Assembly (NCBI GenBank): GCA_021777835.1
Contig: JAJYDC010000003.1
Span: 124,001 to 188,000, forward strand
Direction of reading: 5' to 3'
DNA length: 64,000 nt
DNA from: Bacteroidota bacterium
GTDB lineage: Bacteria > Bacteroidota > Ignavibacteria > Ignavibacteriales > Ignavibacteriaceae
Shown here: positions 1-64,000 of the stretch, in pieces
Numbering within the stretch: the stretch's first letter is position 1
Layout of the letters: each line of letters opens with the position of its first letter
The notes under the pieces: generated by a model
Databases searched by the model: none
Told to the model about the DNA's origin: nothing
Seen by the model: the letters and a program-made list of their open reading frames with translations, nothing else
Translations under genes and position numbers: made by a program

Positions 1-660
1 TCCTCCGCCCAATATTAGTATAATATTCTTATTTAAGTCAAAACCTAATTTCTTTTTTAATGGGGCTATTTCATTTGATTTCAGCGGGTTAGAAAATTTC
101 TCATTTAGTATGAATGGGAATAAGTGAAGTTTATCCCTGGTTATTCCTTTGTTGACACACCAGTTTATTAATCTCTCGCTGAAAACAATAAAGTTCTGAT
201 CCTTCCTTAAAAACCATAAGGGGTGTGCTGTGTATGGGTCGGTAACAACTGTAATTACCGGAGCTTCTATGTTAAGTTCTTCTAAAACCTCAATTAAAGG
301 TTGAATCAAGAAAAAATGAAATATGATAACTTTATCCGGTTTCGTTTCTCTGAATAATTCACGCAAGTATGGCTTAACAAAAAATGAAATTGTGTTACTA
401 TTCATTTTACCTATAACAGAAGATTTATAAACCAAATATAAAGTCTGATATAACCATCTTGCCTTTGCTTGAAGTATCCTGTAACCGTCTTCAATTAGCC
501 ATTTAACTATTTTATTCGTTTTCTTAAAACCGTCAATAAGTATCGGATCTATTTCATCCCCGTAATTATGAGTTAGGGTATTGGCTATCGACTTTGCCGG
601 TGCTAGATGTCCGCCGCCTGTTTTAAGATATAATAAAAAATATTTTTTCTTTTGATTCAT
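1..660 (-). CDS. MGDG-synthase-like glycosyltransferase (3' end beyond window)
   Basis: Reading from the ATG at 660 to the window edge gives 220 uninterrupted codons; the C-terminal half lies outside. The N-terminus is MNQKKKYFLLYLKTGGGHLA, a hydrophobic strand followed by the GGGH loop typical of monogalactosyldiacylglycerol-synthase/MurG-type GT-B enzymes. Further on is TVVTDPYTAHPLWF, which matches the acceptor-domain region of that family, and the visible part ends in ILILGGG, the usual opening of the nucleotide-sugar-binding half. These enzymes transfer a sugar from a UDP-sugar to a lipid at the membrane. It lies 6 bp downstream of another GT-like gene (667-1983), so the two are probably co-transcribed. 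The exact donor and acceptor cannot be told from sequence. Confidence 0.8.
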   Translation of the reverse strand, partial: MNQKKKYFLLYLKTGGGHLAPAKSIANTLTHNYGDEIDPILIDGFKKTNKIVKWLIEDGYRILQAKARWLYQTLYLVYKSSVIGKMNSNTISFFVKPYLRELFRETKPDKVIIFHFFLIQPLIEVLEELNIEAPVITVVTDPYTAHPLWFLRKDQNFIVFSERLINWCVNKGITRDKLHLFPFILNEKFSNPLKSNEIAPLKKKLGFDLNKNIILILGGG

Positions 661-666
661 AATTAA

Positions 667-1983
667 TTAACGTAAAATAGGTGAATCTTCATGCGTCATT
701 TTACCTGTTTCAAGTATTTCGAGAATTTTATACGTCCCAAGTTTCCTTGCCTTTAAGAATCCTGACCAAGCCGCTTCCGCAAGCCTCCCTCTATTAAGCA
801 AATCAAACAGCCATTGATCTGTATATTCGGGGTTTTCTTGTTTAATTCCCGCCTGTATTTCATATAACCATTTTGCATTGAATTGTTCTTGTGAACCTAT
901 TGCTGGAGTCATAATAATTGGAAGTCCTAAACCTGCATAAAACGAAAGCTCGCTAGGCTTTGTCCATAAAATATCTGTTGTGCGTATTGCATTGTTAAAC
1001 TTAATAAAATATTCTTCTAATTTATCGGAATAAATAATGTTTATATTATCATTGTTCGGACTAATCTCTTTCTTTACATTCTCAAAATAATCTTTTACAT
1101 TTTCCTTTGTGCCTGCAGCTAAGTTTAATCTAATTTCACCCGCCTTCAGTTTTTTCTTAAGACTTACCGCAATAGTTCTTCCGATTTCCTTTTGTGCTCC
1201 TGCGCCTCCTACACCATAAGTTATTGTAAGTTTCCTTGCATTTTCAAACTTGCAATTATCTTCCCCGAGAAAATATCTAACCCCCTTTTCATGCATTCCC
1301 CAAAAGCGATTATTTGGATCAAGATAATATAACCTTTGCGTTAAGTCTGCAATTAATACTTTTAAATCCTTTCCGCCTAATAAGTCTTCCGATAAAGGGA
1401 AGCCGGTTATAAAAATTCTCTCCGCTGGAACACCATATGCACTCAGCCTTTGTGCGGCTTTGCCGCAAGGCGCAAAATAAATTATCCTGCTTTCCCATGG
1501 CTCTGCCGCTACCCAAACCCTATTCAAATCTGCATCGCAAATAATACAGTAAATACCGTCGTATCCGCTTAAATCCGCTGCAATCGCAGGTGCAAAAAAA
1601 GAGGTTACTAAAGGTAAATGCTTTGTGCTTATTTTTTTCAACATCCCTGAGCACAACCCCTTCTTTATACTCGATGCTAAAAGATCAACTTGAAATGTTT
1701 TGTTCGATAAATTTCTCATCGGATAAAATGAAGGGATTCTAAGAAACGAATCTAAAATATTAAATACAGGGTTTCCAATAAACGGAATTCCTTTGGCTCG
1801 TGACATAAATTCATAAACGTAAAGAAGCCTGCTCCATAATATCTTTTCAGATGGCGATACTGCATCGTTGGCGCCGACTAATATTACTTCTTCTTCAGCA
1901 ATATTACGCAGTGGGTCTACTGCTCGAAGATGACCATAGCCCATGCTTGCAGATACAACCCAAGCCTTCTTATTTGATTCCAA
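667..1983 (-). CDS. Glycosyltransferase-like protein, GT-B fold (438 aa)
   Basis: The protein opens AWVVSASMGYGHLRAVDPLR, a strand-loop motif with GYGH in the place of the GGGH motif of its downstream neighbour. The middle contains YDGIYCIICDADLNRVW, and the second half carries TYGVGGAGAQKEIG, like the donor-binding loop of GT28/MGDG-synthase proteins. No signal peptide or membrane segment is evident. The start is a TTG at 1983-1981, chosen because AAGGA lies eight bases upstream and the coding pattern begins there. It is the first gene of a tight minus-strand pair and is divergent from the alpha-2-macroglobulin gene. A glycolipid or cell-envelope glycan role is inferred; the substrate is unknown, and it could be a non-catalytic paralogue. 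Confidence 0.6.
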   Translation of the reverse strand: MESNKKAWVVSASMGYGHLRAVDPLRNIAEEEVILVGANDAVSPSEKILWSRLLYVYEFMSRAKGIPFIGNPVFNILDSFLRIPSFYPMRNLSNKTFQVDLLASSIKKGLCSGMLKKISTKHLPLVTSFFAPAIAADLSGYDGIYCIICDADLNRVWVAAEPWESRIIYFAPCGKAAQRLSAYGVPAERIFITGFPLSEDLLGGKDLKVLIADLTQRLYYLDPNNRFWGMHEKGVRYFLGEDNCKFENARKLTITYGVGGAGAQKEIGRTIAVSLKKKLKAGEIRLNLAAGTKENVKDYFENVKKEISPNNDNINIIYSDKLEEYFIKFNNAIRTTDILWTKPSELSFYAGLGLPIIMTPAIGSQEQFNAKWLYEIQAGIKQENPEYTDQWLFDLLNRGRLAEAAWSGFLKARKLGTYKILEILETGKMTHEDSPILR

Positions 1984-2219
1984 TATCTAAGTCCTTAAAT
2001 AATATTCTTTCCTAGTGATGTAAATATATAACTTGAATTGTTAAGAAGATGTTAAGAAATATCCGTCATTATAATATTACAAAGGTATGTGATCGTTAAG
2101 TCTAATTGATGCCGTTTTTATTAAGCTAAGTTTTGCCCAAAATTCTATTATATTTCAAATTGAAAGTTAGTTGTTCTTCATATTTAAGTCTATTTGTTGA
2201 AATTAACCATATTATTATC

Positions 2220-5200
2220 ATGAATTATAAATTACACAAATTATTATTCCTGCTGTTTGCATATGTTTCTTTTTCTGCTCAATCGGTACTAATTGCTCAA
2301 GTTAGCGAAAGCAATTTTAACGATCGCTTCAATCTTTCAAGTTATACGGTATTTACTCCCGGAAGCAGCGTTACTGTTAATCTTTTTTCTAATTCGAAAA
2401 CAGATAATAATTTCCAATTCAGACTTTTTAAGATTACCGATCCGGTTAAATTCTTTTCAAAAATAGATAAGAACTCGCTTAGGATAAATTTTGATATTTG
2501 GGCAAACGATAGAGAGGTCCTCCTTAAGTATACAAAATTAGTTAAACAGTGGAACTCTGTTATAAATACATCCGGAAATTTTGGAGCTAATAATAACTTA
2601 ACCATTGGCAAGATCAATGATGCAGGAACATATATCCTTCAAGCCATAAAAGGCGACCGTGTTGCCTATTGCGGAATTGCCGTAACTGACTTAGCCATCA
2701 TATATAAAAATAGCGGACGTCAGGTTCTTGCCTATGTGGCTGATTCTAAAACCGGCGATGTAATAAAAAATACTAAGTTCAGTCTGTATAACGACAATAA
2801 ACTTTTAGCCGAAAAGGATGCTGATAGCTCTGGCCTTGTATTATTTTCAATTAAGGAGAGTATAGATTTCAGCGATGAAAATGCTCTGCTCGTCGCAAAA
2901 TCTAAAGATGAAACAATTTTAAGCGATCCTTATTTCTATTTCCGTTTGGACGCTAAACCATATATTGCTTATATATATACTAATCAGCCTGTATACCGTC
3001 CGGGGCAAACTGTCTTTTATAAAGCTATAATACGTGAGCGGAATGGTAATGCTCTTATGAATGTTCCGGGCGAAAAATTTAGCGTTATAATTAGAACCCA
3101 AAATAGAAAAGAGATTTTTACTAAGGAGATGACTACTAATCAGTTCGGCGCAATCACCGGAAGCTTTAAGCTTAATAGCGATGCTGAACTCGGTAATTAC
3201 TCAATTATACTTGTAAAAGATGATCAGCCGTACTTTGGTTCATTTAGCGTCGAAGAATATAAAAAACCTGAATATTTGGTAACTGTTTCAACTCTTAAAA
3301 ATCAATATGCAGTAAACGATACACTTAATGCAGTCGTTTCTGCTAAGTATTACTTCGGCTCACCTGTTTTGGGCGGCCAAGTAAATATTAAAGTCTTTAG
3401 ACAACGGTATTGGAGACCATGGTGGCTTGGCTCTACTTATTCATGGTTCTATAACTCTTTCAATATGAGGAGGATTAATTATCATAGCCCAAGCGAATTA
3501 ATCACTCAGCAGGAAGGTTCTCTTGATAAAAACGGAGAGTATATTTTTCATTATAAAGTTGACTCAACTCTTAGCGATGATTTTACCTATACTATTGAGG
3601 CTGAAGTAACAGACGCTTCGCGCCAAACTGTTTCCGGCTCTGAGGATATCTTTATAACAAGAGGTAGTTTCAATATTTCAACTTCTCCCGATAAATACTT
3701 CGTTGAATTAGGTAGACCGATTGACTTAAATGTCACTGCCTCAGATTTCACAGGTAAACCGGTAAAAACTAATTTCGAATTAGTAGTAAATTATCCGGAA
3801 CAGAATAATCAAAATAAAAACTATTTCAGACCTCCTAGCGACACGCTAAAAGGTTCTACCGATTCTTTAGGAAAAGGCGTCATTACTTTCCTGCCGCGCC
3901 AGCTTTATCAAGGAGGTTATAATTACTTGGTTATCGCTAAAGATGAAAAGGGAAGACGTATTACTGCAACTGGATATTTTACTATTGGCGATTATCACGG
4001 AAATACGTTTGAGGGGAGTAACTATGGTGTGCAGATTGAAACTGATAAGGATTCTTATATCATGGGAGATACTATTAATACCGTCATTTCTCTTTCTCAA
4101 CCCGATGCCCAAATTCTCGTTAGCTATGAAGCGGCTAATTTCCTTGGCTATAAGATCTACAACGTTAAAGGCACTACCCTAAACATAAAAAAAATACTGA
4201 CGTCTGATTTCTCCCCAAGCTTTAATATTTCTGTTACCTTTATGAAGGATAAACAGCTTTATACTAGTTCAAAGCTCGTGGGCGTTCTTGATAAAGAAAA
4301 GCTCCTTAACATTTCTTTGAAACCGTCAAAGAAGATAGTTAAACCCGGCGAAGATGCTTCCTATCAAATACTTGTTACAGACCAAAAAGGCAGACCGGTG
4401 AAAAATGTAGACCTCTCATTTGGTATGATAGACGAGAGTATTTATTCTATAATGAAGGATAATACGCCTGAGATTCAAAACTTCTTCTATGCACCCTCAT
4501 ATTCATTTATCCCCGTTTATAGCTCACTTCAAAATAATAATTATAACGGATCAAGCAGAAGAATGCTATTAACAGATAAAGATTTAAATGCTGAGGATAA
4601 ATTAAGCGCGAAAGGAAATGCCGCTGTCTCAGGAAAGCTAATTTCACGACCTGGTTTTGTTAAATATAAAAACATCTTCGTAATACTTAGCGGAGATAAG
4701 TATTTCTACAAAGTTAAGACAGATACACTCGGCAATTATAATTTTGAAGATATTGTTGCAGGTAGCTACGACGCATACATTCTCCTGGATAACGCTGAAT
4801 TGCTTTACAAAGGAAAAACAGATGTAACAGGAAAAGTCTCACAAAACTTTGACCTGGGAGATTTCCAAAATACAGTACCGACTCCTCCTCCTCCGCGATT
4901 TCTCGGCGGACATGATTTTATTAGAATGAATTCCGGTATGTTGCTAGGTGCTCGTGCTCCGCAAGGAATAATGTTTAAAGGTATGAATGAAACTCAATAT
5001 ATCCAGCCTCAGATTAGATCTAACTTCGTAGATGCTCTAATATGGCAGCCTGATGTTGTTACTAATGATAATGGAATTGCTGATGTCAACTTTAAGATGC
5101 CGGATAACTTAACTACTTGGCGGGCTACCGTAAAAGGAATTACTGCAAATACTGAAGTCGGACAGCAAGAAGACAAAATAATCTCACGAAAGAGTTTATT

Positions 5201-7217
5201 AGTAAGAATTGAAGCACCGAGATTCTTTAGACAGGGTGACGAAGTAACTATTTCTACAATAGTCCATAATTATTTAAGCAGCACAAAGAATGTTAAGATT
5301 TCTTTTGCACCTAAAAATGTTACGCTTGTCGAATCAAGAATTGATAAGAAGGGAACAGGGGAAAATGAAAAATGGAATAAAAGAAATTCATATGTAGTCC
5401 CTATCCCAAATAATTCCGAAGTAATAATTGATTGGAAAGTTAAAGTAATTAATCCCTCGGATAGTGCGTCTTTATTTGCCGAAGCTTTAACTAATGAAGA
5501 ATCTGATGCAGTTGAATTAAAAATCCCGGTACATCCTGCAGGAACTAAAGTAATTAGTCCTGTAATTGCAGATATTGCCGGAAAAATTTCGGATAAGAAA
5601 ATTGAATTTACTATTCCTAAGAATTCAGATGTGAGAGCAGCGAATTTTTACTTCTCAGTCTCTCCTTCACTTGCCGGAACAATACTAAAGGCTCTTGATG
5701 ATCTCGTCGGCTATCCTTACGGATGTGTTGAACAAACCATGAGCCGCTTCCTGCCGTCTATAATAGTTGCAAATACTTTTAAAAAAATAAATGCTCCCTT
5801 AAAATCTGAAACTCTTAAGGAACTGCCCATTGTTGTTGACGCCGGACTGAAAAGACTATACAGCTTTCAACACTCCGATGGCGGCTGGGGCTGGTGGACT
5901 AATGATCAGACAAATCCTTATATGACTGCGTATGTTATATATGGAATGAGCCTTGCTAAAAATGCCGGATACTCAGTTGATTCTGTCTCTTTTAATAATG
6001 GAATTGAAAACCTGACCCGGCAATTAAAAAATTATAGTAACCTTGATCCGACTACAACTGCTTTTATGCTTTATGCATATACAACCGCTATGAAAGGGAT
6101 GCAGTTTGATCAACTAACTTATTCAAAAATTATAAATGATCTAATTCAAAAGGACTTGAACTCCTATGCTCTTGCGCTGCTTTCTATTTCGTTGAAAAAT
6201 ATGAATTCCCAAAGCCTTCTACCCTCTATTTTAGAAAAATTAACCAAATCAGTCCATGAAGATAAATCATTTGCTTATTGGAGCGGAAAAGAATGGCATT
6301 ATTCATGGCAGGAAGATAAAGTACAAACTACTGCATTTGTAGTGAAGGCATTACTCGAAAATAATTCTGATCATGCGCTTATCTCTAAAGCTGTTAGATG
6401 GCTGCTTAATCAGAAGAAGGGATTTTCATGGCAGTCTACCCAGCAAACTGCTAGCGTTATTTTTGCTCTTTCTGATTACCTTAAATCAACTAATGAACTT
6501 AATCCCGACTTCAATGTATCCATCTTCTTGAATAACAATGAAATTCTTACAAAACGATTTACCAAAACAGATATCTTCAACGAAGAGCCGACAATTAAAA
6601 TTAATAATTTTAAGAATCACCTTTTAAAGCTGGGTGTGAATAAAATAACTATAAAAAAGACTGGTAATGGTATCCTTTATTTTAGCGGAGTAATAAAATC
6701 CTATTTGAGTGGAAAGAAGATTGCTGTTTCAAATAAAAAAATACATGTTAAGCGTGAGTATTATATTTTAAAACCTCAGCAAAGCGATAATAAAATCATT
6801 TATTCAAAAGAAAAACTTAATGGCGAGGTTAGTTCGGGTGCCTTAATTCTTGTTAAAACCCATGTTGATGTAGACGAAAAAAATCTTCAATACTTAATTC
6901 TTGAAGATATGCTTCCTTCGGGTTTTGAAGCTGTTAAAGATGAAGACAACTATCAAATTGAAGGAGAGAATAATAATAGGTACTACGGAGGTTTTGGACT
7001 TAAACCAATTCGATGGTTTTACGCCGATAAAGAATATCATGACGATAAAGTCTCTTTCTTTATCACAAACGCCGATAAATCAATGGACTTTTCTTATATC
7101 ATACGCGCGGAAATCCCCGGTGAATTTAATGTCTCACCGGCACAATGCTATTTAATGTACTATCCCGAAGTTGCAGGAAGCAGCGCATCTGAAAAAATAA
7201 AGGTGCGTGATCGTTGA
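2220..7217 (+). CDS. Alpha-2-macroglobulin family protein with thioester motif
   Basis: A 1665-residue exported protein, longer frames upstream being unsupported: the ATG at 2220 begins a clear signal peptide (MNYKLHKLLFLLFAYVSFSA). The MG2-type domain begins around residue 250 (YTNQPVYRPGQTVFYKA), further macroglobulin domains follow, and the A2M domain lies around residue 940 (LIWQPDVVTNDNG, then NLTTWRATVKG). The thioester domain has the motif GCVEQ with the reactive Cys at residue 1169 and an alpha-toroid after it (DGGWGWW, KGFSWQSTQQTA). Bacterial homologues trap foreign proteases in the periplasm and are often encoded beside penicillin-binding protein 1C; none is adjacent here. The C-terminus has no T9SS sorting domain. 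A periplasmic, possibly membrane-attached, protease inhibitor is the likely role. Confidence 0.93.
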   Translation: MNYKLHKLLFLLFAYVSFSAQSVLIAQVSESNFNDRFNLSSYTVFTPGSSVTVNLFSNSKTDNNFQFRLFKITDPVKFFSKIDKNSLRINFDIWANDREVLLKYTKLVKQWNSVINTSGNFGANNNLTIGKINDAGTYILQAIKGDRVAYCGIAVTDLAIIYKNSGRQVLAYVADSKTGDVIKNTKFSLYNDNKLLAEKDADSSGLVLFSIKESIDFSDENALLVAKSKDETILSDPYFYFRLDAKPYIAYIYTNQPVYRPGQTVFYKAIIRERNGNALMNVPGEKFSVIIRTQNRKEIFTKEMTTNQFGAITGSFKLNSDAELGNYSIILVKDDQPYFGSFSVEEYKKPEYLVTVSTLKNQYAVNDTLNAVVSAKYYFGSPVLGGQVNIKVFRQRYWRPWWLGSTYSWFYNSFNMRRINYHSPSELITQQEGSLDKNGEYIFHYKVDSTLSDDFTYTIEAEVTDASRQTVSGSEDIFITRGSFNISTSPDKYFVELGRPIDLNVTASDFTGKPVKTNFELVVNYPEQNNQNKNYFRPPSDTLKGSTDSLGKGVITFLPRQLYQGGYNYLVIAKDEKGRRITATGYFTIGDYHGNTFEGSNYGVQIETDKDSYIMGDTINTVISLSQPDAQILVSYEAANFLGYKIYNVKGTTLNIKKILTSDFSPSFNISVTFMKDKQLYTSSKLVGVLDKEKLLNISLKPSKKIVKPGEDASYQILVTDQKGRPVKNVDLSFGMIDESIYSIMKDNTPEIQNFFYAPSYSFIPVYSSLQNNNYNGSSRRMLLTDKDLNAEDKLSAKGNAAVSGKLISRPGFVKYKNIFVILSGDKYFYKVKTDTLGNYNFEDIVAGSYDAYILLDNAELLYKGKTDVTGKVSQNFDLGDFQNTVPTPPPPRFLGGHDFIRMNSGMLLGARAPQGIMFKGMNETQYIQPQIRSNFVDALIWQPDVVTNDNGIADVNFKMPDNLTTWRATVKGITANTEVGQQEDKIISRKSLLVRIEAPRFFRQGDEVTISTIVHNYLSSTKNVKISFAPKNVTLVESRIDKKGTGENEKWNKRNSYVVPIPNNSEVIIDWKVKVINPSDSASLFAEALTNEESDAVELKIPVHPAGTKVISPVIADIAGKISDKKIEFTIPKNSDVRAANFYFSVSPSLAGTILKALDDLVGYPYGCVEQTMSRFLPSIIVANTFKKINAPLKSETLKELPIVVDAGLKRLYSFQHSDGGWGWWTNDQTNPYMTAYVIYGMSLAKNAGYSVDSVSFNNGIENLTRQLKNYSNLDPTTTAFMLYAYTTAMKGMQFDQLTYSKIINDLIQKDLNSYALALLSISLKNMNSQSLLPSILEKLTKSVHEDKSFAYWSGKEWHYSWQEDKVQTTAFVVKALLENNSDHALISKAVRWLLNQKKGFSWQSTQQTASVIFALSDYLKSTNELNPDFNVSIFLNNNEILTKRFTKTDIFNEEPTIKINNFKNHLLKLGVNKITIKKTGNGILYFSGVIKSYLSGKKIAVSNKKIHVKREYYILKPQQSDNKIIYSKEKLNGEVSSGALILVKTHVDVDEKNLQYLILEDMLPSGFEAVKDEDNYQIEGENNNRYYGGFGLKPIRWFYADKEYHDDKVSFFITNADKSMDFSYIIRAEIPGEFNVSPAQCYLMYYPEVAGSSASEKIKVRDR

Positions 7218-7912
7218 GTAATTTTATTTATAGCATATTAGAACTTAAAATCTCAGACCGATTATTTTCTTCCGGTAAACTTATACCTCTGATCTGCGCT
7301 CGAAGTATAGCTACTTCCCGTCATCTGCATGCCGTAAGAGTATTTGTATTTTTTGTTAGAATTTGCTAGTTAGTATTAATTACATTTTTCTTACTTGATA
7401 ATCAATTACTCAATTCTTTTAAATAATTTTATCATATTTGAATAATCTAAATTTACTTCTCCTATATTAAATGTTTTTAGATCTTCATAGTCTCCCTACT
7501 TGAGTTAAAAATCATGCTAATCCCATAATTAAGTAAATCAAGGTTCAGACATCATCATTCGTATATACCCAAATTCCTTCTAACGTATTAAATAAGCGTC
7601 ACTTGCAGAGAATTATTCAGTATAGCCGATACTTTCAAAACTTTGCAATTTGTTTATGGTGTTTGAGCACCGCCTAAACAATCAAGTATCTAAATACTTC
7701 TATACCTCTCAACAGCTGGTTTAAATTATTGCATTTTTCATCTTATTTCCCTCTTATAAGAAATAATCAGGTACTTTAGTTACAAGTTCTTAAATATGAA
7801 AACATTAGTTTGCATATTTCATGTAAATTTTTGAATAATCTGCTTGGCATATATATTGATTTTTAAACGACGTATGTTAAAACTTATTTTTTAACAATAA
7901 AGATTGAAAAAT
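7218..7912 (+). other. Intergenic region without a recognisable gene
   Basis: About 695 AT-rich bases between the macroglobulin gene and korD. Both strands are broken by many stops, and no tRNA, repeat array or strong hairpin was seen. The korD promoter should lie in the last 100 bases, where a weak TTGAAT and TATATT-like pair occurs near 7831-7857, but spacing and match are poor. Confidence 0.5.
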
Positions 7913-8149
7913 ATGATAAAGGGAACTGTACTTATCGACCGGGATATCTGTAAAGGATGTGAGCTGTGTATAGTTGCATGTCCTCAAGAAAGTCTTGGCT
8001 TATCTAAACAAATTAACATAAATGGCTACCGGTTTGCTGAACTTATTCAGGATAATTGTACCGGCTGTGTTAATTGCGCTCTTGTATGCCCCGACGTAGC
8101 AATAACCGTTTACCGTCAACCAAAATCGGCAATTAAAAGAGCCGGGTAA
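7913..8149 (+). CDS. korD: 2-oxoglutarate:ferredoxin oxidoreductase delta subunit (2x4Fe-4S ferredoxin)
   Basis: A 78-residue ferredoxin with two CxxCxxCxxxC clusters: Cys13, 16, 19, 23 (CKGCELCIVACP) and Cys49, 52, 55, 59 (CTGCVNCALVCP), each followed by Pro. This is the bacterial 8Fe-8S arrangement of the delta subunit of four-subunit 2-oxoacid:ferredoxin oxidoreductases. It passes electrons from the TPP site to external ferredoxin. I took the ATG at 7913 rather than the TTG at 7904 because the conserved part begins only a few residues in. It is first in a D-A-B-C order, the same order as the epsilonproteobacterial oorDABC operon. The substrate is inferred from the neighbouring subunits. 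Confidence 0.88.
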   Translation: MIKGTVLIDRDICKGCELCIVACPQESLGLSKQININGYRFAELIQDNCTGCVNCALVCPDVAITVYRQPKSAIKRAG

Positions 8150-8193
8150 ATAGCAACCTGTGACCTATAAACTTATAAGGATTGGTCTTACAA

Positions 8194-9309
8194 ATGGAAC
8201 AAGAAAAAATATCAAATAGCATTGCCGGTCAAAAAACCGGAGAAGCTCGTCTTATGAAAGGCAATGAAGCATTAGCCGAAGCCGCTATTAGAGCAGGAAT
8301 AGACGCATATTTTGGATATCCCATTACGCCTCAATCTGAAGTGCTCGAATACTTTACTAATGAAATGCCTAAACGTCACGGAGTTGTTCTCCAGGCAGAA
8401 AGTGAAGTTGCCGCAATCAATATGATTTACGGTGCCGCAGGCGCCGGCGGTAGGGTTATGACTTCATCTTCCAGCCCCGGGATTAGTCTGATGCAGGAAG
8501 GTATATCTTATATTGCCTCTGCCCAGTTACCCTGCCTAATTGTTAACGTAAGCCGCGGAGGTCCCGGACTTGGCACAATTCAACCTTCCCAAGGTGACTA
8601 TTTCCAGGCTGTCAAAGGCGGTGGACATGGTGATTATCATCTTGCAGTTCTCGCGCCTTCTTCTGTTCAGGAAATGGCTGATTTTGTTTTTGACGCATTC
8701 CGCATAGCTGAAAAATACCGAACTCCTGCTATGATTTTAGCTGACGGCGCTTTGGGACAAATGATGGAAAAAGTAGTTCTTCCTGAGGAAGGCTCTCTTC
8801 CAAAAACCGAAAAACCTTGGGCTACTACTGGAAAACTAGATTCTCGAGATAGAAATATTATTACATCTCTTTTTATAGAACCTGAACGAATGGAAGTAAT
8901 AAACCTAGGTCTGCAGGAAAAATATAAGCAGATGCAATCAGAAGTAAGGTTTGAAGAGTTTGCTCTTGATGATGCTGAGGTTGCGCTTGTAGCTTTCGGG
9001 CTCTCAGCCCGTATCTGCCAAAAGGTAGTTGACCTTGCCAGGGAAAAGGGTATTAAAGCAGGTTTGCTTAGACCAATTACCCTGTATCCTTTCCCGCATG
9101 ATGCTTTAAGTAAGCTTTCAGAAAAAGTGAACTTCATGCTAGTTGTCGAAATGAATGCAGGTCAAATGGTTGAAGACGTCACATTAGCTGCTAATGGAAA
9201 ATGCCCTGTCTACTTTAAAGGCAGAATGGGCGGAATGATTCCTTCTCCTGAAGACGTGCTGAAAGAATTGGAGTCTCTAGTCGAAAAACAAAGCGTAAGC
9301 CAAGATTAA
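8194..9309 (+). CDS. korA: 2-oxoglutarate:ferredoxin oxidoreductase alpha subunit
   Basis: A 371-residue protein with the pyrimidine-binding domain of the 2-oxoacid:ferredoxin oxidoreductase family: RLMKGNEALAEAAIRAG and FGYPITPQSEVLEYF near the start, then QAESEVAAINMIYGAAGAGG and TSSSSPGISLMQEGISY. The C-terminal domain with RPITLYPFPHDAL is typical of KorA/VorB. With KorB it forms the TPP-containing catalytic core that makes or breaks 2-oxoacids (2-oxoglutarate from succinyl-CoA in the reductive TCA direction). The ATG at 8194 is preceded by AAGG; a TTG twelve bases upstream is less likely. Isovalerate or pyruvate specificity cannot be excluded, but subunit layout and length fit KOR best. 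Confidence 0.88.
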   Translation: MEQEKISNSIAGQKTGEARLMKGNEALAEAAIRAGIDAYFGYPITPQSEVLEYFTNEMPKRHGVVLQAESEVAAINMIYGAAGAGGRVMTSSSSPGISLMQEGISYIASAQLPCLIVNVSRGGPGLGTIQPSQGDYFQAVKGGGHGDYHLAVLAPSSVQEMADFVFDAFRIAEKYRTPAMILADGALGQMMEKVVLPEEGSLPKTEKPWATTGKLDSRDRNIITSLFIEPERMEVINLGLQEKYKQMQSEVRFEEFALDDAEVALVAFGLSARICQKVVDLAREKGIKAGLLRPITLYPFPHDALSKLSEKVNFMLVVEMNAGQMVEDVTLAANGKCPVYFKGRMGGMIPSPEDVLKELESLVEKQSVSQD

Positions 9310-9321
9310 AAGGAAAAACTT

Positions 9322-10107
9322 ATGGAAATTGCATTGGAAACAACAACGGCACCTACTATAAACGGCTTTGAATTGGTATATAAGAAACCTTCTACTTTGA
9401 CGGATACACCATTTCATTATTGCCCAGGATGCGGACATAGCGTTGTTCATAGACTCTTAATGGAAGTAATTGAAGAAATGGGTATCCAGGAACAAACTGT
9501 CGGCGTTGCACCTGTTGGATGCTCTGTCTTTGCATATAATTATATGGATATTGATATGCAGGAAGCTGCTCACGGAAGAGCTAGTGCTGTAGCAACTGGA
9601 GTTAAAAGAATTCTACCTGATAAATTTGTATTCTCTTACCAAGGCGACGGGGACTTAGCCGCCATAGGAACAGCCGAAACTATTCATACCGTAAATCGCG
9701 GCGAAAATATCTTAATGATATTTATCAACAATGCTATCTATGGAATGACAGGCGGACAAATGGCGCCTACAACTCTTCTTAAGCAGGTTACATCTACTTC
9801 TCCTTACGGAAGAAATAAAGAAGCTATGGGCTATCCCCTAAAGATAACCGAACTACTTGCTCAACTTCCCGGAGCTTATTATGTGTCAAGGCAGGCAGTA
9901 TATAATGTTAATTCAGTACGGAAATTGAAAAAATCAATCGAAAAATCTTTTGCATATCAAAAGTTAAACAAAGGAACATGCTTTATTGAAGTAGTTTCAA
10001 ACTGTCCGTCAGGCTGGAAAATGACGCCTGTTGAAAGTAACAAATGGCTTGAAGAAAATATGTTCCCTCAATATCCTTTAGGCGATATTAAAACACCGAA
10101 AGAATAA
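9322..10107 (+). CDS. korB: 2-oxoglutarate:ferredoxin oxidoreductase beta subunit (TPP-binding)
   Basis: A 261-residue protein carrying the TPP-binding half of the enzyme. Near the start is FHYCPGCGHSVVHRLL, the conserved cluster- and TPP-contacting CxGCGH motif, then VGCSVFAYNY and HGRASAVATGVKR. The TPP motif GDGDLAAIG is followed by FINNAIYGMTGGQMAPTT. Start ATG at 9322 with AAGGA upstream, 12 bp after korA. Within the operon it pairs with the alpha subunit. The length matches short KorB/VorA types that lack the long C-terminal extension of pyruvate enzymes. Confidence 0.9.
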   Translation: MEIALETTTAPTINGFELVYKKPSTLTDTPFHYCPGCGHSVVHRLLMEVIEEMGIQEQTVGVAPVGCSVFAYNYMDIDMQEAAHGRASAVATGVKRILPDKFVFSYQGDGDLAAIGTAETIHTVNRGENILMIFINNAIYGMTGGQMAPTTLLKQVTSTSPYGRNKEAMGYPLKITELLAQLPGAYYVSRQAVYNVNSVRKLKKSIEKSFAYQKLNKGTCFIEVVSNCPSGWKMTPVESNKWLEENMFPQYPLGDIKTPKE

Positions 10108-10140
10108 TAATCCTATTAATGTACTTAAGGAAATTATAAA

Positions 10141-10710
10141 ATGGATAAAGCTCATGAAATAATCTTTGCTGGTTTCGGCGGACAAGGTATTCTGTCAATG
10201 GGACAAATAATTTCATACGCCGCTATGATTGAAAATAAGGAGATAAGCTGGATGCCCTCTTATGGTCCTGAAATGAGAGGCGGTACGGCAAACTGTATAG
10301 TAATAGTATCACCTTCAAGAATTAGTTCTCCGATAGTCTCAAGATTTGACTCTGCACTCATACTTAATCAGCCTTCACTTGAGAAATTTGAACATGAGGT
10401 TAAACCCGGCGGTCTGCTGATCTATGAAGAATCTACAATTATAAATCCGCCTAAAAGAACAGACCTCGAAATACTATCTATCCCTGCAAACGAAGAAGCA
10501 CAAAAGCTGGGTAAGAAGCAAGTTGCAAATATGATATTAGTCGGAGCATTTTTAGCGAGACGTCCTATAGTAAAAATCGAAAACATAATAAAAGCATTAA
10601 CGAAAGTACTGCCGGAACGCCATCACCATTTAATACCGCTCAATAAACAAGCACTGGAGCTAGGTCAGAAAATAGCTAAGGGTATGATAAACGAAGTTGT
10701 CCAACTATAG
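10141..10710 (+). CDS. korC: 2-oxoglutarate:ferredoxin oxidoreductase gamma subunit
   Basis: A 189-residue gamma-domain protein with the glycine-rich opening IIFAGFGGQGILSMGQ and the family motif PSYGPEMRGGTANC, followed by SPIVSRFDSALILNQPSL. The gamma subunit binds coenzyme A and completes the D-A-B-C set, so the operon encodes a whole enzyme. It starts 33 bp after korB, with AAGGAA upstream. In an Ignavibacteria/Chlorobi relative the complex could serve oxidative or reductive TCA flux with low-potential ferredoxin; the sequence does not decide which direction dominates. Confidence 0.9.
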   Translation: MDKAHEIIFAGFGGQGILSMGQIISYAAMIENKEISWMPSYGPEMRGGTANCIVIVSPSRISSPIVSRFDSALILNQPSLEKFEHEVKPGGLLIYEESTIINPPKRTDLEILSIPANEEAQKLGKKQVANMILVGAFLARRPIVKIENIIKALTKVLPERHHHLIPLNKQALELGQKIAKGMINEVVQL

Positions 10711-10744
10711 TATGATTTAATTTATCATAGAAAAGAGAAGAAAG

Positions 10745-11014
10745 ATGAAAACAGAAGAAATTAGATGTGTACACGCATGTAAAAACACTTGCGCAATGTT
10801 AAATGAGTCTCTGCGTAAGGAAGCTGCAATTGTCCGCTTTTATGAAAGTATACTAGAAGACTGTAATTTACCTGAAATAAGAAGCTTTGTAGAAACTACG
10901 ATAGAAGATAGAAGAAAGAGTATCTTAAAAATCATCCAAAAGCTCAATGAAATACACGCCCGCTCACAAGTTGTCGATGGAATAACCTCAAGCTTTAATA
11001 ACATTGACGGATAG
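10745..11014 (+). CDS. Small Cys-rich helical protein of unknown function
   Basis: An 89-residue protein with no family I can name. The N-terminus has Cys8, Cys12 and Cys16 (CVHACKNTC, spacing Cx3Cx3C) and a fourth Cys at 40, so a metal or Fe-S site is possible. The rest is predicted helical and amphipathic (EAAIVRFYESILEDCN, then PEIRSFVETTIEDRRKSI), resembling one ferritin/rubrerythrin-like helical hairpin. It starts 34 bp after korC behind a purine-rich stretch (AAAAGAGAAGAAAG) and is probably the last gene of the kor operon. A redox or accessory role for KOR is only a guess from position. Confidence 0.6.
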   Translation: MKTEEIRCVHACKNTCAMLNESLRKEAAIVRFYESILEDCNLPEIRSFVETTIEDRRKSILKIIQKLNEIHARSQVVDGITSSFNNIDG

Positions 11015-11038
11015 GTGAACCGCCAATGTTCTTAAAGT

Positions 11039-11067
11039 TTGACTAAGGACAAAGGAATGAGTATATT
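11039..11067 (+). promoter_or_regulatory. Sigma70-like promoter of tRNA-fMet
   Basis: TTGACT at 11039-11044 and TATATT at 11062-11067 are separated by exactly 17 bases. The predicted start lies near 11074, about 13 bases before the mature tRNA. The same two hexamers with the same spacing occur before prs (49202-49230). Confidence 0.75.
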
Positions 11068-11086
11068 TACCAATCAAATTATAAAC

Positions 11087-11147
<61 letters not shown>

Positions 11148-11159
<12 letters not shown>

Positions 11160-11201
11160 CTAAGAAAGCCTGATAAAAATATCAGGCTTTTTGTTTTTAA
11201 T
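11148..11201 (+). repeat. 54-bp direct repeat, left copy (tRNA 3' end plus terminator)
   Basis: These 54 bases, from CTGCCCCCGCTAC in the tRNA T/acceptor stem through the terminator T-tract, recur without mismatch at 17064-17117. Weaker similarity (a GTTAT.CTA block) continues for about 25 bases on the right of both copies. A duplicated tRNA 3' end is the classic footprint of site-specific integration at a tRNA gene. Confidence 0.9.
11165..11195 (+). terminator. Rho-independent terminator after tRNA-fMet
   Basis: Perfect 11-bp stem AAAGCCTGATA / TATCAGGCTTT with an AAAA loop (11165-11190), followed by TTG and a T-run. An identical copy lies at 17081-17111 within the right-hand repeat. Confidence 0.9.
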
Positions 11202-11264
11202 TAAACCAAGGTTTTTTGTTATTCTAATAACTGAATAGACTGATAATAATTAAAAAATGGTTTT

Positions 11265-11393
11265 ATGACCGGAATAAGAAAAACATATTATACGTATGTA
11301 ATCCAAAGTCAAGAGGGCTATCATTATACAGGAATGACTGAGAATTTAGAAAAGAGGTTATTAGAACATAATGAAAAAAAACTTTTTTTCTGA
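11265..11393 (+). pseudogene. Truncated GIY-YIG endonuclease relic
   Basis: The 42-codon frame reads MTGIRKTYYTYVIQSQEGYH, then YTGMTENLEKRLLEHNEKK, and stops at TGA. This matches the first half of single-domain UvrC/GIY-YIG nucleases: the YVxxS strand, the Y-x-G-x-T motif and the NLExRLxEHN helix. The normal second half, with its catalytic Glu and about 40 more residues, is absent, and the following DNA does not resume it in any frame. It begins 64 bp after the tRNA repeat. A second, more decayed copy of its 5' end lies at 18239-18297, so the gene was probably once whole beside the tRNA. Confidence 0.75.
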
Positions 11394-11475
11394 GCTACAA
11401 TCAATAATTTTCAGCTTATCTTGATTCTTGTTATTTAATAGCCTAATTTCTAATCAAAGGAAATTGAACAGGAGT

Positions 11476-11868
11476 ATGTTTAAGGGAATTCTAAAATATT
11501 GTTTTTTATCCGCCCTCTGTGGATTACTCTTTTCCTTTTTATTTATTTTAACTTCGCAGACACAAACTTCAACAGGGGGAATTGATTCCAGCATAATTTC
11601 TTTTCCCAAAGATTTTCAATGCCAAAAGCTTAATAGTACCAACTTAGAACTTTATAATACCGCCTTTATCTTTAGTAATATTTCTGAAAAATTATCAATA
11701 TTAAAAAGTGAAATTGCAATTCAGAAAAGAAAACATCAAAACAAGCTTAAAGTAATAGATAAGCTTGAAGCCAAACTTTTAACTAAAAATTTTCCTAATA
11801 CATTTCAAAAAGAATCTTCCCAATCTAAACTCATCGATCAAACCAACTACTGCTGCTTTCTGATTTAG
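11476..11868 (+). CDS. Hypothetical membrane-anchored protein (130 aa)
   Basis: I do not recognise this protein. From the ATG at 11476 it has a Lys/Tyr-containing start and one hydrophobic segment at about residues 8-27 (FLSALCGLLFSFLFILT), a low-complexity Ser/Thr/Ile stretch, a predicted coiled-coil or helical region (SEKLSILKSEIAIQKRKHQN, then KLKVIDKLEAKLL), and a short Cys-containing tail (TNYCCFLI). The track frame begins 16 codons earlier at a TTG without a Shine-Dalgarno; the ATG has AAAGGA 15 bases upstream. It sits inside the repeat-bracketed accessory segment. It may be a real small membrane protein or a decaying fragment. Confidence 0.4.
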   Translation: MFKGILKYCFLSALCGLLFSFLFILTSQTQTSTGGIDSSIISFPKDFQCQKLNSTNLELYNTAFIFSNISEKLSILKSEIAIQKRKHQNKLKVIDKLEAKLLTKNFPNTFQKESSQSKLIDQTNYCCFLI

Positions 11869-11999
11869 GATAACATATTGTAAATTCTTAATGAATCCTT
11901 CCTGTGGGGTATGCAAAATAACTTTGCAGCGGCGTTTGGATTTACATATTAAAAGCAAGCGCCTTAAATTACGGATATTTTTTATATAAACTATTTCTT

Positions 12000-12182
12000 A
12001 TGAATTGTAACTTTTCCCTTGAGGCATTACTCTATAATATTCTTGGGCAAAGGATTAAATCGATTTTATTAGAAGAAGACAGACGTGCAGGCAAATATAA
12101 CATAAATTATAATGCAGATAATTTAAGCAGCGGAGTTTATTTCGCTTTGCTAAAACAAAATCAAATAGTCTCAAAAGGATAA
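12000..12182 (+). pseudogene. Remnant of a T9SS C-terminal sorting domain
   Basis: The 60-residue frame reads ALLYNILGQRIKSIL, then RRAGKYNINYNADNLSSGVY and FALLKQNQIVSKG. This is the second half of the type A T9SS sorting domain seen complete at the end of the two following genes (compare LKVYDITGKEIKTLI and LSSGIYIYVLKT). The upstream NYPNPFNPST part and any passenger domain are missing, and the usual KKMxLLK ending is replaced by SKG-stop. It is most likely the tail of a deleted exported-protein gene. Alternatively it is simply a noncoding scar, since no good ribosome-binding site precedes the ATG. Confidence 0.65.
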
Positions 12183-12234
12183 ATAATGTTATGTGTTACA
12201 AATTTTTTTACAGAAAATAAAAGAGAAATTAAGA

Positions 12235-13116
12235 ATGGGAAAATATTTACTTCTTTGCTTTTTATTATTTCAATTTAATATTTATCCTCAATTATTTATT
12301 AACGAGCCTGCCCCCTTAAAGCCAGGTAATTACTGGATGTATTCGGATTATTCAGGAGGAAAATTTTCTTATCGTGTTTTCGATAGTACTGCTGTTATCG
12401 ATTCTAATTTATACTATTTAGTTGAATATAAATATCCAAACGGACCAAAATTAGAAAGATATTATCAATATAACCGATTAGACACAAATAATTTTTATAT
12501 AAGATATAATGATAATTCATTTTCGAATCTCGAAGTGAAATATTTTAAAAAAGATGCAAAGTTAAATGAGTCATGGACAAATATTTTTTCAGGTTACAAA
12601 AGAACTGCTTATTACAGAATAATTGATACGGGTACAACTGTTTGGAATGGGAATTATACAAAAGTAAAATTATTAGAAGTAACTGATAGCGCATTGGTTG
12701 ACCAGTGGCAATACTGGTCGGATGATTTTGGGCTTTTGCAAGTTATGGATTTTGAAGGAGCTTCAAATTACCTTGTTGCCTGTGTAATTAACGGTAAGGT
12801 TTATGGCGATACAACATTTACCGATGTAAAAGAAATAAAAAATAATATTCCTTCAGAATTTCATTTGTTTCAGAACTATCCCAACCCATTTAATCCATCG
12901 ACAAAAATAAATTTTGATATACCAAATACTAGTTTTGTAACGCTTAAAGTTTATGACATTACCGGAAAGGAAATAAAAACTTTAATTAATGAAGAAATGC
13001 GACCAGGAAGTTACAGTGCGGACTTTAACGGAAATGGTCTTAGCAGCGGAATATATATTTATGTACTAAAGACACCAAAATGTTTAGCCGCAAATAAAAT
13101 GACTTTGCTCAAATAA
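12235..13116 (+). CDS. T9SS-exported hypothetical protein (293 aa)
   Basis: The ATG at 12235 starts a signal peptide (MGKYLLLCFLLFQFNIYPQ); the longer frame from 12193 adds only a charged leader and is not preferred. Residues 20-205 are a beta-rich passenger with many Tyr/Trp/Asn (PGNYWMYSDYSG, WQYWSDDFGLLQ) that I cannot assign to a family. The last 80 residues are a T9SS type A sorting domain: FQNYPNPFNPSTKINFDIP, LKVYDITGKEIKTL, PGSYSADFNGNGLSSGIY and the ending NKMTLLK. It should be secreted across the outer membrane by the type IX system and processed or anchored at the surface. No T9SS machinery gene is in this window. Confidence 0.75.
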   Translation: MGKYLLLCFLLFQFNIYPQLFINEPAPLKPGNYWMYSDYSGGKFSYRVFDSTAVIDSNLYYLVEYKYPNGPKLERYYQYNRLDTNNFYIRYNDNSFSNLEVKYFKKDAKLNESWTNIFSGYKRTAYYRIIDTGTTVWNGNYTKVKLLEVTDSALVDQWQYWSDDFGLLQVMDFEGASNYLVACVINGKVYGDTTFTDVKEIKNNIPSEFHLFQNYPNPFNPSTKINFDIPNTSFVTLKVYDITGKEIKTLINEEMRPGSYSADFNGNGLSSGIYIYVLKTPKCLAANKMTLLK

Positions 13117-13282
13117 AATAGGGGATGGTGCGGCAACACCAGCCCGCATAACTAAAATAAAAGACTTACTATTTTCTGTAAATAATAGAGACATTATTAC
13201 ATTTTTAAATAGTAAAGCCTTATTATTTTTTGCGATGTAAAGTAATTACTTGCCGTTTCAATATTTGTGACATAGGTAATTT

Positions 13283-16200
13283 ATGAAAATCTTCATGAAA
13301 AATTTTCTGATATTTATCTTTTTTTCTTATTTCTTATTTGCACAAGTACCTGTTACCAAGTGCGATATGACTGCAAATATTCCACAGGGTACAGTTTATG
13401 CTACAACCGGCGGAATGTACAAGCCCTCAGCAAATGCACCTGGACAATATTTTAGAATATTGATAGTATTTGCTCAATTTGAGAGTGACATTACAGATAT
13501 TTCTAATTGGCAAAAGGGAAGCTTGCCAAGTTGGGCTAATAATCTCATTGATCAAGCTCCATCTTCAAGTTATCGTAATAACACTATCTCAGATTATTTT
13601 AAAAAATTGTCTGGTGGGAATTTTGATACAATCGGAGATATATACCCTTCAATAATTACTGTTCCAATTAACCAAAATTATGGTTCTGCCAATCAATATG
13701 TCTTAAATGTTTTAAATAATAGTGTGACGAACTTTAAACGTTACGATAATTGGAAATTTCAAAATGGCAGTTTTGTTTTTTCACCGGAAAATGGTGATGG
13801 TTATCTTGATTTAGTACATATAATTTACAGATGGGCGGACCCTGGTTGGTTTAGTCTCTCTGGAGGTATAGCAACGCTAAATTTTACTAATGATTTTATA
13901 ACTCATGATGGTGTGAAAATTAACGGATCATCTCTATCAATTTACGCTTCTGGAATTACAACAAACAACAAGGGCGCATCTACTGATAACTTTGCCTTCA
14001 TTCAGCAATTCGCGCATGAATTCGGGCATTACTTATTTGGAGGGGGACATACTACAGAAGGCGGATTAATGCAAGGCGATCCTTATGGATATGATGGAAT
14101 AACCCATGCCATGAATGCCTGGGAAAGAGCACGTCTTGGATATATTACTCCTATGAATTATTACAATGGCGAAACTAAAACATTAAGAGATTATGTTGAA
14201 ACCGGAGATGCATTAAAAATTCAGATTGCAACTGGCGAAGAACTTATGATAGAAAATCATCAAAGACACTTATCTTATGATCAAATAATTAGAGGTGGCG
14301 CTCAGGGCGGTAATTGGGACCCCAATTCGCAATTAGGTAAAGGGATATACCTATATTATGTAAAAAACGCAGACAATTATCCGTGTACGGATTTTATGTT
14401 AACTGCAGATGGAGGATGGAATTGGCAGTATGCCGGCAATATAAGTATGCCCCCTGGTTGGCCGTCAACTCTACCATTAATTGACAAAGGTACACCTTAT
14501 CGATATTTACCAAATACGCCAGATAACCAAATAGGTAAAGGAGATAGAAATCCATGGTTAGAAGTAAATGGTTTACCAACCTATTATAATTACCGTTGGC
14601 ATAGCAGAGATCCACTTACTAACCAATGGGTTTTAACAAGAAACATCATGGGCGATGAGAAAGATGCTTTTAATGTTGGTTATAATGAACTGATTACGCC
14701 ATGGAGTAATCCCAGCACAACAAAATTTATTAATGGGTCTGAGATTCTTACAAATTTAGCTGTTCAATTGGTTTCGCAAGATCCATCAACTGGAAGTGTT
14801 TCAATTAAAATTTTTAATCAATATTCAAGTGACCTTACTCTTCCCCCATCCAAGCCGCAAAATTTACAAACCTCTTTAACTTCTGATGATCATATATTAA
14901 TAAATTGGTTCCCTAATTGGGAACCGGGATTAAATTCTTACAAAATTTATAAAGCTATTACAACTGGTAATGAACCGTCAAAGTATAATTATTTAGCAAC
15001 GATACCGTCAAGCCAAACAACTTGGACAGACCCGGTTAGTAATACTACTAACGGTTTTACAAAAGTTTTTTATAAAGTATCAGCTTTGGATAATTCAAAT
15101 CAAGAGTCTGTTCAATCTGATTATGCATTTATAAATTTTCTAAATGGTCAAATAACTTCTAATACTAATCTTACTTCTTTAACTATTATAAATTCCCCTG
15201 TAAATGTTTCATCAGGTGTTACCCTAACCGTTCAGTCCGGTGTAACACTTAAGTTTGCTCCCGGAGATTCACTTACTATAGACGGTGTCTTATCAGCACA
15301 AGGCATATCTACAAACCCTATATCATTTACTTCCACAGGCAGCACTTCTCCCGGCAGTTGGGGAACAATTACGTTCAACGGTTCCGGTGCGGCAAGTTCA
15401 AATCTTAATTATGCCAATATTACTTACGGTGCCGGTATTAAATGCCTTAACGGTGCAAACGTTACAATCCAAAATTCATATATCGATACTTGTACAAATG
15501 GAGTTTATATTTATAACTCAGCGCCTCAAATATTAACTAACCATATACTTGAGCCCCAGCAAAATGGGATTTACGGTGAAGCTTCTGGCATGTATCCTTC
15601 GGTAATTGATAACAAAATAATCAAAACAACTGCCAGCAGCAGCTATTATCATAATTATCAAGGTTTATGGTTTACAAATAATACTACGGTTTATGCCGCT
15701 CATAATGATGTAAGCGGGTTTTGCTGGGGGGCATATTTCGGCGGTGGTGTTCATGCTATTTTTAATACCAATTCCTATATTATTCACTATCCGAATAATC
15801 GTTTTACGTATAATTTATATGGCATTGCAGCCGGATATGGCAGCTACTGTTATGCCGGAGTTTCATATAATCTTAGCTTCTATAACAGCATTCACGATAA
15901 TACAACATATGATGCTTATTCATACCAAAACAGTACTATTATCGCACAATACGATTATTGGGGTACTAACAGTCCAAAGCAATATGTTGAATATGGGTCA
16001 GTATTAGATATCTCAAATAATTTATCATCAGATCCATGGGGTACCAGCAGTAATTCTCCTGCAATTAAGCAGACAAATAACCTACTCACTGCTTCTTATA
16101 GTACTTCTGCAAATCAGTCTCAAGTAATTCAACCGGCAGATAGTAACCTTTCGGGTATATTTGCAGGAATTTCATTTGAAAATGCCGGTAGAATTGAAGA

Positions 16201-16942
16201 TGCAATCGCATGTTATAAAAATATGATCGCAAATGATAATAATGCGGGATTTGCTTTAACCGAGCTAGCTGCAATAAATAATAAATACTCAAGAAATGAC
16301 ATGCTTAGTTACTTTGCAAATATTCCCGTCGTCAATAAACATTATCCACTGGCATTAAAACTAATTGCAGATAATGATCTGCAAAACAATAAGTTTGATG
16401 AAGCAATAAGTATTTATGATAAGTTAATCACTAATTACCCAAATGATTATCAAGGAATAAATGCTAAGTTTGAAAAGCTGTTTGCATATCTAAACATAAA
16501 GAATGATAAGATAAAAGCAACACAAATGCTATCAGATATTAAGGCAAGGAATCTAACAGACACAGAATGGGCAATGAGAACAGATGCAGCTGAAGGTTTA
16601 TTAGGGCTAGCAGGTAATAGTGCAACTAAAAATAAGGCAGTCGCTTCAAACCAAAATAATGGCATAAATAATCTCCCAAAAGAATATGAGCTGTTCGCTA
16701 ATTATCCCAACCCGTTTAATCCATCGACAATAATAAGCTATCAACTACAAAATGATGGATTAGTTACACTAAAAATCTTCGATGCCTTGGGAAGAGAAGT
16801 AAAAACATTAGTTAACGAGGTTAAATGTCAAGGAAGATATTCAGTAAGTTTTGATGCTTCACAACTTGCAAGTGGTGTTTACTTCTATCAATTGAGAACG
16901 GGTGATTTTGTATCTATAAGGAAGATGATACTGATGAGGTGA
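13283..16942 (+). CDS. Large T9SS-secreted M6-like metalloprotease with beta-helix
   Basis: A 1219-residue modular exported protein. A signal peptide ends near residue 20. The catalytic domain holds FAHEFGHYLFGGGHTTEGG with His245, Glu246 and His249, and later MNAWERARLGYI, which resembles immune-inhibitor-A/M6 peptidases. The usual HExxHxxGxxD is altered, with Gly and His (256) displaced by one residue. A fibronectin-III-like domain covers roughly 525-620 (PSKPQNLQTSL, INWFPNWEPGLNSYKIY). A right-handed beta-helix covers about 650-880 (ITFNGSGAASSNLNYANITY, QNSYIDTCTNGVYIYNSAP). A helical TPR-like stretch lies around 960-1110 (RIEDAIACYKNMIANDNNAG). A T9SS sorting domain ends the protein (NYPNPFNPSTIISYQL, RKMILMR). 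It is probably a surface protease acting on an extracellular protein substrate. Confidence 0.8.
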   Translation: MKIFMKNFLIFIFFSYFLFAQVPVTKCDMTANIPQGTVYATTGGMYKPSANAPGQYFRILIVFAQFESDITDISNWQKGSLPSWANNLIDQAPSSSYRNNTISDYFKKLSGGNFDTIGDIYPSIITVPINQNYGSANQYVLNVLNNSVTNFKRYDNWKFQNGSFVFSPENGDGYLDLVHIIYRWADPGWFSLSGGIATLNFTNDFITHDGVKINGSSLSIYASGITTNNKGASTDNFAFIQQFAHEFGHYLFGGGHTTEGGLMQGDPYGYDGITHAMNAWERARLGYITPMNYYNGETKTLRDYVETGDALKIQIATGEELMIENHQRHLSYDQIIRGGAQGGNWDPNSQLGKGIYLYYVKNADNYPCTDFMLTADGGWNWQYAGNISMPPGWPSTLPLIDKGTPYRYLPNTPDNQIGKGDRNPWLEVNGLPTYYNYRWHSRDPLTNQWVLTRNIMGDEKDAFNVGYNELITPWSNPSTTKFINGSEILTNLAVQLVSQDPSTGSVSIKIFNQYSSDLTLPPSKPQNLQTSLTSDDHILINWFPNWEPGLNSYKIYKAITTGNEPSKYNYLATIPSSQTTWTDPVSNTTNGFTKVFYKVSALDNSNQESVQSDYAFINFLNGQITSNTNLTSLTIINSPVNVSSGVTLTVQSGVTLKFAPGDSLTIDGVLSAQGISTNPISFTSTGSTSPGSWGTITFNGSGAASSNLNYANITYGAGIKCLNGANVTIQNSYIDTCTNGVYIYNSAPQILTNHILEPQQNGIYGEASGMYPSVIDNKIIKTTASSSYYHNYQGLWFTNNTTVYAAHNDVSGFCWGAYFGGGVHAIFNTNSYIIHYPNNRFTYNLYGIAAGYGSYCYAGVSYNLSFYNSIHDNTTYDAYSYQNSTIIAQYDYWGTNSPKQYVEYGSVLDISNNLSSDPWGTSSNSPAIKQTNNLLTASYSTSANQSQVIQPADSNLSGIFAGISFENAGRIEDAIACYKNMIANDNNAGFALTELAAINNKYSRNDMLSYFANIPVVNKHYPLALKLIADNDLQNNKFDEAISIYDKLITNYPNDYQGINAKFEKLFAYLNIKNDKIKATQMLSDIKARNLTDTEWAMRTDAAEGLLGLAGNSATKNKAVASNQNNGINNLPKEYELFANYPNPFNPSTIISYQLQNDGLVTLKIFDALGREVKTLVNEVKCQGRYSVSFDASQLASGVYFYQLRTGDFVSIRKMILMR

Positions 16943-17063
16943 GTGCCAAGCAAAGCTTGATCTGTTCACAAAGGCTGATAAATCTATCCTGCTGGTCGGC
17001 AGGTTAGATGAGGCAAGGAGTTGCTATGCTTCCAAGTCTCAATCGTTGTAAATCTGCCTCGAA

Positions 17064-17117
17064 CTGCCCCCGCTACTAAGAAAGCCTGATAAAAATATCA
17101 GGCTTTTTGTTTTTAAT
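17064..17117 (+). repeat. 54-bp direct repeat, right copy (tRNA 3' end plus terminator)
   Basis: Identical to 11148-11201, including the last 12 bases of tRNA-fMet and the whole terminator hairpin, but the upstream tRNA body is absent here. The distance between copies is 5916 bp. It marks the right boundary of the accessory segment, whether an integrated element or a duplication. Confidence 0.9.
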
Positions 17118-17155
17118 AAAGTCAGGACATTTTGTTATACTACAAGCGAAGTAGT

Positions 17156-17200
17156 ATAACCCAAAGGTTGTTGGTTCAATTCGCCGTCGCGAACTACTAA
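17156..17200 (+). pseudogene. Degenerate tRNA-fMet 3'-half ghost
   Basis: ATAACCCAAAGGTTGTTGGT, then TCAATTCGCC and CTACTAA, aligns with the anticodon-to-3'-end part of the intact tRNA (11121-11163: ATAACCCGAAGGTTGTAGGT, TCAAGTCC, CTACTAA) with several substitutions and indels. No acceptor or anticodon stem can form. It follows the right-hand 54-bp repeat by 38 bases. Confidence 0.6.
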
Positions 17201-17540
17201 ATAAAGAGGGACAGCTAGGAAATATTATTTTATATAATATTCTAACTTATTTAAGGGCAAGACTTTTGTTCAGAAATTTTATTAATTTAATTGTCAACCA
17301 TTAAGTGTAAGATAAGTGAATGATGAAATGCCTATGGTCCAGGTTCGACACATTGCGAACGATAGGATATTACTTAAGAAAATGATAATGCCTTAGAAAA
17401 AATAAACAGTACAAATCCAGTTTTACAACCGGTTAGCATTATCGAAACGACATTTTTTAAGTTTTCGGGTTAGAATAAAAGGTTAACACTATTAGAAAAA
17501 CAATTCTACTAATTAAATTGTTAAAAAGGAAAATCTCCTT
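17201..17540 (+). other. Intergenic region upstream of the RDD gene
   Basis: About 340 AT-rich bases without a convincing reading frame. A short GGTTCGACACATTGCGAAC stretch near 17343 recalls a tRNA T loop, but no surrounding cloverleaf exists. No strong promoter was found. Confidence 0.4.
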
Positions 17541-18047
17541 ATGATTTCATTAAAGAAAAGAAATTACAATGGAACCGAGACTCACCGAATGCAAGAATTG
17601 GATGGTCTTCCTCTGGCAACTTTTATAAGTCGTGCCGTAGCTTTTATAGTGGATTTTCTAATCACTATTGTCGTATCTGTGCCTATCTTAATATTAGGAG
17701 CTAAGCTATTAGAGCTCTTTGGTCTTGTAAAAGATGATTTGCGTTTGGTGTTTGATTTTAGACATTGGTATAGTTACATTCTTATTGTTGCATACTTTTC
17801 ACTATCAATTTATTATGGCAATGGAAAAACACTTGGCAAACGGCTTATGGGCATTAGAGTCGTTTCCCTTGTTCATGAAAAGATTGGATTCTGGCATGCA
17901 GTGGAACGAGCTCTCGGTTATGGAGCTTCATTTTTAGAATTTGGATTTGGCTTCCTGCAATATTTCATTGATGCAAATAGGCGTACAGTACACGATCGTA
18001 TCGCTGAAACTATTGTTATTCAAGATCGGAAATCCAAGGACTTATAA
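17541..18047 (+). CDS. RDD family membrane protein (168 aa)
   Basis: The protein shows the RDD-domain pattern: ATFISRAVAFIVDFLI at residues 26-41 with Arg31 and Asp38, a second hydrophobic segment (IVVSVPILILGAKLLELF) and a third (WYSYILIVAYFSLSIYY). NGKTLGKRLMGIRVV is the family's most conserved loop, and the end reads NRRTVHDRIAETIVI. RDD proteins are small inner-membrane proteins; some act in ion or metabolite transport, but most are uncharacterised. It starts with an ATG after AAAAAGGAAAATC. It lies just outside the 54-bp repeat pair but between the two GIY-YIG relics, so it may belong to the same accessory history. Confidence 0.85.
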   Translation: MISLKKRNYNGTETHRMQELDGLPLATFISRAVAFIVDFLITIVVSVPILILGAKLLELFGLVKDDLRLVFDFRHWYSYILIVAYFSLSIYYGNGKTLGKRLMGIRVVSLVHEKIGFWHAVERALGYGASFLEFGFGFLQYFIDANRRTVHDRIAETIVIQDRKSKDL

Positions 18048-18238
18048 ATTATTTTTCACCTAACCCGCCCCTCATCGCAGACATCGTTTTCGGTGCTCAT
18101 TTTTGAATATTCGGGTAATGTGGTAAAGGCATGTGTTATTGTTCAGCCTTGTTCAATAAAATAAAATTATTAAATCCGCCGCGTTATTGCCATATGGCAT
18201 TTCAATGATACTATTACTAAATAGCTCTTCTAAAGTCA

Positions 18239-18297
18239 GAATCGACTTATAATAATTCTAAAATGATTTCATGTCCGGAATAAGTCAAACATATTAT
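18239..18297 (+). repeat. Diverged second copy of the GIY-YIG 5' end
   Basis: These 59 bases align without gaps to 11233-11291, about 85 percent identical by eye, covering the leader, the ATG (18271 against 11265) and the first codons (MSGISQTYY against MTGIRKTYY). After that the frame loses all similarity. The rest of the gene-free stretch 18048-18385 holds nothing else I can identify. The copy shows that the DNA now following the tRNA was once also found here, 7 kb away. Confidence 0.75.
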
Positions 18298-18385
18298 GCA
18301 AACATCTCCGCAAATCACCTTATTATTTTGAATATCATTATTCTATAAATTTTAACCCAAACCGGACATAAATATCTTTCTAGAA

Positions 18386-19516
18386 TCAATACAAAACATT
18401 TATATTCTTTTCTTCACATATTTGTTTTAACTTATCCGGCCACACAGCTACGCTTACTTCGCCTAGATGAGCACATCTTAATAAGTACATGTAAGTCCTT
18501 GATTGACCAATGCCGCCCCCGATGCTTAAAGGAATTTCATCTTTCAATATTGCTTTATGATATGGAAGCCTTAAGAAATCTTCTTGCTCCGACATTCTTA
18601 ATTGAAGCCTTAAAGTGTCTTTGGTTACTCTTATACCCATTGAACTTAATTCATGTCTCCTTTTGGTTACCGGGTTCCAAACTAGAATATCACCGTTTAA
18701 ACCGTGAAATTGTTCACCATTCTTTTTTATTGTTTCGGTTGCCCAGTCGTCATAGTCCGCCGCTCGAAGTTCATGTGGATATCCGTCCTTTAGTGGCCAA
18801 CCTATACCAGCAATAAATAATGCCGGCGCCTTTTCAAGTAGTACACGTGTTTCTCTTTCCTTCCGCGGCAAGTCTGGATACATGTCTAATATCTCTTCAG
18901 CATGTAGGAATGCTAATTCTTCGGGAATGTCAGGATATTTATTCGTCCTTAGCTGTGGATACATCTCTTGAGCTTTAAGCCCGGCGTCGCGTATTACTTT
19001 CCATATTTTTCTTACTACTTCTTTTAAGAAATCTAGATTCCTATCTTCAGAAGTTATCGTCCTTTCCCAGTCCCATTGATCGACATAAGAGCTGTGGTCG
19101 TGATCAAGGAAGTAGTCTTTTCTTATTGCACGCATATCAGTGCATATACCCTCGCCGGCTGCACAGCCGAATTCTTTAAGTGCGATTCTTTTCCATTTAG
19201 TCGCTGCTTGAACAACTTGAGCTTGAATAGGTACCTCAAGCCCCAATCCGCATGGGAATTGTACAGGCGTCCTTGAGCCGTCTCGATCTAAATAATCATT
19301 AACTCCGCTATCTTTATCAACTATTAGCGGTACGGGTACCATCTGAAGATTAAGTTCTTTGCAAAGATTCTCTTCTATATAATTCTTAATTGCATATATC
19401 GCTTTGGCTCTCTCTTTGGGCGGCAGTAATTGCTCGTAGCCAATCGGTAATATGTTTTTTAGTTCTTCATAGTTACCAATACCCGGACCGGCAAGATCTG
19501 ACTTCTTATCTTTCAT
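18386..19516 (-). CDS. asnA: Aspartate--ammonia ligase (asparagine synthetase A)
   Basis: A 376-residue AsnA-type enzyme that makes asparagine from aspartate, ammonia and ATP in the cytoplasm. It is a class II aminoacyl-tRNA-synthetase-fold protein. Visible family motifs include VPLIVDKDSGVNDYLDRDGS, VQAATKWKRIALKEF, the HSSYVDQWDWERTI block and the C-terminal motif 3 SIGGGIGQSRTYMYLL. The start ATG at 19516 follows AAAAGGAGAATTATC; a longer frame to 19591 lacks support. It stands alone, divergent from the decarboxylase gene 400 bp away. Length is somewhat above the 330 residues of E. coli AsnA, mostly from an N-terminal extension and insertions. Confidence 0.92.
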   Translation of the reverse strand: MKDKKSDLAGPGIGNYEELKNILPIGYEQLLPPKERAKAIYAIKNYIEENLCKELNLQMVPVPLIVDKDSGVNDYLDRDGSRTPVQFPCGLGLEVPIQAQVVQAATKWKRIALKEFGCAAGEGICTDMRAIRKDYFLDHDHSSYVDQWDWERTITSEDRNLDFLKEVVRKIWKVIRDAGLKAQEMYPQLRTNKYPDIPEELAFLHAEEILDMYPDLPRKERETRVLLEKAPALFIAGIGWPLKDGYPHELRAADYDDWATETIKKNGEQFHGLNGDILVWNPVTKRRHELSSMGIRVTKDTLRLQLRMSEQEDFLRLPYHKAILKDEIPLSIGGGIGQSRTYMYLLRCAHLGEVSVAVWPDKLKQICEEKNINVLY

Positions 19517-19916
19517 GATAATTCTCCTTTTGTTTTGGAAATATATTTTGGGTAAGTAATATATATTGAAATAGTTGCCCTTTTGAGACAAACTTTAATT
19601 GGCAGATAACGCAGTTAAATGAAGTTCGAATAATATCCAAATTCGTTCTCCCTCTTAATGGTTCATTAACCTGTTCTAATTTAATAAAAATATTATTCAC
19701 TTATGATATTTTAATTTGAAATTATTTTTAAGTATCCTTTTAACTTATTGTGACTGTCAAATACTATTTTATAATATAATATCAATTTGTTATGCTAAAT
19801 AAATTAAAGCTTTGGGTAGTGTCATTCTAAATATTAATGAAAAATTCATTAGTTTTACTATTCAATTGCGATATTAGTCAAAGAAGTTAAATTATATATT
19901 AACGTTAGGGCAGCAA
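19517..19916. other. Divergent intergenic region asnA / decarboxylase
   Basis: 400 AT-rich bases that must hold promoters for both divergent genes. On the plus strand TTGTGA (19748) and TAATAT (19772) are 18 bases apart, a weak promoter candidate. No riboswitch-like structure was seen. Confidence 0.4.
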
Positions 19917-21353
19917 ATGATTAAAAGAATAAAGGGGCTTGAAAAATCATCGTTAAGACTTGAACCAAATGCAAGAGAGAGAGAAATATTATTCCGAATA
20001 GTGAACGATTATGCCGAAGGTTTTCTTAACAATCTTCAAACTCTCCCTGCATATAAATTTACAGAAGGACAGGGAATTGGAATATATGATTCTCCTGTTA
20101 GTGAGGAAGGATCAAATATTGAGAACTTACTTGAGATCCTAAAAAACAATGTTGATACCCCTGGACTTAATCCCGCATCGCGAGGTCATCTTGGATATAT
20201 CCCCGGAGGCGGTATTTATCACTCAGCTCTTGGCGATTTCCTCGCCGCTGTAACTAACCGCTACGCCGGAGTATTTTTTGCCTCACCCGGCGCCGTCAGA
20301 ATGGAAAATATGATGGTTAACTGGATGTCGGAAATAATTGGATACCCTGCTTCAGCAGGTGGTAATTTAACCTCCGGAGGAAGTGTCGCTAACCTTGTCG
20401 GAATTCTAGCGGCAAGGGACTCTGCCGATCTCAAAGCAAAAAACTTTGAAAGATCAGTAATTTATATGACTGACCAGGCCCATCATTCTATAAAAAAGGC
20501 GATTAGAATTGTCGGACTTGGTGAGTGCGTGCAGAGATTTATTCCCGTGGATAAAGGCTGGCGCATGAGAAGCGAATTACTTGAAGCTTCAATAAATAAA
20601 GATATAAAAGACGGACTAAATCCTTTCTTAATTATTGCCTCTGCCGGAACAACTGATACTGGTGCTGTTGACCCGCTTGATATGATAGGTGAGATTGCTT
20701 CAAACCATAAAATTTGGTTTCATCTCGATGCTGCTTATGGAGGTTTTTTTGTACTTGCAGATTCAGCTAAAGCTATTCTTAAAGGTATAGATAGACCGGA
20801 TTCAATCATAATGGATCCGCACAAGGGTTTATTCCTTCCTTATGGTTCAGGCGCTGTGCTTGTAAAAGAAAAATCGAATCTGCTTAAATCAAATCATTAT
20901 AAAGCAAATTATATGCAGGATGCAACTGTATCAAATGATGAGCTTGCACCGGGAGATTTGTCACCTGAATTATCTAAGCACTTTAGAGGATTGAGGATGT
21001 GGCTTCCTTTGAAGCTTCTTGGCGCGGCTCCCTTTAGGGACTCACTTGAGGAGAAGTTATTGCTCGCAAGATATTTTTATGAAAAGTTAAGTGAAATAAA
21101 AGGATTTGAGATGGGGCAGTATCCTGATTTATCAGTCGTTACTTTCAGGTATATCCCACCGCAGGGCGATGTTAATGAGTTTAACAAAAGACTTGTAAAT
21201 GAGATTCAGAGAGATGAGAGGTTGTTTCTTTCTTCTACTACTCTTGAAGGTAAATTTATAATTAGACTGGCCGTTCTTTCCTTTAGAACTCACCTTGATA
21301 CGATTGATGAGACGATTGGAATTATAAAAGAAAAATTAGCGTTGATTTTATAA
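19917..21353 (+). CDS. Pyridoxal-dependent group II amino acid decarboxylase
   Basis: A 478-residue PLP enzyme of the aromatic-L-amino-acid/glutamate decarboxylase family. Diagnostic regions are NPASRGHLGYIPGGG, VNWMSEIIGYP, the GNLTSGGSVANLVG loop, ASAGTTDTGAVDP, WFHLDAAYGGF (the PLP-ring Asp) and the Schiff-base Lys303 in DPHKGLFLPYGSG. The end includes FRGLRMWLPLKLLG, typical of tryptophan/tyrosine/DOPA decarboxylase relatives. It decarboxylates an L-amino acid to its amine; which one cannot be read from sequence. It is a single gene with no transporter or partner beside it. ATG start with GGGCAG upstream. Confidence 0.88.
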   Translation: MIKRIKGLEKSSLRLEPNAREREILFRIVNDYAEGFLNNLQTLPAYKFTEGQGIGIYDSPVSEEGSNIENLLEILKNNVDTPGLNPASRGHLGYIPGGGIYHSALGDFLAAVTNRYAGVFFASPGAVRMENMMVNWMSEIIGYPASAGGNLTSGGSVANLVGILAARDSADLKAKNFERSVIYMTDQAHHSIKKAIRIVGLGECVQRFIPVDKGWRMRSELLEASINKDIKDGLNPFLIIASAGTTDTGAVDPLDMIGEIASNHKIWFHLDAAYGGFFVLADSAKAILKGIDRPDSIIMDPHKGLFLPYGSGAVLVKEKSNLLKSNHYKANYMQDATVSNDELAPGDLSPELSKHFRGLRMWLPLKLLGAAPFRDSLEEKLLLARYFYEKLSEIKGFEMGQYPDLSVVTFRYIPPQGDVNEFNKRLVNEIQRDERLFLSSTTLEGKFIIRLAVLSFRTHLDTIDETIGIIKEKLALIL

Positions 21354-21398
21354 AGGAGCTAAATGACAAAGGAATAAAGGACTGTTTTCTATTTTATA

Positions 21399-23531
21399 TT
21401 ACTTAACCTTTATCACAACAAACGTAATGTCATCTCTCGTTGGAGTATTGCCTTTCCAATTATCAATTGATTTTTTAAGCGAATCTATAATTCCTTCCGG
21501 TGTACTATTAACGGTTTCTCTGAAAACATCAATTATTTTATTATAACCGAACATTTCATTGCTCGCATTAAACAATTCAGGATAACCGTCACTCATTACT
21601 AAAATTGCATCTCCAGGTGTCAACATTATTTCTGATTCTGCGTATGGGTAGGAAGTTTTTGTACCAAGCGGCATCCCCTTCATCGTTATATACTCAATGG
21701 AGTTCTGACTTTTTCTGTATATCAAAAACGGCGGTATGCCTGCACTTGATAACCTCATTTTATAACCATTAATTTTTAATACGGCTAAACACATGTACAT
21801 ATATTCTAGGTTTAGCTCATTTATGGACTTAGAGAAATGATGAAACATTAAAGGAATGTCGTCTTGTAAGTGATTAGAAATGAACATACTCTTTATAGCT
21901 GTTACCATTACTCCTGCTTTAACACCGTGTCCCGTAGCATCTCCTAATATTGCTGTTAATGTACCGTCGTCACTCAAATGAAAATCATAATAGTCTCCGC
22001 CTACTTCACTAGCAGTCTCCATATAAACAGCAATATCCAGTTGCGGCAAATTCGGCAATTTCTTAGGTAGCATTGATAGCTGGATCTTCCGCGCCTCTTC
22101 TAGTTCTTTTGCCTTCCGGTCATTTTCTGCTTCCAACGCTATAGTCTGAAGTTCTGTTTCTCGCAAACGTGCCTTTTCTTTCTCCCTTTCAATCGCTACC
22201 TCAGTTTCTCTTTTTTCTTGCTCTATTGTTTTCTGAAGAAGTTCATTTACTTCTACCAGCTTTTGTGAGAGATTTTTGTTTGTTCCGGCAAAATCTCGAG
22301 CAAGATAAATTGACATAAATATCGGTAAGCTTGCAATGCCCAAATACATAATCAATGTCATTGTTTCATCAGGTATTACATTCGATAGATGAAAAATTTC
22401 TACGGAAAAGTTGAATAGCAATGCTAAGGTAAATGTAATGCCCCCAAAGCCTATTATCCACGATCCCTCCACTCTTTTAATAATTACATTTATTAAAATT
22501 CCAACACTTCCCAAAAGTGTAATAATCGCAAATATATAAATGGCAATATTTAATATTTTAGGACTGATAATGTTTACGAATACGGGAATCAGAGTAATTA
22601 GTATACCGTATAAAACGAACAACTTGAATTTTTTTGGCAGTTTCTGCTTTTTAATAGAATAAATAAATGCAAGGAAGAATAAAAATATAAACACCATCGT
22701 AACGATTGATATTATTCTTATTATTACTATTGTATTCGGGTTTGAGGTATTGCCCATAAGAAATCCAAAGAGGAAATTCAATGCAAGGAAAAATGAAAAT
22801 ATGCTATAATAAAGATTTGTAATACGTGTTTTATAAAAAAAGTAGAGGAATAAATGAAGCAACGCAAGCGATACGACAATTCCAAACAACGAAAGATTCA
22901 AAGCCGTGCTCTCAAGTACGCTATTATTCTGGGCTAGTATAGACTCGTTTAACAAACCAATGGAAATTCGCATTCCTGCTGCAGACGCAATCTCCCCGTA
23001 CTTTTTATAAATATTTAATAAATGCTGATAAGAATATCTAATTGCCAATATGTGTACTTTTGAGGAATCAAAATAGAGCCCTATGGGTACTTTAGCAGGG
23101 TTATAATCCTTTTCCTGATTTAATGTATTTCCTACTTTTCCGAATTTATGAACAAGTTTTCCGTCAAGATATATTTCCGAAGCTCCGTATTGGGTTATTA
23201 TTAGTCCAAGTGATTTGTTAAATAAGGAAGAGTCTGTCAATATTTTTAGCCTAAAACAGTATAAACCGGTGTTCTCGGACGCAGGTATGCTGTCCTGGTA
23301 AATCATTGTGCCTCTTATTTGCCAGTTCTCATCGTTATAAGTGGGAAGTACCCATTGCAAGCTGTCTCCAAGCTGAAACTTCCAATTTTTACTGATATCA
23401 AGAGCATTACTGGAACTGCTCTTACCATTGCTTATCTTATTTAATGAAAGAAATATTTGACCGTTCGTTTGAGAGTATATATGAGGGGACACACCTGCAA
23501 GTAGAAGAAATAAAACGATTCGTTTAATCAT
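21399..23531 (-). CDS. 7TM sensor with SpoIIE/RsbU-type serine phosphatase domain
   Basis: A 710-residue membrane signalling protein. A signal peptide comes first, then an extracytoplasmic jelly-roll region resembling the glycoside-hydrolase-2 sugar-binding fold (NWKFQLGDSLQWVLPTYNDE, GLYCFRLKI, ASEIYLDGKLVHKFG), roughly residues 40-190. About seven membrane helices follow (215-400), then a coiled coil (QEKRETEVAIEREKEKARLR) and a PP2C-like phosphatase from about residue 490 (ARKIQLSMLPKKLP, ASEVGGDYYDF, ILGDATGHGVKAG, LVMSDGYPELFN, RDDITFVVIKVK). The metal-binding Asp residues are present. Such proteins dephosphorylate anti-sigma-factor antagonists in response to an outside signal; no partner switch gene is adjacent. 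Confidence 0.85.
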   Translation of the reverse strand: MIKRIVLFLLLAGVSPHIYSQTNGQIFLSLNKISNGKSSSSNALDISKNWKFQLGDSLQWVLPTYNDENWQIRGTMIYQDSIPASENTGLYCFRLKILTDSSLFNKSLGLIITQYGASEIYLDGKLVHKFGKVGNTLNQEKDYNPAKVPIGLYFDSSKVHILAIRYSYQHLLNIYKKYGEIASAAGMRISIGLLNESILAQNNSVLESTALNLSLFGIVVSLALLHLFLYFFYKTRITNLYYSIFSFFLALNFLFGFLMGNTSNPNTIVIIRIISIVTMVFIFLFFLAFIYSIKKQKLPKKFKLFVLYGILITLIPVFVNIISPKILNIAIYIFAIITLLGSVGILINVIIKRVEGSWIIGFGGITFTLALLFNFSVEIFHLSNVIPDETMTLIMYLGIASLPIFMSIYLARDFAGTNKNLSQKLVEVNELLQKTIEQEKRETEVAIEREKEKARLRETELQTIALEAENDRKAKELEEARKIQLSMLPKKLPNLPQLDIAVYMETASEVGGDYYDFHLSDDGTLTAILGDATGHGVKAGVMVTAIKSMFISNHLQDDIPLMFHHFSKSINELNLEYMYMCLAVLKINGYKMRLSSAGIPPFLIYRKSQNSIEYITMKGMPLGTKTSYPYAESEIMLTPGDAILVMSDGYPELFNASNEMFGYNKIIDVFRETVNSTPEGIIDSLKKSIDNWKGNTPTRDDITFVVIKVK

Positions 23532-23625
23532 AGTATAATAATACTTATTAAAATTAAATTAATAGAAAACTATTTTTAAGAAGATCAAACAAAAAAATCA
23601 ATAATAACTCGAAATAACTTAAAGA

Positions 23626-24546
23626 CTATGATTGTTTTGAATCATTCACAATTTGCATAATTCCTGAATGATAATCTGTAGCTTTAAAAAATCTATTCTC
23701 AAAGTCGCTGCTATCGAAGAGATAATCGTATTCCTGCTGGTACATCATCTCATAAATCTCTTTAATAATTGGATTAAATAATCCCGTCATTTTCAGCATC
23801 CATTTCCTTAGAACCATATACTTAGGTTTTACACCATATCCTGAAGCAATGAATTGAACAAATTGTTTGCCCGTTAGTGCATTCATATCTGTCGGTAAAT
23901 GCCATACACGATTATACGCACTCGGCGTATTGCCAAGCAATGCCGTAGCTCTAGCTGCGTCCGGAACGTATGTCAGTGAATGTTTTGTTTTATCACTTAC
24001 AAGCAGCTGCGCAGTTTGCCCCTTTCTCAATTTATCAAATACTGTTGACCAAGTTATCGCAGTCGGTGTATTACCGTAGAAATCCGCCGAACGGGCAATT
24101 ATTGCTGTAATGTTTCCTTTCTTAACTTCATCCATCAACTGAGTAGCTATCCTGGCTCTTATTTCTCCCTTCTTGCTCGTAGGATTCATCGGTGTGTCTT
24201 CTTTCATCCATCCATTTACTCTGCCGTACATATAAACGTTATCAAAAAATACTAGCTTTGAGTTATTCTTTTTACATGCCGATATAACATTGGTCATTAT
24301 TTTTGGCCATAGTTCTTGCCATACTTCAAGTTTGTACTGTAGCCCTGCAGTAAGATACACTACTTCAGAATTTCTTACAGCTTCCTCTGTTTGAGCTGCA
24401 TCTGATAAATCTGCCTTAAATAATTCATCTGTAAGATTAATGACTTTCGGATTTCTGCTTACTAATCTAATTTTATTAGTGTATTGAGGAAGCATTCTTG
24501 CTAACTCATTTCCTATTGCACCGCCTGTACCCAGTATTGTTTGCAT
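23626..24546 (-). CDS. NAD-dependent epimerase/dehydratase family protein
   Basis: A 306-residue extended short-chain dehydrogenase-like protein. The N-terminal nucleotide-binding loop reads ILGTGGAIGNELAR, in place of GxxGxxG. Other landmarks are KADLSDAAQTEEAVRNSEVV, KLVFFDNVYMYG (the position of the YxxxK region, atypical here) and ARSADFYGNTP. It lacks a clear catalytic Tyr-x-x-x-Lys, so activity is uncertain; it may be an NAD(P)-binding sensor or atypical reductase such as the NmrA-like proteins. It stands alone between the phosphatase gene and the efflux operon, transcribed in the same direction as both. Confidence 0.75.
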   Translation of the reverse strand: MQTILGTGGAIGNELARMLPQYTNKIRLVSRNPKVINLTDELFKADLSDAAQTEEAVRNSEVVYLTAGLQYKLEVWQELWPKIMTNVISACKKNNSKLVFFDNVYMYGRVNGWMKEDTPMNPTSKKGEIRARIATQLMDEVKKGNITAIIARSADFYGNTPTAITWSTVFDKLRKGQTAQLLVSDKTKHSLTYVPDAARATALLGNTPSAYNRVWHLPTDMNALTGKQFVQFIASGYGVKPKYMVLRKWMLKMTGLFNPIIKEIYEMMYQQEYDYLFDSSDFENRFFKATDYHSGIMQIVNDSKQS

Positions 24547-24677
24547 TAAAACGCTCTAGTATTATTTCATCTATGATGGGTTAATTACTATAACTGATTA
24601 AAAATAATAAAAAAAACAATAAGTTTCAGTAATTGAAGTCAATCAAGAATAGGAGTATCTAGAAAAATAATGTTTTT

Positions 24678-25955
24678 CTACTTGAGTACGCCCATTGCTC
24701 TCTTTAACCTTGCAAAGGTGACCTGGTAGTTATAAAGCGATTGGATATATGACGCACTCGCATTTGCCATTGTTACTCTAGCGTCAGTAATTTCGATTGG
24801 GCTGCCCACGCCTTCACGGTATCTTGCCTCCGCAAGTTTTAATGTTTCTTGCGCCTGCCTGACAAAGGTTTTAGTTGCATCAATTTGCTCTTTAGCTTGC
24901 TCTAAGTTTGAATATTGCTGCTGAACATCAAGATTTACAGATTGAATTGTAGCATCACTTGTTGCTTGTGCAGTTTCCATATTAGCCTTTGCTTGTTCTA
25001 TCCCTGCATCAAGTGCGAAGCCCTGAAAAATAGGAAGTGAAAATGTTACTCCCACATTCCACGAATATAAATATTGCTGATCAATTGTATAACTTCTCCA
25101 GTTATATCCGGCAGTAGCGTTAATCGTTGGTAAGTTTGCAGTCCATGCCGATGTTAATAATGATTGACTGGCGCTTATCTTGTATTTATCGGATATAATT
25201 TCAGGACGATTACTCAACGCAGTTTGATATGCAAATGAGTAGTTTATACTATCTTGATTGACTTCTAAAATATCTTTTAGCTGGAAACTATCAGGAAGTT
25301 TTGAATTCAATATATTTTCCAACTGTATTTTTGAAAGCCTTAAATTATTATTGGCAGCAATCAAATTCACCTTTGAATTTGCTACATCGGTTTTTGCCGT
25401 AAGTACATCGTATTGTGGATGAGTTCCTGCTTTATAGAAAGCCTCCGCCTGCGAAAGATGTTCACTTGCCTGTTTAAGTGTTTCTGAATATACACTGTCC
25501 ATCCTTATTGCCTCAAGATAATTAAAGAATGCAATGTTGGTTGCGAGTATCAAATCCTGCTTTGCACTTATTAGATCTTGCTTTGATGCATCTTTAAGAT
25601 CAGTATAAGCCGAAATGCGGTAATATGTTTTCCCAAAATCAAATATCTGCTGCTGCAATTGAAATCCTGCAGCAAAACTCTGATAGTCGGAAGTACGTGC
25701 AGTAGGTCCAAGAAAAGTAGTCCCTTCGTTATTGCTCCAGCTTGATTGGAACATAAGCTGGGGGAAAATCGCCGACCTTGTCAGCTTTAGATTTGCAGCG
25801 TTAACACCGTAATTACCCTCGGCAATTTTTATCTGCGGATTATTCTTCAAAGCTAATCCTACGCATTGCTCAAGGGTTAAAGTATCTGTCTGACTATATG
25901 CTAATTTTGGAAGCATTATTGTTAAAAATAATATTCCTAAAATAATTTTATTCAT
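24678..25955 (-). CDS. TolC family outer-membrane efflux protein
   Basis: A 425-residue outer-membrane channel of RND pumps. After a signal peptide (MNKIILGILFLTIMLPKLAYS) it opens with DTLTLEQCVGLALKNNPQIK, the hallmark of TolC-family OEP domains. The two helical repeats follow (AEAFYKAGTHPQYDVLTAKT and its later counterpart LAEARYREGVGSPIEITDAR), ending in LYNYQVTFARLKRAMG. The ATG at 25955 overlaps the pump's stop codon by eight bases, with GGAG eleven bases before it, so translation is probably coupled; the frame from 26006 runs deep into the pump gene. It is the last gene of the adaptor-pump-channel operon. Confidence 0.93.
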   Translation of the reverse strand: MNKIILGILFLTIMLPKLAYSQTDTLTLEQCVGLALKNNPQIKIAEGNYGVNAANLKLTRSAIFPQLMFQSSWSNNEGTTFLGPTARTSDYQSFAAGFQLQQQIFDFGKTYYRISAYTDLKDASKQDLISAKQDLILATNIAFFNYLEAIRMDSVYSETLKQASEHLSQAEAFYKAGTHPQYDVLTAKTDVANSKVNLIAANNNLRLSKIQLENILNSKLPDSFQLKDILEVNQDSINYSFAYQTALSNRPEIISDKYKISASQSLLTSAWTANLPTINATAGYNWRSYTIDQQYLYSWNVGVTFSLPIFQGFALDAGIEQAKANMETAQATSDATIQSVNLDVQQQYSNLEQAKEQIDATKTFVRQAQETLKLAEARYREGVGSPIEITDARVTMANASASYIQSLYNYQVTFARLKRAMGVLK

Positions 25956-28900
25956 GCACTTCATCTCCGTTTTCAGCAACCATATTTTTTCTGAATCTTT
26001 CCTCAAATAAAGTGTAAAGCGTCGGGATGAATAGTAAAGTCAAGAATGTTGATACTGTTAATCCTCCGATAACTGCAATTGCTAGAGGTCCTTGCGATGT
26101 TTCACCGCCGATTCCTAGTGCTAATGGTATTAAACCAAGTACTGTGGCTAGCGATGTCATTAAAATCGGACGAAGTCTTATCGTTCCGCCGGTAATTACA
26201 GCTTCGTGTAATTCCATCCCTCTCTTGCGCAGTTTATTTGTGTAGTCTACTAGGAGAATACCATTCGACACCACTATTCCTATCATTACGATTACACCTT
26301 CAAAAGAAGTAACTGATAAAGTAGTGTTTGTTAAAAATAATGCCCAAACAACTCCTATCATTCCTAGCGGTACAGTAAACATTATAATAAACGGATCAAT
26401 TAAAGATTGAAATTGAGATGCCATAACCATGTAAACAAGAATAATAGCTAATCCTAGCGCAAGCATTAAGTCGCTAAATGTTTGCTTCTGCTGTTCTACG
26501 TTGCCGCTTTGCTGTATTGTAAATCCGGTTGGAACATGTATCTTATCTAATTTTGTCTGAATGTCCTGAGCAACACTTCCAAGGTCTCTTCCGGATACGT
26601 TTGCAGTTACTTCAACAATTCTTTCTTCATATTTTCTATCAATTTGCACCGGGGAAGTTGAGTGTGCTATCTGTACTATATTTCCCAATTTAACAAGTTC
26701 GCCTTGAGAATTTTGAACTGTTAAATTTTCAAGGTCTTCTACTTTATTCCTGTAATCCTCTGAAAGTCTTACTAGAATATTATATTGGTTTCCATTAGTC
26801 GGCTCGGTGTACTGCGAAGCGACTGTTCCATTAATTGCAGTTGCTATAGTATTTGAAATCTGATCAACATTTATTCCTAAAGCACCTGCTTTTTCTCTGT
26901 CTATTATTACTCTTAGTTCCGGGAGATTTTGATCTCTTGAAATTAAAACGTCAGTAGCGCCTTCTGTAGATTGAACTGCACTAGCCACTTCTTGAGATAA
27001 TTTATTCGACGTATCAAAATCTTCTCCGCTTATTACAACATCAATTGGTGCAGATGAACCAAAGTTTAATAAGAACCTTAAAAATCCGCTTGGATTAAGA
27101 TATATCTTAGCTCCGGCAAGTCGAGTAAGTTTAGGACGAAGTTGTTTCATAATTTGGAATACACTTCTCGATCTATCTGATGAAGGAATAAGCTGCAGAT
27201 TAATATTTGCAGCATGGCTGCCTGGATTTGAACCAAATAAATTTCCGCTTCTTTGCGAAGGCACGCCGATGTCTGAAATCATCGTTCTAACTTCCGGTAC
27301 GTCCTTTTTTATAATACTTTCAACTTTTTCAACAAATTTAGTCGTCTCTTCTATCCTTGTGCCGACAGGTAATCTAATCAATACTGAGAACTGACTTTCA
27401 TCAGTATCAGGGAAAAATTCTGTCCCTATAAATTTGAAAAGTAAAAATGATAGTGCTGCAAAACCAATGATACCAAATATTACAATTTTCCTGTGCCTCA
27501 ATGCTTTGCTTAAGATATTCTTGTAAGTGCTGTCGATTTTATCAAGCATGCTTTTAGCTTTAATCTGCATCCTATGAGAAAGTTTCTTTGAGTTAGGATC
27601 TGCTTCTCTTTCAGCATGAAGAAACTTATAGCATAAGAGGGGAGTAACTGTTCTTGAAACAAAAAATGATGCAAATAATGCTACTGCAATTGTTAAAACA
27701 AGAGGAGCAAATAAGAGCTTTGCTATGCCTGTTAAAAAGATTACCGGTAAAAAAACTATAACTGTAGTAAGTGTAGATATAAAAATCGGTGCTGCAACTT
27801 CTGATGCTGCATCAATTGTTGACTGCATTTTCCCTATTTTCGTTTCTGCCATTGTTCCATAATGTCTGGATATAGCTTCAAGCTCCACTATGGAGTCGTC
27901 TACAAGACGCCCTATTCCCAGTGCTAGCCCCCCGAATGTCATTATATTTAATGTTGTTCCGCTAAAACGGAAGAATATAAACGTAACCAATATCGAAAGC
28001 GGTATTGCAACGAAAATTATAACTGCGCTTCTTGAATTCCTTAAGAATATAAGAATCACGATCATCGCTAAAAGAGCGCCTAATATAGCTTCTTGTTTTA
28101 ATCCGGCAATTGACTGACTGATATATAAACTCTGATCTGATGCCAATGTCGCTGTAACTGATTTCGGAACGTCTCTTAGCTTTTTCAATTCTTTTATTAC
28201 GCTCTTTACAACTTCTACCGTGTTGGCGCCCGATGTCTTTTGAACTCTAAGTATTACTCCTGACTTTCCGTTCGTCCGGATCAGTTCAGTCTGCTCCTGG
28301 TAAGAATCTTCAACCTTAGCTAAATCCTTAATCCTAATCGGAACACCATTTACCGTCTTTACTACAATATTGCCCATCGGGTCGACAACATTAAATTCAC
28401 TTTCCGTCTTAAGAGAGTAATCGTAAATTCCTGACTTCAAATCTCCTGATGGTAATATTAGATTAGAATTAGAAACAGCTTGAATTACCTGTGTTAGCGG
28501 GATATTAAGTGCCTCAATCCTATTTCGGTCCACCGTTATATGTATCTCTCTGATTTTCCCGCCCACAACCGATGCTGATGCCACCCCTGAGATATGCTCA
28601 AGCTGCGGTTCAATAACATTGTAAGCAAGATCGTACATCGCACGCGCGTCCATATTTCCGCTAAGAGCAACCGTACAAACAGGAACATTTGTTATATCAA
28701 ATCTTAATACCAATGGCTGCGATACTGCAGCTGGCAGCAAGTTCAGTATTCTGTTTATTTTTTGTATTACGTCTATTAACTCAATGTCGGTATTTGCATC
28801 CCAATTAAAATTAACACGTACCTGGGAAATGCCTTCACGTGTTGAAGATTGAACGTAGCTAACGTCGTTTGCGGAGCTAACTGCTCTTTCGATAGGAACG

Positions 28901-29091
28901 GTGACTGTTTGTTCCATATCTGTGGGACTTGCGCCGTTATAAAAGGTAATGACGCTTATTACCGGTATTTGAATGTTAGGCAGCATATCAATCGGTAGCT
29001 GCGTAAAAGAAACAAACCCAAGAACGAAAATGGCTAATGCAGCCATCAAGGTCGTAATAGGATATTTAAGTGCTAGGCGCGTTAACCACAT
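25948..29091 (-). CDS. RND efflux pump permease (AcrB/MexF type)
   Basis: A 1047-residue inner-membrane transporter with twelve predicted membrane helices and two large periplasmic loops. The N-terminus reads ITTLMAALAIFVLGFVSF, QLPIDMLPNIQIPVISV and GASPTDMEQTVTVPIE, typical of the HAE/Orf4 group. The fourth-helix region GLALGIGRLVDDSIVELEAI is the RND signature with paired Asp residues for proton relay. The C-terminal half repeats the fold (ILMTSLATVLGLIPLALGIG). It expels lipophilic substrates together with the adaptor upstream and TolC downstream. It starts 4 bp after the adaptor's stop. The substrate is unknown, and no regulator gene is nearby. Confidence 0.95.
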   Translation of the reverse strand: MWLTRLALKYPITTLMAALAIFVLGFVSFTQLPIDMLPNIQIPVISVITFYNGASPTDMEQTVTVPIERAVSSANDVSYVQSSTREGISQVRVNFNWDANTDIELIDVIQKINRILNLLPAAVSQPLVLRFDITNVPVCTVALSGNMDARAMYDLAYNVIEPQLEHISGVASASVVGGKIREIHITVDRNRIEALNIPLTQVIQAVSNSNLILPSGDLKSGIYDYSLKTESEFNVVDPMGNIVVKTVNGVPIRIKDLAKVEDSYQEQTELIRTNGKSGVILRVQKTSGANTVEVVKSVIKELKKLRDVPKSVTATLASDQSLYISQSIAGLKQEAILGALLAMIVILIFLRNSRSAVIIFVAIPLSILVTFIFFRFSGTTLNIMTFGGLALGIGRLVDDSIVELEAISRHYGTMAETKIGKMQSTIDAASEVAAPIFISTLTTVIVFLPVIFLTGIAKLLFAPLVLTIAVALFASFFVSRTVTPLLCYKFLHAEREADPNSKKLSHRMQIKAKSMLDKIDSTYKNILSKALRHRKIVIFGIIGFAALSFLLFKFIGTEFFPDTDESQFSVLIRLPVGTRIEETTKFVEKVESIIKKDVPEVRTMISDIGVPSQRSGNLFGSNPGSHAANINLQLIPSSDRSRSVFQIMKQLRPKLTRLAGAKIYLNPSGFLRFLLNFGSSAPIDVVISGEDFDTSNKLSQEVASAVQSTEGATDVLISRDQNLPELRVIIDREKAGALGINVDQISNTIATAINGTVASQYTEPTNGNQYNILVRLSEDYRNKVEDLENLTVQNSQGELVKLGNIVQIAHSTSPVQIDRKYEERIVEVTANVSGRDLGSVAQDIQTKLDKIHVPTGFTIQQSGNVEQQKQTFSDLMLALGLAIILVYMVMASQFQSLIDPFIIMFTVPLGMIGVVWALFLTNTTLSVTSFEGVIVMIGIVVSNGILLVDYTNKLRKRGMELHEAVITGGTIRLRPILMTSLATVLGLIPLALGIGGETSQGPLAIAVIGGLTVSTFLTLLFIPTLYTLFEERFRKNMVAENGDEVHE

Positions 29092-29095
29092 ATTT

Positions 29096-30202
29096 TCACT
29101 CTGTAGGTTTTACTTCCATGTTATCTTTAATTAAGCTTTGTCCGACGAATACTATCTTGTCATTCCCGGTAATCCCTGATAGTATCTCATCCTTATTATC
29201 CTGTTGAATTCCAACTGTTATATATCTTCTGTGTACTGTATTATCAGGATTTACGACAAATACAAAATTGCCGCTATCGTTATTCAGCACTACCTGGTTT
29301 GGTAGTATTAATACATTATCTTTTTTCTCCATCACCAATGTTATTGTAGCAAACATTCCCGGCTTTAACTGATTATTATAATTATTAATGTCAACTTCAA
29401 CAGCCATAGTACGCGTCGACAGATCTACCGCCTCACTTATCTTTTTAATCGTTGCTTTGTAAACTATATTAGGCAATGCGTCCGCTTTTACTCTTATCTC
29501 CAGTATTTTCGAAATATCAGGAACGTCTTTCTCAGGAATATTTATAATTGACTTTAACAAACTCACATCCATCAAAGTAAATAGAATAGCACCAGATGGA
29601 TTTGTTGGTGTTACGTAAGCTCCCGGATCTAAGAATCTTTTTGTTATATATCCCGAAAATGGGGCAGTGACTCTGCAATAGCTTAATTGAATTAAAGCAT
29701 TATTGTAATTTGCGAATGCAGCTTCCTTTTGCGCAAGTGTTACATCATAAGCCGTTTTTGCATTATCAAGATCCTGCTTCGCGACAAGGTTTTGACCAAA
29801 AAGCGATTTGTTCCTTTCATAGCCAAGCTTTGAATTTTCTAGATTAGCAGATGCCTGAATATAATTCGCCCTGGCTTGCTTAGCATTCTGTGAATAAATC
29901 GTAGTGTCAATTAATGCAAGCAGATGTCCCTTACCTACTTTGTCCCCGATATCGACATAAATCTTTTCAATATTTCCTGTCACTTTTGGATATACGCTTG
30001 CTTGCTGTATGGGAAGAATATCTCCCGTCAGACTTTCGCTTCTAATAATTTCACCTCGTTTGGCATTTGAAACTACTACTGAAGGAATGGCCACCGGTCT
30101 CTTTGAAGCTTCCGAGATGGTTCTGACTATTTTTAATACAACTAAAACAAGGATGATTATTCCAATTATGGAAAATGAAATGTATATCTTTTTCTTTTGC
30201 AT
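29096..30202 (-). CDS. RND efflux periplasmic adaptor (membrane fusion protein)
   Basis: A 368-residue adaptor with an N-terminal membrane anchor (IIGIIILVLVVLKIV). The split lipoyl domain shows in VYPKVTGNIEKIYVDIGDKV and later TAPFSGYITKRFLDPGAYV. A helical hairpin lies between them (KQARANYIQASANLENSKLG), and beta-barrel and membrane-proximal domains follow (STRTMAVEVDINN, QLKPGMFATITL). It links the inner-membrane pump to TolC. First gene of the operon; the ATG at 30202 is preceded by GGAGACC. The gene order adaptor-pump-channel on one transcript indicates a complete tripartite system. Confidence 0.93.
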   Translation of the reverse strand: MQKKKIYISFSIIGIIILVLVVLKIVRTISEASKRPVAIPSVVVSNAKRGEIIRSESLTGDILPIQQASVYPKVTGNIEKIYVDIGDKVGKGHLLALIDTTIYSQNAKQARANYIQASANLENSKLGYERNKSLFGQNLVAKQDLDNAKTAYDVTLAQKEAAFANYNNALIQLSYCRVTAPFSGYITKRFLDPGAYVTPTNPSGAILFTLMDVSLLKSIINIPEKDVPDISKILEIRVKADALPNIVYKATIKKISEAVDLSTRTMAVEVDINNYNNQLKPGMFATITLVMEKKDNVLILPNQVVLNNDSGNFVFVVNPDNTVHRRYITVGIQQDNKDEILSGITGNDKIVFVGQSLIKDNMEVKPTE

Positions 30203-30670
30203 CAGGTCTCCGGTTGAGATAAGCTAATTTGTAAAGTTCAGGTCTCCGCCATTTAATTGTTTTATCAAAATAAAACATTTAAATATAATAATTAAAATAA
30301 TATGACAAAGAATTATCATTGTTGGTTTAAATGGCAGGAAAATAAGGATATTCGGAAGAATATATCTAGTGTGTGCTTCTAAAAACTATCATTTATAAAA
30401 TTTAACGCAGAGACTTGCCTACTTGCAAGTTCATTACATAGAACGCTCAAATAATTGTCATTTTGACTGAGCCTGCCTTCAGCCAAATATTGAAGTTTCT
30501 AGAAGTGCCCTAGTGTATATTAATTTCTCTTTTGAAAGGGAAATAATTCTTTGTGAAAAGACTAATCTTTGTTTCACGAAGTCAAAAGAAGAAGGTAAGG
30601 AGTTTTATATCTGAATTAGAACTTGCTTATATGGTAATTTTATTATAATCTATAAATGTCATTAAACTTG
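30203..30670. other. Intergenic region before the RND operon
   Basis: About 470 AT-rich bases with no coding frame or recognisable RNA. It should carry the efflux operon promoter on the minus strand; I see no clear operator palindrome. Confidence 0.4.
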
Positions 30671-31123
30671 TCATTTTTCCTCAACTAATTTTTTTATTTC
30701 AATTAATATTGGACTCCACCCGCCGGCTTGTACTGTTTCATTGTATCGTTTTTCTCCGTCACCTACTTTTGAATAATCCCCCTGTTTTACAGTCAAGTTT
30801 GTTTCTCCTTTTTCTTCGGATAGAATATAAGTTACATTGAGATAGTTATCTGGTATATCGGGAATTCCTGAATTTGGATCTATTGTAGTGTACTCTAAAA
30901 ATTTCTGAGGCTCTATTTTAATAATGGTTCCTTTTACTGCTACCATTTCAACCCCTCCAAAAATCCCTTTCCATAATAATGGACTTCCCACTTTCCAATC
31001 AGAAACAGTTTCACACCCGAACATGTAGTTTTTCGTTTGCTCCGGATTTGTCAATGCATCCCATACCCTAGAAGCCGGCGCCTTAATAACAATACTGTTC
31101 TTTACAATAAGTTGTTTGCTCAT
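30671..31123 (-). CDS. SRPBCC/AHSA1-like domain protein
   Basis: A 150-residue START-like fold protein. The opening VKNSIVIKAPASRVWDALTN is the classic AHSA1/SRPBCC beginning, followed by WKVGSPLLWKG, GTIIKIEPQKFLEYT and the closing helix GWSPILIEIKKLVEE. These proteins have a hydrophobic pocket and bind small lipophilic ligands or act as chaperone cofactors; most bacterial ones are unassigned. ATG start with AAGGATAATGAC before it. Placed upstream of the RND operon on the same strand but 470 bp away, so probably independent. Confidence 0.9.
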   Translation of the reverse strand: MSKQLIVKNSIVIKAPASRVWDALTNPEQTKNYMFGCETVSDWKVGSPLLWKGIFGGVEMVAVKGTIIKIEPQKFLEYTTIDPNSGIPDIPDNYLNVTYILSEEKGETNLTVKQGDYSKVGDGEKRYNETVQAGGWSPILIEIKKLVEEK

Positions 31124-31469
31124 GTCATTATCCTTCGTATTTATTGTTACTATCTATATTATTTCTAAGTTCAACTTAAATTAACTTAGTTATTTCGTGA
31201 CAAAATAAAATTGTTCCCGCTCAAAAGTAAAGAGAATCCAATTTGCCTTATATTCAACGAAATAATAATTATTTTACATCCCTAAATTTTTCTTGATTAC
31301 AAAAATTGAATCAATCTAATGCTATGGTTATTTTTTAACTTGTTATTCTAAAATATTTAACCAGTGCAAAATTAAAATTTAACAAAGAGGACTCGCTTTC
31401 GAAATATCTATACCTTTCTATTAAATCTTTCAAACAGATAATAAATACAGATAAACAAGGAATCTTAAT
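31124..31469. other. Divergent intergenic region before the TonB receptor
   Basis: About 345 bases, very AT-rich. No cobalamin or other known riboswitch consensus, and no convincing promoter hexamers; a weak TTGATT (near 31303) occurs without a good partner. Confidence 0.4.
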
Positions 31470-33842
31470 ATGCACTTTAAGGAAAATCTTTCCTTCACAA
31501 TTTTATTGTTTTCCTTATTCACTTCTATAATCTACGGACAGGCTAATAATACTACAACTGTTAGCGGGTACGTTTATGATAAAGAAACAGGGGAATCCTT
31601 GATCGGAGCTAATGCATATATTTCCGGAAGTCAACTCGGCAATACAACTAATACCAGCGGCTATTTTGTTATATCTGATATACCTTTTGGAAAACAAAAA
31701 CTAATTGTAAGCTATATCGGATATAATTCTTATCAAAAAGAGTTAGTGCTAAACGGAAAGCAGCAGTTATTGAAAATATATTTGACTCCTACTGCATATA
31801 AATTTGGCGAGGTCTTAGTAAAAGGGGATTCAATGAAGCTTGCTGATAAACTTTTTGCAAAGCCTTTATCTACAATTGTAATGAATGCTAGCCAGGTAAA
31901 CCAAATTCCTAAAGTAGTCGAGGCAGATCTTCTGCGCGCTCTGCAAACTATGCCAGGCATAACTTCACTGTCTGATTTCTCTTCCGCAATTTACGTACGC
32001 GGCGGTACCCCCGATCAAAACCTTTACCTTGTTGATGGCGCAGAAATATATAACCCCGAGCATGCCTTTGGTATATTCTCAACTTTTAATACCAATGCAA
32101 TTAAAAGAGTAGATGTATCGAAAGGCGGGTTTGGCGCTGAATATGGAGGTAAGCTCTCCTCTGTAATTGATGTTACTAATTTGGACGGTGATAGGAAAAA
32201 AGTTGAAGGCAATTTTAATTTAAGTCTTATTGCCGCCAACTTAACTTTACAAATGCCCCTTGGATCTTTTGGTTCAATATCCGGCTCTTTCCGTCGGACA
32301 TATATTGACCAAACCTATTCTAAGTTCATTAAGAATTTACCGGCTTATTATTTCTATGACGGAAACTTAAAAGGATTCTTCCAGCTTGGTGATAGGGATA
32401 ATCTTATCGCTAGTTATTTCGGGAGCAAGGATAATCTCGATTTCCAGATAAATAATACTTCGCCTCAAAGCCCTCATGTGCTTTATAATTGGGGAAATAC
32501 AATAGGATCAATTAACTGGGAACATCTCTTTAGCAATAAAATATTTTCAAGATTCATGATCTCAAATAGTAATTTCGGTTCCAATTTTAGTTTTAACCAG
32601 GCACAACCGATCGAAGAGACTAACACTTTAACTGATTATACGGCTAAAGGCTCGGTTGATTATTATATATCTAATCAGCTTAATTTGAAAGCCGGCGCAG
32701 AGTATAAGCATCTTAATTTGGTTTATAGATATGACTGGAGCTCAGGTCTTGCAAGTATTAATAATAATGCACAAGAAATTAATGCTTATGCAAGTTTATT
32801 ATGGAAACCTGACCCGCTGTGGGATATTGAAGCCGGTCTTAGATTCAATAAATTCACATCTGATAAAACTTTCGTAGATAATGAACCGCGGTTATCTATT
32901 AAGTACCGGCTGTCTGAATCAAGCAGTTTGAAGTTTGCTACAGGATTATATGATCAATACCTCGACAGTATACAAAGGCTATTCATTTCTAGCATTTGGG
33001 TGGGTGCTGATAAAAATATAAATAGCTCCTCTGCTACTCATTTTATATTCGGTTATCAGAAACAAATAAGTAACTTCTTTGTATTTGAAGCAGAGACTTA
33101 TTTAAAGAATTATAAAAATCTCTATATATTTAATCAGAATCTTAATGCCGATATAGCCCCTTCATATTATGAGGCAAACGGGAATCCAGTTTATACATCA
33201 ACAAAAAATCTATTTACTCGCGGGGACAGCAAATCATACGGTCTTGAACTGATGTTAAGAAAAGATATTGGCGCCGTTACAGGATGGATTGCCTATTCAT
33301 TATCCCAAACCAAGTATACGTTTGACGGCATAAATCAAGGCAATGCGTTTGAGCCAAGACAAGATAGAACGTCTGTTCTAAATTTCGTGTTGAACGGAAA
33401 TGTTAATGATATATTCAGCGGCAACTGGAATGGTAATGAAATAAAACGTTCCTCTAATTGGGTACTCGGATTAAGTTTTATTTATACGTCAGGTCAGCCT
33501 ATTACAGTACCGTCATCTGCATACTTTGTAAATTCTCTCCCTGCTTGGGATAGCTACGGAACCGGTAGTAATGACCTTCCAAGTTATAAGTTGTATCCCG
33601 GCGCAATAGACACATACAGGCTTCCCGCCTATATAAGAATGGATGTAAGTATTACATGGGTGAAAGATTACGGTACGTGGACTCTTTCTCCGTATCTTCA
33701 AATATTCAATATCGGTGATCGCAAAAACGTATGGTTTATTAGCTATAGCAGTAATGTTACAAATGGAGCGATTGTACAAAATGTGTCAACTGTAAACGAG
33801 CTGCCGTTTCTTCCTAGTCTAGGCGTAACAATTAAATTTTAA
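31470..33842 (+). CDS. TonB-dependent receptor with carboxypeptidase-like N-domain
   Basis: A 790-residue outer-membrane receptor. A signal peptide ends near residue 24. A carboxypeptidase-D regulatory-like domain follows (VSGYVYDKETGESLIGANAY, FGKQKLIVSYIGY), about residues 28-110. The plug domain has ADLLRALQTMPGI, IYVRGGTPDQNLYLVDGAEI and YGGKLSSVIDV. A 22-strand-type barrel follows, ending in SLGVTIKF with a terminal Phe, as required for Bam recognition. It is followed 52 bp later by a DUF4249-like protein, a common Bacteroidota pairing. The substrate may be a metal complex, glycan or peptide; nothing here identifies it. Confidence 0.9.
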   Translation: MHFKENLSFTILLFSLFTSIIYGQANNTTTVSGYVYDKETGESLIGANAYISGSQLGNTTNTSGYFVISDIPFGKQKLIVSYIGYNSYQKELVLNGKQQLLKIYLTPTAYKFGEVLVKGDSMKLADKLFAKPLSTIVMNASQVNQIPKVVEADLLRALQTMPGITSLSDFSSAIYVRGGTPDQNLYLVDGAEIYNPEHAFGIFSTFNTNAIKRVDVSKGGFGAEYGGKLSSVIDVTNLDGDRKKVEGNFNLSLIAANLTLQMPLGSFGSISGSFRRTYIDQTYSKFIKNLPAYYFYDGNLKGFFQLGDRDNLIASYFGSKDNLDFQINNTSPQSPHVLYNWGNTIGSINWEHLFSNKIFSRFMISNSNFGSNFSFNQAQPIEETNTLTDYTAKGSVDYYISNQLNLKAGAEYKHLNLVYRYDWSSGLASINNNAQEINAYASLLWKPDPLWDIEAGLRFNKFTSDKTFVDNEPRLSIKYRLSESSSLKFATGLYDQYLDSIQRLFISSIWVGADKNINSSSATHFIFGYQKQISNFFVFEAETYLKNYKNLYIFNQNLNADIAPSYYEANGNPVYTSTKNLFTRGDSKSYGLELMLRKDIGAVTGWIAYSLSQTKYTFDGINQGNAFEPRQDRTSVLNFVLNGNVNDIFSGNWNGNEIKRSSNWVLGLSFIYTSGQPITVPSSAYFVNSLPAWDSYGTGSNDLPSYKLYPGAIDTYRLPAYIRMDVSITWVKDYGTWTLSPYLQIFNIGDRKNVWFISYSSNVTNGAIVQNVSTVNELPFLPSLGVTIKF

Positions 33843-33894
33843 TCAATATTATGAAGATGATATTGAAATGATTTGTTTTTGAAAAAGGTAAGTT

Positions 33895-34764
33895 ATGAAA
33901 TACATAAAAATATTCTTCCCGCTTATTGTTTCTTTTGTATTCATTGAATGCGGCAATCCGGGTGTGAATGTCAATAATGCCCCCTATGAGCCGAAGATAA
34001 CTGTCGAAGGATATCTATATTGCGGCGAATCAGTGCATGATATTAAACTTATGAGAAACTATGCCCTCGGTGCCCCTGTGGATCCGGGTCAGCTTTATCT
34101 TACTCCGTCATTAAATGATGTTTCAATTACTATAAACGGTAACCCGCTTACATTTGATCCGCAGACAGACTCTTATTATAACAGCCAAATGTACATTGGC
34201 TATGACTCAACTTATACTTTAGAAGTCTTTGCAACTATAGATGGTAAGAAGCTTCATACTACTTCAACAACAACTACGCCGCAAAAAGGATTTTCCGTAC
34301 TTAATAAAAATCTAGGTCAGTTTAAGTATAACACAAATCCTATAACTATAAACTTTAATACTTCACCGGGCACTGGCTTTTACGTATTCTCAATTGTTCC
34401 GGATTCGGCAAGTCTTAGCAATTTTATTTACAATAATGTTTTTAGATCAAATCTCGACTCTGCTAAAATTGCAAATAATTTTAACGATTATAAATTTAGA
34501 CATGAAACACTTAACAATATAAATTCCTTCACATCAACTGCATATTCTATTACGCTGAATGTCAGGGACACTTGGTTCTATAGCTCTTATACAGTTATTG
34601 CCTATGCTGGGGATGAAAATTTCAAAGACTATTTAATAACAGCACCTTCTGTGCAGGAATTTGACGGAAACTTTCATCAGCCTGTCCAAATATTTAACGG
34701 CGACGGTATAGGAGTGTTTGCTTCTGCAATAAAAGACACGGTCAGATTTTCTATAATTAAATGA
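33895..34764 (+). CDS. DUF4249-like exported protein, TonB-receptor partner
   Basis: A 289-residue protein with an N-terminal hydrophobic segment and a Cys at residue 19 (FVFIECGNPG). If this is a lipobox it is atypical because of Glu before the Cys. The start of the mature part, PYEPKITVEGYLYCGESVHD, and the Ig-like beta-rich body (NDVSITINGNPLTF, DSTYTLEVFATIDGKKLHT) resemble DUF4249 proteins, which are usually encoded right after a TonB receptor of the preceding type. The likely role is a surface or periplasmic accessory of that receptor. It ends at a perfect inverted repeat shared with the convergent WG-repeat gene. Confidence 0.7.
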   Translation: MKYIKIFFPLIVSFVFIECGNPGVNVNNAPYEPKITVEGYLYCGESVHDIKLMRNYALGAPVDPGQLYLTPSLNDVSITINGNPLTFDPQTDSYYNSQMYIGYDSTYTLEVFATIDGKKLHTTSTTTTPQKGFSVLNKNLGQFKYNTNPITINFNTSPGTGFYVFSIVPDSASLSNFIYNNVFRSNLDSAKIANNFNDYKFRHETLNNINSFTSTAYSITLNVRDTWFYSSYTVIAYAGDENFKDYLITAPSVQEFDGNFHQPVQIFNGDGIGVFASAIKDTVRFSIIK

Positions 34765-34797
34765 TCTTAGAAATTAGTTAATAAATAATTTCTAAGA
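34765..34797. terminator. Possible bidirectional terminator hairpin
   Basis: Perfect 12-bp stem TCTTAGAAATTA / TAATTTCTAAGA with a 9-base loop, directly after the stop of the DUF4249 gene and facing the convergent WG-repeat gene. It is AT-rich and has no T-run, so its strength is uncertain. Confidence 0.45.
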
Positions 34798-34815
34798 ACA
34801 TTTAATCATTTACCA

Positions 34816-35553
34816 TTAATCTTCAAAATACTCTATACCTGATTTATCGAGGTAGCCCCATTTACCTCCGACTTTTACTATAACAAGCGACTCTCTGCTA
34901 TCTATGATTTCATCATATTTTATCGGCGTTATGCCTCTTCCTTTATTGTCAATCAATCCCCACCATCCGTTTAATTCTACCCTTGCAACACCATCTGTAA
35001 ACTCACTTACCGATGAATAATTATTATTGATTACCATCTTACCTTCTTTGTTAATATAACCCCATTTTTTATCCAGTTTAACGGGTACAAGTCCTTCACT
35101 GAATAATCCTACATTTTCATATTTTGGAAGAATGATCTGCTTTCCGGTAACATCTACAAATCCCCATTTATCACTAAGCATCACTGGAAAAATGTTGTTA
35201 AAGAATTCACCTATCTTATGGTATTGAGGCGGAATAATTTCCTGACCGCTTGTGTTTATTACTCCCCATTTGCCGCTGAATACTTCAACTCCTTCTTTTA
35301 TCTTTATACCAAAGTTTATCTTAGCATATCCGTTTTTGAAATTTTCAGCTTCGTCATACTTAATGTCAGTAATTTCTTTCCCGCTTTCATTTATAAAACC
35401 CCATTTGTTATTTAACTGTACCCTCACAAATCCCTCATAAAAATCATCAACAAAATCATACTGTACCTGAATAATGATCTTCTTGTTTTTATCACAGAAC
35501 CCCCATTTATCCTTTTTGCGGTAAGGAATCAGTTTTGTCTTTTTGTCATTCAT
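34816..35553 (-). CDS. WG-repeat protein (seven repeats)
   Basis: A 245-residue protein made almost wholly of WG repeats of about 33 residues. Seven K/W-WG units are visible: KWGFCDKNKK, KWGFINESGK, KWGVINTSGQ, KWGFVDVTGK, KWGYINKEGK, WWGLIDNKGR and KWGYLDKSG. Between repeats lie patterns such as QYDFVDDFYEGFVRVQ. No signal peptide is present, so it appears cytoplasmic, whereas many WG-repeat proteins are exported. The start ATG has AGGAG nine bases before it. WG repeats build beta-sheet scaffolds for protein contacts; the partner is unknown. Confidence 0.88.
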   Translation of the reverse strand: MNDKKTKLIPYRKKDKWGFCDKNKKIIIQVQYDFVDDFYEGFVRVQLNNKWGFINESGKEITDIKYDEAENFKNGYAKINFGIKIKEGVEVFSGKWGVINTSGQEIIPPQYHKIGEFFNNIFPVMLSDKWGFVDVTGKQIILPKYENVGLFSEGLVPVKLDKKWGYINKEGKMVINNNYSSVSEFTDGVARVELNGWWGLIDNKGRGITPIKYDEIIDSRESLVIVKVGGKWGYLDKSGIEYFED

Positions 35554-35793
35554 AATTTTTACTCCTGTTTAAGTTATTAGGTTAAAGCTGAGATTCCTTT
35601 TAACAATGGACTATTGAAAAAAGGTCAATTCCATGATCCTTTTATCATGGAAGTTGGCTACTATATGTTGGTTGTTTTATCCATATTCTTTTAAAGGACA
35701 AATGACAGTGACAAGATATATTTTCTTGTATGAATATCAATGTCAAAAGTTAGAATGTGAGGAATCGATATAATGACAAAAATTGCCTATCTA

Positions 35794-36132
35794 TTACTTC
35801 GCTAAACTATCGCCCGGGAAACTTCTACAAGGATGAACTTCATATACAAAAATCCCTTCTTTTACAGCGGGGTCTTCATCCATGATTTTTCTAACCTCAT
35901 CAACATTTACATTAAATATTCCAACTCCCGAGACATCACTTTCATCTCTTATTGGGCACACAATTGAAAGCTTTCCTAATTCACGTAATGCAAAATTTCT
36001 TCTGCCGTGTTCCCATATTAATTTCTCAATACCCGGTTCATTCTTCCTTGGGCCGGCTTTTAAAATAACAACACAATATTCCTTTGCCTTTTGAAGCCTC
36101 TCCCTCATAAATTCATCCGTTATTACTGCCAT
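35794..36132 (-). CDS. YciI-like domain protein (112 aa)
   Basis: A small ferredoxin-like alpha+beta protein matching the YciI pattern: YCVVILKAGPRKNEP near the start, WEHGRRNFALRELGKLSIV (HxxxLxxLxxxGxL-like helix), then GVGIFNVNVDEVRKIMDEDP and the final strand EGIFVYEVHPCRSFPGD. YciI-family proteins are small cytoplasmic proteins with a proposed but mostly undefined enzymatic role. It is monocistronic as far as can be seen. The start ATG at 36132 is preceded by AAGGAATATCT. Confidence 0.7.
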   Translation of the reverse strand: MAVITDEFMRERLQKAKEYCVVILKAGPRKNEPGIEKLIWEHGRRNFALRELGKLSIVCPIRDESDVSGVGIFNVNVDEVRKIMDEDPAVKEGIFVYEVHPCRSFPGDSLAK

Positions 36133-36668
36133 AGATATTCCTTATTAAATGATTAGCCTATCCTTAAATTGATTTATAAAATACAAAAGAATATTAATTT
36201 TTATTTGTCCTTTACCACATACGTTTCATTACTTGTTTAACTTATCCAATTTTTATATATTTTACATTAGAAATATTTCAATCGAGCTCTATAACATAGC
36301 CTATTCTAGCACCGCAGAGAGCATATTCGCTAAAGCGATTGAAATAGCCATAACACACCTAAACTATTCCCTAGTGAAAATATGAATGCACTCTGAATGC
36401 ACTATGAATACACTCTGAATGCACACCTAAACCTATATCATTTCTCTAATCTAGCACCATAACTACCTCCCTAAATCACTCACAGCACTCTACACACCTC
36501 AAAAATAAGCAGCAGTTTCCCCATTCACATCCCTATAACCCATGTAACAATACTTTGCATCATCTACGTTTATAGCTGAATATTGCACTGCACCTCCTCT
36601 TCAGCAAGCTTTCTAAAAAATTATTTTATCGTTATCTTTGTAACTAGTAATAAATATAAGAGTTAATA
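36133..36668. other. Intergenic region before the heptose kinase gene
   Basis: 536 bases lacking a gene. It contains the 11-bp tandem repeat at 36383-36426. A TATCTTTG at 36633-36640 matches the Bacteroidetes minus-7 consensus TAnnTTTG and could drive the rfaE1 operon, but no clear minus-33 TTG accompanies it. Confidence 0.45.
36383..36426 (+). repeat. Short tandem repeat, 11 bp x 4
   Basis: Four head-to-tail units: TGAATGCACTC, TGAATGCACTA, TGAATACACTC and TGAATGCACAC. Each differs from the first by no more than two bases. The array lies in noncoding DNA. Confidence 0.85.
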
Positions 36669-37664
36669 ATGCCTAACATTTCAGCTAAAAGATTAAGTGA
36701 GTTAAAAAGGAAGTTTAAGGGCCTTAAAATTGCAGTTGTCGGTGATATGATGCTCGACTGCTATTTCTGGGGCGATGTAAAAAGAATTTCACCCGAGGCT
36801 CCGGTGCCTGTTGTTGAGGTAGGAAACGAATTCTACCGCTTTGGCGGCGCTGCTAATGTCGCTCTGAATATCTTAAAGCTTAATGGTGTTTCAATTCCTA
36901 TTGGCGTACTGGGACCCGATAATTACGGTTCTATATTTTCCTCGCTTATTGAAGAAACGGGAATCTTAAGCGAAGGTCTTATTGTTGACGAACAAAGACC
37001 TACCACAGCCAAGACTCGTGTTATAGCTGATAATCAGCACGTTGTAAGAATTGATAAGGAAAGTAAAGATTATTTATCAGCAGGTATACAATCAAAGATT
37101 TATAACTACATTGAAAAAAACATTAAACAATTTGACGGTATTATACTTCAAGACTATAATAAAGGAGTTCTTACCCCGGCACTTATAGAAAAGATAATTA
37201 AGCTGGCAAACAAACATAAAATATTAATAACAGTTGATCCGAAGTTTAATAATTTCTTTAATTATAAGAACGTATCTGTATTTAAACCCAACCGTAAAGA
37301 AGCCGAAGATGTACTAGGAATGAAAATCAAATCTGATGATGATATCAGTAAGGCAGGGAAAAAACTATTAGAGTCTCTAAATGCTAAAAATGTATTACTT
37401 ACTCTAGGCGAAGGCGGAATGGCTCTATTTGAAAAGGGGAAAAAGGAAATGCGCCTTCCGACTAAAGCCCATAACGCTGCTGATGTATCGGGCGCAGGTG
37501 ATACGGTAATTTCTACCTTAACTATGGCTCTTGCTGCAGGAGCTAATATACTTGAAGCATCGTATCTTGCTAATTATGCCGGCGGGCTTGTATGTGAGGT
37601 TATAGGCATAGTTCCTATTGAGATTGATAAATTATTTAATGAGGTTGCAAAGGATAAAAGATGA
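36669..37664 (+). CDS. rfaE1: D-glycero-beta-D-manno-heptose-7-phosphate kinase
   Basis: A 331-residue ribokinase-family (PfkB) enzyme. Landmarks are VVGDMMLDCYFWGDVKRISP, EAPVPVVEVGNEFYRFGGAANV, TAKTRVIADNQHVVRIDKE, LQDYNKGVLTP, VDPKF and the ATP-site VSGAGDTVISTL with the catalytic Asp. It phosphorylates heptose-7-phosphate for the ADP-heptose used in the lipopolysaccharide inner core. It equals the N-terminal half of E. coli HldE. The stop overlaps the next gene's start (ATGA), so the two activities are kept together by coupling rather than fusion. Confidence 0.93.
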   Translation: MPNISAKRLSELKRKFKGLKIAVVGDMMLDCYFWGDVKRISPEAPVPVVEVGNEFYRFGGAANVALNILKLNGVSIPIGVLGPDNYGSIFSSLIEETGILSEGLIVDEQRPTTAKTRVIADNQHVVRIDKESKDYLSAGIQSKIYNYIEKNIKQFDGIILQDYNKGVLTPALIEKIIKLANKHKILITVDPKFNNFFNYKNVSVFKPNRKEAEDVLGMKIKSDDDISKAGKKLLESLNAKNVLLTLGEGGMALFEKGKKEMRLPTKAHNAADVSGAGDTVISTLTMALAAGANILEASYLANYAGGLVCEVIGIVPIEIDKLFNEVAKDKR

Positions 37665-38140
37665 GTGAAGTAAAATCACTAAATGAATTAATAATTCTTC
37701 GCAAAAAGCTCAAAGAGGAAAATAAGAAAGTGGTTTTTACCAACGGTGTATTTGACCTTATCCATTCTGGGCATGTAGACTATCTTATAAAAGCAAAAGC
37801 ATTGGGCGATGTACTTATTGTCGGAATGAATAGCGATGCTTCCGTAAAAAGAATTAAAGGGAATTCCCGTCCCATTCTCTCTGAAAATGAAAGAGCATTT
37901 ATAATATCAAATCTGAAACCTGTAGATTTTGTAACTGTTTTTGAAGAAGATACTCCTGCAAATTTAATTCAAAACATTATACCTGATGTATTAGTTAAAG
38001 GAGCAGATTGGTCTCTTGATAAAATTGTCGGCCGTGATATTGTCGAAGCAAACGGCGGTGAAGTAAAGGCTATAGAGTTTGTAAATGATCAGTCTACTTC
38101 TAAAATTATAAAGTCAATTTTAGAAAAGTATAAAGCTTAG
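37661..38140 (+). CDS. rfaE2: D-glycero-beta-D-manno-heptose-1-phosphate adenylyltransferase
   Basis: A 159-residue nucleotidyltransferase with the signature VFTNGVFDLIHSGHVDYLIK, containing the HxGH motif, and later VGMNSDASVKRIKG and KGADWSLDKIVG. It converts heptose-1-phosphate and ATP to ADP-heptose and corresponds to the C-terminal half of HldE. It starts four bases before the end of rfaE1. The phosphatase and epimerase of the pathway (gmhB, hldD) are not in this window. Confidence 0.93.
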   Translation: MSEVKSLNELIILRKKLKEENKKVVFTNGVFDLIHSGHVDYLIKAKALGDVLIVGMNSDASVKRIKGNSRPILSENERAFIISNLKPVDFVTVFEEDTPANLIQNIIPDVLVKGADWSLDKIVGRDIVEANGGEVKAIEFVNDQSTSKIIKSILEKYKA

Positions 38141-38271
38141 TATATTTCAATTAGTTAGTTAACTTCTTATATTCCAGCAAGATTGCGTAATCCCTCTGTA
38201 ATTTGCTCTTAGTAAATGCAGAGCTGACGGTAGTCCTTTAATATAATCGCAAAAAAACAACAGATCTAATT

Positions 38272-41200
38272 TTGGCAGAAGAAAAAACAAAAATAAAGAT
38301 AAAACGTTCGCTGTTCCGCAAAATAGTAAACTTCTTTTTGTATACAGGAATAGTACTGCTCGTTATATTATTAATAGCTTTAGGCTTTAGCCAAACATCA
38401 ACCTTTCGCGAATACCTCCGCACTACTGTAATTAAACTTGCAGATAAAAACCTCAATGGTAATCTGAACATAGACAAAATAGACGGCACAATCTTTACTA
38501 CACTTCAAATTAGGAATGTATCTGTTAATATGGGAAGTGATACTTTATTCAAAGCTGAAACAATTTCTTTAAAGGTAAGTCCACTCAGAATTCTGCTTAA
38601 AACTATATACGTAAGAAGCATTGAAGTAAAAAATGCCGACGTGAAGTTTACTAAGGATAGTGCAGGTGTTCTTAATATCGCAAAATTAATTCCACCGACC
38701 CCACCAAGTAAAACACATTCAAAATTCCCGTTTAAAATAGAAGTTGCAGATTTATCTCTAAGCAATGTCAACTTTTCCATGCAGGATTTTAATAAAAAGG
38801 GAAGCAATGAAATATACGGCAATCTCAATACCTCTGATCTAAGACTAAAGGGTATCTACCTTTCTTTAAGCGCAGAAGCAGACATTGCCAATAACGATTT
38901 TAATTTGGACATAAGTCATTTATCCTTCTCTCCAAATTTGAAATATTTTTACTTGAAAGATCTAACAGGAGAGTTCTCTGTAAATGAAAAGGGTATTAAC
39001 GTAAAAGGGCTTAAACTATTGACTGATAATTCAGATTTACAATTATCAGCACAAGTAACAAATTATAATTTATTCGACTCTACCGCCTTTAAGAGAATTG
39101 AACAAGCAGATATAAAGCTAAATCTTGAAGCACCTAAATTTAATTTTGATGATCTGTCTTCATTCGTTACATCTACTAATATATTAAAAGGGACTGTTGC
39201 AGCAGAAATTAAAGCAGATGGAACACCAAAAAGTCTGGATATTGATTTATTAAAGATAGACTATTTAAAATCACATCTTGAGGCAAGAGGAAATATTAGC
39301 GAAATTACCGAGCCTGACGAGATATTCATTCGCACAAGCTTATATAACTCAAGAATCGAACCATCTGATATTCATAGTCTGCTTCCGTCATTGATGAATG
39401 GTCGTTCATTAAATGCACCGCTGATAAATATTGATACATTAAATTATTCTGGAAGACCCAATAATTTCGAAACAACTTTATTTGCAAGAAGCGGCAATGG
39501 AAGTCTTCACCTTAAAGCAGATCTTGATTTACGAAAGAAGGATATAGGCTATAATGTTACTTTAGATTCAAGAAAAATGGACATTACTCCTTACGTAGGT
39601 TTTTCAATTGTTCTTAATTCTAATGTAACATTAAAAGGCTACGGGCTAAGCCCTGAGACATTAAATGCCTCTGCGAAAATTACAGCAGGTGGTTCAATAA
39701 TAAATGGCAAGAAATTAGATACACTAGATCTTTCCGCAGATGCTAAGAACAAAAAGATAAAGTTTGGAATATATGTCGGGCATAATTATTCAATTGCTTC
39801 TTTTGCAGGCACATTTGATATGACCAAGAAGAATGACCCTGCTTATGAAGTATCCGGATTTGTCAAAGATCTAAACCTTGAGGACTATGTTGCCGATTCA
39901 TCTTTCAAGAGCAAACTTAATTTCACAATAGATGCTTCTGGAGATAATTTTGATTTAGATAAGGCTAATCTTTTTCTTGACTTGAACGTCAATAATTCTA
40001 CAATACAAGGCAACAGGTTAGACAGCACCAGAGCGATAGTAGATATCAGAAGCAACGATAACGGCGAAAGAATTATTAACCTTGTCTCGGATTTAGCAGA
40101 CGTTACGTTTCAAGGAAAGTTTTCAATTAAGCAAACCTTGAGTTTATTAAGTAGTCAGTCTGGTTTGATTGCTAAAGAAGTTAAATACAAGCTAAACGAA
40201 ATTTTTCAACCACAAAACAATTTCAGTAAACAAGTTCAAACAGGAATTTCAATTCCTATAAATAAAAATGTCAATACGCCAGTTTATTCAAACACGGATA
40301 TAAAGTATCAAGTTGAATTCAAAAGCTTTGCCCTTCTTTCGCTTTTTATGAATAATAACCATTTAAGTCTTAGCGGAAGCCTAAATGGTGAAATAAAGAA
40401 CAACCCTGATAGTATTTATGTATCACTCGCCGCTAACTTCGACTACATTAAATTCTGGAACGACAAGGATGTTTTCTTTACATCAGGACTGAATTTGAAT
40501 GTAAATCTGACAAATAATCTTATGGCACAATCTCTTAGTAATATAAAAGCAAATGTGTCGCTTAGTGCAGGAAGAATTTTCTCCGGCTCAGATATTCGTA
40601 ATCTAATATTCAAATTTAATTTACTTAATGAAGTTGCAGACTTGCGATTCGCAGCAAGTATCCAAAATCAAATTGATGTGCGCTTAGCCGGAAGAATAGA
40701 CTTTCCTGGTAATATCCTGCAAGCGGATTTTGATAGCCTGTTAGTGACTTATAATCAATTTACCCTTCAAAACAAAAAGAAAATGTCTATAGTATATTCT
40801 CAGGATAGAATTGATGTTAAGAATTTTACTCTGCAAAGAGATACTTCACTTATAGATATTGAAGGATTTCTCTCACGAACCGGTGATCAAAATTTGAGTA
40901 TATCAATATCAAAACTCAGCGGTTTTGATATCGGAACTAGTCTATTCAATCTGGATCCTGCAAATGACCTTGATGCAAACTTAAACTTATTAGCGAAAAT
41001 CACCGGCAATTTCTCAGCTCCGGTAATGACTATAAATTTTGTTGCTAATAATATCTCGTATAAGGATCAGGAATTTGGATTTCTGAAAAGTAAATTTAAT
41101 TATGCGGATAAAAACTTAAATGTTAATCTAAAATTTCTAGACTCTACTTCGAATGAAGCGAAACCTACTCTGTTTCTGACAGGAGATGTTCCTATTGATC

Positions 41201-42777
41201 TTGCTTTTACAGGCGTTAGTGAAAGAATGGTAAAATCGAAGGAGATGGACTTAATGCTTGCAGCTAATAATTTTAACTTATCAGCTTTAGGCAACATAAT
41301 TCCAAAAGTAAGTAAGTTAAGAGGAACATTTAACGCTGGACTAAAACTTACGGGAACTTTAAACGACCCTATACCGAAAGGTCAGTTAGCAATTACAAAT
41401 GCAGGTTTTCTTTTAGGGGCTAATAACCTTGACTATAATGCCGGTTTGAAGATCAGCATCGACAACAAGTTCCTTTCAGTGGACAGCTTATCGATTGCAA
41501 ATAGTCCTGATACTAAAAACGGAGGTACAATACGCGGTAATGGGAAGGCCACCTTAAATAAATTTAGCATAGAATCTTCACAATTCAAGATTAATGGCAA
41601 CCTAAAAGTTTTAAGCGAAGACTCTAAGTCAGTAAGTCCCGCAGTATACGGTGAACTTGTAATAGCTACAAACGGTGACATTTCATTTACTGCAGATTCT
41701 ACCGGAGAGTTTTTATCCGCGCCAATCATAATACAGAATGCGCAGCTTACTTTTCCTCCAGTTCAATCAGGATACCAAAATTCTTCAAGTAATTTCATAT
41801 ACCGTTATATAGTAGATTCAACAAAAACAAATAAAAAAGAAATTGATTTTGAGAACTTGGTAAAACTTTCGCAAGCGCATAATGCAGGAAAGAGAATTCG
41901 ATCTGCTAAAAAAAGTTATTTTAATTATAGTATAAATGTAGAAGTTCAAAAGGAAGCTACATTTAAGTTTATAATTTCTAAAGAACTTAATCAAAGCCTG
42001 ACTGCATTATTAAAAGGAAATTTTCAGTATGAAAATATTAATGGAATGACAAATGCACAAGGTGAATTAAGTTTGCTAGATGGATCAAACCTTGAATTCT
42101 TAAAAACTTTCGATGCAACCGGAACAATTAGGTTTGAAAGCGAACTAAGTAATCCTTACCTTGATGTAGTTGCAACCTATATGAATTATTATATTCCTCC
42201 TTCAGCGCCTAATACAGAAGAAAAGGTAGCGGTGAAGGTTAAGCTGAAGGGTCCATTAAAAGACCTTTCTAAGAATTTCATTCAGGATAAAAATAACATC
42301 TCAGTCTATGTCGGCTCTGATAATATAAATAATGACGTATCTGATCCTACAAAAGATGTTTCGGATGCAGTAATGTTTATATTGCAGGGACAGTTTGTCG
42401 CAGATATGACGCCTCAGCAGCAGTCAACGGCATTAAGGCAATCGGGGGCTATAACAGGAACAGCCACTTCATTAGCCGGCTCTTTGTTAGGAGGGTTCTT
42501 AAATCATTATCTTGGAGATTATGTTAAAGGTGTTGAGCTAAGAAATGTCGGCACTACTACGAAGTTTAATTTAGTAGGCAAAATTAAAGATATAAAATAT
42601 ACAATTGGCGGATCTACAGACGTATTTCAGGATTTAAGCCAAGCTAATTTCAAAATAGAATATCCGCTATATCAAAGTTTACTTTTAAAGTTAGAGAGAA
42701 AAGACGCAATAACGCAAACTACTATTTCAAGTGAGATGGTAAACGAGATTGGATTACAATATAAATTTGAGTTTTAA
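38272..42777 (+). CDS. tamB: Translocation and assembly module protein TamB
   Basis: A 1501-residue protein anchored by one N-terminal membrane helix (FFLYTGIVLLVILLIALGF, residues 17-35). The long beta-taco/AsmA-like body has repeated strands (VKNADVKFTKDSAGVLNIAK, LSLSNVNFSMQDF), and the C-terminal TamB (DUF490) domain includes LEFLKTFDATGTIRFESELS, NPYLDVVATY and DVSDAVMFILQGQF, ending DAITQTTISSEMV...LQYKFEF. TamB bridges inner and outer membranes and moves lipids or assists barrel assembly. The only plausible start is a TTG at 38272; no ATG occurs before the conserved region. The last base is shared with the start of the RNase R gene. Confidence 0.88.
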   Translation: MAEEKTKIKIKRSLFRKIVNFFLYTGIVLLVILLIALGFSQTSTFREYLRTTVIKLADKNLNGNLNIDKIDGTIFTTLQIRNVSVNMGSDTLFKAETISLKVSPLRILLKTIYVRSIEVKNADVKFTKDSAGVLNIAKLIPPTPPSKTHSKFPFKIEVADLSLSNVNFSMQDFNKKGSNEIYGNLNTSDLRLKGIYLSLSAEADIANNDFNLDISHLSFSPNLKYFYLKDLTGEFSVNEKGINVKGLKLLTDNSDLQLSAQVTNYNLFDSTAFKRIEQADIKLNLEAPKFNFDDLSSFVTSTNILKGTVAAEIKADGTPKSLDIDLLKIDYLKSHLEARGNISEITEPDEIFIRTSLYNSRIEPSDIHSLLPSLMNGRSLNAPLINIDTLNYSGRPNNFETTLFARSGNGSLHLKADLDLRKKDIGYNVTLDSRKMDITPYVGFSIVLNSNVTLKGYGLSPETLNASAKITAGGSIINGKKLDTLDLSADAKNKKIKFGIYVGHNYSIASFAGTFDMTKKNDPAYEVSGFVKDLNLEDYVADSSFKSKLNFTIDASGDNFDLDKANLFLDLNVNNSTIQGNRLDSTRAIVDIRSNDNGERIINLVSDLADVTFQGKFSIKQTLSLLSSQSGLIAKEVKYKLNEIFQPQNNFSKQVQTGISIPINKNVNTPVYSNTDIKYQVEFKSFALLSLFMNNNHLSLSGSLNGEIKNNPDSIYVSLAANFDYIKFWNDKDVFFTSGLNLNVNLTNNLMAQSLSNIKANVSLSAGRIFSGSDIRNLIFKFNLLNEVADLRFAASIQNQIDVRLAGRIDFPGNILQADFDSLLVTYNQFTLQNKKKMSIVYSQDRIDVKNFTLQRDTSLIDIEGFLSRTGDQNLSISISKLSGFDIGTSLFNLDPANDLDANLNLLAKITGNFSAPVMTINFVANNISYKDQEFGFLKSKFNYADKNLNVNLKFLDSTSNEAKPTLFLTGDVPIDLAFTGVSERMVKSKEMDLMLAANNFNLSALGNIIPKVSKLRGTFNAGLKLTGTLNDPIPKGQLAITNAGFLLGANNLDYNAGLKISIDNKFLSVDSLSIANSPDTKNGGTIRGNGKATLNKFSIESSQFKINGNLKVLSEDSKSVSPAVYGELVIATNGDISFTADSTGEFLSAPIIIQNAQLTFPPVQSGYQNSSSNFIYRYIVDSTKTNKKEIDFENLVKLSQAHNAGKRIRSAKKSYFNYSINVEVQKEATFKFIISKELNQSLTALLKGNFQYENINGMTNAQGELSLLDGSNLEFLKTFDATGTIRFESELSNPYLDVVATYMNYYIPPSAPNTEEKVAVKVKLKGPLKDLSKNFIQDKNNISVYVGSDNINNDVSDPTKDVSDAVMFILQGQFVADMTPQQQSTALRQSGAITGTATSLAGSLLGGFLNHYLGDYVKGVELRNVGTTTKFNLVGKIKDIKYTIGGSTDVFQDLSQANFKIEYPLYQSLLLKLERKDAITQTTISSEMVNEIGLQYKFEF

Positions 42778-44873
42778 TGAAAAAGAAAATAATATCATTC
42801 TTTAAGAAAAATCCCGGAAGAGATTTTAAGAGCAAGGAAATAGCAAAGAAACTTGATCTTACTTCAGATCACGAATATGAGGCGCTTAAATCAACTTTGT
42901 ATAGTTTATTTGAAGAAGGAGTTCTTTTAAGAACAGGAAAAAATTACAGGCTTAACCGTGTCCCTTCATCAAACATGGTTAAGGGCGAACTTCAAATAGT
43001 TAATGGAGGATTTGGATTTGTCTTGGTTAAGGACTCCAAAATGGGAGACATATTTGTATCTTCACGCAACATGGGAACTGCATTTAACGGCGATACAGTA
43101 GAGGTATCATTATTTGCGAATCAAAAGGGTAAGAATATTGAAGGACAAATTATAAACGTAATTAAACGGAACAAAGAAGAAATTGTCGGTACACTTCATA
43201 AATCAAAATCATTTTATTTTGTAAAACCGGATGATACTTCATTTCATAGAGACATTTATATTGATAAGGAAGAGCTAGCCGGTGCAATAGAAGGTGATAA
43301 GGTAATTGCAGGTAAGATTAATTGGGATTCTTCAATGATGAACCCGGAAGGAAGAATTATTGAAGTCCTTGGGAAGTCAGGCTCATTTGATACTGAAGTA
43401 GCTTCAATTGCAAAAGAGTTTGAGCTGCCTTATAAATTTACAAATAAAGTACTTGATGAGGCTGAAAAGATAGAAGAAAAAATATCAGAAGATGAAATTC
43501 GCAAAAGACTAGATTATAGGGACAAGGTTGTCTTTACAATCGATCCTGAGGACGCAAAGGATTTTGATGATGCACTATCAATCGAAGAATTAGAGAATGG
43601 AAATATTTCTATAGGAGTTCATATTGCGGATGTAAGTCATTATGTGCAGTATAATTCTGAAATTGACGGCTCGGCATTTAACAGGGGTAATAGCGTTTAT
43701 CTGGTGGGTAGAGTGATTCCTATGCTTCCCGAGAAACTTTCAAACAATATATGTTCCTTAGTCCCAAATAGAGAAAGATTAACGTATTCTGTTATCGTCG
43801 AATTGACTAAAAGAGGAAAGCTAGTTAATTATGAAATTAAAAAAAGTGTTATTAATAGTAAAAGACGATTTACTTATGATGAAGTACAAGATATAATTGA
43901 ATCAGGATCGGGGGATTTTTATAATGAAATTCTGAAGCTGAACAGGCTTGCGGAAATTCTAAGGAAAAAAAGACTTAAAGAGGGAAGCATAGAATTTTCG
44001 ACACCTGAAGTGAAATTTGTTCTTGATGAAAACGGAAATCCCACCCGCATATATAGGAAGGAAATAAAGCAAAGCAATATGCTGGTAGAAGAATTTATGC
44101 TGCTTGCCAATCAATTAACAGCAAAACATATAGCAGCACCGGAAAAAGGCGAACCGAAGCCTTTTATATACAGGGTCCATGATTTACCTGATAATGAGAA
44201 AATAATTGAATTTGGTAAATTCGTTAAATCACTTGGATACACATTTAACCCGTCTGCTTCATCTAAATCAAATCAATTCCAGGCACTGATTGAAGAAGTT
44301 AAAGGAAGTCAAGAAGAAGTCTTAATAAATGAACTTGCTATTCGTTCAATGGCAAAAGCAATATATTCTGCAAAAAATATTGGACACTATGGTCTTGGTT
44401 TTAAATATTATACACATTTCACCTCTCCCATTCGGAGATACTCTGATTTGATAGTGCACAGATTACTTTATAAATATATTGAATCAAAATCTGCAGTTCA
44501 TTATAATCAATCTCAGCTTGAAGAAATTAGCGAGCACATTTCTGCATGTGAGCGAAATGCAGTTGATGCTGAAAGGCTATCTGTTAAAATTAAGCAAATA
44601 GAATATCTGCAAAATCATATTGGGGATGAATTTGAAGCCTTAATTTCCGGCATTACACATTTTGGAATCTTTGTAAAAATTTCAAATATTCTGGCTGAGG
44701 GATTAATTAGGCTGCGTGATTTAGAGGGGGATTTTTATGTATACGATGAAAAAAAATATGCTTTAATTGGAAAAAGAACTAAGAAACAATTTCGACTTGG
44801 TGATAAAATTAGCGTAAGGCTTATCAGAGCTGATATGGAGAAATTAGAATTGGATTTTATCATTATAGAATAA
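42777..44873 (+). CDS. rnr: Ribonuclease R
   Basis: A 698-residue 3'-5' exoribonuclease. Domains: N-terminal winged helix (KNPGRDFKSKEIAKKLDL), cold-shock domains (GELQIVNGGFGFVLVKD), RNB catalytic domain with TIDPEDAKDFDDALSIEEL (the metal-binding Asp cluster), VRVIPMLPEKLSNNICSL-like segment, and HFTSPIRRYSDLIVHRLL. A C-terminal S1 domain follows (FEALISGITHFGIFVKIS). It degrades structured RNA. The start overlaps the tamB stop (TAATG), indicating translational coupling. The short C-terminus lacks the Lys-rich tail of E. coli RNase R. Confidence 0.95.
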   Translation: MKKKIISFFKKNPGRDFKSKEIAKKLDLTSDHEYEALKSTLYSLFEEGVLLRTGKNYRLNRVPSSNMVKGELQIVNGGFGFVLVKDSKMGDIFVSSRNMGTAFNGDTVEVSLFANQKGKNIEGQIINVIKRNKEEIVGTLHKSKSFYFVKPDDTSFHRDIYIDKEELAGAIEGDKVIAGKINWDSSMMNPEGRIIEVLGKSGSFDTEVASIAKEFELPYKFTNKVLDEAEKIEEKISEDEIRKRLDYRDKVVFTIDPEDAKDFDDALSIEELENGNISIGVHIADVSHYVQYNSEIDGSAFNRGNSVYLVGRVIPMLPEKLSNNICSLVPNRERLTYSVIVELTKRGKLVNYEIKKSVINSKRRFTYDEVQDIIESGSGDFYNEILKLNRLAEILRKKRLKEGSIEFSTPEVKFVLDENGNPTRIYRKEIKQSNMLVEEFMLLANQLTAKHIAAPEKGEPKPFIYRVHDLPDNEKIIEFGKFVKSLGYTFNPSASSKSNQFQALIEEVKGSQEEVLINELAIRSMAKAIYSAKNIGHYGLGFKYYTHFTSPIRRYSDLIVHRLLYKYIESKSAVHYNQSQLEEISEHISACERNAVDAERLSVKIKQIEYLQNHIGDEFEALISGITHFGIFVKISNILAEGLIRLRDLEGDFYVYDEKKYALIGKRTKKQFRLGDKISVRLIRADMEKLELDFIIIE

Positions 44874-44888
44874 AACCGTGAAAGAATT

Positions 44889-47800
44889 ATGCGTGAATTT
44901 TTAATTCGAATAGGCATACTCCTATTTTTAATTCAGATTTCAGTACTTGCTCAATTCGGGCAGAATAAAGTTCAGTATAAAGATTTCTCGTGGTACTATA
45001 TTCAAACTGATAATTTTGATATTTATTTTTCAGGAAAGGGTACAAAACTAGCAGAGTTTGCTTCCAAATCCGCCGAAGAATCACTTAAGGAAATTGAATC
45101 AAGTTTTAGATATAAAATTAATAATCGAATCACTATTGTAATCTATAATTCAACAAATGATTTTCAAGAAACAAACATAACTGACCAATATTTAAGTGAG
45201 GGTATAGAAGGCTTCACAGAAATTTTTAAGAACCGTGTAGTTGTGCAATTTATGGGGTCATATCCTGATTTCGAACACCTAATTCATCACGAGCTAACAC
45301 ATGCTGTAATGAATGACATGTTTTACGGTGGCTCATTACAAAATATAATAACAAACAATATTTCATTAAGTCTCCCGCAGTGGTTTAGCGAAGGCATGGC
45401 TGAATACCAATCTTTGTATTGGGATGTAAATACGGATATGTTTATGCGTGATGCGGTAGTAAATGAAATCCTCCCGAACATTGACCAACTTCAAGGCTAT
45501 ATAGCTTATCGCGGCGGCGAATCTATCTTTCATTATATTGCTGAAAAATATGGCAAAGAAAAAATTGGCGAACTTGTAAATAAAGTAAAGACGACGGGCA
45601 ATCTTGAGGAGGGGTTTAAAGCTACAACCGGACTTTCCTTAAAAGACTTTAACGAAAGATGGAAGAAAAACCTAAAGAAAATTTATTGGCCGGATATTAC
45701 TTTAAGAAAAGAACCTGATGATTTTGCGAAAAGGCTAACTGATCCGGAAAAGGGAGGTGGCTTTTATAATACGAGTCCTTCTATCTCACCACAAGGAGAT
45801 AAGATTGCATTTATTTCAAACCGGAATTATTATTTCGATGTGCTGATAATGAATGCTATTGATGGGACTATTATTAAACGCCTGATTAAAGGAAACCGTT
45901 CGGCAGATTTTGAACAACTCAATGTTGTAACCCCAGGTTTAAGCTGGTCACCCGATGAAAGTAAAATAGCTCTATCAGCAAAAGCAGACGGCAATGATAT
46001 TATATACATTATAGATATAAATTCAGAAGATAAAGAGACTATTCCGGTAAAACTCGATGGAATCAAGAGCCTAAGCTGGTCGCCAAATGGGAAATATTTA
46101 GCCTTTATTGGGCACACGCCATACGAATCGGATATTTATTTATACAATTTTGAAGCTAAAAAATTTTCGAATCTAACTAAAGATACTTTTACGGATAACG
46201 ACCCAGCTTGGTCGCCTGATAGCAAGAAAATATTTTTTTCTTCAGATAGAGGGAACTACTTATCTTCCGAGACAGTGCCTGATACTTTTAAGGTTTATAA
46301 TTATAAAAACTCACAATTGGATATTTACTCAGTCGATATAAATTCCGACAGGATTGAGCGAATAACAGATATGCCTTATAGTAATGAAACTTCACCGGTC
46401 GTTGATCCTACAGGTGAACAAATATTATTTATTTCCGACGTAAATGGGATTAACAATATTTACAAGCAAAGAATTGAATTAGCAAAATCTGATTCGGTAA
46501 AAAATATATATCAGTTATTGGCACGTCCAGTTACTAATTCTTTAAATGGGCTTTTCCAGCTTTCTTTGTCTAAAGATGGAAAGAAGCTTGTTTTTTCATC
46601 ACTGTTTAAGTCATCATATAACCTTTTTTTGATGAATAATCCATTTGAAATTACTCTTGACACTAACAAATTAGCTCCAACAGTTTATGAATCTGAGCTA
46701 ATTAAAGATAGATCAAATGAAAGATTTGTTAATAAGAATATTAAAGAAGTTGAGTTAAAAAAAGAAACGTCAGATGTTAATGTGAAAAGTGTTGCAGATA
46801 CAACCAATGTTTATGGAGACTCGGTTCAAATTGATTTTAATAATTACATCTTTGGCAATAAGAATGATATTAAATCAGATACATTATTATCACAAAGTGA
46901 TAACTTAAAGCTTACAGATAACCTTGATAAAAATGGGAACTACAAAGTTAATCGTTACAAAATAACTTTTTCTCCTGATATAGTTTATGCTAATGCAGGG
47001 TACAGTTCGCTTTTTGGTTTGTTAGGAACAACGGTTCTATCATTTAGCGATGTTTTAGGAAACTATAGACTTATTGCACAAACTAGCCTTCAAATTGATT
47101 TAAAGAATAGTGACTACGGTTTAGCTTATTACCACTTATCGTCGAGATTGAATTATGGAGTTGAGGGATTCCATATGGCAAGATTTGCATACCTGTCGGG
47201 ACTTTATGGATCAAATTTATTTCGGTTCAGAAATTATGGAGGAACAATTTCATTAAGCTATCCATTGAATAAATTTTACCGCCTACAGGGAGGGTTAAGT
47301 TTACTTAATGTATCAATGGAAAATCTTGATAATCCAATTGATCCAATACAAAAGGCAACTTTCATTATTCCTGCGTTAAGTTTTATCCATGATAATTCCT
47401 TGTGGGGATATACTTCACCAATAGATGGAACAAGGTACAGATTTGATATTATGGGTAATCCAGGCTTAACTGGAAGCTCGTTAAATTTTTATTCCTTTCT
47501 TGGAGATTACAGAACATATTTTAGATTTTTCACAGATTATTCATTTGCATTTAGATTCTCCGGAGGATATTCCGGCGGTAACAATCCTCAAAGATTTTTC
47601 ATAGGCGGAATTGATAATTGGATTAATCGAAGTTTTGCGACTGTGGATATTCCTCTAAATTCACCGTCGGATTTTGCTTTTTTAACAGCGGCGCTTCCAT
47701 TAAGAGGCTATGATTATGCTCAAGAGATTGGATCGAAGTATGGGCTTATGAACTTGGAATTGAGATTTCCACTAATAAGATATTTGGTCACTGGTCCGCT

Positions 47801-48056
47801 TCCAATATTGTTTAGCAATATAATGGGAGTCGCTTTTTTTGATGCGGGAGCCGCATGGAGTAAAAATAAAGGATTAAAGTTGTTTCAAAGAGATTCGGTA
47901 AATGGATTTCATTCTCAAGATTTATTGACTGGAATGGGGTTTGGCGCAAGGATATACTTTCTGTATTTCCTTGTTAGATTTGATATTGCGTGGGCTTACA
48001 ATTATAACACCTTCTCTTCCCCTAAATTTTATGTTTCACTTGGTACAGACTTTTAA
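44889..48056 (+). CDS. Fusion of HExxH peptidase, TolB-like propeller and Omp85-type barrel
   Basis: A 1055-residue exported protein. A signal peptide is followed by a gluzincin-like domain with HHELTHAVMND (His134, Glu135, His138) and WFSEGMAEY, where Glu168 fits the third zinc ligand. Residues about 285-590 contain PD40/TolB propeller units: SPSISPQGDKIAFISNRNY, GLSWSPDESKIALSAKADG, SLSWSPNGKYLAFIGHTP, DPAWSPDSKKIFFSSDRG. The last 370 residues are beta-barrel-like and end like a surface-antigen/BamA barrel (GVAFFDAGAAW, GMGFGARIYFLYFLVRFDIA), with no POTRA domains. It starts 15 bp after rnr, apparently in the tamB operon. An outer-membrane quality-control or assembly role is inferred. Confidence 0.8.
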   Translation: MREFLIRIGILLFLIQISVLAQFGQNKVQYKDFSWYYIQTDNFDIYFSGKGTKLAEFASKSAEESLKEIESSFRYKINNRITIVIYNSTNDFQETNITDQYLSEGIEGFTEIFKNRVVVQFMGSYPDFEHLIHHELTHAVMNDMFYGGSLQNIITNNISLSLPQWFSEGMAEYQSLYWDVNTDMFMRDAVVNEILPNIDQLQGYIAYRGGESIFHYIAEKYGKEKIGELVNKVKTTGNLEEGFKATTGLSLKDFNERWKKNLKKIYWPDITLRKEPDDFAKRLTDPEKGGGFYNTSPSISPQGDKIAFISNRNYYFDVLIMNAIDGTIIKRLIKGNRSADFEQLNVVTPGLSWSPDESKIALSAKADGNDIIYIIDINSEDKETIPVKLDGIKSLSWSPNGKYLAFIGHTPYESDIYLYNFEAKKFSNLTKDTFTDNDPAWSPDSKKIFFSSDRGNYLSSETVPDTFKVYNYKNSQLDIYSVDINSDRIERITDMPYSNETSPVVDPTGEQILFISDVNGINNIYKQRIELAKSDSVKNIYQLLARPVTNSLNGLFQLSLSKDGKKLVFSSLFKSSYNLFLMNNPFEITLDTNKLAPTVYESELIKDRSNERFVNKNIKEVELKKETSDVNVKSVADTTNVYGDSVQIDFNNYIFGNKNDIKSDTLLSQSDNLKLTDNLDKNGNYKVNRYKITFSPDIVYANAGYSSLFGLLGTTVLSFSDVLGNYRLIAQTSLQIDLKNSDYGLAYYHLSSRLNYGVEGFHMARFAYLSGLYGSNLFRFRNYGGTISLSYPLNKFYRLQGGLSLLNVSMENLDNPIDPIQKATFIIPALSFIHDNSLWGYTSPIDGTRYRFDIMGNPGLTGSSLNFYSFLGDYRTYFRFFTDYSFAFRFSGGYSGGNNPQRFFIGGIDNWINRSFATVDIPLNSPSDFAFLTAALPLRGYDYAQEIGSKYGLMNLELRFPLIRYLVTGPLPILFSNIMGVAFFDAGAAWSKNKGLKLFQRDSVNGFHSQDLLTGMGFGARIYFLYFLVRFDIAWAYNYNTFSSPKFYVSLGTDF

Positions 48057-48112
48057 AGAAAAACTGCCGTTCTTTATAACTTAAAAATAAGGAATTAAAT
48101 AATAAAAAGTCC

Positions 48113-48340
48113 TTATTTAGCAGGCTTAACATCTGATTTCTTAGCACTCTTTTGCGGTGAATTTTTATAATCCGTTTGGTAAAATCCCGTACCCTTAAAT
48201 ATTGGTCCGGCTCCAGTCCCAATTAACCTCTTTACGTTTCCGTTACATTTTGGGCATACATTTATAGGATCATCGTTCATTTTTTGAAACATTTCAAATG
48301 TATAACCACAAACATTGCACTTATAATCATACGTAGGCAT
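48113..48340 (-). CDS. FmdB family zinc-ribbon regulatory protein
   Basis: A 75-residue protein beginning MPTYDYKCNVCGYTFEMFQK, followed by CPKCNGNVKRLIGTGAGPIF and FKGTGFYQTDYK. The two CxxC pairs form the FmdB/CxxC_CXXC_SSSS zinc ribbon, and FKGxGFYxTDY is the family signature; the tail is Lys/Ser-rich. The family is widespread and its function is largely unknown. The ATG at 48340 follows GAGG; the longer frame to 48352 adds MRLF without support. It ends inside an AT-rich inverted repeat (48085-48118) shared with the convergent barrel gene. Confidence 0.88.
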   Translation of the reverse strand: MPTYDYKCNVCGYTFEMFQKMNDDPINVCPKCNGNVKRLIGTGAGPIFKGTGFYQTDYKNSPQKSAKKSDVKPAK

Positions 48341-48482
48341 AAACAACCTCAATAAAAATTTAACAACTAATTTAATGAAAAATTCGAAAATTTTCCATAA
48401 ATTAGTTTGTTTTGTTATCTATAATACAACTAAGTTATAAATTCTTTAATTTTACAAATAAAAATTAATATAAGATTTAAAC

Positions 48483-49148
48483 GTGAAAAAATTTTTACCA
48501 TTGTTCGTGTTCGTACTTGCCTTCTTATTATCAGGCTGTCTGAATTATATACAGGATGTTTATCTATATGCTGACGGTTCAGGGAAAATGAAAATTACTT
48601 TTTGGACTAAGCTACCTGACAATGAAAGCATAAAAATTCTCGATAAGATAGGAATATTTAATCCGGATTCAATTAGAAGCGAATTCTCTTCGCCATATAC
48701 CACAATAAAGAACATAAAGGTATATAGCGACACAACTGATAGCACAACCCATGCAATTGTAGACTTAACCTTTACAAATATTGATTCCTTAAATAAAACT
48801 CAAGCATTTTCAGCATCCGAATTTTCTTTAAAAGATGGCGCTTCAAGGCAAAAGATATTTTCGCAATTTATTCCTCCAATTGCGACGGGATTCGGGATAA
48901 ATGGAAACGCATTTCACATAACATACAAGTATTCATTTGCTGGCGATGTAATTACGCATAATGCCACTAGCACCGATGGCAGAACTTTAATATGGAATTA
49001 TACTTTAGCTCAAATTGGCAGCGGAAAAACTATTTCAGTCACTTTTAGACCATTTAAGCTTAAAGAAACCCCACCATGGATTTATGCTCTTTCTGGTTTG
49101 GTTTTGCTAATAGTAATAATCTTTTTGGTGAGAAAAAAGAAAGATTAA
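48483..49148 (+). CDS. Lipoprotein with C-terminal membrane helix (221 aa)
   Basis: The N-terminus MKKFLPLFVFVLAFLLSGC has a good lipobox (LSGC, Cys19). The body is beta-rich (VYLYADGSGKMKITFWTKLP, THAIVDLTFTNIDSLNK, SGKTISVTFRPF), and the end is a membrane helix plus positive tail (WIYALSGLVLLIVIIFLVRK). This layout recalls LppM-type proteins, with lipid at one end and a helix at the other, but I cannot name a family firmly. The start is GTG at 48483. It is a single gene upstream of the prs promoter. Confidence 0.6.
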   Translation: MKKFLPLFVFVLAFLLSGCLNYIQDVYLYADGSGKMKITFWTKLPDNESIKILDKIGIFNPDSIRSEFSSPYTTIKNIKVYSDTTDSTTHAIVDLTFTNIDSLNKTQAFSASEFSLKDGASRQKIFSQFIPPIATGFGINGNAFHITYKYSFAGDVITHNATSTDGRTLIWNYTLAQIGSGKTISVTFRPFKLKETPPWIYALSGLVLLIVIIFLVRKKKD

Positions 49149-49201
49149 TTGGCTAAATAGTGATTTTTGAAAGGGACTAAAGGCATTTTAAAAGCTTTTT
49201 A

Positions 49202-49230
49202 TTGACTTCCCAAATCGTTTTGTATATATT
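49202..49230 (+). promoter_or_regulatory. Sigma70-like promoter of prs and the ribosomal cluster
   Basis: TTGACT (49202-49207), 17 bases, TATATT (49225-49230). The predicted start lies near 49237, about 32 bases before the prs ATG. Both hexamers and the spacing equal those of the tRNA-fMet promoter. Confidence 0.75.
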
Positions 49231-49268
49231 TCAAATCTATTTTTTTATATATTTTTTGAATAAGGTAA

Positions 49269-50216
49269 ATGTCAGCAAGTAGTTATAAAATTTTTTCGGG
49301 TAGCTCAAATCGACAATTAGCCGAAAAGATTGCTCAAAAGCTTGGAAAGCCATTAGGTCTTGCTGAATTAAAAAGATTTAGTGACGGTGAAATCTGGGTA
49401 AAGTATGGCGAAAACATCCGAGGTTCAGAAGTTTTCATTATTCAATCGACAAATCCTCCGTCTGAAAATTTATTAGAGCTTTTAATTATGGTTGATGCTG
49501 CTAAGAGAGCATCTGCCAAAAGAATAACTGCGGTCATTCCTTATTTCGGTTATTCAAGACAAGATCGAAAAGATCAGCCAAGGGTATCGATAACAGCCAA
49601 ATTGGTTGCTAATTTAATTACGATAGCTGGGGCTGATAGAGTTATGACAATGGATTTGCATGCTTCGCAAATTCAAGGTTTTTTTGATATTCCTTTTGAT
49701 CATCTTTATGGTTCAACTATATTCAGCGGTTTGTTTGATGAAATAAATGATAACCTGGTTGTAGTTTCTCCTGATGTCGGTGGAATTAAAATGGCTAGGT
49801 CATATGCTAAGAGACTACATGCAGATTTGGTGGTTATTGATAAGAGAAGACCTAAACAAAATCTAGCAGAAGTAGTTCATATAATAGGCAGTGTTGAAAA
49901 CAAGGATGTTCTTTTAGTTGATGATTTAATTGATACAGCCGGTACATTTGTAGGAGCTATTGAGGCATTGAAAAATAAAGGCGCAAAAGATATATATGGC
50001 GCTATAACACATCCTCTTCTTTCGGGGCAAGCAATTGAAAGGATAAGGAATTCGCAAATTAAAAGATTATTTGTATCAGATACCATCCCTTTAAGCAAAG
50101 AAACTGATACGGATAAGATTTCAGTAATTACAGCTTCAGATATATTTGCTGAAGCAATTAAAAGAACATATCATAATGAATCGATAAGTTCACTTTTTGA
50201 CATAGATAAAAGCTAA
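49269..50216 (+). CDS. prs: Ribose-phosphate pyrophosphokinase
   Basis: A 315-residue PRPP synthase, making phosphoribosyl pyrophosphate from ribose-5-phosphate and ATP for nucleotides, His and Trp. Motifs: KIFSGSSNRQLAEKIAQKLG, RFSDGEIWVKYGENIRG, PYFGYSRQDRKDQPR (ATP loop), MTMDLHASQIQGFFDIP and the PRPP-binding DVLLVDDLIDTAGTFVGA. It has the usual class I length. It is first in a cluster with rplY 17 bp and pth 8 bp behind. The ATG follows AAGGTAA. Confidence 0.97.
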   Translation: MSASSYKIFSGSSNRQLAEKIAQKLGKPLGLAELKRFSDGEIWVKYGENIRGSEVFIIQSTNPPSENLLELLIMVDAAKRASAKRITAVIPYFGYSRQDRKDQPRVSITAKLVANLITIAGADRVMTMDLHASQIQGFFDIPFDHLYGSTIFSGLFDEINDNLVVVSPDVGGIKMARSYAKRLHADLVVIDKRRPKQNLAEVVHIIGSVENKDVLLVDDLIDTAGTFVGAIEALKNKGAKDIYGAITHPLLSGQAIERIRNSQIKRLFVSDTIPLSKETDTDKISVITASDIFAEAIKRTYHNESISSLFDIDKS

Positions 50217-50233
50217 TTAGATTTGGAGTTACA

Positions 50234-50875
50234 ATGGAAAAAGTCGTATTAAAAGCAAACCAAAGAAGTTCTATAAATAAAACATCGCGAAGCGAAATTA
50301 GAAAAAATGGACGTGTGCCAGGTATATTTTATTCAAAGCACGAAAAGCCAATAGCGATAGATGTTACCGAAAAATCAATTAAACCTTTAGTATTTACTTC
50401 GGAAACTCATTTAATATCTTTAGAGCTAGAAGGAAAAGAAAATCACGAATGTGTAATTAAAGATATACAATTTGATCCAGTGACGGACAGAGTTATTCAT
50501 TTTGATTTGCTAGGCTTGACTGTTGGTGAGAAATTCCAATTAGAAGTCCCAATCCAATACCATGGAAGTCCTGTCGGTGTTAAGGAAGGTGGAGTTCTTC
50601 AACAGTTTCTACATAAATTGGAAATCGAATGCTTGCCGAAGGACATTCCTCAGCGCTTAGATATTAATATACAAGACTTAAAGTTAGGCGATGCAATTCA
50701 TATTAAAGATCTAAAATTTGAAAATATTACACTATTAAATTTAGAAGACAGCGTTGTAGTTGCAGTAACTCATCCTAAGGTAGAAAAAGTTGCAACTGCA
50801 GAAGAACTTGCTGCCGAAGCTCAAACTCAACCTGAAGTTATTGGAAAAGAAAAAGCTGAAGAAGAAGAAAAATAA
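50234..50875 (+). CDS. rplY: 50S ribosomal protein L25/CTC family
   Basis: A 213-residue long-form L25 (CTC type): RNA-binding N-domain (VVLKANQRSSINKTSRSEIR, NGRVPGIFYSK), then the C-terminal beta domain (IPRRLD-like QRLDINIQDLKLGDAIHIKD) and an acidic Glu/Lys-rich tail. It binds 5S rRNA. Placement between prs and pth is a widely conserved order. The ATG follows GGAG. Confidence 0.95.
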   Translation: MEKVVLKANQRSSINKTSRSEIRKNGRVPGIFYSKHEKPIAIDVTEKSIKPLVFTSETHLISLELEGKENHECVIKDIQFDPVTDRVIHFDLLGLTVGEKFQLEVPIQYHGSPVGVKEGGVLQQFLHKLEIECLPKDIPQRLDINIQDLKLGDAIHIKDLKFENITLLNLEDSVVVAVTHPKVEKVATAEELAAEAQTQPEVIGKEKAEEEEK

Positions 50876-50883
50876 AGTTTATT

Positions 50884-51492
50884 GTGCGTATTATATTAGG
50901 AATTGGAAACCCCGGGAATCAGTATAAAAACAATAGGCACAATGTTGGTTTCATGTTCTTAGATTTATTAGCAAACAAGTATTCATTAAAATTTGTTCCT
51001 TCAAAGAATGATTATTATTATGCAGACGGAAAGTTGGGCGAATATGAATTTTCTCTTATAAAACCATCTACATTTGTAAATAATAGTGGAACTGCAGCAT
51101 TAAATTCAAGTTCGAATTTTAACACAAGAATAGAAGATATCTTGGTAATTTCTGACGATATTAACTTGGAGCCAGGAATATTAAAGATTAAATCTCACGG
51201 CGGAGATGGTGGACATAATGGAATCGCTTCAATTATTTACCATCTTAACTCTAATAAGTTCCCGCGGTTAAGAATCGGAGTAGGAAATAAATTTGAATCT
51301 GGTAGAATGGCTGAATATGTACTATCAGATTTTAACTTGGAAGAATCGAAACTTTTAGAAAATTCCTTTGAAAAAGGTATAAGCTTAGTTGAAAATTTTA
51401 TTAAAGGCGGCTTGAAACAAATGCTTGACCATCATAGCATTATATTTAATCAAACTAAATTGCCTGGAAATAATAATTTGACTATAAATTAA
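50884..51492 (+). CDS. pth: Peptidyl-tRNA hydrolase
   Basis: A 202-residue enzyme that frees tRNA from stalled peptidyl-tRNA. Motifs: ILGIGNPGNQYKNNRHNVGF with the catalytic His in RHNVG, KPSTFVNNSGTA (Asn pocket), ISDDINLEPGILKIKSHGGD and GGHNGIASI. The start is GTG at 50884, eight bases after rplY. No clear Shine-Dalgarno; initiation is probably coupled to rplY termination. Confidence 0.95.
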   Translation: MRIILGIGNPGNQYKNNRHNVGFMFLDLLANKYSLKFVPSKNDYYYADGKLGEYEFSLIKPSTFVNNSGTAALNSSSNFNTRIEDILVISDDINLEPGILKIKSHGGDGGHNGIASIIYHLNSNKFPRLRIGVGNKFESGRMAEYVLSDFNLEESKLLENSFEKGISLVENFIKGGLKQMLDHHSIIFNQTKLPGNNNLTIN

Positions 51493-51524
51493 AACAGTTT
51501 TAAATAACTAATTACATAATCCCT

Positions 51525-51566
51525 GCTCTCATAAATTATGAGGGCTATAAAATCCATAGGGAGGTG
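51525..51566 (+). promoter_or_regulatory. rpsF leader hairpin and strong Shine-Dalgarno
   Basis: A hairpin CTCATAA-A-TTATGAG (51528-51542), extendable by GC on both sides around a bulge, lies 15 bases before AGGGAGG (51559-51565). The ribosome-binding site is unusually strong for this lineage. rpsF operons in many bacteria carry an S6:S18-binding leader; this one may be related but the conserved bulge is not clear. Confidence 0.4.
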
Positions 51567-51575
51567 ACATAACGG

Positions 51576-51989
51576 ATGAGAACAAACGTCTATGAAAGCG
51601 CTGTAATGATAAATGCTGCGCTAGATGATGATCTAATTGAAGGAGTAATTTCCCGCATTAAAGAAACAATTACAAACAACGGCGGTGAAATCAGAGATAT
51701 GGAAAATTGGGGAAGAAAAAGACTTGCATATGTAGTTAAGAAAAGCAAAGTTGGCTATTATGTTATCTTCAGATTCAATGCCCCATCTAGTATAGTATCT
51801 AAGCTTGAAAGATTCTATCTTCTTGATGAACATATCCTTCGTTTCCTTACAATAACACTTGACAGTGACGCAATTGAACATATTGAAAAAAATAAATCTG
51901 CTTCTTTAATTGAGTTAGTGCCTGATGTAAAGCCAGATCTACCAATTATTGAAGAGGCTGAAGATAGCGCTAAGGATATCGTGAAATAA
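51576..51989 (+). CDS. rpsF: 30S ribosomal protein S6
   Basis: A 137-residue S6 with the usual fold: YESAVMINAALDDDLIEGVI, GGEIRDMENWGRKRLAYVVK, VGYYVIFRFNAPSSIVSKLE and LDEHILRFLTITLD. A C-terminal extension is rich in acidic residues (VKPDLPIIEEAEDSAKDIVK). S6 pairs with S18 on the 30S platform, and rpsR lies two genes on. Start ATG at 51576 behind a strong ribosome-binding site. Confidence 0.96.
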   Translation: MRTNVYESAVMINAALDDDLIEGVISRIKETITNNGGEIRDMENWGRKRLAYVVKKSKVGYYVIFRFNAPSSIVSKLERFYLLDEHILRFLTITLDSDAIEHIEKNKSASLIELVPDVKPDLPIIEEAEDSAKDIVK

Positions 51990-52020
51990 TTATTGAAAGA
52001 TTAAGTATGGAGGAATGCTA

Positions 52021-52506
52021 ATGGCAGATTTGAAGATGCCCGAAATAAATTACGTTATAGTTGCCGGAAATTTAACTAAAGATCCTACTTTTCGGCAGAC
52101 AACAAACAACACTCCGGTTGTGAATTTTTCTATTGCCTCCAATAGGAAATACAGAGACAGTACTAATCAATGGCAGGAAGATGTTTGTTATGTGGGCATT
52201 GTCGCATGGAATAAGTTAGCTGAAAGTTGTCGAGATAAACTTAAGAAGGGTTCAGCCGTTTTAGTTGATGGTGAGTTGCAAAGCAGAAGCTGGAAATCTG
52301 ATGAGGGCTTAAATCGAAATGTGGTTGAAATTAAAGCAAGAAGAATTCAATTTCTAAATAAGCTTGGCAAATTGAATAGCGCAGATAATGGGGCTGATAA
52401 CATAGTTGAAGAAGAACAAATCTTTGCTGATGATGATGGCATAGATTACACAGACGATTCTTTTGATAAATTTTTATCAAGCGAAGAATCAAATTTATTA
52501 AAGTAA
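52021..52506 (+). CDS. ssb: Single-stranded DNA-binding protein
   Basis: A 161-residue OB-fold SSB: INYVIVAGNLTKDPTFRQTT, VVNFSIASNRKYRDS, YVGIVAWNKLAESCRDKLKK, GSAVLVDGELQSRSWKSDEG. I prefer the ATG at 52021 over the one at 52015, because GGAGG (52009-52013) is at proper distance only from the former. The acidic tail ends DDSFDKFLSSEESNLLK and lacks the usual DDDIPF tip that recruits repair and replication proteins, so a second SSB may exist elsewhere. Position between rpsF and rpsR is the classic arrangement. Confidence 0.93.
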   Translation: MADLKMPEINYVIVAGNLTKDPTFRQTTNNTPVVNFSIASNRKYRDSTNQWQEDVCYVGIVAWNKLAESCRDKLKKGSAVLVDGELQSRSWKSDEGLNRNVVEIKARRIQFLNKLGKLNSADNGADNIVEEEQIFADDDGIDYTDDSFDKFLSSEESNLLK

Positions 52507-52518
52507 TTTGGTGATGAT

Positions 52519-52749
52519 ATGAAAAAAGAAATAAAAACAAAAAAAGTATGCAGGTTCACTCAGAATAAGGTAAAGTATATCGATTATAAAGATGTAAAGT
52601 TGCTGCAGCGATATGTTACTGAACAAGGCAAAGTAATTCCTAAAAGAATTACAGGAACCAGCTCAAAATACCAGAGACAATTGTCAATTGCTATTAAACG
52701 TGCCAGGCATATGGCTCTATTGCCTTATGTTTCGGATACTGTTAGATAG
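52519..52749 (+). CDS. rpsR: 30S ribosomal protein S18
   Basis: A 76-residue S18: [60 protein letters not shown]. It retains one Cys (Cys11) at the N-terminus but not a zinc set. It binds S6 and 16S rRNA. Twelve bases after ssb, with GGTGAT upstream. Confidence 0.97.
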
Positions 52750-52767
52750 TACAAAGAAGGAGTTGAA

Positions 52768-53211
52768 ATGAAAGTTATTTTAAGACAAAATTATGAAACC
52801 TTGGGGCAAATAGGCGAAATTGTCGATGTAAAGGATGGTTATGCTCGCAATTTCCTTATTCCTAGAAAAATTGCATATACCGCCCTTAAAGGCAATATCC
52901 TTGCACTTGATGAAGAAAAGAAAAACTTTGTCAAGAAAAAAGAACAAGAAATACATGCTGCTGAAAAATTAGCGGCAGATCTTGAAAAAGTTTCAGTAAC
53001 TATTCAAGTTCAAGTTGGTGAAGAAGATAAGATCTTTGGCTCAGTTACTACTCAAATGATTGCCGACTCGCTGAAAGAAAAGGGCTATGATATCGATAAA
53101 AGGAAAATTGAGATTGAGGAGCAGATAAAGTCATTAGGAATATATGGAATCAGTATCAAACTACATCCTAGTGTAAGCGCAAATGTAAAGGTTTGGGTTG
53201 TTCGAGAATAA
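52768..53211 (+). CDS. rplI: 50S ribosomal protein L9
   Basis: A 147-residue L9: MKVILRQNYETLGQIGEIVD, VKDGYARNFLIPRKIAYTA, a long connecting helix and the C-terminal RNA-binding domain (DKIFGSVTTQMIADSLKEKG, SIKLHPSVSANVKVWVV). Last gene of the rpsF-ssb-rpsR-rplI cluster, closed by the hairpin at 53233. The ATG follows AAGGAG. Confidence 0.97.
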   Translation: MKVILRQNYETLGQIGEIVDVKDGYARNFLIPRKIAYTALKGNILALDEEKKNFVKKKEQEIHAAEKLAADLEKVSVTIQVQVGEEDKIFGSVTTQMIADSLKEKGYDIDKRKIEIEEQIKSLGIYGISIKLHPSVSANVKVWVVRE

Positions 53212-53232
53212 TAGAATAGTTTTAAGTATTAT

Positions 53233-53263
53233 AAAAAAAGGAAAGCATAAGCTTTCCTTTTTT
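53233..53263. terminator. Bidirectional terminator between rplI and rpmB
   Basis: Stem AAAAAAGGAAAGC / GCTTTCCTTTTTT with an ATAA loop; an A-run on the left and a T-run on the right let it end transcripts from both convergent sides. Confidence 0.85.
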
Positions 53264-53283
53264 ATTTTAAACTCTAGTAGAAT

Positions 53284-53523
53284 TTATCTAACCCTTATCT
53301 GATTATTTCTAGCAAGTTTTGCTATTTGGCTAGTTCCGTTCTTGGAAAGATTCTTAATTGCTTCGGTAGATAATTTTAACGTAACATATCTATTTAATTC
53401 TTGTACCCAAACTCTCTTCTTTTGAAGATTAGGCAAAAATCTTCTTTTTGTCCTGTTATGAGCATGGGAAACACTGTTTCCTGTTATAGGACCCTTCCCG
53501 GTTAATTGGCATTTTCTTGACAT
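53284..53523 (-). CDS. rpmB: 50S ribosomal protein L28
   Basis: A 79-residue L28: [40 protein letters not shown], then [15 protein letters not shown]. It assembles on the 50S subunit. The gene stands alone, convergent to the rplI cluster; the ATG has AAGGAG upstream. The single Cys at position 5 means it is not the zinc-binding form. Confidence 0.95.
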
Positions 53524-53642
53524 AAAACTCTCCTTGAAAACTTACTCATTCTATATTTTTTTGAATAACAAATATAGTAAAAATTTACCAAATCCAGTAC
53601 TCTTCCTATATTTTTTTAAGACTGATTCTATTACGATTTATG

Positions 53643-53670
53643 TTGACAATTACCATCCTATTTATATCTT
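53643..53670 (+). promoter_or_regulatory. Candidate promoter of the YciO-type gene
   Basis: TTGACA (53643-53648) and TATCTT (53665-53670) are 16 bases apart, with the predicted start about 100 bases before the ATG at 53777. The minus-35 is perfect; the minus-10 is fair. Confidence 0.45.
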
Positions 53671-53776
53671 TGAGGTAAATCTTCCTATTAATTAAAGTGC
53701 CGTTTTTGTCCAAATTAGACTAATTTGCATTTTATTTTAATCTTTAATGCTTGGTTGTTAACGAAAGGAGTTAAAT

Positions 53777-54388
53777 ATGGAGTATTTTGAGCTTCATCCA
53801 GAAACACCACAAATTAGATACATTAATAAAGTCGTTGAAAAATTAAAAGAAGGAGGTGTAATAATATATCCTACCGATACAGTATACGGGATTGGCTGCG
53901 ATATATTTAACAAAGATGCTCTTGAAAGAATATTTGCAATAAAGAACGATAACAATTCTAAACTTTTTAGTTTTGTGTGTTCCGACCTTAAGGATATTTC
54001 TAAATATGCAAAAGTTTCTGATTATGCTTATAAAACAATGCATCATCTGCTTCCCGGACCTTATACATTTATTTTGCCTGCTGCAAAACAAGTTCCCAAG
54101 AAATTATGGAGCAAGAGAAAGACGGTTGGTATTAGAGTTCCCAACAACTCTGTTACGCTGAAATTAGTTGAACTGTTAGGGAATCCCATAATTAGTACAA
54201 GCACAACAAATAGAAAGGGAGAGGTTCTGTACGATCCCTTTGAAATAAGGAATATTTTTAATTCTCAAGTCGATATCATGATATCAGTAGGCAACCTCTC
54301 GGGAAATCCTTCTAGTGTTATTGATTTAAGTGAGGATGAACCTGAAGTTGTAAGGGAAGGTGCCGGAGATGTAAGTATGTTCGTATAG
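53777..54388 (+). CDS. YciO-type Sua5/YrdC family protein
   Basis: A 203-residue YrdC-fold protein. It shows GVIIYPTDTVYGIGCDIFNK, FSFVCSDLKDISKYAKVSDY, LLPGPYTFILPAAKQVP, KRKTVGIRVPNN, NPIISTSTTN and VVREGAGDVSMFV. The phrases match E. coli YciO more closely than TsaC: the VCxDLxxIS block, RKTxGxRVPxN and a short VVREGxGDV end. TsaC and YciO both relate to threonylcarbamoyl-adenylate synthesis for the tRNA t6A modification, but YciO has much weaker activity in vitro. Whether this is the cell's main enzyme is unclear. Good ribosome-binding site AAAGGAG. Confidence 0.85.
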   Translation: MEYFELHPETPQIRYINKVVEKLKEGGVIIYPTDTVYGIGCDIFNKDALERIFAIKNDNNSKLFSFVCSDLKDISKYAKVSDYAYKTMHHLLPGPYTFILPAAKQVPKKLWSKRKTVGIRVPNNSVTLKLVELLGNPIISTSTTNRKGEVLYDPFEIRNIFNSQVDIMISVGNLSGNPSSVIDLSEDEPEVVREGAGDVSMFV

Positions 54389-54394
54389 GATTAT

Positions 54395-54430
54395 ATTGCG
54401 GTTAAAATGGATATCCATTTTAACCGCAAT
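54395..54430. terminator. Perfect 36-bp palindromic bidirectional terminator
   Basis: ATTGCGGTTAAAATGGAT and its exact reverse complement meet without a spacer, then TTTTTATTTT follows on the plus strand. It sits between the YciO-type gene and the convergent SDR gene and starts 7 bases after the former's stop. Confidence 0.85.
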
Positions 54431-54432
54431 TT

Positions 54433-55203
54433 TTATTTTCTAAAAATATGATTTGAAGAAGCTTGAATTGAAGGGGTGATGATTATTTCATTAATGTTTA
54501 CATGCTCAGGTTGTGAGGCACAAAATAATAATGCACTTGCAACATCTTCTGCGGTCAATGGTTTCACACCCTTATAAGTATTTTTTGCCTTTTCATTATC
54601 TCCCGAATACCTGACTAGACTAAACTCAGTCTCAACCATTCCGGGATCTACCGTGCTGACTTTTATGTTTTTGTCTAGTACGTCTATTCTTATTGATTGC
54701 GTCAATGCATTAACGGCGAATTTAGTTGCGCAATAAACATTGCCGTTCTGGTAAACATCATGTCCTGCAGTTGAACCTATGTTTATTACATGTCCGCTTC
54801 CATTTTCTATCATTAAAGGAAGAATTTCACGAGTAACATATAGTAACCCCTTAACATTTGTATCGATCATTTCTTCCCAATGTAAAATATTGCCCTCATA
54901 AATTTTACTGTAGCCTTTAGCAAGTCCGGCGTTGTTTATTAGAATGTCTATTTTCTTAAAATCGTCTAGAAAAGATGAGACTGTCTTTTTAACTTCCGCT
55001 TGATTTCTGACATCTAGTTGGAAAGATTTTGTTTTTACACCATACCTATTTGCTAGGTCTTTTGAAATATCAAGAAGTCTATCTGCTCTTCTTGCTGCTA
55101 AAATTAAATGCGAACCTTCTTTAGCAAATGCTTCTGCACATGCTTTCCCAATCCCTGATGATGCGCCAGTAATAAAAATTGTCTTTCCTTGAAGTGTTCC
55201 CAT
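54433..55203 (-). CDS. Short-chain dehydrogenase/reductase (YdfG-like)
   Basis: A 256-residue classical SDR: TGASSGIGKACAEAF (NADP loop), AARRADRLLDIS, DILINNAGLAKGY, the catalytic Ser in INIGSTAGHDVYQNGNVYCATK with YCATK (Tyr-x-x-x-Lys), and VDPGMVETEFSLVRY. The end KGVKPLTAEDVASALLFCAS and EHVNINEIIITPSIQ is characteristic of YdfG, an NADP-dependent 3-hydroxy-acid dehydrogenase acting on L-allo-threonine, serine and malonic semialdehyde. The exact substrate is inferred by family. It ends at the palindrome shared with the YciO-type gene. Confidence 0.9.
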   Translation of the reverse strand: MGTLQGKTIFITGASSGIGKACAEAFAKEGSHLILAARRADRLLDISKDLANRYGVKTKSFQLDVRNQAEVKKTVSSFLDDFKKIDILINNAGLAKGYSKIYEGNILHWEEMIDTNVKGLLYVTREILPLMIENGSGHVINIGSTAGHDVYQNGNVYCATKFAVNALTQSIRIDVLDKNIKVSTVDPGMVETEFSLVRYSGDNEKAKNTYKGVKPLTAEDVASALLFCASQPEHVNINEIIITPSIQASSNHIFRK

Positions 55204-55219
55204 AAACCATTTCCTTTCA

Positions 55220-55735
55220 TTATTTAATAGCTGGAATATTCTTTCCCATTCTTTTAGTAAACATATTTAAATAGCTGCCTAAAAAAATTAAAATTATAAG
55301 TAGAAAAATCATCTGTTCATTGAAAGGTATGTTCTCTTTAACTATAAGGATTTTCCAGTCAGATTCGCTTGATCCCTTTAATAATACCGATAAAATCAGA
55401 GCAACAGTATTGATTAATAAATACGCGATATTAATTAGCTGATATGTAATTAAAAAGCTTTTTTGCTGATATGATTTAGCTCTGGACAAAATGAAAATTG
55501 AAATCTCCAATAGGATAATACTTGCGATATAAGGCGAAGCGAGAATTAGTATGGCTGCAAAAAAGCTTGTAGAAGAATTTATAATAAAATGAACATTTAA
55601 TAGTATTCCTCCTAACTCGGCAGAGGTCTCTTGCCCGAAGATAAAAGCAACTAAAACCTTAAAAAGCTCGTTTAGATAAAGAATGGAAATCATTCCTGTT
55701 AAGAATGCAAATGTAATTATGCTAGCTTTTTTCAA
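55220..55735 (-). CDS. Small four-helix membrane protein of unknown function
   Basis: A 171-residue protein with about four hydrophobic segments: residues 6-34 (FAFLTGMISILYLNELFKV), 46-80, 93-120 (ITYQLINIAYLLINTVALIL) and 140-158 (MIFLLIILIFLGSYLNMF). There is no family I recognise, no catalytic motif and no conserved charged cluster. It lies 16 bp before the SDR gene on the same strand and may be co-transcribed with it. Function unknown. Confidence 0.65.
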   Translation of the reverse strand: MKKASIITFAFLTGMISILYLNELFKVLVAFIFGQETSAELGGILLNVHFIINSSTSFFAAILILASPYIASIILLEISIFILSRAKSYQQKSFLITYQLINIAYLLINTVALILSVLLKGSSESDWKILIVKENIPFNEQMIFLLIILIFLGSYLNMFTKRMGKNIPAIK

Positions 55736-55808
55736 AATTATATTCTGTCAATTGTCTATAAATCATTAAATAAATATCATTACTCTAATGAAAAAAAATC
55801 ACTTACTC

Positions 55809-56834
55809 TTATGAGAATACTCCTTCTAAATTAGCTCCGCATTTGTAACATTTTCCCTCAATAATTTTATTAGACAAAACTGTATGCCAATCTCTTTTTA
55901 TCAAAGTAGTATTGCAGCTGTGACAATATGTTGCTTGCCCCTTTGCATTATGCACATTACCGGTGTAACAATATTTTATCCCGGACTTAATGGCAATCTC
56001 TCTTGCTGCAATTAAAGTGCTTTCAGGAGTTGGATATTTATCCTTCATTCTAAAATCAGGGTGGAATGCTGTAAAATGTAGAGGCACAGAATCACCCAAG
56101 TTTTCTAAAATCCATTCACTTTCCAATTTTATTTCATCTAAAGAATCATTTTCATCTGGTATTAATAATGTTGTTATTTCAAACCAAACATCTGTTTCAT
56201 CCTTTAACCAAATCAGAGTATCAAGAACGTTGCTCAAGTGAGATGATGTCAACTTAAAGTAAAAGCGTTCAGTAAATCCTTTCAGATCTACATTAGCTGC
56301 ATCGATATTCTTATAAATTTCTTTTCTTGCATCTTTATCGATATATCCTGCTGTAACCATTACTGTCTTTATTCCCTCCGAGCGTGCAATTTCAGCAATG
56401 TCAATAACGTACTCGCCAAATATTGTGGGGTCATTATAAGTAAAAGCTATTGATGGAACACTGTACTTTTTTGCCAGCATTATGACTTCTTCAGGAAGTG
56501 CAGAGACGGATTGAGTTTCATCTAATTTAGCTTTGCTTATTGACCAGTTCTGACAAAATTTGCATCCAAGATTACATCCTGCAGTACCAAAGCTTAAAAT
56601 GTTTGTCCCTGGATAAAAATGGAATAACGGTTTTTTCTCTACCGGGTCAATTGCAAAGCCTGTTGGCTTCCCATAACCTAATGAATAAAGCTTTCCACCA
56701 AGGTTCTGCCGTATGTAGCAAAATCCAGGTTGTCCTTCTCCTATTTCACAGTATCTTGGACAAAGGGTGCAAAGAATTTTTCCATTTTCAAGAGTATGCC
56801 ACCAATTTGCTAATTTTGTATTTTGATTTTGCAT
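55809..56834 (-). CDS. amrS: AmmeMemoRadiSam-system radical SAM enzyme
   Basis: A 341-residue radical SAM protein. The N-terminal Cys-rich part (LCTLCPRYCEIGEGQPGFC) and the 4Fe-4S motif CNLGCKFC (Cys87, 91, 94; Cx3Cx2C) followed by QNW are hallmarks of the AmrS/PflA-like family. TYNDPTIFGEYVIDIAEIAR, NVDLKGFTERFYFKLTSSHL and LHFTAFHPDFRM follow, and a C-terminal Cys pair set (YCHSCN, CYKCGA) suggests a zinc ribbon. AmrS proteins are usually encoded with AMMECR1 and Memo-like partners; none is in this window. It starts 12 bp after pyk. The reaction is not established. Confidence 0.9.
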   Translation of the reverse strand: MQNQNTKLANWWHTLENGKILCTLCPRYCEIGEGQPGFCYIRQNLGGKLYSLGYGKPTGFAIDPVEKKPLFHFYPGTNILSFGTAGCNLGCKFCQNWSISKAKLDETQSVSALPEEVIMLAKKYSVPSIAFTYNDPTIFGEYVIDIAEIARSEGIKTVMVTAGYIDKDARKEIYKNIDAANVDLKGFTERFYFKLTSSHLSNVLDTLIWLKDETDVWFEITTLLIPDENDSLDEIKLESEWILENLGDSVPLHFTAFHPDFRMKDKYPTPESTLIAAREIAIKSGIKYCYTGNVHNAKGQATYCHSCNTTLIKRDWHTVLSNKIIEGKCYKCGANLEGVFS

Positions 56835-56846
56835 TTCAATTTTATG

Positions 56847-58286
56847 TTAAATCACTTCAAATCTTAACCAATTAACTCTACTCTTTTCAGAATATGGAGC
56901 TCCTGCGGTAAAAATAACTATATCTCCTTTACTTACATATCCAGCTTCCAAAATTAGTCTTTTTGCTTCATCTATGGCAAGGTTTTCCTTATGAATTTCC
57001 TCCATATAAGTTGACACAACACCCCATCGTAAGCATAGATTATTCATAGTTTGAAATCTGTTTGATATTGCAATGATTTTTGCTTTAGGCCGAAACTTAG
57101 AGAAATTTCTTGCTGTTCTTCCTTCATAAGTAAAAACAACTATTGCTGCGGCATTGACTTGCTGACTAACTTTTGTTATTGCTCTACCTACTGAGTCAAA
57201 TAGATTTTCGGAAAAGTTCGATGGAATCTCAATATCACCGTCTCTTGACAGCGGAAGATATTGCTCAGCATTAATTGCTATATCATTCATTATTTTTACT
57301 GTTTGAAGGGGGTATTTTCCGACAGAAGTTTCACCACTAAGCATTACTGAATCAGTGCCGTCTAATACTGCATTAGCTACATCAGAAGCTTCTGCTCGTG
57401 TTGGAATCGGATTATGAATCATTGAATCAAGCATTTGCGTCGCTGTAATTACTAGTTTACCTACAGTATTACATTTTTTAATGATCCTTTTTTGAATCAT
57501 TGGGACTTCTTGCGCAGGAAGTTCGACTCCTAAGTCTCCTCGCGCCACCATAATGCCGTCAGCTTCTTTTAATATCTCATCAAAGTTATCTACTGCTTCA
57601 CGCTTTTCAATTTTTGCAATTATGGGAATAAAGTAATATCTCTCCTTTAGCCATTTTTTAATCTCTATAATGTCTTTTGCGCTTCTTACAAAAGAAAGAG
57701 CTATGTAATCTATTCGATGCTTCAATGCAAACTCAAGATCCTCAAAGTCCTTTTTTGTTACAGAAGGAGTTGATAATGTCATTCCCGGTAAGTTCATTCC
57801 TTTTCTTGGTTTTAATGTTCCTCCGGTTTCTATTGTGCAAACTACGGAATTCTTCTTTTTGCCTTTTATTCTTAACCTGATTAAACCATCATCTATTAAT
57901 ATTTGGTCGTTCACTTGTGCATCATCAGGTAGCTCTTTGTATGAAGTGGAAATAATTTGAGAGGTCCCTGAGATCTCTTCTGTTGTTATTTCAATTTCAT
58001 CTCCAGTTATTATTTCTATTTCCGGTTGAGTTAATTCTCCGATTCTGATCTTCGGTCCTTGTAAATCCATTAATATTGCTAGCGGAGTCTTTTCATCAAC
58101 ACAAGCTTTATCTATTTCATTAAATAAGTTTCCGAATTCTTCATAGTTAGCATGGGAAAAGTTTAATCTCACTCCATCCATTCCTGCAAGAATTAGATCT
58201 TTAATTATTTCAGCAGAGTTAGTTGCTGGCCCAAGAGTACATAATATTTTTGTCTTTGATAAATTTTTTATAACGGAAGTATTCAT
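56847..58286 (-). CDS. pyk: Pyruvate kinase
   Basis: A 479-residue enzyme of lower glycolysis: phosphoenolpyruvate plus ADP to pyruvate plus ATP. Motifs: KTKILCTLGPATNSAEII, VRLNFSHANYEEF, ILMDLQGPKIRIGEL, IIAKIEKREAVDNFDEIL (the catalytic Lys), GIMVARGDLGVELPAQEV and TATQMLDSMIHNPIPTRAEA, with DVANAVLDGTDSVMLSGET. The ATG overlaps the end of the Lon-like gene by four bases (ATGA), giving translational coupling, and amrS follows 12 bp on. The C-terminal effector domain is complete. Confidence 0.96.
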   Translation of the reverse strand: MNTSVIKNLSKTKILCTLGPATNSAEIIKDLILAGMDGVRLNFSHANYEEFGNLFNEIDKACVDEKTPLAILMDLQGPKIRIGELTQPEIEIITGDEIEITTEEISGTSQIISTSYKELPDDAQVNDQILIDDGLIRLRIKGKKKNSVVCTIETGGTLKPRKGMNLPGMTLSTPSVTKKDFEDLEFALKHRIDYIALSFVRSAKDIIEIKKWLKERYYFIPIIAKIEKREAVDNFDEILKEADGIMVARGDLGVELPAQEVPMIQKRIIKKCNTVGKLVITATQMLDSMIHNPIPTRAEASDVANAVLDGTDSVMLSGETSVGKYPLQTVKIMNDIAINAEQYLPLSRDGDIEIPSNFSENLFDSVGRAITKVSQQVNAAAIVVFTYEGRTARNFSKFRPKAKIIAISNRFQTMNNLCLRWGVVSTYMEEIHKENLAIDEAKRLILEAGYVSKGDIVIFTAGAPYSEKSRVNWLRFEVI

Positions 58287-60742
58287 TTCGCTTTCTTTTT
58301 AATTTGAGATTGAATGTCATTTGTTTTAGTCGCTTTTGATTTCGCATATAGATCTTTAATTTTTCTTTCCACAAGGTCAAAAACTGTATTAGTTTCATAA
58401 TCACCGTTATCAATTCGCTTACCTGCTTTTACTCCGGTAAGTATTTCGATACCCTCTTCCACTCTTTCTATTGTATAGATATGGAAATAGTTTTTGCTAA
58501 CTGCTTCAATTACATCATCACGAAGCATTAACTCTTTCACATTTTGTATAGGAATAATTACTCCTTGGCTCTTAGTCAGACCGCGTGATTTACAAACATC
58601 ATAGAAGCCTTCTATCTTTTCATTAACTCCTCCAATTGGCTGAACGTCTCCTTTTTGATTTAAAGAGCCTGTCACTGCAATTGATTGCTTTAGCGGCAAT
58701 CCTGATAAAGTAGAAAGAAGAGCAAATATTTCAGCACATGATGCACTGTCACCGTCTACAGTTCCGTATGATTGCTCGAAAACCAAATTAGCGTTAAAAG
58801 ATAATGGCAAGTTTTGTCCAAATGTCTCTTTAAAATATCCCGAGATAATTAAGACGCCTTTGTTGTAGTGCCTGCCGCTCATACCGGCTTCACGTTCAAC
58901 ATTAATAATACTTCCGCTGCCAAGTGAAACTGTCGCAGTTATTCTTGTCGGTCTTCCGAAAGAATAGAAATCTGCGTCATATACTGCTAGTCCGTTTATT
59001 TGTCCGACTCGTTCACCTTCAGTGTCGATTAATACCGTACCTTCTTCAATCATATCATTAATTTTCGATTCAAGCATTCCATGTCTTTCTTTGCCTAGAT
59101 TATAGGCTTTGCGCACATGGTCTGCATTTACAACATGAAAACCGTCATCTATTGCCCAAAAATTTGCTTCCCTTGCTAAATCAGCAATTATAGAAAATCT
59201 AGTTGTAAGCTTAGTCTTCTGACCGGCATATTTTGCTCCTAGTTCAATTAAATAAGCAATTGCGGTTTTATCAAATTCGTTAAGTTTTTCTTCTGCAATT
59301 AGTTTTTTAATAACCCGGGCATACTGAACAAGTACTTCATCAGTACGTTTAATTTCATAATCGAAGTCAGCTTTGACTTTAAATATCTTTTTGAAATCAT
59401 CTTCATAATTTGCAAGTACAGAATAAATGTTCTCATTGCCAATGAGTATAACTTTTGTATCTATTTCTATAGGTTCAGGCTTCAGGACAGAGGGAGCAAT
59501 TTGAAAGTAATTGTGCAAATCTTGTATTTCCAATTTCCTATAGGTTAGAATTCTTTTTAAAGTGCGCCATACTCCCGGTTCTTCAAAAATATGTTTTACA
59601 TTTAATACTAGATAGCCTCCATTTGCTCTAAGTAAAGAACCAGCTTTAATTTTTGTAAAGTCACTATACCAACCGCCGCGCCCGTCAGAAATTTTCTCTA
59701 TAGCACCGAAAAGATTTACATAACTAGGAGAAGTTTCTATTACCACAGGGCAGCTTTTTGTCTCACTGTTGTCAAGGATAATGTTTATTTCATATACTTT
59801 GAAATAGTCAATTTGAAATCCTTCAGGAGTTTCTTCACCTTGAGGTTTTATTCCCTTAAATACTTGAATGCTTTCAAGAACATTTTCCTCAGCTTGACTT
59901 AAGTATTCAATAACCTTTTTATCTGAATATTTTTCTTTAAGATTTTCTATTATTCCTCTAACTACTACTTTCGCTGTCTCTTGTTCAAGCTCGCCAAGTT
60001 TTCCCTGAAATTCCTGGTTAAGTGTTAAGCTTTTCTTAAATAGACTGTGAAGTTCTTGCTGGTGAATATTATATTTCTTGACTATTTCTTTAGCATCTTG
60101 TTCAGTTAGTTTACCTTGTTTAATAAATTCTTCAAGCTGGTAAATTGGAGTTGGCTTTTGCTCTATTATTGGAAAAATATCAGGTCTTGGTGTCTCGCCG
60201 ACTTTAACCTGCCCTAATGAAAAGTTTTCTTTTCTTAGTTTCTCATCAAATTCAGACATCAAAGTCTGTTCTTTTTCATTGTAATAGCTTATAATCTTTT
60301 GACGTCTGCTTAAATATAATTCATTATCGAGAGCCTGAGGAATTTGAATTTTAAGCAAGTCAATTGTTGAAGCGAAATCTTGCTTGAAGATTTTTGCCTT
60401 TCCAATTGGAAATGTTAAAAGAATAGGTTTGTCTTCATCTTTGAAATTGTTCACAAATGCAAAGTCATATAAAGGAGGGCAGTTATCACTTATAGCCTCC
60501 AGCATTTGTTTAACAGTAGTAGCTTTGCCTGTTCCGGAAAGACCGGCAATAAATATATTATAACCCGGTCCTCTTAAATCAACACCTAGTTTAATTGCTT
60601 TAAGTGCGCGTTCCTGTCCTAATATACCTTCAATTGGTTCTATATCGCTTGTTGAATCAAATGAAAAAATATCCGGGTTGCAGCGCCATCTCAATTCGAC
60701 AGGTTTTAACATGTGCGGTTTTGGTGGTTTTGGATATTTCAT
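58283..60742 (-). CDS. Lon-like AAA+ ATP-dependent protease (AAA_32 type)
   Basis: An 819-residue Lon-related protease. A short N-terminal region (ELRWRCNPDIFSFDSTSDIE) replaces the Lon substrate domain. Walker A is GLSGTGK (67-73); a large helical insertion containing coiled coil spans roughly 150-290. Arginine-rich AAA motifs follow (DGRGGWYSDFTKIKAGSLLR, ANGGYLVLNVKHIF). The peptidase domain carries the Ser-Lys dyad: Ser666 in GDSASCAEI and Lys709 in GGVNEKIEG, 43 residues apart as in classical Lon. GSLNQKGDVQPIGGVNE is typical. Upstream of pyk with overlapping codons. Substrates of this subfamily are unknown. Confidence 0.92.
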   Translation of the reverse strand: MKYPKPPKPHMLKPVELRWRCNPDIFSFDSTSDIEPIEGILGQERALKAIKLGVDLRGPGYNIFIAGLSGTGKATTVKQMLEAISDNCPPLYDFAFVNNFKDEDKPILLTFPIGKAKIFKQDFASTIDLLKIQIPQALDNELYLSRRQKIISYYNEKEQTLMSEFDEKLRKENFSLGQVKVGETPRPDIFPIIEQKPTPIYQLEEFIKQGKLTEQDAKEIVKKYNIHQQELHSLFKKSLTLNQEFQGKLGELEQETAKVVVRGIIENLKEKYSDKKVIEYLSQAEENVLESIQVFKGIKPQGEETPEGFQIDYFKVYEINIILDNSETKSCPVVIETSPSYVNLFGAIEKISDGRGGWYSDFTKIKAGSLLRANGGYLVLNVKHIFEEPGVWRTLKRILTYRKLEIQDLHNYFQIAPSVLKPEPIEIDTKVILIGNENIYSVLANYEDDFKKIFKVKADFDYEIKRTDEVLVQYARVIKKLIAEEKLNEFDKTAIAYLIELGAKYAGQKTKLTTRFSIIADLAREANFWAIDDGFHVVNADHVRKAYNLGKERHGMLESKINDMIEEGTVLIDTEGERVGQINGLAVYDADFYSFGRPTRITATVSLGSGSIINVEREAGMSGRHYNKGVLIISGYFKETFGQNLPLSFNANLVFEQSYGTVDGDSASCAEIFALLSTLSGLPLKQSIAVTGSLNQKGDVQPIGGVNEKIEGFYDVCKSRGLTKSQGVIIPIQNVKELMLRDDVIEAVSKNYFHIYTIERVEEGIEILTGVKAGKRIDNGDYETNTVFDLVERKIKDLYAKSKATKTNDIQSQIKKKAK

Positions 60743-61053
60743 GATGTGCCTTCTTTCGTTTTAGGATATTTATACATCAAACTACAAAATCTTCATGAAA
60801 TCATTAACAGTCTTTTACTGTTTAAGCTAACTTATTATGCTCATTTCTAATTATAAAATTAACTCTTTTTTAAAAGAGAGACAAAGAAAAAGGATAGTAT
60901 TTGCTTGCTTATTCTTGCACTTTATTAGTTTTATAAATTTTTAACTTAAATAATGAAAAAATTTATTTGCAAATTCTTTTTTTATTGCTTGCTTCTACAT
61001 TATTATGAGTATTAAATTTTGAGTGAAGTATTTATTAAGGAAAGTATATTGAA
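60743..61053. other. Divergent intergenic region Lon-like / aminotransferase
   Basis: 311 very AT-rich bases with poly-A and poly-T runs. It must carry both divergent promoters; I see no strong hexamer pair and no RNA gene. Confidence 0.4.
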
Positions 61054-62184
61054 ATGAAAATATCTGAATTTCGCGAAGAATTCACGTATCTAAAGAGCGG
61101 CAAGATTTATTTTAATCATGCATCAACCGGACCAATGTCTAAGAGAGTTCTAAATACAATCGAAAAAGTTCTATATGAAAAGAGTGAAAATAATATAGAT
61201 GATTATTTAGGCCTTCAAGCGGTCATAAAGGAAAGCAAAAGCAACCTAGCAGAAATGTTAAATACGCTGCCTGATAGAATTGCTTATATCGATAACACCA
61301 GCACAGGGTTAAATATTATTGCCCAGGGCGTGAAGTGGAAAAAAGGTGATAGAATTCTGCTTAACGACCTTGAGTTTCCCGCCAATGTTTACCCATTCTT
61401 AAACTTAAAGAAAGAAGGCGTTGAAGTTGATTTTATTAAATCGCATAAAGGAATAGTCTCTGCTGAAGATGTAATTGAAAGTATTAAACCTTCGACAAGA
61501 TTAATCTCAATTAGCTATGTTCAGTTTCTAACCGGCTACAGAGTCGATCTTGAAAAGATCGGCAAAGTCTGCAAGGATAAAGGGATCATATTCTCAGTAG
61601 ATGCAATCCAGGGTTTGGGAGCATTGAAATTAGATGTTCAAAAATGTAATATAGATTATCTATCCTCCGGCAGCCAAAAATGGATGCTTGGGCTGCAGGG
61701 TCTTGGCATGATCTATATTTCAGAGGAGCTGCAACAAAATATGAATCCTAAATATGTTGGCTGGTTGTCAGTTGACGATGCCTGGAATTTGCTTAATTAT
61801 GATTTGAAACTGAAAAAATCTGCTGATTGCTTTCAAGGCGGAACATTAAACTCAATAGGAATTTATGCTCTTAATGCTTCGTTAAAGTTCTTTAAGGAAT
61901 TTGGCTTTGATAAGATTGAAGAATTCGTTTTAAGCAACTCAGAGTATTTTATTAAACAGCTTCAACTAATTGGTCTTAATCCAATACTGGAGAGTTGTTC
62001 ACGAGAAAATCTGTCCGGTATTGTCTCCTTCAAGTATAAAGACTCTCAAAAAGTATTTGACTTGTTGTCCGGATTGAATATACACTGTGCAATTAGAGAA
62101 GGATATGTCAGGTTCTCACCGCATTTTTACAATATAAATGAAGAAATTAATAAAGTGACGGAAGCCCTAAGTAAAATCATTTAG
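61054..62184 (+). CDS. Class V aminotransferase (cysteine-desulfurase-like fold)
   Basis: A 376-residue PLP enzyme of aminotransferase class V. The N-terminus YFNHASTGPMSKRVLNTIEK fits the family's NNAxxGPxxxxV opening. The cofactor region reads FSVDAIQGLGALKLDVQKCN, with Asp and Gln near PLP, and Lys209 in SSGSQKWMLG forms the Schiff base. GGTLNSIGIYALNASLKFF follows. It lacks the Cys-loop of true cysteine desulfurases, so it is more likely an aminotransferase, isopenicillin-epimerase-like or kynureninase-like lyase. Single gene; the substrate is not known. Confidence 0.85.
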   Translation: MKISEFREEFTYLKSGKIYFNHASTGPMSKRVLNTIEKVLYEKSENNIDDYLGLQAVIKESKSNLAEMLNTLPDRIAYIDNTSTGLNIIAQGVKWKKGDRILLNDLEFPANVYPFLNLKKEGVEVDFIKSHKGIVSAEDVIESIKPSTRLISISYVQFLTGYRVDLEKIGKVCKDKGIIFSVDAIQGLGALKLDVQKCNIDYLSSGSQKWMLGLQGLGMIYISEELQQNMNPKYVGWLSVDDAWNLLNYDLKLKKSADCFQGGTLNSIGIYALNASLKFFKEFGFDKIEEFVLSNSEYFIKQLQLIGLNPILESCSRENLSGIVSFKYKDSQKVFDLLSGLNIHCAIREGYVRFSPHFYNINEEINKVTEALSKII

Positions 62185-62263
62185 CTATATGTAATATTGG
62201 AAATAATGTATTTTCATATATATTAAATCAGAAAAATTATTATTTAGAATGACGGAGAAGATT

Positions 62264-62878
62264 ATGAACAGCCAAATTTTGAAGTTCCGCATTTCCTTTT
62301 TGATAATTGGGGTTTTGTTAGCTTCAAGTATCTCAATAAATGCGCAGCAAATGAAAAAGAATAATCAGAAGGAATCAAAAGGTCTTGGCTGGAATAAAGT
62401 AGTAAGAGTCAGCCCTAAAGCCTCTATCGAAGAAACTGTAGGATTGACAGACGTAACTATTTCTTATAGCCGTCCGGGAGTTAAGGGAAGAAAAATATGG
62501 GGTGGTTTAGTTCCTTACGGGAAAGTCTGGCGCGCAGGTGCAAATGAAGCAACAAAGATTACTTTCTCAACCGATGTTATTATAAATGGCAAGAAATTGC
62601 CGGCAGGTTCCTATGGCTTTTTTATTATTCCTACGACAAAGATCTGGACGATTATCTTCAACAAAGTAGCCGACCAGTGGGGCGCATTTACTTATAATGA
62701 AGCTGAAGATGCGCTGCGCTTACCTGTTATGCCGCAGCAATCAACTTTTCACGAATGGCTTACTTATACTTTTGAAAATATGAAAGTTGATGCAAATGGT
62801 AAACGGAATTCAGCAATTGTCTATATGAAATGGGAAAAAGTTAAACTCCCATTTACAATAGAGACCTATGAGAAGTAA
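62264..62878 (+). CDS. DUF2911 family exported protein
   Basis: A 204-residue secreted protein. After a signal peptide (SFLIIGVLLASSISINAQQ) the DUF2911 core is clear: VRVSPKASIEETVGLTDVTI, SYSRPGVKGRKIWGGLVPYG, VWRAGANEATKITFSTDV, LPAGSYGFFIIPTTKIWTII and NKVADQWGAFTYNEAED. DUF2911 proteins are common in Bacteroidota and of unknown function. I chose the ATG at 62264 because GGAG lies eight bases before it; the ATG at 62249 is also in frame. Its last 26 bases overlap the end of the macrodomain gene on the other strand. Confidence 0.88.
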   Translation: MNSQILKFRISFLIIGVLLASSISINAQQMKKNNQKESKGLGWNKVVRVSPKASIEETVGLTDVTISYSRPGVKGRKIWGGLVPYGKVWRAGANEATKITFSTDVIINGKKLPAGSYGFFIIPTTKIWTIIFNKVADQWGAFTYNEAEDALRLPVMPQQSTFHEWLTYTFENMKVDANGKRNSAIVYMKWEKVKLPFTIETYEK

Positions 62879-63389
62879 TTAGTTTTTGATAGACTTGATA
62901 AGTTTTTTCGTCAAAGCAAACAAAAATTACTTTATCTATTGAAGAATTATCTTCTAGAAACTCTAAGGTAATATCAACGGCAATTTTTGTAGCATCATTA
63001 AGAGGGTAGCCGTATATACCCGTACTGATAGCCGGAAAGGCTATTGTTTTAATTCCATTTTCTATTGCAAGGTTAAGAGAATTTTTATAACAACTTGCTA
63101 AAAGTTTTGGCTCATTATGCATTCCGCCGTGCCAGATCGGACCAACCGTATGAATAACAAATTTAGCATGAAGACTAAAGCCGGGAGTTATTTTCGCTTC
63201 ACCGGTAGGACAACCTTTAAGCTTTCTGCAATATTCAAGAAGCTCTGGTCCTGCTGCATTGTGAATTGCTCCGTCCACTCCACCACCACCAAGTAAACTT
63301 GAGTTAGCTGCATTTACAATTGCATCTACCTTAAGTTTGGTAATATCGCCGCGGAAAATTTCAATTCTATTTCTTAATAAAGTTTCCAT
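62853..63389 (-). CDS. Macrodomain protein (ADP-ribose hydrolase type)
   Basis: A 178-residue single macrodomain. IEIFRGDITKLKVDAIVNAA with NSSLLGGGGVDGAIHNAAGP is the MacroD/YmdB signature, and CPTGEAKITPGF, VIHTVGPIWHGG and AFPAISTGIYGYPLNDATKI complete the ADP-ribose pocket. The family removes ADP-ribose or hydrolyses O-acetyl-ADP-ribose. It is convergent with, and overlaps by 26 bp, the DUF2911 gene, so neither has a separate terminator there. Confidence 0.93.
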   Translation of the reverse strand: METLLRNRIEIFRGDITKLKVDAIVNAANSSLLGGGGVDGAIHNAAGPELLEYCRKLKGCPTGEAKITPGFSLHAKFVIHTVGPIWHGGMHNEPKLLASCYKNSLNLAIENGIKTIAFPAISTGIYGYPLNDATKIAVDITLEFLEDNSSIDKVIFVCFDEKTYQVYQKLITSHRSLL

Positions 63390-63441
63390 AATAAATTAAC
63401 CATTAATAACATATTAAAAGTTAAGTTTAATGTAAATAAAA

Positions 63442-63467
63442 AAACCATCGTCAAATGACGATGGTTT
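63442..63467 (-). terminator. Rho-independent terminator of the GcvH-like gene
   Basis: Perfect 12-bp stem AAACCATCGTCA / TGACGATGGTTT around AA. On the minus strand it is followed by a T-run (TTTTTATTTAC), 37 bases after the GcvH-like stop. Confidence 0.85.
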
Positions 63468-63503
63468 ATAATACCTACGTTTTATTTTTAGAGCTTCTAC
63501 ATT

Positions 63504-64000
63504 TTATTTCTTAAAGAACTCGTTTACCATAGAATAAAATTCAGTGTCAGTTAACTTTTCAAATTCACCTTCTTGAAGTTCATCATAACCTTTAGCTGTG
63601 CTTGCTACTGCTTTTTTCCTAATTGCTATAAGGCGATCAATGTCCTCCTGGTAATAAGTAACGGCAGTCTTTCCTATTTTTAGATTTTTAATCTCTGTAT
63701 CAAGATCATCTGCATCAATAATGCATACCCAGTTTGAGTCATAAGGAGTAATATCAAGTGATTCGATTTCGTTCTTTAACGGTATATTAACCTTCGTAAC
63801 TTTTCCTGTTACTGGTGAATTAAATGTTACGGATCGCGTTCCTTGCTTTATTGTAAACAATGGCTGTCCCAATTTTACCGTCATACCGAGATTGGGGAAA
63901 TCAATGGAGTCTATTTTACCGATGAGTTTCTTTGCAAAATCATCGATGCCCACATTAACAGCACCGTCTTGTTCCATGCTTGCCCAGCAATGTCCCGGTG
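63504..64000 (-). CDS. GcvH-like protein lacking the lipoyl lysine (5' end beyond window)
   Basis: The open frame runs to the window edge; the Met at 63977 is internal, because upstream codons continue the family pattern (PGHCWASMEQDGAVNVGIDD, compare HxWxxxExDGxxxxGITD of GcvH). FAKKLIGKIDSIDFPNLG follows, then PLFTIKQGTRSVTFNSPVTG, the hammerhead strand pair. In GcvH the lipoylated Lys sits eight residues before the Pro of SPVSG; here that position is Thr with Arg beside it. It is therefore unlikely to be a carrier in glycine cleavage. A C-terminal helical extension (EDIDRLIAIRKKAVAS and beyond) is longer than in GcvH. Function unknown. Confidence 0.75.
   Translation of the reverse strand, partial: PGHCWASMEQDGAVNVGIDDFAKKLIGKIDSIDFPNLGMTVKLGQPLFTIKQGTRSVTFNSPVTGKVTKVNIPLKNEIESLDITPYDSNWVCIIDADDLDTEIKNLKIGKTAVTYYQEDIDRLIAIRKKAVASTAKGYDELQEGEFEKLTDTEFYSMVNEFFKK

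Follow-up and report, generated by a model that had tools for sequence, protein, structure and literature searches.

A repeated tRNA-fMet end in a Bacteroidota genome as the probable remnant of a tandem array built by a tRNA-associated GIY-YIG nuclease element

Two exact copies of a 54-bp sequence that starts with a tRNA 3' end lie 5916 bp apart, start to start, in a stretch of 64,000 nucleotides from a Bacteroidota bacterium (the window, meaning the whole stretch analysed). What produced the second copy? The earlier note reported the repeat accurately, apart from assigning its tRNA part to the last 12 bases of the gene, when the tRNA 3' end in fact supplies the first 13 bases of the repeat. 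The features of the locus are as follows.

10745 to 11014, plus strand: gene for an 89-aa protein, upstream of the tRNA and, with korC, the anchor of the locus in the nearest relatives
11087 to 11160, plus strand: intact initiator tRNA-fMet (cat), found by ARAGORN, the same tRNA in the same place in relatives
11148 to 11201, plus strand: left copy of the 54-bp repeat (tRNA 3' end and terminator)
11165 to 11190, plus strand: terminator-like hairpin AAAGCCTGAT...ATCAGGCTTT, directly after the tRNA 3' end in the left copy
17064 to 17117, plus strand: right copy of the 54-bp repeat

The gene order korC, 89-aa gene, tRNA-Met is found in loci L009 to L021 and in L023. With mismatches allowed, the similarity of the two copies extends through the terminator into the spacer (79 nt at 90%). 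Hairpins like that at 11165 to 11190 also follow tRNA-fMet in some array-free relatives (L011, L018 and L020). A common dispersed sequence, which the earlier note asked to have checked, was rejected as the source, given that the 24-base hairpin core, with up to 3 mismatches, occurs at only two places in the 3.64-Mb genome, the two repeat copies.

The structure of the repeat can be read from the sister loci L009 and L010, in which a tandem array stands behind the same tRNA-fMet. Each unit, about 400 bp long, comprises a tRNA-fMet 3' half with its T-loop broken by a palindrome, the terminator, and either spacer or an 85-aa GIY-YIG gene. The L010 nuclease matches PF01541, and the window keeps only a truncated relic of this gene. 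The window units, including two degenerate tRNA halves within 17045 to 17200, align to the L009 and L010 array units, in a different order.

11207 to 11264, plus strand: leader of the GIY-YIG gene, with 95% identity to L009 and 86% to L010
11265 to 11400, plus strand: truncated GIY-YIG nuclease gene, 42 codons and then a stop, identified by PF01541, protein match, tree, alignment and shuffle test
17045 to 17076, plus strand: 3' part of the half tRNA-fMet in an array unit, with the palindrome region partly deleted, identified by alignment to the L009 and L010 units
17156 to 17200, plus strand: second tRNA-fMet 3' half, decayed, right of the right repeat copy, identified by alignment to L009 and L010
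18223 to 18300, plus strand: third relic, a GIY-YIG unit leader with first codons, between an RDD gene and asnA, with a 79% match to L010 11208 to 11284

The truncated gene (11265 on), the tRNA half at 17156 to 17200 and the relic at 18223 to 18300 had been overlooked earlier. The nuclease relic follows directly behind the left repeat copy, and its recognisable homology to L009 stops near 11400. Its Pfam alignment reaches profile position 68, with 4 stops. Decay of a full-length gene was considered and rejected, since past 11400 the likeness to L009 is equalled by shuffled DNA in 184 of 500 trials, and the relic is therefore treated as truncated. The second tRNA half consists of tRNA positions 35 to 58 (17156 to 17179), a decayed palindrome, TTCGCCGTCGCGAA, at 17180 to 17193, and a remnant of the tRNA end; the intact form of the palindrome, TTCGCCGCGGCGAA, is present in L009 and L010. 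A tRNA-fragment scan of the window's own genome, with a reach of only 500 bp, returned no fMet fragment. The window copy of the array and its nuclease is dead. The two 54-bp copies probably belong to a degraded tandem array that a GIY-YIG nuclease element associated with tRNA genes had produced. The proposal of a decayed mobile element at tRNA-fMet survives, and its attribution to tyrosine-recombinase attachment sites does not, given that the repeat is an array unit in L009 and L010; duplication of the locus, offered as the alternative, came nearer the truth.

The DNA between and beyond the repeat copies carries accessory genes.

11428 to 11868, plus strand: 146-aa ORF (ATG at 11476) with no Pfam match, the first cargo ORF, which may be spurious
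12000 to 12182, plus strand: C-terminal sorting domain (type IX secretion) surviving as a relic, a match below the curated cut-off
12193 to 13116, plus strand: cargo gene for a 307-aa protein with a Por_Secre_tail domain
13283 to 16942, plus strand: cargo gene for a 1219-aa secreted protein with Por_Secre_tail and a weak reprolysin-like metallopeptidase match (below cut-off)
17541 to 18047, plus strand: RDD-family gene
18386 to 19591, minus strand: asnA (aspartate-ammonia ligase), within the segment missing from the sister locus L010

The 1219-aa protein has a homologue in genome G023 (56% over residues 5 to 656), adjoined there by a homologue of the 307-aa protein. The secreted-protein genes (about 11.4 to 17.04 kb) interrupt one array unit, such that the sister unit of about 400 bp appears here as a bracketed segment of 5.9 kb. 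That segment had been taken as the element itself, a view that fails at its right edge. A search of 12 other genomes of the genus gave no match to the RDD gene at E 1e-10, so foreign DNA runs past the right repeat, and synteny with L010 resumes only at window position 23628, so the right copy is not the border of the foreign segment. When the sequence downstream of the tRNA was compared with that of 11 relatives, L010 alone matched the window (sorting-domain matches aside), and only from 23.6 kb on; an exact empty site with both flanks of the window locus was not found.

A route to such an array can be proposed. The small nuclease would cut a loop in the tRNA gene that it targets, or help to open it; at this locus that is the T-loop of tRNA-fMet. 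Repair would then copy in a unit that brings three things: the tRNA half that is missing, together with its terminator; the nuclease gene; and a short flank from the other half, ending in the palindrome, which would destroy the loop. A functional tRNA would be rebuilt at one edge and the displaced half left as a broken fragment, and repeated events or unequal recombination could lengthen the array. In the window, the nuclease gene is cut off near codon 42, and the secreted-protein genes, however they may have arrived, now lie between it and its tRNA half. Layouts L009, L010, L100 and L101 show a displaced native half beyond the nuclease gene and a host tRNA with a replacement end.

A perfect terminal inverted repeat of at least 4 is found in 24 of 41 inserts listed from broken tRNA copies, against a shuffled mean of 0.26 and maximum of 3. 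The inserts lie at tRNA loop positions, as judged by eye; those in fMet copies fall between positions 58 and 62, and also between 37 and 48, 38 and 47, and 12 and 19, which is recurrent but not constant. In displaced tRNA halves the palindrome interrupts the loop, while the tRNA restored next to it is intact. Such palindromes are also found dispersed, including away from tRNAs, and may therefore have mobility of their own. REP palindromes, which are likewise short and dispersed, are associated with Y1 transposases, and Y1_Tnp genes occur in 7 of 8 genomes, the exception, G025, also being without a GIY-YIG match at E 1e-8. It is therefore conceivable, if unlikely, that the palindromes are REP-like sequences moved by Y1 (IS200-like) transposases into single-stranded loops of tRNA genes, a process that the GIY-YIG protein joined secondarily or in which it only trims. 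However, the broken tRNA copies carry the palindromes at recurrent positions, the palindrome repeats together with tRNA half and nuclease as a single unit, and the listed Y1 positions of the one-contig genomes G034 and G047 differ from those of the arrays.

Association of the nuclease with tRNAs extends well beyond tRNA-fMet. In 60 stretches, hand-picked with tandem ones first, 69 of 83 GIY-YIG copies have a tRNA gene or a piece of one at most 150 bp away, in every case including one on their own strand. Random control intervals, drawn 20 times per stretch, gave 7 in 1200. A phylum-wide sample placed 20 of 24 new loci within 300 bp of a tRNA gene or fragment. No tRNA or fragment lies within 400 bp in 13 of the 60 stretches; for the tRNA-free stretches a fuller tRNA library gave weak matches only (E about 0.05), in three, and Rfam gave no family at gathering score in 12 of the 13 (L130 not included). 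Five GIY-YIG genes from tRNA-free stretches form their own clade, so not every relative is tRNA-linked. Tandem arrays include those of tRNA-Asp (5 copies, period 315) and tRNA-Leu (5 copies, period 450), and versions of the units on the 5' side also occur (tRNA-Arg).

The nuclease tree largely follows the target tRNA: it takes 23 changes, where shuffling gives 53.8 on average and none of 200 shuffles is as low. Near-copies favour clustering of any kind, and of the 73 inner forks 34 are weak. Support is 97 for the fMet clade and 99 for the window relic with L009 and L010. The same clade recurs at the same tRNA across genera, most clearly for fMet, Asp and Leu; Ser(cga) and Asn copies cluster weakly, and Ser(gct) copies are unclustered. 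Among the labels, the Phe given to L152 and L158 probably stands for a miscalled fragment of Ala that overlaps the nuclease gene, and Ser(cga) was entered for two L109 copies that are Ser(gct).

Divergence at the locus is uneven. Between the window and L009, dS is 1.34 for korC, 1.18 for the 89-aa gene and 0.04 for nuclease codons 1 to 42, the last over 26 synonymous sites. Because dS exceeds 1 in the neighbours as against 0.04 in the nuclease, the nuclease gene has moved between species. Between L009 and L010, identity is 98.9% for korC and 91.3% for the nuclease.

These results bear on the possibility that the tRNA 3' end was simply duplicated, in tandem or as a segment, with the GIY-YIG gene a bystander. 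The arrays do resemble tandem duplications, the two window copies are mutually identical, and L200 is among arrays with no nuclease gene in the stretch examined. Yet one nuclease clade recurs at one tRNA across genera, the copies stand near tRNAs far above the control rate, and the nuclease is far less diverged than its neighbours, which makes simple duplication improbable.

In the comparison of 14 fMet loci, the window included, 10 lack a second tRNA copy within the downstream sequence examined, which for L017 is just 92 bp; L015, with its tRNA on the opposite strand, was left out. Single-copy sites in relatives, for which the earlier note had called, thus exist. They do not discriminate insertion by an integrase from homing. 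Behind the tRNA of one of them, L016, stands a GIY-YIG-like match (48% over 33 aa). Empty tRNA-Asp sites with both flanks kept occur in three of four genus-mate loci of G034, the fourth, L268, ending before the tRNA.

Tyrosine-recombinase elements use tRNA genes and restore them with a carried copy of the 3' end, and the window repeat might be the attL and attR of an element now without its integrase. The repeated tRNA 3' end and the 10 single-copy loci fit this, as does a genuine tyrosine-recombinase element, with integrase gene, in the same tRNA-fMet at L012. In that element, however, a 25 bp repeat ends just past the tRNA and the terminators differ at the two ends, whereas the window repeat spans the terminator and equals a unit that carries a nuclease gene in the sisters. 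Beyond the right copy lies a second tRNA half, foreign sequence extends to 23.6 kb, and no integrase is found among the 10 window proteins (10.7 to 24.5 kb) scanned with Pfam, in agreement with the earlier note for its segment. Unlike such elements, the arrays here also have tandem units, a loop insert and 5'-side versions. Attachment sites are very improbable, and the array structure of L009 and L010 already makes them unnecessary. Least probable of all is that tRNA fragments are retained for their use as decoys or as a dosage reserve, for instance where defence nucleases cut tRNAs: the amplification of a phage tRNA-Tyr gene by SegB (PMC13096335) is a precedent, but the fragments are loop-broken and decaying, as in the window, and their patchy distribution suits selfish spread.

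The preferred reading, an array made by a GIY-YIG nuclease element, can be set against known nucleases. Like free-standing GIY-YIG homing endonucleases, the family has a catalytic domain with conserved Y, G, R and E (L010; 16 sequences), and occupies a fixed site in some related genomes and not in others, with transfer between them. Residues Y11, Y21, G23, R31 and E68, which we take to be of catalytic type, are invariant in 16 aligned sequences. Homing endonucleases of the I-TevI type have a separate DNA-binding domain; unlike them, the 85-aa protein has no Pfam domain besides PF01541. The closest solved sequences are 1zg2 and 1ywl (UPF0213, single-domain GIY-YIG proteins), then SLX1. UPF0213 and SLX1 proteins are not known to be mobile elements. 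The structure specificity of SLX1 hints that the array nuclease may recognise a DNA shape resembling a tRNA.

SegB of T-even phages, a free-standing GIY-YIG homing endonuclease beside tRNA genes, is passed on at high frequency when infections are mixed and drives the amplification of the segment that holds nuclease and tRNA (PMC13096335, PMC2988022). A GIY-YIG nuclease adjoins tRNA genes in both cases; SegB is a phage gene acting in a tRNA cluster, whereas the present gene is chromosomal, encodes about 85 aa, and belongs to units of tRNA halves and palindromes at many isoacceptors. In the mobile ORFs of fungal mitochondria (Glomus atp6, atp9, cox2 and nad3; Allomyces atp6), an endonuclease ORF near a gene end brings a replacement end, and the native end is displaced downstream (PMC3630166). 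The layout of replacement end, nuclease gene and displaced native end beyond it is shared. Those cases are single insertions in mitochondrial protein genes, LAGLIDADG except for GIY-YIG in atp9; here the targets are bacterial tRNA genes, with tandem arrays and loop palindromes.

Among the titles and abstract openings listed from the open-licence literature, none concerns such arrays in bacterial chromosomes, a weak negative. The balance is even on whether they represent an undescribed class of bacterial mobile element, widespread in the phylum, in which minimal GIY-YIG nucleases, most lineages specific to one tRNA isoacceptor, would home into tRNA loops and replace one half, a palindrome would block re-entry of the displaced half, and tandem arrays with nuclease-less derivatives would become sites that gather accessory genes, this window being an example. 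A repeated tRNA end is usually taken for the footprint of an integrase, and here the same trace would come from a tiny nuclease copying tRNA halves. If this is right, the mitochondrial trick of replacing a gene end and riding along operates on bacterial tRNA genes too. It would also account for the clusters of tRNA fragments, and perhaps for assembly breaks at tRNAs, in these genomes, and would provide a testable system, with one nuclease clade per tRNA and a predicted target loop marked by the palindrome.

As the earlier note had described, the 54 bases starting at 11148 have an exact copy at 17064, a distance of 5916 bases, and similarity extends to 79 nt at 90%. The hairpin core is present at only two sites in the 3.64-Mb genome with up to 3 mismatches allowed, both of them copies of the repeat, so that a common dispersed sequence, which the note had raised as a possible objection, does not account for it. 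The left copy is directly adjoined by a leader and a 42-codon reading frame that ends in a stop, a relic of a GIY-YIG nuclease (PF01541) that matches the nuclease of the sister locus L010. Nuclease homology stops near 11400 and array sequence reappears near 17045; type IX secreted-protein genes lie between these two points. The other features of the site are as follows.

11087-11160, tRNA-Met(cat)
17156-17179, another tRNA-fMet half, degraded and covering tRNA positions 35-58, 3' of the right copy after a spacer and with TTCGCCGTCGCGAA behind it
18223-18300, a third relic, the start of a GIY-YIG nuclease unit

The order of korC, an 89-aa gene and tRNA-Met is kept in the related loci L009-L021 and L023. 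In L009 and L010, a tandem array lies 3' of the tRNA-fMet. Its units consist of tRNA-fMet 3' halves that begin near the anticodon and have the T-loop split by the palindrome TTCGCCGCGGCGAA (or TCTGCCGCGGCAGA); the remaining tRNA comes next, then a terminator and a spacer. In one unit the short spacer is replaced by an intact 85-aa GIY-YIG gene, with its stop codon at the start of the next tRNA half. Because the pieces in the window align to these units, the 54-bp repeat is the part common to two units, the tRNA end and terminator. The window thus contains an interrupted and decayed array, unremarkable as such, that was misread as an att pair; the decay at tRNA-fMet that the earlier note had considered stands, and the att-pair reading does not.

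In another relative, the same tRNA-fMet does hold a true tyrosine-recombinase element, about 4.8 kb long (L012:11073-15945). Its recombinase (PF00589) adjoins the far end, and it has an HTH gene, a 25-bp tRNA-end repeat (TTCAAGTCCTGCCCCCGCTACTAAG) and unlike terminators behind its two tRNA-end copies. Such an element was rejected for the window, given that none of these features fits; no integrase is present among the 10 window proteins scanned. Among 14 fMet loci, the window included, arrays are found in three (the window, L009 and L010), an integrase element in one (L012) and no second tRNA copy in ten, a count that rests on the available downstream sequence (only 92 bp in L017) and excludes L015, where the tRNA is on the other strand. 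Relatives with a single copy, which the earlier note had suggested seeking, therefore do exist. One of the ten, L016, has a GIY-YIG-like stretch (1401-1499, 48% over 33 aa) shortly 3' of the tRNA-fMet and no repeated tRNA half; it is proposed to be an older trace at this site, or one of another kind.

The right repeat had also been taken as the edge of the segment. Synteny with L010 by blastn restarts only at 23628, past an RDD gene, asnA, a PLP decarboxylase gene and a SpoIIE-type gene, and the right repeat therefore lies inside a larger variable stretch rather than at a border of foreign DNA. A search of the 12 other genomes of the genus gave no match to the RDD gene at E 1e-10. Homologues of the 307-aa and 1219-aa secreted proteins of the window are also neighbours in L161 (G023:C412), a 4959-bp stretch with no tRNA gene, and are proposed to form a conserved secreted pair.

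At E 1e-8 or better, 65 of 80 genomes of the family contain a match to the L010 nuclease, as do 155 of 392 genomes sampled across the phylum. Around such matches, 60 stretches were chosen by hand, with priority given to tandem ones and most contig ends omitted. They contain 83 nuclease copies, of which 69 have an intact tRNA gene or a tRNA fragment no more than 150 bp away, in every case including one on the same strand; of random control intervals in the same stretches, 7 of 1200 do so. At 400 bp, 47 of the 60 stretches have a tRNA or fragment near the nuclease and 13 do not; a fuller tRNA library gave only weak matches in stretches lacking a nearby tRNA, leaving the count otherwise unchanged. 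Among the best matches of a phylum search, 20 of 24 new loci qualify at 300 bp. The small GIY-YIG genes of five loci (L113, L114, L119, L136, L149) form a clade with good support; neither a tRNA nor a fragment was found near them, and another target or a housekeeping role is proposed.

Tandem arrays are found at tRNA-Asp, Leu, Arg, Ser, Cys and others. Of the 42 tRNA genes in G047, a genome in one contig, 13 have their own fragment (E 1e-4) or a nuclease of this kind no more than 500 bp away, a cut that narrowly leaves out the tRNA-Thr array. Some units lack a nuclease in the available stretch, as in that array, where tRNA-Thr(tgt) is followed by about five tandem tRNA-fragment units with a period of 111 bp in a 1.3-kb stretch (L200:583-1211); these are perhaps non-autonomous derivatives. 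In the genome of the window, fMet alone of 42 tRNA genes has fragments (the others were scanned for about 600 bp on each side). A second site there is a GIY-YIG start codon immediately behind tRNA-Pro(cgg), cut by the contig end (L185:1-172, G000:C56:1-172, minus strand); such arrays may break assemblies.

A tree of 76 nucleases groups by target tRNA, with 23 changes (unassigned copies treated as one group) against a shuffled mean of 53.8 and none of 200 shuffles as low, in a tree with few columns and 34 of 73 inner forks weak, where near-copies favour clustering. Support is 97 for fMet (a group of 15 fMet rows plus an unassigned second copy), 95 for Asp and 98 for Leu; clustering is weak for Ser(cga) and Asn and absent for Ser(gct). 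The window relic groups with L009 and L010 (support 99). An alignment of 16 nucleases has invariant Y, S, G, R, H, E and K positions, and the closest solved proteins are UPF0213 and SLX1.

Between the window and L009, dS is 1.34 for korC, 1.18 for the 89-aa gene and 0.04 for nuclease codons 1-42 (1 change in 26 synonymous sites); the nuclease value against L010 is 0.12. Although L009 and L010 are 98.9% identical in korC, their nucleases are 91.3% identical (dN/dS 0.32, from few changes), and the L009 nuclease is closer to the window relic (95.2%). This discord is the best evidence for interspecies transfer at one and the same site.

Palindromes or double hairpins in the tRNA fragments, judged by eye, sit at loop positions. 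Insert positions recur for each target but vary, as listed here by the tRNA positions on either side of the insert.

fMet: 58 and 62 in L009, L010, L120, L123, L125, L127 and L128; 56 and 62 in L110
fMet, other: 37 and 48 (L125, L126); 38 and 47 (L110); 12 and 19 (L125)
Asp: 51 and 60 in L100 and L138; 50 and 59 in L147
Asn: 57 and 61 in L117 and L129, among other sites
Ser: 70 and 71 (L108, L139) or 35 and 36 (L104)
Arg: 22 and 23 (L102, L144, L148); in L102 the element is on the 5' side

Of 41 inserts, an author's list from broken tRNA copies with near-identical variants omitted, 24 carry perfect inverted repeats of 4 or more bases at their ends (shuffled mean 0.26, maximum 3). In the tRNA-Ser(gct) fragments at L104:2913-3984, the anticodon loop contains a double hairpin of 55 nt that resembles double-hairpin elements of fungal mitochondria.

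A homing-type process that replaces a gene half most likely underlies these arrays. A unit would enter the tRNA loop and bring one tRNA half with it, which would leave an intact tRNA at one edge and broken halves after it; a cut in the loop is suggested because the palindromes sit there. Y1 transposases may act as a partner that moves the palindromes. Y1 genes are present in seven of eight genomes, and the palindromes are dispersed, yet crowded near tRNAs: by the author's count, of 12 TCCCGA...TCGGGA sites in G047, 7 are no more than 300 bp from a tRNA gene, 1 is inside one and 4 are elsewhere. For the homing-type process, replacement of a tRNA half can be likened to the replacement of a gene part by mobile ORFs described for fungal mitochondria (PMC3630166). 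The phage nuclease SegB, which adjoins tRNA genes (PMC13096335, PMC2988022), is similar in spirit.

Five nuclease units and a HAD-domain gene are present at tRNA-Asp in G034. In three genus mates, a lone tRNA-Asp stands together with pfkA and with the downstream gene that G034 also has; a fourth locus stops before the tRNA. The HAD_SAK_2 gene, just past the array (L100:4821-5318) and absent beside the lone tRNA-Asp of the three mates, has a domain named for RNA repair proteins, and accessory genes may gather at such arrays. The nuclease family behind the array appears to be undescribed among the papers listed by the literature searches.
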